Positions 1-26,883 of a stretch of DNA of 26,883 nt are shown in pieces. The stretch comes from a virus, in IMG/VR virus record IMGVR_UViG_3300028550_000266, positions 1-26,883 of that record; one strand, 5' to 3'. Under the pieces are notes generated by a model. It was not told where the DNA came from. It saw only the letters and a list, made by a program, of their open reading frames with translations, and did no database searches. The position numbers were made by a program, and so were the translations under genes. The stretch's first letter is position 1. Each line of letters starts with the position of its first letter.

Positions 1-193
1 TGAATGCTTCGTTACGTTTAGACCCATCAGGGCTACCCTTGGCACCCTGTTGACCAAAACGAATAGTCTTAACTTTGTCACCAACCTTAGCCACAACAAC
101 GTGTGACTTAGTCTTGTGACTTGGGGTAGCCTTAGGTTTGTTATAACCTGACACCCCTGCATTCTTAAGTCTTGAGTCTTTCTCTTTTGCCAT
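1..193 (-). CDS. Small basic phage protein, probable DUF5872 family (C-terminus cut by window edge)
   Basis: This ORF starts at ATG 193-191 and stays open to the left edge, so about 64 N-terminal residues are visible. They are rich in Lys and Gly, with the segments GYNKPKATPSHKTKSHVVVAK and GDKVKTIRFGQQGAKGSP reading N to C. This pattern is typical of a small basic phage protein I know as DUF5872, whose unseen C-terminus usually carries more Lys/Arg and a Trp near the end. Its function is unknown. It overlaps the stop of the preceding gene (TGATG). An in-frame ATG one codon earlier (196) would give an ATGA overlap and is equally possible. An AAGGAAAG ribosome-binding site lies just upstream. 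The family name is from memory, but I am confident that the gene is real. Confidence 0.8.
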   Translation of the reverse strand, partial: MAKEKDSRLKNAGVSGYNKPKATPSHKTKSHVVVAKVGDKVKTIRFGQQGAKGSPDGSKRNEAF

Positions 194-663
194 CATAACT
201 TTCCTTGTTGTTTAGCTACTAAGTAGGCTACAAGAATTAAACCTGCTACACCTGAAAGGAATAGTAGAATACCAATGGTCCAGTTAATACAGTTGTCAAT
301 AAACTCTTGCTTCTTGTACACCAGTTCCCGTTGTTCCTTACGCATCCTAGCCTCAGTACGTACAATCTCATCCCATGCGGATGGTCCATGAACGAATGAG
401 ATATAGCTACGTAATTCCTCACGCATTTCCTTAGCCTGTTGTTTACATGCCCAAGCCTCTAGAGCCTGGCTCTGTGTGTCAGAGAACATCTTATACATGG
501 GTGGCTTAGATGCTTTCTCATGGGCATAGTCCAAGTCAGACACAGCCTTTGACCACTGCTGTAACTGTGAACCCATAGAGGAGATTTCCTTACCTACCTC
601 AAAGCCTTTCTTAATGGCTTTATATGCTGTACTCGCAGCTGCTATACATGTAATAGGGTCCAT
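193..663 (-). CDS. Conserved phage membrane protein with C-terminal TM helix
   Basis: The 156-residue protein has a charged helical N-terminal part (residues 1-125, opening MDPITCIAAASTAYKAIKKG) and one strongly hydrophobic segment at about 128-150 near the C-terminus. A short basic tail follows. The layout predicts a single-pass protein with most of its mass on one side of the inner membrane. Proteins of this look, including the middle motif GPSAWDEIVRTE, recur in marine phage structural/lysis regions, usually without a function. The ATG overlaps the stop of the gene before it by one base (TAATG), so translation is probably coupled. The neighbours include a lipoprotein and another membrane protein, so a role in lysis or envelope passage is plausible but not shown. 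A holin is one candidate, although a single C-terminal helix behind a 125-residue soluble domain is not a typical holin layout. Confidence 0.85.
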   Translation of the reverse strand: MDPITCIAAASTAYKAIKKGFEVGKEISSMGSQLQQWSKAVSDLDYAHEKASKPPMYKMFSDTQSQALEAWACKQQAKEMREELRSYISFVHGPSAWDEIVRTEARMRKEQRELVYKKQEFIDNCINWTIGILLFLSGVAGLILVAYLVAKQQGKL

Positions 664-938
664 TACCGAGGGTCTCTTTTGTCAGTCACTCTCTCCATCA
701 TAACTCTGATAGACTTGATGTTCTCGTCAATACGAGCTAGAGTAAGGGCCTGAGATTGTACTACGTCCTCTAAGGAACTCAGGCGTACTTCCTGTCTTAC
801 CAGTTCTTTCTCGTTGTTCTTGATTGTGTTATCCAGTGACGACACATACCAAACCAATGAGATAGTTTGTAGGAAGATAGCAATGACAAAGGTTAGAGGG
901 ACAGATTTAGATAGGTGCCATTCAGTTGTATTATCCAC
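663..938 (-). CDS. Small phage membrane protein: N-terminal TM helix plus coiled coil (lysis candidate)
   Basis: The 91-residue protein begins at a GTG codon (938-936), preceded by GGAAG. Residues 12-33 (PLTFVIAIFLQTISLVWYV) form a membrane helix. Residues 36-80 are charged, with a heptad-like spacing of hydrophobic residues that suggests a coiled coil. The opening WHLSKSVPLTF followed by a hydrophobic stretch is a recurring pattern in small phage membrane proteins of unknown function. One N-terminal membrane anchor with a periplasmic coiled coil also matches the layout of inner-membrane spanin subunits, and some single-TM holins. It lies between the 156-residue membrane protein and a lipoprotein, and overlaps the lipoprotein gene by 8 bases. 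I call it a lysis-module candidate only. Confidence 0.8.
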   Translation of the reverse strand: MDNTTEWHLSKSVPLTFVIAIFLQTISLVWYVSSLDNTIKNNEKELVRQEVRLSSLEDVVQSQALTLARIDENIKSIRVMMERVTDKRDPR

Positions 939-1272
939 GGTATCTTCCTAATGTTATTGTTTTCAAGAAGCCTCTCCAGATTTCCTGAGGGGACGGTAGT
1001 ACCCAACCCAAGATAAGAAGAAGGATTACCCACATAGGGATGTCTTGGTTCATCACTGTTAGCTTGTCCACAGGGCCACTGGGAGCAACCCCTGAGTTCA
1101 CTGTATCAGCTTTGATGATGTCACCTACCTGAGCACCTGTCTGGTTGTTCTCAGCCCCTGCCTGTACGTTAGCTGCTATGTTAGGGCCACCACCACCACC
1201 TGTCAGCAGTGACATGGGATTGAGACAACCACCTAGGAAAAGAGAGAGGACTAAGGCTAGAGTAAGTCTCAT
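931..1272 (-). CDS. Lipoprotein with C-terminal membrane helix; unimolecular spanin candidate
   Basis: The 113-residue protein has a lipoprotein signal peptide: Arg2, a hydrophobic core at 3-13 and the lipobox LGGC with the lipidated Cys at 16. A Gly-rich, low-complexity linker follows (five consecutive Gly at 25-29). A second hydrophobic segment at about 79-93 (PMWVILLLILGWVLPSP) precedes a basic tail. A lipid anchor at the N-terminus plus a membrane helix at the C-terminus is the architecture of unimolecular spanins such as phage T1 gp11, which link outer and inner membranes and fuse them in the last step of lysis. The length is close to that of T1 gp11. Similar sequences with a 'GGGxNxAANxQxGxxNxQ' centre occur in other phages and are sometimes labelled spanin. 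The gene overlaps its upstream neighbour by ATGA. Confidence 0.85.
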   Translation of the reverse strand: MRLTLALVLSLFLGGCLNPMSLLTGGGGGPNIAANVQAGAENNQTGAQVGDIIKADTVNSGVAPSGPVDKLTVMNQDIPMWVILLLILGWVLPSPQEIWRGFLKTITLGRYRG

Positions 1273-2159
1273 TCTAGCTTCCCTAGGTTTATCTCAACCT
1301 TACGTCCTGTGTCTCTGGAGTCATCTTCGTAATCTCTACTACCAAACAAGAAAGATAAGTTCCTTGCCATTTGGTAATCAGATGGGCTGTTCCTTATGGT
1401 ATCCATCAGAGCTTCAGTGAAAGAAATATCTGACTTCTCAAACTCATCAGCTGACAGGGTTTTGTACCTACCGTCAGCACCCTTACCTTCGCCATAGAAT
1501 GCCCAGCTATTAAAGTCGTACTGGTCTTCAACCTTGATGTTACCGTCCTGATCCACTCTGATCATAGCTTCACCAAGTGTCATCTTAACCTCGTCTGCGG
1601 GGGATAGGTCAGATAGTTTATCAAGTAGACCAGCCGTGTCCTTGTTAGACCCACTGACAAACCTAGCCGACATCTTAGCCCCGTAATTGTTAAAGTCTTC
1701 GTAGTCTATCTTCAGGCTGTCACCAGGCTTGAGGTTGTTGTCTATTGTCATCTGACGAAGGATACCTGTGGCTTCCTCAGAGAAGTTTTTTTCTGTAATC
1801 TTACGACCTAGAGCAGGTACAAAGATGTCATCTAACATCATTGCAATAGGGGTAGACTTCAAAGCCTTCAAACCCTTGTCAGCTAAAACAGCATTAGATC
1901 TTACTGCTTTTCCTACTCGTGTCATTTTGGTACCCTCAGGCACATCACCAGGATTAACGATAGAAGAATCCATATTGTTTATAGTATTGAAAGCAGCCCC
2001 TGCTACCTGCTGCCCCATATCAACAGCACTATCAACTACCTGACCAACGGTACTAGCTACATCAGTTGCAGCCTCTACTAGAACACCTGTGTTCCAACTA
2101 CTCCTTGTCTTCTCTGTCGTTAAAGGTTTACCAAACTTAGAAAAGTCTAATCCTGCCAT
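1269..2159 (-). CDS. Hypothetical virion-associated protein (DFSKFG N-terminus, DxYDFN motif)
   Basis: The 296-residue soluble protein has no signal peptide or membrane segment. It opens MAGLDFSKFGKP, a short motif resembling three segments of the neighbouring murein-hydrolase-like protein (LDFSSLG, LDFNSFK, ADFSSLA). Residues 210-221 read VEDQYDFNSWAF; 'DxYDFN' near the C-terminus is a motif I have seen in phage proteins near ejection genes, without a settled function. The start is backed by a good site (TTAGGAG, about 8 bases upstream). The gene follows the hydrolase-like gene by 16 bases and overlaps the lipoprotein gene by ATGA, so it sits at the border between the ejection proteins and the lysis group. 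A virion role is inferred from position and shared motifs. Confidence 0.85.
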   Translation of the reverse strand: MAGLDFSKFGKPLTTEKTRSSWNTGVLVEAATDVASTVGQVVDSAVDMGQQVAGAAFNTINNMDSSIVNPGDVPEGTKMTRVGKAVRSNAVLADKGLKALKSTPIAMMLDDIFVPALGRKITEKNFSEEATGILRQMTIDNNLKPGDSLKIDYEDFNNYGAKMSARFVSGSNKDTAGLLDKLSDLSPADEVKMTLGEAMIRVDQDGNIKVEDQYDFNSWAFYGEGKGADGRYKTLSADEFEKSDISFTEALMDTIRNSPSDYQMARNLSFLFGSRDYEDDSRDTGRKVEINLGKLE

Positions 2160-2175
2160 GTCGTTCTCCTAACCC

Positions 2176-3165
2176 TTAAGGCTTCTTGTAAGTCTTGCCA
2201 TCGGAAGGGTCTACAAATGTAGCCCCAGAGGCTAATGAAGAGAAGTCAGCTTCTCCTTTAACAGGAGCAGGAGAGGTACTACCTCCCTCACCCCCTTGCA
2301 AGATGTCAATGATACGGTTACCAAAGGCTAGTTCGTTACCGAAGGTTGTTGAGTTAGCCCCTTTGTCTACGATACCCCTGGAGTTAGTTGTACCGTGAGG
2401 TGCCACCATACGGGCAGGTAGACTACCAAATGCGTTAGAGTATATCTGAGAAAACTCTTCCATGTTCTCGTTGATAATCTTTTCCATTGCAACGTCTTGC
2501 TGGAAGAAAGGTTCTACGTGAATAGTATTTGAAACACCACGTTTGTTCTCACTCGTGGTTTTAACACCACGGTTTTTATACCCGTCATATCCGTATTTAG
2601 CTGCGAAATCTACGACAAGTTGGTTAAAGTTTTCAGCAGCTGCTCTGGTCTCTGCTGAGGCGTTGTCAGGAATGATAACCTCTGTACCTTTAGCACCTTT
2701 AAAGGAGTTAAAGTCCAGTGAAATGTTGTTCATCTGTGCAGTAGGTTCATATTCTGCACGAGTTCCTTTGACAATCTGTAGGACAGAACCACTTGGTGGG
2801 GATACCTGTTCAATTTGAGGTTCCTCTGGTGTATCTTGTTCCATCCTCTTACCTAACGAGGAGAAATCAAGACCGTTTACTACTGGTTTAGAACTTACCT
2901 TTTGAGGTGAAACTGTCATCAAGTTTGAGTAAGTGGTTTGGTCCATGACACCAGTACGAGGTAGGCCAGCTTGTTCTTGAAAGTTTTGAATAGCTGTCTC
3001 AGTCTTAATACCGAAGGCCCCATCAGGACTACCCACAGATTCAAAACCCTTGCTTAGTAGAGCCTTCTGTATGTTTAAAACATCGTCATTTACGTCACCC
3101 CTTTTTACCTTACCTCCAAACCTTTCCAAGTTTCTTACGTCAGCTGTGATATTTAAGTTAACCAT
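2176..3165 (-). CDS. Peptidoglycan-binding protein, putative murein hydrolase (endolysin or virion-associated)
   Basis: The 329-residue protein starts at ATG 3165, three bases past the previous stop and behind GGGAGAGAGAGG. A longer in-frame reading to 3279 would bury the start deep in the upstream gene and is rejected. Residues 18-84 form a PG_binding_1-type domain: RGDVNDDVLNIQKAL, then SPDGAFGIKTETAIQNFQ, and GLPRTGVMD. Residues 175-290 hold a likely enzymatic part with NTIHVEPFF (His216, Glu218), VAPHGTT (His257) and a conserved-looking NSTTFGNELAFG. The His/Glu content suggests a zinc-type amidase or peptidase, but I cannot place it in a family. Three DF[SN]S[LF] segments (99, 150, 307) separate the parts. 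The C-terminus, ATFVDPSDGKTYKKP, matches the tail of the adjacent 667-residue protein. Lack of a signal peptide fits a holin-dependent endolysin or a virion-carried enzyme. Confidence 0.85.
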   Translation of the reverse strand: MVNLNITADVRNLERFGGKVKRGDVNDDVLNIQKALLSKGFESVGSPDGAFGIKTETAIQNFQEQAGLPRTGVMDQTTYSNLMTVSPQKVSSKPVVNGLDFSSLGKRMEQDTPEEPQIEQVSPPSGSVLQIVKGTRAEYEPTAQMNNISLDFNSFKGAKGTEVIIPDNASAETRAAAENFNQLVVDFAAKYGYDGYKNRGVKTTSENKRGVSNTIHVEPFFQQDVAMEKIINENMEEFSQIYSNAFGSLPARMVAPHGTTNSRGIVDKGANSTTFGNELAFGNRIIDILQGGEGGSTSPAPVKGEADFSSLASGATFVDPSDGKTYKKP

Positions 3166-3166
3166 A

Positions 3167-5170
3167 TCAGCCTCTCTCTCCCTTTTTTTGATAGGCCAAG
3201 CCATCAGAAGGATTAATAAACCAAGCATCAAGAGGGATCTTGTCAAAGTCTTCTTCCGTTTCAATTGTAAATGCGACATCAGGAGAGGTACCTTGCTTAC
3301 CTAGTTCAGTTTTAGTTATCGAATTGGTTACTACTTCTACAGATTCATTAGCAAGTTCTTGGTTTCCACGAAGCATAGCTGTATCGTCTTTGTAAAAAGT
3401 GGCTAACTTCTCTAGGTTCCCTAGTTTATTATCAATCATCTTTAAGTTGTTTGACAACTTAGACACTTTAGCAAAGTCTATACGGAACATATCTTTAAGT
3501 AAGTAAGTCTGGCCATTGACGTTGATAGATACATCAGGGTTAGCACCTCTGACAGTTGTCATAGGTAGCTTGACGAAGGCATCTAGACCACCAGCAGCTG
3601 CAATCTTACCACTCATAAGCTTCCACCCTGCCTCACCTCCTGGAAGTGAAGCTGCATTCTGGGCAATAAGACTATCGTTAAGTTGAAGCTCTCCATTCGG
3701 TCCAACTAAGATAAGATTACCCTCACCAGCACCTGAGTCCAGACGGTTGTTGAGTTCATTTACCTGTCGTAGTCTCTCAGCTGCTAGACCTCCTTGAAGT
3801 ACATCGTTAGTCTGAGCTGCATTCTGTGGATCAAACTGGTATATCGCCTCAAGGTTCTTAACTACACCGTTGCTTGCAAACACTGACAGTAGTTTCTCAC
3901 CCAAGATATACTCATCACCTTGGGAAGATACAGCACTACCTGCAACATTCATAGATGTAAGCCAGGCATTACGAGCCTCAGGGTTACTACGTAAGTTGTT
4001 GATGTCAGTAGTTGAGGCCGAGCTTGAGAACTTGTCTACAACAGTTTGGTAAGCCTCAGGGTTGTCTTGAACAGTAGGTATATCTAGTTTGGATGGGTTA
4101 GAACCAGCTACTTCAGCAACTTTAGGTGCCTTACTTTTATCAAAGATGTCAATAATTTCTTGATTATTACCTGGTCCTGCATTCATAAGAGTACCGATAG
4201 CATCAGCTACAGTTTTATTCCCCTCATCTACCTTATTAGCAACAAAAGTCTCATAGAATAGTGCAGGATTTGTTTCTATCATCCCCCTGGCAACTCCGAT
4301 TGTCAACCGATCAAACTGGTTCCCCTGTAGGATTAATTGAATGTCGTCAGCAGTTTTCCCAGCTTGTCCCTTTGAAACATTTTTTCCTATATCAGCTAGT
4401 AGACCTTTCATCTGCTCAATGACACCGTTAATCTCAGGATTAGTTTCATAACCTGCGTACTTAGTGGCGATAAGATTGTTGACAGAAAGCTGCATAGAAG
4501 TGTATTCACTCTGCTCTACAATACTGTCACCTAAAGCCTCTTTAACAGACTCGGACAGTATTGAGTAGTCCGAACGAAGGTTATCAAGAAGAGGTGTGGT
4601 TTGAACAGCCAGACCTTGAGCCCGTCTCAGGTCTTGCATGTTCTTATTGGCTTCGAGTAGGGCTTTCTCCTCGACCTGACGTAGGACAGCTTGGTCAACA
4701 GCCTCAGGGGTAGCCACAACACCTTGAGCCTCAAGTGTTCTCACTGTAGAAGGACGTAGGGTCTTAGCTAACTCACCCTCTAAATCAACTGACTGTTGAT
4801 ACTCTTCGTCTGAACCATAGTCTACACTCTCAAAGATTCTGCCTGACAAAGCTTCATACTGGGTCTGCAAGGTTTCAGGTACATTACCGACTCGACCAAC
4901 TTTAATACGAGCTGCGGATAACCTACCTTCATATTGTGTCTGGTTAATAGTACCTGACTCTAGGCCCTGCTCTAGAATAGACATCGTTTGTCCAAATGCT
5001 TCGTACTTAGCTTGCGCATAGCTAGGTCCACTTGGCGCAGCCTTAGCCTGTGCATTGAAGAAACCACCTGCAATATCACTGATAGCACCAAGGGCTGACC
5101 CAGTTGTGTTATCACGTACAGGTTCTCTAGCTTGAACTTGAGTCTGTAGTCTAGGTTGAAATATAGCCAT
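3167..5170 (-). CDS. Internal virion (ejection) protein, T7 gp15-like by position
   Basis: The 667-residue, mostly helical, hydrophilic protein has no signal peptide. It lies among the internal virion genes, and its size is near T7 gp15 (747), which forms part of the ejected tunnel between outer membrane and cytoplasm. The N-terminal 60 residues are Ala/Gly/Gln-rich, a common feature of ejection proteins. The last 29 residues (EEDFDKIPLDAWFINPSDG and on to the Lys-rich end) match the C-terminus of the murein-hydrolase-like protein and resemble an internal segment of the 1468-residue protein. The start is supported by AAGGAAC, and only nine bases separate it from the upstream gene. The gp15 assignment rests on order, length and composition, not on clear sequence identity. 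T7 has the order 14-15-16; here the largest protein comes second, so the order is swapped. Confidence 0.8.
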   Translation of the reverse strand: MAIFQPRLQTQVQAREPVRDNTTGSALGAISDIAGGFFNAQAKAAPSGPSYAQAKYEAFGQTMSILEQGLESGTINQTQYEGRLSAARIKVGRVGNVPETLQTQYEALSGRIFESVDYGSDEEYQQSVDLEGELAKTLRPSTVRTLEAQGVVATPEAVDQAVLRQVEEKALLEANKNMQDLRRAQGLAVQTTPLLDNLRSDYSILSESVKEALGDSIVEQSEYTSMQLSVNNLIATKYAGYETNPEINGVIEQMKGLLADIGKNVSKGQAGKTADDIQLILQGNQFDRLTIGVARGMIETNPALFYETFVANKVDEGNKTVADAIGTLMNAGPGNNQEIIDIFDKSKAPKVAEVAGSNPSKLDIPTVQDNPEAYQTVVDKFSSSASTTDINNLRSNPEARNAWLTSMNVAGSAVSSQGDEYILGEKLLSVFASNGVVKNLEAIYQFDPQNAAQTNDVLQGGLAAERLRQVNELNNRLDSGAGEGNLILVGPNGELQLNDSLIAQNAASLPGGEAGWKLMSGKIAAAGGLDAFVKLPMTTVRGANPDVSINVNGQTYLLKDMFRIDFAKVSKLSNNLKMIDNKLGNLEKLATFYKDDTAMLRGNQELANESVEVVTNSITKTELGKQGTSPDVAFTIETEEDFDKIPLDAWFINPSDGLAYQKKGERG

Positions 5171-5179
5171 TGTAGTTCC

Positions 5180-8100
5180 TTACTGTGTGGTTTTACGAAG
5201 CTGTTCAGCCTCTAGTCTGCGACCCAGACGTTGCAGTTGTTTTACTCTTTCAAACGTAGTTGTCTCAGCAAAGCCTTTGTAAACCATAACTCTCAGTTTG
5301 TCCTGTAGCTCAGGCTCTAGACCTGACATATGACTAATTGAGTAGTTAAGACTTAGCTTGATTTCTTTAGCACGTTCAAAATCTTGGTCATCAAGTGCTC
5401 TCCAGTACTTGTTGATACGAGGAGTAATCTCTTTGACGTGTTGACGGTACACTTTGTTTCCATTGTAGATGATGTCTTTAGAATCGTAGACTTGTTGTAC
5501 TTCTTCTAACGGTACACCGACAGCTGTGAACAAGATGTCAAGGTTGTTATACCTAAAGTCAACCTCACCACCCTTCTTAGACATGTAAGCCTTGTCAACG
5601 TACATGCCACGAGCTTTAGCAAAACTATCAATAAACTTGATGTTACGGATTACCTCTAAGGTCTTTTCTTCTATGACAACTTTGTCACCTCTTACGATGG
5701 AACCCATCCAAGATGAGAAGTCAAACACAAGATCACCAGCAGCACCACCACCAGCACCTAGTACTACTTCACCGACAGTGCCTTCACGGTAGTTGCGGAA
5801 GGTTTGCATGACACCATCACCTAAGCCAACACGACTCGCAGTAGCAACCTCAGGTACGTCATCACCACCAGCCCAAGCAAACAAAGCATCTACACCACCG
5901 TTCTTAACTAAACGATAAGTATCAGAACCTGGTTTGATCTGTAGGTCTTCAGGTAGGTAGGAGTTCATAGCCTCAACAGCTGGAGCTTCATTTGAAATAC
6001 CTATTCCAGTTGTACCCCAGAATGGACCCATCATTACAGCTAACTTGATACGTTCAGATGGAGTTAGATCCTTACCAATAAAGATACCCTCAAATGCTCT
6101 GAGCATAAATGAGTAAAACTGAGTAGGTACACGAAGCACACCCTGTTGGATCTGAGCACGACTCATGTTTGTCATGTTAAGTGTGTAGGCTTGCTCTTTG
6201 TTTGACACCCAAGTACGAGCTTCCTCTGAGAGTACACTCTTACCTTTGTTAGCTGCTTTCCACTTACGTGCTGCTACACCGAAGGCTGATACACGACTGA
6301 TCTGTTCCCCTTTGTTAAAGAAGTACATACCCGCATTCATACCCTTTTCCCAAGCCTTGCCAACTTTCTTACCTGTAGCTCTAGTTGAAAGGTTGCTGGA
6401 TCTTGTTGACGAATTGGTAGGCTTTTGGAAACCCTCAGAGATGTTACTAGGGTCAACCTCATAACGAGCTAAGTCAATAAACAGTTGACGGAGTTCCCGT
6501 GCCTCTTCTGTAGAGTACTCGAAAACCTTACCGAATCTTTCAAGGTAAGTCTCAAGAGGTTTACCAGTTAACTCTAGTGAGTTCATTAACTGTTTGCCCA
6601 TCACGATACCTTTGATACCATCATCTACACCAGCCATAGCAACCATAGGGATAACTTGGACAGACTGTAGGAATGTCTGAAAGGGGTCAAATAAGAATGT
6701 CTTCTTAAAACCGTAGTTGTTCAAGAAGTGAGTAGGGTTACCTATGTTAAACTTCTTACCTGTTTGGTCATAGATAAAGTTAGATGCATCTTCTGCAAGA
6801 CGAGAGACATAACGATCTCCAATACCTTCAGCACCCATACGTAGTTCTACAATACGTTTACGTTCGTAAATCTTACGGGTAATATCATTAGAGTCCTTGT
6901 CACCAAGCCACTTACCAATGTTATCATAGTAAGAGTTGTAGTCTTTGTTACTACTACTAGGGTCAGCAATCTGTTTGATCTTCTTACCAATAGAAACCTT
7001 AGCTGCTTGGGTATACTTACTGAAGCCTAGTCTTCTGTTGACAGTATTTGTTTGATTCAAGATACTCTTTAGTGGGTTGTCATTAACTGTAGCTGAACCG
7101 TTACCGAAGTGAGTGAGTGGGTTGTCGTTACGTTTGTTAGTGAATGTATAAAATTCATCCAATGAGAAGTTCTCAGGTATTGTGGCCTCACCTTGGGCAC
7201 CTACGAATAGGCTGTCATTTCTTTTCTTGGAAGTAAACTTAAGGCTAGGGCCATCAAGGTCTATCTTATTAGACCTAAACCAAGCCAGTACTTCATCACG
7301 AGTTGTAATGCTAGTGTTCCAATCTGAGTTAGCTTCGACTAGCTCATCAGTCAGAGTGTTGTTCTTAGCTGCTTTGTACAGGGTCTCTAACTGATTCACT
7401 GCTAGAGCAGAGGATTTAGGTGAGGAAGCTGACAAGACTACGTTGACGGGCTTACCTGCTTCATCAAGAAGAACTACAAACTCAGTAGCTGTAGGGTTTA
7501 CTCGTGGTCCACCAGCATTATAACCCATTGCGTCTTCGATTTCAAGAGGTTTAACGACATCTGTGTCAACAACATATTTGACACCACCTACGTCCATATC
7601 TGTTTCAAAGATATTAGCCACTGGACCATCGTAATCATCCATGGTGAACTTAGCACCTGAGGCTGCATCAATGAACTCAGCACCGTCAGGTAGTACATCT
7701 ACAGGACGACCAGCTAGGAACATCTGCTCACCGTTGACAACAGTTGAGATACGGCGGTAACCCTTTTTATGTAGAGCCTTGACCATTTCTGTAGCTGTTA
7801 CAATGTAGTTGAAGTCACTCAAGTCAATGGTAGCTTTGTATGCGTCAATGACTTTTTGTGAAGGAGCCTTACCCTTGTTGTCAGCTTTCCATTTGTCAAT
7901 GAAGTCGTCAGTAGAATACCAAACACGTTGAGAAGCTAGGTCACCTGACTGTAGTCTTTCTACAATCTCACCAATCTTTTCGAACTCATACCCTGACACA
8001 GCACCTAGCTTATCTAGCATTGTCTTTGATAGCTGAGATAGGCGTACTGAACCACTCTCACCACGGTTAGCTAAGTTAGTTAAGGCAGCATTGTCTCGGA

Positions 8101-9586
8101 TGTGAGCACCCGTCAAACCAAGTCTACCAAACACAGAAGCACTGGCACGACTAATCTTTCCCTCTAGGTAATTAAGGAATGACACCTTAGTGTCTGATGT
8201 GTAACGCCAAGTCTCTTCGAACTTACCTGTATCAACGAACTCATCAAGGTCAATCGTGTCATCAAAGGAGATCGCCCACTTGTTATTAGCTTCATCAATA
8301 GGTACAACGGTAGCCTCAGGTATATCCTTAGCATACTTCTCAGCTGTTCTCTTAGTTACAGGAGCACCTGTCTTAGGGTTACCCATGATTACTGACAACT
8401 TACCTGTCGTGTAATCTAGTTTGGTATTAATAAAGGACTTGTTAAGTTTCTTCTCTAAGCCTTCTACCTTCTTAGTAATGAAGGTGTTAAGACTGTCTTT
8501 GTCCAATACCTCACCCAGAACTGTTCTTACGTACTCGAAAGCCTCAGTAGCTACCTCATGGGCTGTCTGACTCTTCGCAGCAGACGATGCAAGGGGCCGT
8601 ACAGGGGCTTCGTCACCTACTAGGTCCACAACACTCAACCCCATGGAACCTAGGTTCTCTGGCTCGTCTGTGCGTCTAGCAATGTTCTCTGCAACTTCAG
8701 TAGCAGCCTCAGGACCAGCAATAGCACCAGCACGAGTAGAGGCTGTAGGTGATTTACCCACAGCATTAAGAACCTTAGCTATCTTACGGGATTGGTTTAT
8801 TGTTGTAGCAGTCTTAACTACACCCTTAGTTGCAAGAGAAGCCAGTGGTACTAGATCAATAGCACCAAGGATTGCATCACCAAGTGCATTGTCATCGTTA
8901 CCTAACTTAGTAGCTGAAGCTAGTAGCTCTTGGATAGCAAAGGGGTTATCTCCAAAGAGAAAACCTTCTTCAAGGTACTCGTTAATCTTTGTATCAAGAA
9001 AGATCTCGAACTCAGGTACTGACATGTCACCAGCAATAGCACGGGCAAACTCAGCATTGACAGAACTAGGTTTAAAGGTTGCTTGTTCGAAGGCACCGAT
9101 AGGGAAGTTACGTAGGATGTAACGGTCAAACCAGTTAGCCACGGTACCTGCACCTGTCTTAGCTGCATTGTCTTCAATGGCATCCTGAAGCTTCTCTACT
9201 GTTAGCTGATACTTGATGGTGGCTCTGTTGGATGCCTCAGTCAGGGCTGGGTTCTTCATAGCTTGGAATGAGTTGTCAAAGAAGTCACCGAGGGTAACCA
9301 AGTCAGAACCTTTAGCTGACTGATCAGCAAGATCTAAGGCTGTCTCTTCTACGTTATCATCCATTACGTCTAGGTTACTGATTGTCTCAGTGATACTGTT
9401 TGTCACACCTGTTGAGACCTCAGCACGTATGTCTGTGATCTCCTCTGGTAGTTGACCTGTAGCTCCTAGCACTGCTGTATCTCTACGTTCAGTTGCTGAA
9501 GCCCTTGGATCAGGTTGTGTAGTCTCGTAGACTACTTCATCGTCACCAAGTACGGTAACATCCTGTTCACCTAAAATAGAAGCCAT
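5180..9586 (-). CDS. Very large internal virion (ejection) protein, T7 gp16-like by size and position
   Basis: With 1468 residues this is the largest gene of the window, and slightly longer than T7 gp16 (1318), the inner-core protein ejected into the cell at infection. It starts after AAGG, two bases past the gp14-like gene. The sequence is mainly helical with Ala-rich stretches. A hydrophobic segment at about 237-258 and Gly/Ala-rich hydrophobic runs near 980-1000 and 1185-1200 could insert into membranes. The C-terminal third (about 950-1180, with KTFLFDPFQTFLQSVQ and GVLRVPTQFYSFMLRAFEG) looks like the best conserved part. I see no lytic transglycosylase signature at the N-terminus, unlike T7 gp16. 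Residues 631-648 (VLPDGAEFIDAASGAKFT) resemble the C-terminal tails of the next two genes. The exact family is uncertain. Confidence 0.85.
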   Translation of the reverse strand: MASILGEQDVTVLGDDEVVYETTQPDPRASATERRDTAVLGATGQLPEEITDIRAEVSTGVTNSITETISNLDVMDDNVEETALDLADQSAKGSDLVTLGDFFDNSFQAMKNPALTEASNRATIKYQLTVEKLQDAIEDNAAKTGAGTVANWFDRYILRNFPIGAFEQATFKPSSVNAEFARAIAGDMSVPEFEIFLDTKINEYLEEGFLFGDNPFAIQELLASATKLGNDDNALGDAILGAIDLVPLASLATKGVVKTATTINQSRKIAKVLNAVGKSPTASTRAGAIAGPEAATEVAENIARRTDEPENLGSMGLSVVDLVGDEAPVRPLASSAAKSQTAHEVATEAFEYVRTVLGEVLDKDSLNTFITKKVEGLEKKLNKSFINTKLDYTTGKLSVIMGNPKTGAPVTKRTAEKYAKDIPEATVVPIDEANNKWAISFDDTIDLDEFVDTGKFEETWRYTSDTKVSFLNYLEGKISRASASVFGRLGLTGAHIRDNAALTNLANRGESGSVRLSQLSKTMLDKLGAVSGYEFEKIGEIVERLQSGDLASQRVWYSTDDFIDKWKADNKGKAPSQKVIDAYKATIDLSDFNYIVTATEMVKALHKKGYRRISTVVNGEQMFLAGRPVDVLPDGAEFIDAASGAKFTMDDYDGPVANIFETDMDVGGVKYVVDTDVVKPLEIEDAMGYNAGGPRVNPTATEFVVLLDEAGKPVNVVLSASSPKSSALAVNQLETLYKAAKNNTLTDELVEANSDWNTSITTRDEVLAWFRSNKIDLDGPSLKFTSKKRNDSLFVGAQGEATIPENFSLDEFYTFTNKRNDNPLTHFGNGSATVNDNPLKSILNQTNTVNRRLGFSKYTQAAKVSIGKKIKQIADPSSSNKDYNSYYDNIGKWLGDKDSNDITRKIYERKRIVELRMGAEGIGDRYVSRLAEDASNFIYDQTGKKFNIGNPTHFLNNYGFKKTFLFDPFQTFLQSVQVIPMVAMAGVDDGIKGIVMGKQLMNSLELTGKPLETYLERFGKVFEYSTEEARELRQLFIDLARYEVDPSNISEGFQKPTNSSTRSSNLSTRATGKKVGKAWEKGMNAGMYFFNKGEQISRVSAFGVAARKWKAANKGKSVLSEEARTWVSNKEQAYTLNMTNMSRAQIQQGVLRVPTQFYSFMLRAFEGIFIGKDLTPSERIKLAVMMGPFWGTTGIGISNEAPAVEAMNSYLPEDLQIKPGSDTYRLVKNGGVDALFAWAGGDDVPEVATASRVGLGDGVMQTFRNYREGTVGEVVLGAGGGAAGDLVFDFSSWMGSIVRGDKVVIEEKTLEVIRNIKFIDSFAKARGMYVDKAYMSKKGGEVDFRYNNLDILFTAVGVPLEEVQQVYDSKDIIYNGNKVYRQHVKEITPRINKYWRALDDQDFERAKEIKLSLNYSISHMSGLEPELQDKLRVMVYKGFAETTTFERVKQLQRLGRRLEAEQLRKTTQ

Positions 9587-9588
9587 TA

Positions 9589-10038
9589 TTATTTTACCTT
9601 TTCCTTCACTGCCTCAGATGATGCATTAGTGTTAGAAGTGTTGTTAGGATTGTTGAAGGCACCAGCACTGTAAGCACTTGAGAAAGTATTGGTCAGTTTA
9701 GCAAACCCTGCAAGTGTCGCAGACTTACTGTTAGCAATACTAATTCTGTCTGACAAACCTGACAACTGGTTAGCTGTTCCTATGTTACCCCCAAGTTGAG
9801 ATGACAAGGAGGACATACCCCCAGCAAAGCCTGAGCCACCAGCAATACCAAAAGCACCAGCTTGTGCTTGAGACTGTGCTCGTAGTATCTGTTGTTCACG
9901 TACAGCCTGACGTTGACTACGACGAGCTTGAACCTGCTGCTGTTGACGTTGAGCCTTAGCTGCTTTCTTCTGTTGGTTCATAGACGAAACCGTGGCGGAT
10001 GTAGATATGGCTGCGAGTACAAGGGTGGCTATGTTCAT
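9589..10038 (-). CDS. Internal virion protein, T7 gp14-like
   Basis: The 149-residue protein has an N-terminal hydrophobic stretch (NIATLVLAAISTSATVSSM). A long Gln/Arg/Ala-rich helix follows at about 22-60 (QQKKAAKAQRQQQQVQARRS). A Gly/Ser-rich segment and a polar C-terminus complete it. This composition, and the place directly upstream of two very large proteins and downstream of the tail-tube genes, is characteristic of T7 gp14-type ejection proteins (T7 gp14 has 196 residues), which pass into the outer membrane at infection. The ribosome-binding site AGGAG at about nine bases fixes the start. The following 1468-residue gene begins two bases after the stop, consistent with coordinated production of the inner core. 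Confidence 0.8.
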   Translation of the reverse strand: MNIATLVLAAISTSATVSSMNQQKKAAKAQRQQQQVQARRSQRQAVREQQILRAQSQAQAGAFGIAGGSGFAGGMSSLSSQLGGNIGTANQLSGLSDRISIANSKSATLAGFAKLTNTFSSAYSAGAFNNPNNTSNTNASSEAVKEKVK

Positions 10039-10039
10039 T

Positions 10040-10366
10040 TTATTCTCCTATATATCTGTAGATAGATAAGCCTTCGTGGTACTCAAGGTACTCAAAACCA
10101 AGTCTAACCACTAATCTAGCTAATTTTGTATTGTCTGGTTCGAAGGCTATATGTGTCTCAGGATACCCTGACGCCTTAAAGAACTCATCCCAATCTTCAA
10201 GCATGAACTTCATTTCTATAAATGTTGAACGATCAAACTTATCTACCACTGGTAAATGAATAGCTACGAGACCCCCGCCGTACTCTAGATGAGCTTCAAA
10301 GTTTTCACCCTTAATGCCGTTTAGTCTTTTGTATCGTGGTTGGTTAGAAACGGGTGTTGACTGCAT
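10040..10366 (-). CDS. GNAT-fold-like small protein at the T7 gp13 position
   Basis: The chosen start is ATG 10366, giving 108 residues (MQSTPVSNQPRYKRL). A TTG four codons earlier (10378) is possible, but the GGAA before the ATG fits better. The middle has LVAIHLPVVDKFDRSTFIEM, and the end has NTKLARLVVRLGFEYLEYHE followed by a short strand. The 'N-x-x-A-x-x-L-V-x-x-L-G-F-E' segment is the usual C-terminal signature of GNAT acetyltransferases. The normal acetyl-CoA loop ([RQ]xxGx[GA]) is not visible, so it may be a non-catalytic relative. T7 gene 13 lies at the same place, between tubular tail B and gp14, and related phages carry GNAT-like proteins there; T7 gp13 is needed for virion assembly. 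The gene overlaps the end of the tail gene by 23 bases. Confidence 0.75.
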   Translation of the reverse strand: MQSTPVSNQPRYKRLNGIKGENFEAHLEYGGGLVAIHLPVVDKFDRSTFIEMKFMLEDWDEFFKASGYPETHIAFEPDNTKLARLVVRLGFEYLEYHEGLSIYRYIGE

Positions 10367-12500
10367 TAAGTATTCCAAAGCCTAGCAATACGAAGTCCTT
10401 ACCTTGTTCACTCTCGAACCTAAGGCGCATACTACGGCCATGGCCTCTCATCTTTAGTCGTGTGGTTACGACAGTTTCAGGATAGTCCCATGTGCCAAGG
10501 CTGGACTCGTTAACAACAGGAGTATACTTCAAACGGTATGCCTGTTGTGGTGACGACGAAGTGTTAGTACGGAAGTCCCAGTATGATGAGACGAGTAGTG
10601 ACGACTCACGAACTGGTGTATAACCTAGTGTGTCACTGCCTGAGAAACCTGTCTCAGTAGGACGTAGATACACTTGTATATACGGAGCATTCTTCTTGAG
10701 GATCAAGTCACCCATAAAGTCATAACCAGCTTCAGCATATGAACTGTAGTTAGAGTCACCCCAGTCTAAGAAGTCAGTACCTGAGAAGAGACCCATTGTC
10801 ATCTTACCTGTAGCACCGTCATAGACCATCAAGACAATGGCTGCATCAGCTTGTGACAACTCAGTTAAGCTTGAAACAACAACGTCATCCCCTGCTGAGG
10901 TAAGCACATCATCACCGTCTAGTGTGATAACATCGTTGTCAACAAAGTTAGATCCGAAGCCAGGGTAGTACTCAGCCCCTAAGATAAAGTCAGGGTTAGT
11001 TGCACTATCAGCTACAGTCCACGGGTAGAAAGCTTGTAGGGTTATATCAAGAGTGAGTACTTTATTCTTCTTGTTATTAACTAGCTCACCGTTGTTAGGG
11101 TAGAACCAATGTACTCTCTTGTTGGTCTCATCGTATACAGCTGTACACTTCTGACGAGCACTACCATCAATAGCTTCAAAGAAGGTCTGGATTGTACCTA
11201 TGCTAAGGTTCTGTTCCTGAGCACGACCTGACACCTGATCAAAGTTAAGTGTGTGGATACCGTGCTTAGACCACCAGATAGGTACGCCTTCAACACTGAC
11301 ATAGGAATGAGGATTGTTTAAACCGATCTGAGATACACGAGAGATAGCATACTGAGTAGCTTTGAAGACACCATCAACACCTGTGATCTGCCATACACCG
11401 TTCTCAGCAAAGACAAAGATGGAGCTACCGAACACATGGAGCTTCAGGATGTTAGAAGCTTCAGGGATAGAGATAACACCACCGTCAGTATCAAGTAGAT
11501 CACTGATCTCTTCTGATGTTGGGTCATTCTGTTGGTAACAACGATCAACTTCAGATATGTTGTCCAAGTATTTACTGAACAGTATCTTACCAGTATTCTT
11601 TGAACCTGTCAATCCAGCATAGAAGATACGACCAGAGAAAGATGCTACAGCTTTGAATCGGCTGTTCTCATTCTCAGTTGTAATACTTCCAATACCTGAT
11701 GCTACACTACGGTTCTTAGAGAAGAAGTCAAGGATGAAGTTACCGTTACCTGTTAGGGATGTACCACTAAATACGTTATCCCACTCAGATGCACTGAAGT
11801 TACCGTCAGCATCCTTACCTGAATACCAAGGGTGAGTAAGTGCTGGGTAACCTGGATAAGCTGCTAAAGCTGCTGAACCTTTAACACCTGACCAACCTGA
11901 GTTAGCAGTGTCATACTGACGGTTAAGGTCAGGGCTGCTGGTTCCTGTACTATAAGTACTTGTGTCACCTAGCCACTCAAAGTCTCTGACACGAGGGGAG
12001 ATCTGTGTAGTGGAGATCGTGTTAGCATCATCATCGTATTCGATGTAGAACGGTTCGATAGCTTCAGAAGCAATGACAAGATTGCCATTGACGGTATCCA
12101 TCTGTACTTTAGCTAGACCTGGGCCAACACTACCTGAGAAATTAAATGTATTAAGGTTGACAGAAAAACTCTCTTGGTTGCCTGAGTATGGTTCCGAAGA
12201 GGTATTGTAGAAACGTAGAGTTGTACCGTCCTGTACGACAAGGAAGTCAAGACCAGCTACACCAGCTGCATTCTTCCATCTGCCAGTTGTAAAGACAAAG
12301 GTGTTATTAACCGTGAAGGTTGAGTTAACATTACTTGTCTCTAGCTTAGCTGCTAGTCTACGACGACGAGAGCCATCTCTCTCAAGGAGGCAGTTAGATT
12401 CATCAATGGAAGCATCTTCAGGAAAGGTAAGTTCACCAGCCTCAGTTACTAGACCCTTGATGAACGTGTTTACTACCTTTTGACTTAATCTCTGCGCCAT
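10344..12500 (-). CDS. Tubular tail protein B-like (tail nozzle)
   Basis: The 718-residue, beta-rich protein opens MAQRLSQKVVNTFIKGLVTE and continues with an ELTFPEDASIDESNC segment and an Arg cluster (DGSRRRR). This start is typical of tubular tail protein B homologues of marine T7-like phages; T7 gp12 has 794 residues. In T7, six copies form the nozzle below the gp11 ring, hold the fibres and close the channel. The gene lies after tubular tail A and before the gp13/gp14-like genes, the canonical order. Further in, segments such as FSKYLDNISEVDRC and ILKLHVFGSSIFVFAENGVWQ look like propeller-type beta repeats. The start lies inside the end of the 110-residue gene (59-base overlap in another frame), with only a weak GGAAG site. 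Confidence 0.9.
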   Translation of the reverse strand: MAQRLSQKVVNTFIKGLVTEAGELTFPEDASIDESNCLLERDGSRRRRLAAKLETSNVNSTFTVNNTFVFTTGRWKNAAGVAGLDFLVVQDGTTLRFYNTSSEPYSGNQESFSVNLNTFNFSGSVGPGLAKVQMDTVNGNLVIASEAIEPFYIEYDDDANTISTTQISPRVRDFEWLGDTSTYSTGTSSPDLNRQYDTANSGWSGVKGSAALAAYPGYPALTHPWYSGKDADGNFSASEWDNVFSGTSLTGNGNFILDFFSKNRSVASGIGSITTENENSRFKAVASFSGRIFYAGLTGSKNTGKILFSKYLDNISEVDRCYQQNDPTSEEISDLLDTDGGVISIPEASNILKLHVFGSSIFVFAENGVWQITGVDGVFKATQYAISRVSQIGLNNPHSYVSVEGVPIWWSKHGIHTLNFDQVSGRAQEQNLSIGTIQTFFEAIDGSARQKCTAVYDETNKRVHWFYPNNGELVNNKKNKVLTLDITLQAFYPWTVADSATNPDFILGAEYYPGFGSNFVDNDVITLDGDDVLTSAGDDVVVSSLTELSQADAAIVLMVYDGATGKMTMGLFSGTDFLDWGDSNYSSYAEAGYDFMGDLILKKNAPYIQVYLRPTETGFSGSDTLGYTPVRESSLLVSSYWDFRTNTSSSPQQAYRLKYTPVVNESSLGTWDYPETVVTTRLKMRGHGRSMRLRFESEQGKDFVLLGFGILNAVNTRF

Positions 12501-12774
12501 CTTGTTTCTTCCGTTCTTCTCTAGCTTTACTGAAATTATCTCGGCGAACTGTCTTGGATTCTTTCTTATTCCTTAGGTAGAACTCTACAGCTTCCTTAGC
12601 TTTTAGGATACTTGAGTACTTACCTTGGAGTTCCTCAGGGTTTTGACCCATCTCGAACTTAATCTCAAAGAAGATAAATCCGTCATTAGCCTTCTGGATT
12701 ATAATGTCAGTGTTAAGTTTGTCAGTCTTGCAGACACACCTTTGGTTAGGTTTGTCTTCTAGGAATTGAACCAT
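12442..12774 (-). CDS. Small charged protein between tubular tail A and B genes
   Basis: The 110-residue protein is not recognised. The first half (MVQFLEDKPNQRCVCKTDKL, then DIIIQKANDGFIFFEIKF) looks like a small alpha/beta domain. The second half is strongly basic and helical (AKEAVEFYLRNKKESKTVRR and more Lys/Arg) with a polar tail ending in HVHQGSSN. The ATG overlaps the tubular tail A stop by one base (TAATG), so it is probably translated by coupling. Its last 59 bases overlap the start of the tubular tail B gene in another frame. The C-terminal residues made by this overlap may be under dual constraint. Neither location nor composition gives a function. A small chaperone or nucleic-acid-binding assembly factor is conceivable. 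Confidence 0.75.
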   Translation of the reverse strand: MVQFLEDKPNQRCVCKTDKLNTDIIIQKANDGFIFFEIKFEMGQNPEELQGKYSSILKAKEAVEFYLRNKKESKTVRRDNFSKAREERKKQDGAEIKSKGSKHVHQGSSN

Positions 12775-13505
12775 TAGTATCTTCCGTAGTGAGGGCGTTT
12801 GTTAGCTCGTTTGGTTTTATACATATCGTTCTGAACGAAGGACTTTAGTCGTCTAGCTGACTGTTCAATCTTAGGGTCAGACCCTGACTTAAACAAAGAG
12901 AAGCAAGTAGACTTAGCTTCAGCAAGCATGTAAGGAAGCATGGTGTCATCTAGGTCAGGCTGAAAGTTATCAGCAATAGTGAAGCTTGGGTAGGTGTAAC
13001 CGAAAGCTCTTGTCTTACTATTCTGGAGTGTTGAGTCAACAGCTGCATCATAAGAGTTCATGACAATATGTTCATCGTCAAAGCTTGTGTAGTACGTAGG
13101 GCTACTATCGTTACCGACGTACAGTGTTGTTCCACCCTTCACGTCAGTCACTATAATGTTGTTAGAGGTACCTTGGTTCATACGATCAATGAAGACCATA
13201 GGCTCGACAAAGGTAATCTCTCTGTAGCTAGTACCCGTAGTTGCAACGTCATAGTCCACACGGCTTAGCTGACGAGTATTGATAGGGTAAGAGAAATGTG
13301 TTGGCTTAGTGCTATCTGACAAAGCTGTAAGTTTAATTAGCTGTCTATGCTCAGGTATATCCCGTGCTGCAATAAGGTTGAAGTAAGTGTCCTGGATGAC
13401 AGAAGCAATCTGTTCAGCTTCAACTGAGTCACTAATAGAGTTGACACCTTCTGAATCCATATCACTAAGGATTGATTGGACCATTTCTAATAGAGTACGT
13501 TTCAT
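12774..13505 (-). CDS. Tubular tail protein A-like (head-tail adaptor)
   Basis: The 243-residue protein begins MKRTLLEMVQSILSDMDSEG with an N-terminal helical region and EAEQIASVIQDTYFNLIA. A middle beta domain follows, then a C-terminal helix bundle with MLPYMLAEAKSTCFSLFKSG and RLKSFVQNDMYKTKR. This matches the layout of T7 gp11 homologues (T7 gp11 has 196 residues), which form the dodecameric ring joining portal to nozzle. The His/Tyr/Arg-rich tail (RPHYGRY) resembles the ends of related proteins. Its place before tubular tail B supports the call. The ATG overlaps the preceding stop as TAATG. Confidence 0.9.
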   Translation of the reverse strand: MKRTLLEMVQSILSDMDSEGVNSISDSVEAEQIASVIQDTYFNLIAARDIPEHRQLIKLTALSDSTKPTHFSYPINTRQLSRVDYDVATTGTSYREITFVEPMVFIDRMNQGTSNNIIVTDVKGGTTLYVGNDSSPTYYTSFDDEHIVMNSYDAAVDSTLQNSKTRAFGYTYPSFTIADNFQPDLDDTMLPYMLAEAKSTCFSLFKSGSDPKIEQSARRLKSFVQNDMYKTKRANKRPHYGRY

Positions 13506-13975
13506 TATGTTCTATCCAATACTATAGTAAATCTTAGGATTGTTGAGGTAGATGAACCGCCATCCGTTGTAATAGTAAGAAAAGAGTTGTCTGCAATAGA
13601 GTTGTTAGATGAAGGAACTAATGAGTCTACAGCACCAGCTGCTGATCCTGATTGAGCTACAGTTATAGTTCCCATAGATGCGGCAGCTGCATTCTTAACG
13701 GTAATGGTAGCATCTGCACTACTAATAGTACCTTCAAGAACTGTTACAACTTTAACAACAGTACCTGCAAATGGTACTGGGATGTGTACGGTTTGACCAG
13801 TGGATACACTTACAAAACTACCTGAGAAAGTATCTTGAATTAGTGATGTAGATGCTGTCCATGTTCCTGAACCTGAACCGTTAGCTACGTATACCTTACC
13901 TACAGAGGCAGATGCTACACCCTTAGGCTCATGTAGATATGGGTCAGTTAGTGATGAGTGGTTTACGTTAGCCAT
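13505..13975 (-). CDS. Virion surface protein, head-fibre/decoration type
   Basis: The 156-residue protein starts MANVNHSSLTDPYLHEPKGV and continues ASASVGKVYVANGSGSGTWT. The 'DPYLHEPKGVASAxxGKVYVANGSGSGTW' pattern recurs in small virion proteins of many marine phages, and I associate it with head-fibre or decoration proteins. The remaining 110 residues are Ser/Thr/Ala/Val-rich and should fold as a beta sandwich. The gene is the first after the terminator and promoter found at 14030-14090, with a GAAGGAAC ribosome-binding site, so it may be the first gene of a separately expressed tail/ejection transcript. Location on the head is inferred from this family resemblance and from its neighbours. 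Confidence 0.8.
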   Translation of the reverse strand: MANVNHSSLTDPYLHEPKGVASASVGKVYVANGSGSGTWTASTSLIQDTFSGSFVSVSTGQTVHIPVPFAGTVVKVVTVLEGTISSADATITVKNAAAASMGTITVAQSGSAAGAVDSLVPSSNNSIADNSFLTITTDGGSSTSTILRFTIVLDRT

Positions 13976-14029
13976 GTGGGGAGTTCCTTCAGGTATAGGT
14001 ACTGTATGTACCCTGCATCGGGTAAAGAT

Positions 14030-14058
14030 ATTTTACACACATATTGAGAGTGTGTCAA
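14030..14058 (-). promoter_or_regulatory. Sigma-70-type promoter inside the virion operon
   Basis: On the minus strand, TTGACA (14058-14053) is followed after exactly 17 bases by TAAAAT (14035-14030). Transcription should start near 14023, about 48 bases before the head-fibre-like gene. The sequence just before the -35 reads TTAGTAC, resembling TTAGTTG before two other promoters of this window. It lies directly behind a terminator-like hairpin, so it can restart transcription of the tail and ejection genes. Confidence 0.75.
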
Positions 14059-14072
14059 GTACTAAGTGTAGG

Positions 14073-14090
14073 AAAGGGGCCGAAGCCCCT
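14073..14090 (-). terminator. Terminator-like UUCG hairpin after the capsid block
   Basis: On the minus strand, AGGGGC-TTCG-GCCCCT forms a 6-bp stem with the very stable UUCG tetraloop, followed by only a short T run (TT then CC). It lies 13 bases after the stop of the decoration-like gene. The short U tract suggests partial termination, comparable in place to T-phi after gene 10 in T7. There is no T run on the other side, so it is not bidirectional. Confidence 0.65.
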
Positions 14091-14102
14091 AACCTTATTT
14101 AT

Positions 14103-14576
14103 TTAGACTTCGATATACTCGATGACTAGTTTACCAGCACCAGCTGTGAAAGCAGCAGTGGCTTGTAGAGAACCAACATATGCGTTAGCTGCTCCAACAG
14201 TGGCTGTACCACCGACAAGAGCACCGTTACAAGCTACAGCTTTATTAACGGCTAAGTCTGCTACAGCAATTGCTGCGTCGATACCATCGGCATCAATAGC
14301 AGCATTGGCTACTGTAAACAAACCAAGACCCAAAGTTGCAGAACCACCAGAAGTGAAGGCAGTGGTAACAACAAAGCTAGCTGATGTAATATAGGCACCA
14401 GCTGGGATGAATGCATCGTTAGGTGTTGGTGCAACTTGAGCAGCACCTAACAAAGTCGCATCTGGGATTTCAACAACGAGAACTTTGGTTGCTCCAAGAG
14501 CACCCCCGTTGTCTTTTACTGCCCCTTGGTCACCATCGGTGAGTACAAAAAGGCCATCTGAGTTAGTGTAAGACAT
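14103..14576 (-). CDS. Probable capsid decoration/auxiliary head protein
   Basis: The 157-residue protein begins MSYTNSDGLFVLTDGDQGAV. It is dominated by Ala, Gly, Val and Thr in beta-strand-like stretches (AGAYITSASFVVTTAFTSGG, GKLVIEYIEV at the end), with no membrane segment. It follows the major capsid gene by 11 bases behind an optimal AAGGAG site, and is the last gene before a terminator. An abundant, strongly translated small beta protein next to the capsid gene suggests a head decoration protein. I do not recognise a named family. It resembles the head-fibre-like protein at 13505-13975 in composition, but I see no clear shared motif. Confidence 0.8.
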   Translation of the reverse strand: MSYTNSDGLFVLTDGDQGAVKDNGGALGATKVLVVEIPDATLLGAAQVAPTPNDAFIPAGAYITSASFVVTTAFTSGGSATLGLGLFTVANAAIDADGIDAAIAVADLAVNKAVACNGALVGGTATVGAANAYVGSLQATAAFTAGAGKLVIEYIEV

Positions 14577-14587
14577 TATATATCTCC

Positions 14588-15553
14588 TTATACTGTTGGA
14601 GTCGTGATAACACGAACCATGTTTTCAGGGCGGTACAACTTAACACCGTAACGAGCAGTGGTAACAAACTCGTGACGTTGATAGTCTTTGTTATACTCGT
14701 AATCTACTTCTGGCTGTTGACGGAATGCACCCACGAATGGATTCACAGTTGAGTCAGCTGAGAAGAACAAGTTAACTTTACCGTTTACTGTGTTGAAAGC
14801 ATTCGTGGTTGAGTTGTCACGTTCTTTCAATGCTGTGTCAGTTGCTGATGCACAATAGTTAGATGTATAAACATCGAAACCATAGACGTTAGCAATGAAA
14901 CGCATACCAGTAGCAATACCAGAACTTACAATACCTTCAAACTTAGGGTTGTTAGTTACGGCTGACAGTTGTGACAATGTGTTAATTGTAAACTCAACTG
15001 AAGGGTCAACGATAGCAACCATGTTTTGATCAGGCACGTTAGCCATTTTCAATTTCATGCGTGCATAGGCAAAGTCTTCTACTTCGATCTTACCTGCGTT
15101 ACCACCTGAGAAACGGTGAATACCATCATCAACTAAAGCTTGACCGTTGTTAGCAATACCAGCTTCAGAAGCAAGCATAGTTGTTGTTTCGAAGTGAGCC
15201 ATGATAGCACGTTCCTGCTCAGGAACAAAACGACTCATCAACTCGTTACCGTAGAAGGTATCCTGCTCAGCTTTCTTAGTCATGTATGTAGCTGAGGACA
15301 GATACTTATCGACTGAGAAGGTGAACTCACCTGTGTCAAGTGGACGGTATTCAACTGACGAATCTTCGTTGTAGTTGTCAACCTGTGCTTGACCAATAGA
15401 TGGGATGTGGAAAGTATTCCCGTCAGGGAAACCCTCAAGCATACGGACGTACCGTTGTGCCATCATCTCATCACGCAAAATCTCCTTAAGCTCGTTAGAC
15501 CAGACCTCGGTACGAGTAAGAAGGGTAGAATTAGCTGTATTCATACCAGACAT
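14588..15553 (-). CDS. Major capsid protein, T7-like (HK97 fold expected)
   Basis: The 321-residue protein is close to the T7 gp10A length (345). It starts MSGMNTANSTLLTRTEVWSN and has the N-arm/E-loop-like region NTFHIPSIGQAQVDNYNEDS, the segment MVAIVDPSVEFTINTLSQLS and the C-terminal ARYGVKLYRPENMVRVIT. The pattern of a 'DPS' strand-helix in the middle and 'YGxKLYRPE' near the C-terminus is typical of capsid proteins of marine T7-like phages. The gene lies between the scaffold and a decoration-like gene, with a TGGAG site. There is no sign of a frameshifted long form as in T7 gp10B; the stop is followed directly by a separate gene. Confidence 0.92.
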   Translation of the reverse strand: MSGMNTANSTLLTRTEVWSNELKEILRDEMMAQRYVRMLEGFPDGNTFHIPSIGQAQVDNYNEDSSVEYRPLDTGEFTFSVDKYLSSATYMTKKAEQDTFYGNELMSRFVPEQERAIMAHFETTTMLASEAGIANNGQALVDDGIHRFSGGNAGKIEVEDFAYARMKLKMANVPDQNMVAIVDPSVEFTINTLSQLSAVTNNPKFEGIVSSGIATGMRFIANVYGFDVYTSNYCASATDTALKERDNSTTNAFNTVNGKVNLFFSADSTVNPFVGAFRQQPEVDYEYNKDYQRHEFVTTARYGVKLYRPENMVRVITTPTV

Positions 15554-15565
15554 ATTATTTCTCCA

Positions 15566-16339
15566 TTAGATTCCAAATTTACCACCCAAACGATTCTTAT
15601 CTTCCATAAGCTGTCGTTGTATTTTCGGGGTGTAGTAAAGACTACGATTATCTCGACGAAGGTTTTGGTAGTAAGACCAATCACGTTCAGACGAGGCTTG
15701 CATGTTGACACCTTCTGTGCGAACCGAACCTTGAACCATAGGCTTAAAGTCTTTCTTTAGTTCACCAATAAGGTTAAAGAAAGCAGTGGGTGACTCCGCA
15801 GCAATCTCTTGCATACGTTCAATAGTCAGACCTAGCTCCTTAGCTTTGTCATGGATCTTAGCTGAAGCATCAGTGCCGTAGCTCTTTTCCATTTCCTCAT
15901 TAACAAGATTTAGGTTTTGTTTGACAACAGAATCTTTATCTCGTTCAGTTAGTGTACGTTCAACAAGGCTCTTCAGGTCTTCCTCACTCAGATTAGGGTT
16001 GGTATTCCCGTCTGAAGTGTCACCAATATTATTTTTAGGCGTTACAGTATTCGCAGTGGTGGACTCTGCGGCCTTATTCTGTAACTGGTCTAGGAGACTC
16101 TTGGCGTAGTCCTGTTTACCTAAATCTTCTCTCAAGCTTGTGAGTTGTGATTCAAGTTGTTGTATATAACCGTCAGCTTCAATCTTGCCTTTAGCTAATA
16201 CTTCAGGGTCTTTCCAATTATCGCCTTTTGCCTCAACGAGTTTCTGTACAAAAGAATCCTGTGGTGGGGTATTCTCAGTAGCTTGAATCTCTGGCTGAGT
16301 AGTGTCCGTGGTTTGACTACTCTCAGAAAACACATCCAT
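15566..16339 (-). CDS. Capsid assembly scaffolding protein
   Basis: The 257-residue protein starts at ATG 16339 (MDVFSESSQTTDTTQ) behind AAGGA, four bases after the preceding stop. An in-frame extension to 16507 would read through the preceding gene and is rejected. The N-terminus is acidic and disordered. Residues 50-90 (ADGYIQQLESQLTSLRED) form a coiled coil, and the centre is Asn/Thr/Ser-rich. The C-terminal 60 residues are basic and helical (ERDWSYYQNLRRDNRSLYYT), as expected for the capsid-binding end of a scaffold. T7 gp9 has 307 residues. Position just before the major capsid gene, with portal upstream, is the standard order. Confidence 0.85.
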   Translation of the reverse strand: MDVFSESSQTTDTTQPEIQATENTPPQDSFVQKLVEAKGDNWKDPEVLAKGKIEADGYIQQLESQLTSLREDLGKQDYAKSLLDQLQNKAAESTTANTVTPKNNIGDTSDGNTNPNLSEEDLKSLVERTLTERDKDSVVKQNLNLVNEEMEKSYGTDASAKIHDKAKELGLTIERMQEIAAESPTAFFNLIGELKKDFKPMVQGSVRTEGVNMQASSERDWSYYQNLRRDNRSLYYTPKIQRQLMEDKNRLGGKFGI

Positions 16340-16343
16340 GTTT

Positions 16344-16583
16344 TTAGTCCTTGTTAATTGTGATAAGTTTAAGCATGTCATCAAGTACTTGGTTGTACTC
16401 ATTGACTGCCATCTGACGTAGTTCCCAATTGGGTACTTCGTAATCACGAACAGCTTCTTTCTTTTTGAAGTCATGTTCGAGAATTTCTTTAAGAGCATCG
16501 AAGGCATTCCGATAACCTAGTACCTCAGCCTTACGTTTCTCTTTCTCTTGACCCTTAAGCCCTTTAATCCAAGCTGCTTGCAT
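16344..16583 (-). CDS. Small helical protein between portal and scaffold genes
   Basis: The 79-residue protein is charged and almost entirely helical (MQAAWIKGLKGQEKEKRKAE, then ALKEILEHDFKKKEAVRDYE and LRQMAVNEYNQVLDDMLKLI). The ATG overlaps the portal stop by one base (TAATG), which suggests translational coupling. T7-like phages often have a small gene at this place (T7 gene 7.3 and others lie near the portal), but I see no specific similarity. A role in head assembly is inferred only from position. Confidence 0.75.
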   Translation of the reverse strand: MQAAWIKGLKGQEKEKRKAEVLGYRNAFDALKEILEHDFKKKEAVRDYEVPNWELRQMAVNEYNQVLDDMLKLITINKD

Positions 16584-18328
16584 TAGATACCCATCTCTTG
16601 GGCCAGCATCAGCTGCTCTTGGTTAATAGCTTCAGCTTCTTGCATCTGCTGTTGTGTCTCTAGTTGCTCAGAGATTGAGATATTCTCAGAGAACAACTCA
16701 GGTTCACCCAACTCTTCTGACAAGATACGAGCAAACTCTTTACCTGACAAGTGAGCAGCCACGGTAGGGTCTGACAACTTGATCTGATACAACTGTGTAA
16801 GGTTCTGGATACGACGGGCACGTTCAGCAAAGTGACGAGCACCTACAGGTACGATCTTACCTTTAGCTGTGATGTCATCCTTAGTGATAGTCTGGAACAG
16901 TACAGCACCCGTTGCGTCATCCATAACACGAATGGTATCGGACATATTCATGTAACGACGAGACACTTCAAGCATAGCATTCAGGATTGGCTCAAGGAAC
17001 ACACGTTCGAAGTGGGCTGTCTTATGCTCAAAGATACGAGAGGCTGAGTTCTGAAGTGACTGTACCTCAAAGGCTGTCTTCTCGCCAGGAGTGCGGATAC
17101 CCATAGCTTGGCGGGGTGCGCCAGCCATCTCTTCCATCTTGTCTTCTAAGAGCCTAATTTGCAGGTCTGCTTGCAATGCTGTGGCATCAGGTGCCATGTA
17201 TCCTACGTCACCCTCTTCACCTAGGTAGATACGACCACCAGGTTCGAAGTCAAAGTCCTCAACGTCACCACGGATCTTGAGCATTGGATATGCGATCTGA
17301 TCGAACACGTCAGACTTCAAGTTCTCTAGGTGGTCAATACGATACTGCATACCAACCAAGTTGTCCAATGGACCCATGGCATATAGGTTGTCAGGGCGTG
17401 GACGCCAGCCAGCTTGGAAGATAGGAGCACTACCTAACCAGCTAGGATTTTCTTCGTTAGCCATAACATAAGCACGATCAACAACTGTAATGACACGGTT
17501 CTTAAGTAGCTTACCGTTCTCAGTATCGTAGTAGTCACCGTAGAAGGTTAGTACCTCAACGTAGTCTGACTCATAGTACTGTTGGATAGATGTAAAGCCA
17601 TCAGCAATGTAACCATCAGCTTTGTCAAACACGCCGTCAGAGGCACGTACAGACGCCCTAGCACCCATCATCTTAGAGAAGACACCTTCCATGTAATCCT
17701 TAGATGGATCACTGTCGATCATGTCACGGATCTCTCCGAGGGTCTTAATGGACTTGATGATCTTAGGGGACTTCTCAAAGCTAGGTGCTGTAGGGTTAAA
17801 GCAGAGATCGTATGGTGATATACGAACAACCTTAGGGCCTACGTAGTTGACAACTAGATCACCAGCTTCTTTAACTTGGTAGTTGTCTTCCCATGTAACA
17901 GTAGCAAAGCAGTTACCGTACTGGATGTAATCATAGAGTAGATCACTGGAGATATTAACGAAGTCAGACTGACGAACCTTGTTGTCCATGTAGGACTGTA
18001 TAACTGTACGTTTAGCTTTAGTGTTAGCATCCCGTGACTCAGCTTCCCAACGCATCCACTTAGCTTGTGGAAACAATGTAGCAAAGTAGTTAGCATGGAG
18101 GTTGTCCATGATCTGTGTGAGCTTAGGAGTAGTTGTACTGTTAGACCACGGAAGCATAGCATTCTTAGTTGTGCTTGTGTCTGTAGCATACAGGTAGTTA
18201 CGTAACTCTTTCCATTCCTCAACTTTTGTCTGACGAAGATTAGACCATTCACGCCAACGGTTAGACACCTCTACAGCCATTGAATCTGGACCTAGCAGGT
18301 ATTCTAATTCTATTGTCTCACCAGCCAT
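16583..18328 (-). CDS. Portal protein (head-tail connector), T7-like
   Basis: The 581-residue protein is close to T7 gp8 (536). The N-terminal part has WREWSNLRQTKVEEWKELRN and PKLTQIMDNLHANYFATLFP. The core includes YGNCFATVTWEDNYQV, VRISPYDLCFNPTAPSFE and PLDNLVGMQYRIDHLENLKS. The C-terminal part has MGIRTPGEKTAFEVQSLQNS and ends with a long Gln/Glu-rich helix (EQLETQQQMQEAEAINQEQL). 'D-x-L-x-A-x-Y-F-x-x-L-F-P' and 'R-T-P-G-E-K-T-A-x-E-V' are hallmarks of T7-type portals. Twelve copies form the DNA channel at one vertex. The ATG overlaps the large terminase stop by one base, behind AGAGGAG. Confidence 0.92.
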   Translation of the reverse strand: MAGETIELEYLLGPDSMAVEVSNRWREWSNLRQTKVEEWKELRNYLYATDTSTTKNAMLPWSNSTTTPKLTQIMDNLHANYFATLFPQAKWMRWEAESRDANTKAKRTVIQSYMDNKVRQSDFVNISSDLLYDYIQYGNCFATVTWEDNYQVKEAGDLVVNYVGPKVVRISPYDLCFNPTAPSFEKSPKIIKSIKTLGEIRDMIDSDPSKDYMEGVFSKMMGARASVRASDGVFDKADGYIADGFTSIQQYYESDYVEVLTFYGDYYDTENGKLLKNRVITVVDRAYVMANEENPSWLGSAPIFQAGWRPRPDNLYAMGPLDNLVGMQYRIDHLENLKSDVFDQIAYPMLKIRGDVEDFDFEPGGRIYLGEEGDVGYMAPDATALQADLQIRLLEDKMEEMAGAPRQAMGIRTPGEKTAFEVQSLQNSASRIFEHKTAHFERVFLEPILNAMLEVSRRYMNMSDTIRVMDDATGAVLFQTITKDDITAKGKIVPVGARHFAERARRIQNLTQLYQIKLSDPTVAAHLSGKEFARILSEELGEPELFSENISISEQLETQQQMQEAEAINQEQLMLAQEMGI

Positions 18329-19863
18329 TAGGAGGCTCCTCTAAATCTGTTATTAGCCCAAACAATATTAGAGCTTTTGTCTCTTCTGACATTCTTGAAA
18401 GGCTTGACAGCAATGTCGATAGCTGAAGCAAGAGCATCCTTAATATCGTCGTGAGGTGGATTACGTGACTGAAGTTCTTCTTCTAAGGTTTGAATGTTAC
18501 CACCACGGTAGTGCCATATTTGTAAGTTGTCATAACGAGGTTCTAAAGTAGCTGAGATACGTTCGTCTTTATTACCTTGGTATTTGTTAGGTCTGAACTC
18601 ATCAACACTGATGGCAAGTCCATGTTGTTTGATTAACTCTTTAAGCTGCTTAACGATGGCCTGTTGACCTACTGTAACCTCGGCACGTAACTTACGGAAT
18701 GACCACTTAGTTGACAGCTGAAGAATGTGTTCGAAGTATTCAGTGATACGATCAGTACGGAACCGATCAATATCTAAGACATAGATGTTATTCTGTGAGT
18801 CAACACCAATGACAACAATAGCTGTGTAGTCAGCCTTCTTAGATAAACTAAAAGCAAAGTCGATTGATGCAAAGACGTTAAGCTTTGAGTCCTTGTAGAA
18901 CCAGTGACCGTTCTCTTCCTTAAGAAGCTTACGTTCGTAGTACTGGAACCTACTGCTTTCGATTGGTACGTTGTCAGGATCTGATGGATCGTTGTAGTAC
19001 TGTGCTCGGAACTGACCCTTGTCTAGGTACTGTCCACGTTTCTTAGCTAGTACCTTGATGTCGAACCCGAACCACTTACCATCTCTACGTTGACTACGAG
19101 GCCATAACATCTCACCTGTTCCATCTCCTCTGTCCTCAACTGGACGTTCAAAGATTTCATAGATGTTATCTTCACCTATCTTGTTGCCGTCATCATCGTA
19201 CAAGTCTTCTTCCATTTGTAGAAGATCGTTGTATAGATCGACAGGATGGTAACGTGTACCTACTACCCACTCCCTAGCTTCTGCACCCTCAATGGATGAC
19301 AAAAGAGAGTATTGACTCTTAACCTTGTTACGGCCCTCACCTGTGTAAGCATTCTCGTAAACAACAATGTCGTCTAGAACTGCAATGTCACAGTGCATCC
19401 CTGTAAGAGAAGTAGTGAGACCACCAGTAAAGACAGATGGGTCACGGACCTTCTCAGCCTTACGTAGTGGGTGGTCCAACATAATCTCTGAGTTAGTCCA
19501 CCGTGTACGTTTACCGTCTTCTGGGTGTACGTGATCTGGCCAGTAACGACTATAGATCTCAGAGGTTAGGATACTCTTAATGAACCCTAGTTGTTTCTCT
19601 GCAAGGTTAGCCGTAGCTGAGATGTAGAGGATACGAAGGGTTGGGTCTTTGGTTAGTTCCCAAGCAACACGATAAGCAACTAAACGAGACTTACCGTGGT
19701 CACGAGGGAAGAGGAGTAGCTGGTGAGACTTAGCATCTTCATGGCCCCACCAGTTACACACGTCTTCATGACACTGCCCTAGAACTTGTTCTGGAGCTAT
19801 TAACTTAATAAAAGTCACCAAGTCATTCTCAGCAGCTTGTCTGATTTGTTCTAATGTTGTCAT
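18328..19863 (-). CDS. terL: Terminase large subunit (packaging ATPase/nuclease)
   Basis: The 511-residue protein has the features of a large terminase. A Walker A-type loop lies at 53-59 (PRDHGKS). Walker B is CDIAVLDD at 158-165. A motif III-like segment lies at about 199-206 (WVVGTRYH). In the RNase H-like nuclease domain, the first acidic residue is Asp335 (FASIDFAFS) and the last acidic cluster is HDDIKDALA at 471-479. It pumps DNA through the portal and cuts concatemers. T7 gp19 has 586 residues. The ribosome-binding site is weak (GTGG before TACAATG), but no other Met lies near the N-terminus. The gene is directly followed by portal, and separated from the small subunit by the whole fibre cluster. 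Confidence 0.93.
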   Translation of the reverse strand: MTTLEQIRQAAENDLVTFIKLIAPEQVLGQCHEDVCNWWGHEDAKSHQLLLFPRDHGKSRLVAYRVAWELTKDPTLRILYISATANLAEKQLGFIKSILTSEIYSRYWPDHVHPEDGKRTRWTNSEIMLDHPLRKAEKVRDPSVFTGGLTTSLTGMHCDIAVLDDIVVYENAYTGEGRNKVKSQYSLLSSIEGAEAREWVVGTRYHPVDLYNDLLQMEEDLYDDDGNKIGEDNIYEIFERPVEDRGDGTGEMLWPRSQRRDGKWFGFDIKVLAKKRGQYLDKGQFRAQYYNDPSDPDNVPIESSRFQYYERKLLKEENGHWFYKDSKLNVFASIDFAFSLSKKADYTAIVVIGVDSQNNIYVLDIDRFRTDRITEYFEHILQLSTKWSFRKLRAEVTVGQQAIVKQLKELIKQHGLAISVDEFRPNKYQGNKDERISATLEPRYDNLQIWHYRGGNIQTLEEELQSRNPPHDDIKDALASAIDIAVKPFKNVRRDKSSNIVWANNRFRGAS

Positions 19864-19897
19864 TGTACCACGGTTATGTTACAGGTGTCAAGGAGTA

Positions 19898-20194
19898 TTA
19901 TTGTACGAATACGTCTTTGGAACTAAAGTTCCTGTTGTCTGAGATACGTATGACAACACTTCCTGATGCGTACCCTGATACAGTTGCACGGTAGTACACC
20001 TCCTCAGCATCAAACCCTACGCCTTCGTAGTTAGATGTAAAGGCATCTGTGTCAAACCATGTGCTGTTATCCCAGCTACGTTGCATAGTAACTGTGGCTG
20101 ACCACGTACCTGACAAAGATACATTGAAGTGACCTACTACCTGTAGACCAGCTGTGCTTGTGTTAGAACCTAATGTTTCTGTTACAGCAACCAT
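19898..20194 (-). CDS. Small beta-rich virion protein (fibre/decoration type)
   Basis: The 98-residue protein contains VVGHFNVSLSGTWSATVTMQ, RSWDNSTWFDTDAFTSNYEG, EEVYYRATVSGYASGSVVIR and ISD. The 'GxFNVSLSGTWxATVTxQRSxDxxTW' pattern is widespread in small proteins of marine phages and predicts an immunoglobulin-like or jelly-roll beta sandwich that would sit on the particle surface. The start is fixed by GAGGGAG eleven bases upstream. The gene lies at the end of the fibre cluster just before the large terminase. It is probably structural; which part of the virion it belongs to cannot be said. Confidence 0.78.
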   Translation of the reverse strand: MVAVTETLGSNTSTAGLQVVGHFNVSLSGTWSATVTMQRSWDNSTWFDTDAFTSNYEGVGFDAEEVYYRATVSGYASGSVVIRISDNRNFSSKDVFVQ

Positions 20195-20196
20195 GA

Positions 20197-20454
20197 TTAA
20201 ACTCCCTCAGACTGAGCAGCTGCATACGCAGCCTTAGCAACATCAGTGAAGATTGTAGTTGCAATCGCAGATACGTCAGCATCCTCTGCTGTAAGATCAG
20301 CATCAGGTGTCAGCACATGGCGGTGGAATGAACGAGAAATCTCTACGTCATCCTCTGCAATGATTGTTGCTGTTCGTACCTGCACAATAGGATAACCTGC
20401 TGCAAGGTGAAGAACCTCGATCTTGTCGTTGATAGTTGTTTTAGTTAGGGCCAT
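20197..20454 (-). CDS. Conserved small phage protein (KTTIxDKIEVL type)
   Basis: The 85-residue protein starts at ATG 20454 (MALTKTTINDKIEVLHLAAG), which has an ideal AAGGAGATAAAA leader. An in-frame ATG at 20481 has no such site and would place most of the overlap in the previous gene. The middle reads VRTATIIAEDDVEISRSFHR, and the end is an Ala-rich helix. Small proteins with 'TKTTIxDKIEV' and 'VEISRSFHRHVLxP' occur next to tail genes in many marine phages. The function is unknown; a small tail or fibre accessory protein is likely from context. Confidence 0.85.
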   Translation of the reverse strand: MALTKTTINDKIEVLHLAAGYPIVQVRTATIIAEDDVEISRSFHRHVLTPDADLTAEDADVSAIATTIFTDVAKAAYAAAQSEGV

Positions 20455-20578
20455 TTTTATCTCCTTGGCTGGACTGTCCACGCACTAGGCGCATAATTGT
20501 TTCTGCTAGAATATCAGGGCGAGGGTTTCTATCACCACTGTATTCTTCACGGATTAGCTTTTCGATTTCTTTCGTCAT
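20441..20578 (-). CDS. 45-residue micro-gene with overlaps on both sides
   Basis: A short ORF of 45 codons starts at ATG 20578, with an ATGA overlap with the stop of the 506-residue fibre-type gene, and ends at TAA 20443-20441, overlapping the start of the next gene by 14 bases. The product begins MTKEIEKLIREEYSGDRNPR and continues PDILAETIMRLVRGQ, a short charged helical protein. AAGG lies three bases before the ATG. Without this gene there would be a 120-base gap in an otherwise gap-free operon, and the ATGA junction matches the other junctions here. No family is recognised. Confidence 0.6.
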   Translation of the reverse strand: MTKEIEKLIREEYSGDRNPRPDILAETIMRLVRGQSSQGDKNGPN

Positions 20579-22095
20579 ACCTTGAACCACCCTGATATAC
20601 GAATCTTGGCCCCATTAATCTGAGACACGTTAGCAATTGTGTTAATAGCACTGTCTTGGATTTCTCTAAATACAATGTTTCCATCTGTACCTATCTCTGC
20701 AACGACATTGAAGTCTCCTGCTTGAAGGTCAAAGTCAGAAACAACAGGAGTGCCAAATACTGCACTTTCAGTTGGAGTAAAGCCATGCCCCCGAATGTAA
20801 AAGTTATTTCCAGAAGTCATTCCAGAGATGCTTATATTAGAGAAAGACAAGTTGACCCAGACCATGTTACCAATTTTGGAATACTGAGCAGTGTCTGTTG
20901 TTGAGCTTACGTTACCTCCAGAAGATGCGTCAAAGATAGAAGCTGTCCACGTTCCAGTAACAGGGGTGAACTCTAGCTGGTTAGATGCGTTAATCTTTGC
21001 ACCTTCTGTGAAGGTATCTGTCGCACCGTTGTAGTGACCAAAACGTAAGACCTCACCGTCAGGTGCTGCTAGGTCATTATTGCCTTGGGAAATAAATGCT
21101 GGCTTGTTTCCGTCACCGTAGGCTGTCACAGAAACCTTAGCACCTAGAACCCAGATACGATTGACACGACTACCAGCATTCCCAGAGGCAATGGAGCAAG
21201 CAAGCATTGGTTGACCACCATGCCAAATCCAACCAGCACCCTCTAGTTCGTATGCTGTACCAGCACCATCACCTTGAGCCTTTGTCTCGCCTACAGTAAA
21301 GTCATCAATCTCTTCTACGAACTCACCTGTGACAGTGTAAACAAACACCTTCAGTGTGTTGCCAGTAGCAATGTTGCCTGTGAAAATGTAAACATAAGAA
21401 CCATCACAAGCCGTGCTTTGTAGTGGGTAGGCCCCAGTGTCTAAGTTAAACGTCCAAGAGTAGGTCTGTTGTGTCGAGTAATCACCAGTACCACCGTTCA
21501 TCAGAGTTGCTGTCTCGAATACTTTGACAAGGTTGGTGTTTGAACCACTATACTCAGTAACGAGGTAACGACCATCCAAAGAGATACAGGTTGATGCACT
21601 CCCTGTTTCACCACCTGTAGTTTCAGCATCAGTAAAGACTTGAAACTGCTGCACGTTAGAAACAGTAAGTTCAGTTCCAGCACCATCAGCAATTTGGAAC
21701 CGTTTAATGTAACGGGCCTGATTAGTTACAGCCTCATTCTCACCTGTCCAGAACCAACGAGCACCTGACTTATCCCAAGAAATCTCTAACTCTTGGTGGC
21801 CTAGTGTAGTTAGAGGCGTAGAGTTGTAACGGTAGCTAGTTTGGGTTCGTCGTCCATCAGCCTCAAACTTGTTCAAAACACAAGTATCAGGATCACCAGT
21901 TACGTGGAGAGTAAAGAGTTCATTGGTGTAGGGATCAGAGACAAAGCCTTGAACTACGTTACCAGACCCTGTGCCTTGCTTGGTTAAGTTAAACCGTTCC
22001 AGTGCAGCCTGTGGGGCATTGATGACAGAAAGGGAATGATGGGCTTTAGGTGTAAAGCCAGTAACCATATTCTGATTTACTTTAGTAAGGGCCAT
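20575..22095 (-). CDS. Fibre/receptor-binding type protein with propeller-like repeats and C-terminal tip domain
   Basis: The 506-residue protein starts at ATG 22095 (MALTKVNQNMVTGFTPKAHH) behind AAAGGTAG, eleven bases after the previous stop. An in-frame extension to 22173 runs into the upstream gene and is rejected. The central part (about 40-330) has repeats such as SLDGRYLVTEYSGSNTNLVK and ACDGSYVYIFTGNIATGNTL, each ending in a KVF strand. This suggests a beta-propeller. Residues 380-506 (from TGTWTASIFDASSGGN) match the C-terminal domain of the 193-residue neighbour (EGTWSPVISDATSGGN) and have nearly the same length. Such 'GTWxPxIxDASSGG' domains are common at the tips of marine phage fibres. 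Host recognition is the likely role. Confidence 0.82.
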   Translation of the reverse strand: MALTKVNQNMVTGFTPKAHHSLSVINAPQAALERFNLTKQGTGSGNVVQGFVSDPYTNELFTLHVTGDPDTCVLNKFEADGRRTQTSYRYNSTPLTTLGHQELEISWDKSGARWFWTGENEAVTNQARYIKRFQIADGAGTELTVSNVQQFQVFTDAETTGGETGSASTCISLDGRYLVTEYSGSNTNLVKVFETATLMNGGTGDYSTQQTYSWTFNLDTGAYPLQSTACDGSYVYIFTGNIATGNTLKVFVYTVTGEFVEEIDDFTVGETKAQGDGAGTAYELEGAGWIWHGGQPMLACSIASGNAGSRVNRIWVLGAKVSVTAYGDGNKPAFISQGNNDLAAPDGEVLRFGHYNGATDTFTEGAKINASNQLEFTPVTGTWTASIFDASSGGNVSSTTDTAQYSKIGNMVWVNLSFSNISISGMTSGNNFYIRGHGFTPTESAVFGTPVVSDFDLQAGDFNVVAEIGTDGNIVFREIQDSAINTIANVSQINGAKIRISGWFKV

Positions 22096-22105
22096 GATTC
22101 TACCT

Positions 22106-22687
22106 TTATGTATGATAAGTGATAGTGATCCAAAGATCAGCAGTACCACTATTAAACTGAGAGCTGTCTGCATTAATATAAACGCCGCCAGAGATAACTT
22201 CTTTCAGCTTAATGCGAGAAGCACCGTTATCAATCGAAGGCACAATGCCAAGAGAGTTTGTAGCCGCAGTAAAGTAAGACATAGTAGCTATACCCTCCCC
22301 TTCACCATCTGCTGAATAGGGGACACCCTGCACATAGATATTTCCTGATCCCATGCCAGTTGTGTTCATGTTTAACAATCGAGCTTTGAGGTGCACCAAG
22401 TTACCTACTTTTGTGTAGGTAGCATAAGCAACAGTAGCTGTCCCTGTGTTGCCGCCAGATGTAGCATCAGAGATTACGGGAGACCACGTCCCCTCTTCAT
22501 AGTCATCAAACAGTTCACTTGTACCACTGCCAGAGGTGGCAGAGAAGTCGATGCCTTTGCCTGATGTGCCAATGACAATATTGCCAGCACTAGATGTTAT
22601 GTTTCCAGATGCAGTAACTGTTGTTGCATCCAAGGTATTGAATGTTGGGTTGCGGCCAAAGATGCCGCCCTGTTGTTTGATTGTCAT
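22106..22687 (-). CDS. Small tail fibre/tip protein (GTW-type C-terminal domain)
   Basis: The 193-residue protein begins MTIKQQGGIFGRNPTFNTLD, an N-terminus often seen in small marine podovirus fibre proteins. It continues with strand-rich VTASGNITSSAGNIVIGTSG, then GIDFSATSGSGTSELFDDYE at 45-64. From residue 66 to the end is the GTW-type domain (EGTWSPVISDATSGGN), homologous to residues 380-506 of the next gene's product. The site GAGGGTAG fixes the start. It is likely a short fibre or tip protein attached to the tail. The 'GTSELFDDYEEGTWxP' pattern is shared with many fibre proteins, probably spread by module exchange. Confidence 0.82.
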   Translation of the reverse strand: MTIKQQGGIFGRNPTFNTLDATTVTASGNITSSAGNIVIGTSGKGIDFSATSGSGTSELFDDYEEGTWSPVISDATSGGNTGTATVAYATYTKVGNLVHLKARLLNMNTTGMGSGNIYVQGVPYSADGEGEGIATMSYFTAATNSLGIVPSIDNGASRIKLKEVISGGVYINADSSQFNSGTADLWITITYHT

Positions 22688-22696
22688 TTTCTACCC

Positions 22697-23947
22697 TCAC
22701 AAATATCCAGTAATTTCTATTAGTAAACGACCTGCACTGTAGGCTGCGTTTGATGTTCCTTGGCCAACTAAATACAAGTATTGATTAGCAGCTATTGTAT
22801 TACCTCTAGTAATCGTTCCTACAGCTAAAGTCCCACTGTTAATAATTTGAGTTTCAGTCAAAGCTGAAATAGCTGTATCCTCAACACCTGTGGCTTCAGT
22901 TGCAGAATACAAATCAATATCAGCATCTCCACCAACAGGGGCTTCTAAGCAGGTTATTGAAACACCTAGAATTGTTCCGTTATTTGCTGCTGTAATTTGA
23001 CCAAGATAAGCTGCACCCGAACCATTTTTGCCTATAATATCACCAGCAGTACCACCTGACTGTAATCCAGTTAGGTCCAACAAAATTGTAGTTGTAACTA
23101 TGTTATTACTAGCAATGGTAGACGTTTTAAATATTGAGTTTGTAACTGGGGAAATACCAACGCCAGGTGACAACTCAGTGACGGATGGAGAAAGTTGTGT
23201 AATACTACTTACTGAACCACTCGAAATAGTAACATTACCAAATGTAAAAAAGTTACCTGTGACTGTACCTGTAATTAAATACGTTCCAGCAGGGACATAA
23301 ACAGCAGATAAACCAGAGGCTGAGTTGGCAGCAGTAAAGGCAGCAGCATCATTGGTTGAGCCATCACCGACAGCACCGAAGTCTTTGACCGATACAGTCT
23401 CTTGCAGCTTAACTTGGGCTGTGCTATCTATAGCCCCCGCACCACCTTGGTTGTAAGATACATTAGTTGCAGGGGTTGTTCCCGTTAGAAGACTACGAAA
23501 TACCTGTACTTCAATAGCTGAGTTCAAAGGTGGTGCTGTATCAAATGTAAGTGCTGTAGTTGTTACACTATAACCAGCCTTATTCTGATAGACACCATCA
23601 ATGAAGACACCAGTATGGTCTTTTATCTGAGGTGCATAGGAAAGTGTAAAGGTTTTTGTGCTTCCATTACCTGTAAACTGGTTTGTAACAACAGAAGCCC
23701 CAGTTGCTGTTAGACCTGTAGGCCTTACAATTGAACCTGCAATAGTTAACGATTGAACTGCAACATCACGACCATTAAGAATATCGTTGTTGTTCATGTC
23801 GAGGTCAGCACCCATAGCATTAGGGGTACTACCATCTAATGACAAAGTATTGTCGAACCCTGTCTGTAGGTTCTCGAAGTTATTGTTTAGTGCCTGACGA
23901 CTATAATAGCCTGAAGCAATAGTTGTAATATCTGGCTTCTTTGCCAT
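22697..23947 (-). CDS. Tail fibre protein with pectate-lyase-like domain
   Basis: The 416-residue protein has three recognisable parts. Residues 1-58 (PDITTIASGYYSRQALNNNF, then a SLDGSTPNAMGADLDMNNND motif) form a virion-attachment region often found at the N-terminus of phage fibres. Residues 75-155 form a beta domain with FTLSYAPQIKDHTGVFIDGV. Residues 187-225 carry VKDFGAVGDGSTNDAAAF and AVYVPAGTYLI, the start signature of Pectate_lyase_3 beta-helix domains, as in tailspikes. The protein is rather short for a full tailspike: only one or two helix turns can be read before a different C-terminal domain (about 260-416). It may therefore be a truncated or rebuilt spike, or the first element of a branched fibre. 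The start has AAAGGAT. Confidence 0.85.
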   Translation of the reverse strand: MAKKPDITTIASGYYSRQALNNNFENLQTGFDNTLSLDGSTPNAMGADLDMNNNDILNGRDVAVQSLTIAGSIVRPTGLTATGASVVTNQFTGNGSTKTFTLSYAPQIKDHTGVFIDGVYQNKAGYSVTTTALTFDTAPPLNSAIEVQVFRSLLTGTTPATNVSYNQGGAGAIDSTAQVKLQETVSVKDFGAVGDGSTNDAAAFTAANSASGLSAVYVPAGTYLITGTVTGNFFTFGNVTISSGSVSSITQLSPSVTELSPGVGISPVTNSIFKTSTIASNNIVTTTILLDLTGLQSGGTAGDIIGKNGSGAAYLGQITAANNGTILGVSITCLEAPVGGDADIDLYSATEATGVEDTAISALTETQIINSGTLAVGTITRGNTIAANQYLYLVGQGTSNAAYSAGRLLIEITGYL

Positions 23948-23978
23948 GGTGTTTTATCCTTTACCTGTGGTGGATATA

Positions 23979-24509
23979 TTAATTTAGTTTATTTAAGCCG
24001 AGGCGTTCAGCATCTTCTGACAAAAGAGACAAGGCTTCCTTGTTCATATCGTCATCTTCTTTAGCCTTGAGCTTACCTTTAGCTACTGAAGCTGTGTCTT
24101 TATCTAACCAACCTTTGTCTAACAGGAGCTTAGCTGCACTGAAAGAACTACGACCACCCGTCTTCATCTCTTCTGCAATGGCTCGGATAGCTTCGGACTT
24201 AACCTTAACTTCTACTTCCTTACGCCAACGAGCTACGTGTACCTTGATGGTAGGAGCATTAGAGATCGTCTGCCATACATCCCAGGAACCAAAGACAGCC
24301 TGAGAGAACTCATACTCTGTAGGGTCAGATGGAGCCATAGACAGGAATAACTTCTGTAATGACAAGAAGTGTTGACCGTGAGCTTCTATGTCATCACTCT
24401 TAAACGTGAACAATGACAGTGACGGATCATCGTAACTAAGTTCATAGAACAAACTTTTAGTACGAGGCTTACCGTTGCTTCCTTTAAGTTGGCTAGTCGA
24501 GAACATCAT
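23979..24509 (-). CDS. terS: Terminase small subunit
   Basis: The 176-residue protein opens MMFSTSQLKGSNGKPRTKSL. Its middle is helical (EFSQAVFGSWDVWQTISNAP, VARWRKEVEVKVKSEAIRAI), the segment SSFSAAKLLLDKGWLDKD comes next, and the C-terminal tail is acidic/Lys-rich. 'SAAKxLxxKGW' followed by a Lys-rich linker is the pattern of small terminase subunits of marine T7-like phages. The subunit binds viral DNA and loads the large subunit. It is the first gene behind the leftward promoter (leader about 35 bases). A second Met directly after the first (24506) is an alternative start. No good ribosome-binding site is visible, so expression may be low. The call is from family resemblance and first-gene position. 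Confidence 0.75.
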   Translation of the reverse strand: MMFSTSQLKGSNGKPRTKSLFYELSYDDPSLSLFTFKSDDIEAHGQHFLSLQKLFLSMAPSDPTEYEFSQAVFGSWDVWQTISNAPTIKVHVARWRKEVEVKVKSEAIRAIAEEMKTGGRSSFSAAKLLLDKGWLDKDTASVAKGKLKAKEDDDMNKEALSLLSEDAERLGLNKLN

Positions 24510-24550
24510 GGTGGGTTACATCAAAGTCCTGATAGTTATATTTAAAGAGA

Positions 24551-24579
24551 AGTATAACAGGGCTAATTTCTGGTGTCAA
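24551..24579 (-). promoter_or_regulatory. Leftward sigma-70-type promoter of the virion operon
   Basis: On the minus strand, TTGACA (24579-24574), 17 bases, TATACT (24556-24551). TGT directly before the -10 gives an extended -10 (TGn). Upstream on the minus strand is AT-rich (AAAATAAATATTAGTTG), like an UP element. Start of transcription should be near 24544, about 35 bases before the small terminase gene. It lies back to back with the rightward promoter, their -35 boxes 36 bases apart. Confidence 0.85.
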
Positions 24580-24587
24580 CAACTAAT
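24574..24587. repeat. Left copy of a 14-bp inverted repeat carrying a -35 box
   Basis: TGTCAACAACTAAT on the plus strand here is the exact complement of ATTAGTTGTTGACA at 25244-25257. Each copy contains the TTGACA of a promoter that points away from the control region. The copies are 670 bases apart. Confidence 0.9.
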
Positions 24588-24615
24588 ATTTATTTTAATT
24601 ATACTCCTGAAAGTA

Positions 24616-24644
24616 TTGACACAGGTTAAAAGAATTGGTATAAT
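24616..24644 (+). promoter_or_regulatory. Rightward perfect-consensus sigma-70 promoter
   Basis: TTGACA (24616-24621), 17 bases, TATAAT (24639-24644): both boxes and the spacing are perfect consensus. TGG before the -10 adds an extended -10 element. Transcription should start at about 24651 and run right into a 195-base non-coding stretch that ends in a terminator. Confidence 0.92.
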
Positions 24645-24650
24645 TTCATT

Positions 24651-24846
24651 ACTAGCCGCCAGGCGGTATATATACTATACATGTGTATACTAAGGTATCT
24701 ACACTCTTGTAGTAAGCATAACCGTCTTAGCTATTCCTTGATGACAAATACCATAACGGTTATTTACCCATCAAGTAACATACATACAGATCTGTTTCAG
24801 ATTCTACACTGGCTCTCCTTGGTTTAATTACCTTGGGGAGCCTTTT
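24651..24846 (+). ncRNA. Predicted structured non-coding leader or small RNA (about 195 nt)
   Basis: This is the expected transcript between a perfect promoter and an intrinsic terminator. It has no ORF with a ribosome-binding site. In order it shows CCGC-CAG-GCGG (24656-24666), TATACA-TG-TGTATA (24677-24690), a hairpin CTACA-CTCT-TGTAG (24699-24712), two interlocked inverted repeats, a hairpin GATCTG-TTT-CAGATT (24789-24803) and the terminator stem. The interlocked pair is ATAACCGT 24718-24725 with ACGGTTAT 24756-24763, and CTTGATG 24737-24743 with CATCAAG 24769-24775. Arm order A-B-A'-B' is that of an H-type pseudoknot. It may be an attenuated leader of the rightward genes or an independent RNA. 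No known RNA family is recognised, and expression is inferred. Confidence 0.6.
24811..24846 (+). terminator. Intrinsic terminator after the non-coding transcript
   Basis: GGCTCTCC (24811-24818) pairs with GGGGAGCC (24835-24842) in an 8-bp stem with one G-U pair, followed directly by TTTT (24843-24846). The loop is long (16 bases), with GG/CC that could extend the stem. The T run lies only on the plus-strand side, so it stops rightward transcription. Confidence 0.75.
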
Positions 24847-24928
24847 GCATTCCGTAGAAAATACTTAGAAAATGTTATGGTGCAATGTACATATAGAAGG
24901 ATACCCCGTGCACCCCCGTGTTGCTCCA

Positions 24929-24942
24929 TTTGTGATCACATA
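24929..24942. promoter_or_regulatory. Palindromic site 1, TTTGTGATCACATA
   Basis: The 14-base sequence contains the perfect 10-bp palindrome TGTGATCACA (24931-24940). An identical 14-mer lies at 24981-24994. Centre-to-centre distance is 52 bp, close to five helical turns, so two bound dimers would face the same side. Probable operator for a dimeric regulator. Confidence 0.6.
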
Positions 24943-24980
24943 AAGCATGGGGGGTGGGGCATTTGCTGTGAGATTATCCT

Positions 24981-24994
24981 TTTGTGATCACATA
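24981..24994. promoter_or_regulatory. Palindromic site 2, TTTGTGATCACATA
   Basis: This is an exact second copy of the 14-mer at 24929-24942, with core TGTGATCACA at 24983-24992. A weaker relative (CTGATCACTG) lies at 25163-25172. Two identical perfect palindromes so close together are unlikely by chance in non-coding DNA. Confidence 0.6.
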
Positions 24995-25078
24995 TGTATA
25001 TAAGTAAATGCTTATGTACCTGCATGATTGACTGGGCAATACACCATAAGCTTCCCTTGCACAGCTATCCTTATGTAA

Positions 25079-25114
25079 TACCTTGGCTATTCCCTTGGCT
25101 TGTACCTTGGCACA
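25079..25114 (+). repeat. Three iteron-like repeats, CCTTGGC every 12 bp
   Basis: CCTTGGC occurs at 25081, 25093 and 25105, within the three 12-mers TACCTTGGCTAT, TCCCTTGGCTTG and TACCTTGGCACA. The period is exactly 12 bases. Related CCTTGC (25055) and CCTTGG (in the terminator) occur nearby. This may be a protein-binding array of the iteron kind. Confidence 0.6.
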
Positions 25115-25243
25115 TCCATCACGTTATGATGACACAATACATATGGTTACATATTACCTTAACTGATCACTGATTGTACTAATGTTACCTTGTCATACCC
25201 CTTGTTTATATGGTTGATTGAAATTAATTGTATATTTCTTTAA

Positions 25244-25257
25244 ATTAGTTGTTGACA
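25244..25257. repeat. Right copy of the 14-bp inverted repeat carrying a -35 box
   Basis: ATTAGTTGTTGACA on the plus strand, exact inverse of 24574-24587. It supplies TTGACA to the putative rightward promoter at 25252. Confidence 0.9.
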
Positions 25258-25280
25258 TACTGATTTGTTATTGTCATGTT
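25252..25280 (+). promoter_or_regulatory. Putative rightward promoter of the right-hand genes
   Basis: TTGACA (25252-25257), 17 bases, CATGTT (25275-25280). The -10 matches TATAAT at only three of six places, but includes the key A and last T, and TGT before it gives an extended -10. The upstream ATTAGTTG is identical to that of the leftward promoter. The start of transcription would be near 25287. Confidence 0.5.
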
Positions 25281-25314
25281 GTTTGCAGAACGAAACAAAC
25301 AATGGATCAAAACA

Positions 25315-25473
25315 ATGAAAAGAATTGCCCCACAAGTTTACTCTTACAAAGGTTACGAGATTGATGGTTATGAGAGTGAACAGTATGATTGGCGTATATC
25401 TCTCAATGGTGAATGGATTTTAAGCTTGCCACTTAAAAGAGACTGCAAAGAATGGATTGATTTAGAAGGGTAA
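25315..25473 (+). CDS. Small unknown protein, first rightward gene
   Basis: The 52-residue product starts MKRIAPQVYSYKGYEIDGYE and continues SEQYDWRISLNGEWILSLPL, a small Tyr/Trp-rich alpha/beta protein ending in DLEG. An in-frame ATG at 25276 would add 13 residues (MLFAERNKQWIKT). However, it lies within the putative -10 box and has no ribosome-binding site, so I prefer 25315, which has GGA eight bases upstream. Support is moderate: codon use resembles the next gene, and the frame is open from the promoter to a stop set inside a hairpin. I do not recognise a family. As the first gene behind the promoter it may act early in infection. Confidence 0.6.
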   Translation: MKRIAPQVYSYKGYEIDGYESEQYDWRISLNGEWILSLPLKRDCKEWIDLEG

Positions 25474-25488
25474 CCCTAAGGGGTTATC
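25469..25488 (+). other. Short RNA hairpin at the end of the first rightward gene
   Basis: GGTAACCC (25469-25476), loop TAAG, GGGTTATC (25481-25488): 8 bp with one G-U pair. It includes the stop codon of the gene. No T run follows, so it is not a normal terminator. It may protect or process the mRNA. Confidence 0.45.
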
Positions 25489-25521
25489 TCACTAACTTAA
25501 TCTCCTTAGAAAGGAAACACT

Positions 25522-26247
25522 ATGTCAAACTACAAGCTTATCGGTGTCGGAACAAACGCAAAGACTGTTAAAGGTGACGGCTCGGAATACTTAACTGGAA
25601 TTGTTTACATGACACCTTGGAAAGTATCGGTACAAGGTAAAGTATTTAATAGTTGTAGCATGGCGGAACAAGCTGGTTGTATCAAAGCTTGTTTAAACAC
25701 CGCAGGGCGTGGTGCAATGAATTGTGTGCAAGCTGCAAGGGAACGCAAAGCACAATGGTTTTATAGTGACCGTGATGGTTTCATGATACAACTCATGCAA
25801 GACATTGCTAAGTTTCAAACGTATTGCAACAAACGTGGTATTCAACCTGTCATCCGTTTGAACGGTACAACTGACATACGTTGGGAATTGGTTAAGCTTG
25901 ACGGCCTAACAATCTTTGAATTGTTTCCACGTGTTTCATTCTATGACTACACAAAGATCGCCAACCGTAACACGGACCATATACCTAATTATCATCTAAC
26001 GTGGTCATACTCTAATGCATCGCCTAAGTATGCTGCCATGATGCAAACAGCTTTGGATCGTGGTATGAACGTGGCCACAGTATTCCGTAAAGCTTTCGAC
26101 TATGCCAACACTTGGGCAGGGTTACCGGTAATCAACGGCGATGCTGACGACCTACGCATACTAGATCCTAAGGGTGGTCACATCGTTGCCCTATACGCCA
26201 AGGGTAAAGCCAAGAAAGATATGTCAGGGTTTGTTGTAGACGTATAA
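25522..26247 (+). CDS. Gene product 88 (GP88) family protein
   Basis: The 241-residue protein opens MSNYKLIGVGTNAKTVKGDG and contains CSMAEQAGCIKACLNTAGRG (45-64) followed by NCVQAARERKAQWF. The cysteines are C45-x7-C53-x3-C57-x10-C68. A PVIRLNGTTDIRWE segment, a FYDYTKIANRNTD segment (about 150-162), HLTWSYSN and the end KDMSGFVVDV follow. This 'C..A..C...CL..AGRG....V..ARxxK...F' pattern, followed by R-L-N-G-T-x-D and Y-D-Y-T-K, is that of the family named after mycobacteriophage Gene product 88, which is frequent in phage early regions. The biochemical role is unknown; the cysteines suggest a metal or Fe-S site. The site AGAAAGGAAA fixes the start. Confidence 0.88.
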   Translation: MSNYKLIGVGTNAKTVKGDGSEYLTGIVYMTPWKVSVQGKVFNSCSMAEQAGCIKACLNTAGRGAMNCVQAARERKAQWFYSDRDGFMIQLMQDIAKFQTYCNKRGIQPVIRLNGTTDIRWELVKLDGLTIFELFPRVSFYDYTKIANRNTDHIPNYHLTWSYSNASPKYAAMMQTALDRGMNVATVFRKAFDYANTWAGLPVINGDADDLRILDPKGGHIVALYAKGKAKKDMSGFVVDV

Positions 26248-26250
26248 GTA

Positions 26251-26295
26251 TTGGTTTATTGGTGGCACTCAATAGGGTGTCACTAGATAAACCAA
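26251..26295 (+). other. Long RNA hairpin between GP88 and HTH genes (possible RNase III site)
   Basis: The arm 26251-26270 pairs with 26275-26295 through a 20-bp stem with one bulged G (26286) and three G-U pairs, closed by the loop AATA. The outer nine pairs (TTGGTTTAT/ATAAACCAA) are perfect. No T run follows on either strand, so it is not a terminator. Long imperfect stems between early genes are RNase III cleavage sites in T7. Confidence 0.65.
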
Positions 26296-26317
26296 AACCT
26301 AAGCAAAGGATAAGACT

Positions 26318-26536
26318 ATGACTAACACACAACACACAAAGATCATCAAGCATCTACAGACAGCCAACGGCCTGACAGTGCGAGAGGCATTGATAGAGTA
26401 CAGCATAAGCAGCCTAACCAAACGCATACAGGAGCTCAGGGGCCTAGGCTGGGACATTGAGTCAGTACGCAAGAAACACCCTGTCACAGGTCAACGTTAC
26501 ACACGTTACTACCTATTGAAAGAAGGTGACGTATGA
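26318..26536 (+). CDS. Small helix-turn-helix protein (HTH_39-like)
   Basis: The 72-residue protein contains IIKHLQTANGLTVREALIEY (9-28), SISSLTKRIQELRGLGWDIE (29-48) and a C-terminal beta hairpin (HPVTGQRYTRYYLL). 'ILxxLxxxxxLTxxEAxxxYxIxxLxxRIxELRxxGxxI' is the pattern of the short winged helix-turn-helix family HTH_39 (PF14090), common in phages. It probably binds DNA and regulates expression. The nearby palindromic sites at 24929 and 24981 are possible targets, though this is only a guess. The site AAAGGATAAG precedes the ATG. The stop overlaps the next gene as ATGA. Confidence 0.85.
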   Translation: MTNTQHTKIIKHLQTANGLTVREALIEYSISSLTKRIQELRGLGWDIESVRKKHPVTGQRYTRYYLLKEGDV

Positions 26537-26607
26537 TATTAACAGGTTACATAATAGGAGCAGGTTTTGTCATGGGCTATCTAATCTATAGGGAAGAAAC
26601 AAAATGA
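26533..26607 (+). CDS. 24-residue membrane micropeptide
   Basis: This tiny ORF encodes MILTGYIIGAGFVMGYLIYR followed by EETK: one membrane helix with a Gly-rich face and a charged end. The ATG overlaps the HTH gene stop (ATGA), and its own stop overlaps the ATG of the next gene in the same way. GAAGGTG lies five bases upstream. Overlaps on both sides and the ribosome-binding site make it likely to be real. The function is unknown. Confidence 0.65.
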   Translation: MILTGYIIGAGFVMGYLIYREETK

Positions 26608-26807
26608 AACAGTACATGTATAGGGTAGGCATATCGTTGTCAGTATTAGCTAACGTGGTCATGATGGGTGAACTACACCAGACATTCAGTGCACGTAACC
26701 ACCAACGTAAGAGGGACAAGAAGAAGAACCTATGCGTTGTCATTGACAAGATGCTAGGTCGTGATCATTGCTTGATGTCTTGGTCACGGTGGGTGACAAC
26801 AAGATGA
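26604..26807 (+). CDS. Conserved small phage protein ('DHC' family), function unknown
   Basis: The 67-residue protein starts MKQYMYRVGISLSVLANVVM behind AGGGAAG. The N-terminal 20-25 residues are hydrophobic (a membrane anchor or uncleaved signal). A basic stretch TFSARNHQRKRDKKKN follows, then VVIDKMLGRDHCLMSW. Small proteins with a hydrophobic start including 'LAN', then 'TxSAR' and a C-terminal 'DHCxxSW', are found in many unrelated tailed phages, always with no known role. The gene is linked by ATGA overlaps to both neighbours, inside a cluster of very small early genes. Confidence 0.75.
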   Translation: MKQYMYRVGISLSVLANVVMMGELHQTFSARNHQRKRDKKKNLCVVIDKMLGRDHCLMSWSRWVTTR

Positions 26808-26883
26808 CATATGCGGAATACACAGGAAATTTACCTTGTCATTATCTTTACAGAGATGCTGAATTTGTATGGGCTGTAAGTAT
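26804..26883 (+). CDS. Start of an unidentified gene (cut by right edge)
   Basis: An ATG at 26804 overlaps the stop of the 'DHC' gene (ATGA) and opens a frame running off the window: MTYAEYTGNLPCHYLYRDAE and a few more residues. GGTG lies about ten bases upstream. The 26 visible codons do not allow identification. The overlap pattern of the three preceding genes makes a real gene likely. Confidence 0.5.
   Translation, partial: MTYAEYTGNLPCHYLYRDAEFVWAVS

Follow-up and report, generated by a model that had tools for sequence, protein, structure and literature searches.

A conserved promoter-terminator unit next to the predicted packaging site of marine cobaviruses is a putative small-RNA gene

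The pR'-tR' unit of phage lambda makes the 194-nt 6S RNA. The phiOR promoter of T7, which is read by the phage RNA polymerase, is located near the right genome end and points at the terminal repeat. The prohead RNA (pRNA) of phi29 consists of about 174 nt and is encoded 147-320 bp from one genome end (PMC11476376). Here, we analyzed a 26,883-nt stretch of viral DNA (IMG/VR record IMGVR_UViG_3300028550_000266), which is called the window throughout and for which a self-contained transcription unit making a structured RNA and no protein had been proposed, with a decoy or an attenuator sensing host state among the suggested functions. Our sequence comparisons indicate that this unit is a phage RNA gene, apparently undescribed, which about 69 related phages keep with promoter and terminator despite sequence turnover. 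Literature searches in incomplete libraries yielded no description of an RNA at this place, and the words promoter and non-coding are absent from the one cobavirus paper searched for them (PMC6775973).

Source phage, genome ends and flanking promoters

The source phage, a marine cobavirus, is Veravirus-like (Zobellviridae) and close to Roseobacter phage CRP-5 and Lentibacter phage ICBM2; CRP-5 (genus Veravirus, Cobavirinae, Zobellviridae) was the only phage record with DNA similar to the window. The source phage belongs to the T7 supergroup, does not carry an RNA polymerase of its own and has a large terminase (TerL) with a match to the T7-type nuclease domain. Relatives of the gene to the left of the RNA unit (23979-24509) were found in 92 phage records and in 188 IMG/VR stretches. 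The homologue of this gene is located directly upstream of the large terminase gene in the three other Zobellviridae examined (CW02, T5S1, Klyazma) and because of this position the gene may encode the small terminase. A fold search of its product for the small-terminase fold gave no significant match (model pLDDT 74, pTM 0.55). Unlike in other Zobellviridae, in which the two genes are adjacent, a tail-spike-like gene and others (18328-24509) separate the possible small terminase gene from the large terminase gene in the window. When bacterial genomes were scanned with the neighboring protein, a single weak match was obtained, which was located in a metagenome-assembled genome, and thus there is no prophage context.

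The genomes of ICBM1, ICBM2 and ICBM3 end in short direct terminal repeats of 159-173 bp, as determined from PacBio reads (Bischoff and co-workers, PMC6775973). The annotated ICBM2 repeat begins with ATTGTACATACAGCAGGCTACCCCC and the window has AATGTACATATAGAAGGATACCCC from position 24884, where the direct terminal repeat of the window phage is predicted to start. Because of this match, the window should span a joined end, which consists of the right end with the RNA unit, the repeat and the left end with the early arm. The packaging-site motif AGAAAATGTTATGGTGC/AATGTACATATAGAAGGATACCCC (24867-24907, no strand assigned) was defined by homology to the mapped ICBM2 repeat start and by its conservation in the family. 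Before and across the cut, the motif GAGAAAATnTTnnGTnGCATTGTACAT...CCCC is kept in nearly all relatives and marks the start of the terminal repeat across Cobavirinae; it is likely to be the terminase recognition and cut site. Weaker forms of it occur in Siovirus and in the phages PS32B.1 (Vibrio) and Klyazma (Klebsiella); the motif was noted in the window and in L231, L234, L078 and L082. The RNA unit ends about 37 nt before the right terminal repeat and reads towards the DNA end of the linear genome; in relatives the corresponding gap measures 25-130 nt (median about 40 nt). Within the predicted terminal repeat, TCCNTTTGTGATCACATA is present in two near-identical copies (24925-24942, 24977-24994), which are 52 bp apart and contain the palindrome TGTGATCACA.

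Two additional promoters flank this region. On the minus strand, a divergent late promoter (TTGACA-N17-TATACT with extended -10; 24551-24579) reads into the late genes, and a leftward promoter with 10-12 matches of 12 is present here in 85 of 87 relatives. Beyond the repeat, there is a candidate early-arm promoter on the plus strand (TTGACA with a weak -10; 25252-25280), which shares with the late promoter the 14-bp sequence ATTAGTTGTTGACA. The two copies are exact and lie on opposite strands (24574-24587 for the late, 25244-25257 for the candidate early promoter), and the sequence upstream of the RNA-unit promoter differs from them. The early promoter-like TTGACA site occurs in the window and in its closest relatives, and some groups have no clear early promoter.

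The RNA unit and its conservation among relatives

The TTGACA-N17-TATAAT promoter with an extended -10 (TG before the -10) that had been claimed for the unit was located on the plus strand at 24616-24644 with a predicted start near 24651. No other such match occurs in the window, where 0.04 would be expected by chance. The intrinsic terminator downstream of it was confirmed at 24811-24846 (plus strand; hairpin GGCTCTCC..GGGGAGCC followed by TTTT, -20.7 kcal/mol) and its stems covary in 33 relatives; a simple consensus scan of the window did not include it among the sites listed. In the two closest relatives, which are the two sharing the RNA body, stops or frame shifts interrupt the sole long internal frame (48 aa, 24681-24827). 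Since this frame is broken in both of them, a small protein encoded by the unit was rejected, and this finding agrees with the original prediction that there is no credible gene between promoter and terminator.

RNA folding and a covariance search had been suggested as checks of the proposed structure. The predicted 198-nt transcript folds at -58.7 kcal/mol and is more stable than shuffled sequences (z = -4.3, none of 200 shuffles as good); without the terminator the z-value is about -2.8. The covariance search matched no Rfam family (4227 families, Rfam 15, E up to 1 over 24500-25300), there was no tRNA in the unit, and a corresponding Rfam search of 20 related loci gave no family match either. 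The arms and small hairpins named in the original prediction were all found in place, but the A-B-A'-B' pseudoknot built from them did not hold. Its four arms are present, but arm A (ATAACCGT in the window) is not conserved and minimum-free-energy folding prefers a nested hairpin. The body of the window RNA is common to only two relatives, L092 (same contig as L002) and L175 (same contig as L003). When we searched them for compensatory changes in the four arms, arm A was mismatched in L175 (ATAAACAG vs ACAGTTAT, non-pairing) and missing from L092. A pseudoknotted RNA was therefore rejected as not supported, and the comparison with only two informative relatives is a weak test, which goes against it. 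In its place, the minimum-free-energy fold has a hairpin CTTGATG/CATCAAG with a nested inner helix (24737-24775, plus strand). The outer helix is kept and the inner one is taken from the minimum-free-energy structure of the window, so that the RNA is described here as carrying hairpins without a supported pseudoknot. The small hairpin CTACA-CTCT-TGTAG (24699-24712, plus strand) is identical in L175 and absent in L092. Pairing of an upstream CCAAGG with the CCTTGG of the terminator, which was spotted by eye as a possible antiterminator, was discarded, as it is absent in several groups (for example L007 and L016).

For comparison, 89 non-redundant intergenic regions were collected and 87 of them were scored, two Siovirus regions being left out. 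A 12/12 promoter is found at this place in 64 of the 87 relatives and an 11/12 promoter in nine more, and the spacer bases of the promoter and the RNA body vary freely. A TTGA promoter combined with a terminator below -12 kcal/mol is present in 69 of 87 relatives. Their predicted RNAs measure 107-264 nt (median 203), and the RNA body is conserved in neither length nor sequence. Covariation of the terminator stems was strong in a set of 33 distinct sequences, with 81.8% of the cells paired and 49 of them double-changed; none of 500 shuffles reached this level and the slid controls were clearly worse. Outside the window, the advantage of the RNA folds over shuffles is mild (mean z -1.1; z below -2 in 13 of 60). 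In the distant CRP-4/L058 group, the promoter is weaker and a clear terminator is missing. In the sister genus Siovirus there is no outward promoter and the unit is absent, and no convincing outward promoter was found in Klebsiella phage Klyazma and Vibrio phage PS32B.1. Since Siovirus and these two other Zobellviridae lack the unit yet keep the packaging motif, the unit appears to be an accessory gene. It is considered real because about 69 related phages keep it although most of its sequence has changed. With promoter and terminator kept in relatives and no conserved frame between them, the self-contained, terminated non-coding unit that had been predicted stands.

Three elements are shared by the RNAs. 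The 5' stem-loop GCCGC-CAG-GCGGU (24655-24667, plus strand) recurs here in relatives with other stem sequences. Such stem-loops are more stable than shuffles (mean -6.4 vs -4.7 kcal/mol, p<=0.05 in 14 of 44 distinct sequences), and that of the window is not significant alone (p 0.2). Because the sequences compared are related, these data provide moderate support. At about +20, there is an AT-rich element, TATATATACTATA (24667-24679, plus strand), and TATACTATA occurs in the whole window only here. The window and CRP-5 each have a single TATASTATA, which is located at this element in both cases. A shorter form of the TATAGTA/TACTATA element is found near +20 in 40 of 56 units, and the 42 nt that follow contain it in 2 of 56. 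Several relatives have at their left end a palindrome close to TGTTATACTATAACA with a core similar to the +20 element (about 255-300 bases past the cut site in L108, L117, L135 and L045, at 147 in L079), which is a possible operator common to both genome ends.

The third element is a 3' motif, GGACAnGTYCAGATYC, whose form in the window is CAGATTCTAC (24798-24807, plus strand). Roughly half of the units carry it on the RNA strand as GGACA[AC]GTYCAGATYC, usually 48-88 nt upstream of the T-run, and in the others it is missing or altered. L022, L023 and ICBM2 carry 2-3 copies. The motif is slightly more unpaired than the rest of the RNA (mean percentile 0.62). When the 5' hairpin and the 3' motif were used as scan patterns, promoterless loci were retrieved as well, apparently as chance matches. 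Part of the motif (GACACGTTC; with AGATT in L122 and L124) recurs in one group of relatives (L122, L124 and L126), where it lies at the left end of the genome, about 215-250 bases past the cut site and on the same strand. A function as seed for phage mRNAs was rejected: the complements examined fall inside coding genes, and consistent complementarity to the motif was not found at any phage gene start. For example, the complement in the adaptor gene of G004 can be explained by the protein sequence. The motif was also considered as CcrM methylation site (GANTC) and rejected, since this site is often but not always intact. GANTC, the CcrM site of Alphaproteobacteria, is depleted in the window (53 vs about 99 expected) and in all loci of relatives collected at that stage of the analysis (628 vs 1538 expected), and the sole GANTC between 22096 and 26459 is at 24800, inside the 3' motif.

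Possible functions of the unit

The existence and conservation of the unit, the absence of a conserved protein and the position at the genome end are well supported by these comparisons, and we infer transcription as predicted, stability of the RNA and action in trans. Our tentative first choice, which we give nearly an even chance, is a dedicated gene for a stable small RNA that is specific to the Veravirus-like cobavirus lineage and acts via a short motif. This explanation fits because the promoter is near-invariant, the terminator covaries, the 5' hairpin recurs, a 3' motif is present and the body is free to change. Counted against it are the same variable body, the mild folds outside the window and the fact that the motif is absent or altered in about half of the units. 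The gene would be flanked by the late promoter on one side and the packaging site on the other, at the right genome end, and host RNA polymerase with the housekeeping sigma factor would initiate at the near-perfect constitutive promoter. Transcription would yield about 195 nt of RNA (relatives: 107-264 nt) and end at the intrinsic terminator just before the terminal repeat. The 5' stem-loop and the terminator hairpin would protect this RNA, and through its 3' motif of the GUCCAGAUUC type it might act in trans on a protein or an RNA of the host. An alternative view of the terminator is that it protects the packaging site.

The main rival holds that transcription matters and not the RNA. As a host-polymerase counterpart of T7 phiOR, the promoter would open the DNA, either at the right end or at the concatemer junction, so that replication can start or the terminase can load, and the terminator would keep the polymerase off the packaging site. 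We consider this scenario rather unlikely, although the position favors it: in a T7-supergroup phage that has no RNA polymerase of its own, a strong promoter at the right end faces the terminal repeat. The flanks of the unit are AT-rich (GC 0.30-0.36 vs 0.43 for the window), the RNA body would be free to vary and repeated 3'-motif copies could be iteron-like. However, the terminator halts the polymerase 25-130 nt short of the repeat, and neither the 5' stem-loop nor the 3' motif would be required. Siovirus, Klyazma and PS32B.1 keep the packaging motif without such a unit, and its absence from the sister genus Siovirus argues against an essential role in replication or packaging. Moreover, the four-fold-site skews of both CRP-5 arms are alike on the coding strand, which gives no sign of an origin at the end.

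An attenuator similar to lambda pR'-tR' appears distinctly less probable. Here, a short RNA would normally be terminated and a phage factor would allow read-through over the joined ends into the early arm. The dimensions of the unit are the same as those of the lambda 6S RNA unit (194 nt), the -10-like TATAGT/TATACT in the early transcribed region might act as a sigma-dependent pause, and the early arm is downstream in concatemers. In the linear genome, however, only the terminal repeat is located downstream, so that read-through to early genes would be confined to concatemers or circles. No antiterminator was identified and the downstream genes are early, which is the wrong temporal order. 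An early-operon leader or attenuator was rejected as main role, since in linear DNA the unit is found at the opposite end and since, in the window group, the early arm possesses a promoter-like site of its own.

There is a small chance that the RNA, or its transcription, directly recognizes, protects or processes the genome end in a phage with an ordinary nuclease-type terminase. To our knowledge, such a role has not been described for terminal-repeat podophages relying on host RNA polymerase. A packaging RNA, which would be made at the packaging end and form part of the motor, resembles the phi29 pRNA in size and genome-end location, but we regard it as very improbable, considering that there is neither an Rfam match nor a conserved core structure, that the large terminase matches the T7-type nuclease domain and that relatives package without the unit. 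An accidental or decaying combination of a strong promoter and a hairpin, for which only the variable RNA body speaks, is hardly credible because it is contradicted by the comparative data (promoter conservation, terminator covariation) and by the rarity of such promoters.

An untranslated RNA unit that dozens of phages keep despite sequence turnover would offer a way to study how phages lacking an RNA polymerase of their own influence host transcription, replication or DNA packaging. The cultivated members ICBM2 and CRP-5 make it testable. In addition, the conserved motif beside the cut site provides a sequence rule by which the genome ends of cobavirus-like contigs can be located.

Comparison with known systems

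Like lambda pR'-tR', the cobavirus unit combines a strong constitutive promoter, an untranslated RNA of about 200 nt and an intrinsic terminator near joined genome ends, and there is a -10-like sequence in the early transcribed region. In contrast to lambda, the genes downstream are early and not late, no Q-like protein was identified and read-through is hypothetical. With T7 phiOR it shares a promoter near the right end of a related podophage that faces the terminal repeat. However, the cobavirus promoter would be read by the host polymerase and the terminator would stop transcription before the repeat. The phi29 pRNA is likewise untranslated, has a similar size and is encoded near one end of the genome, but there is no match in sequence or structure, the cobavirus terminase is of the nuclease type and the unit is absent from close relatives that package DNA. 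As in phage small regulatory RNAs, there are an own promoter, an intrinsic terminator with a U tract, a 5' stem-loop and a short conserved motif. The cobavirus RNA is predicted from sequence and is not in Rfam 15. Taken together, the cobavirus unit appears to belong with the phage non-coding RNA genes, at an unusual address.
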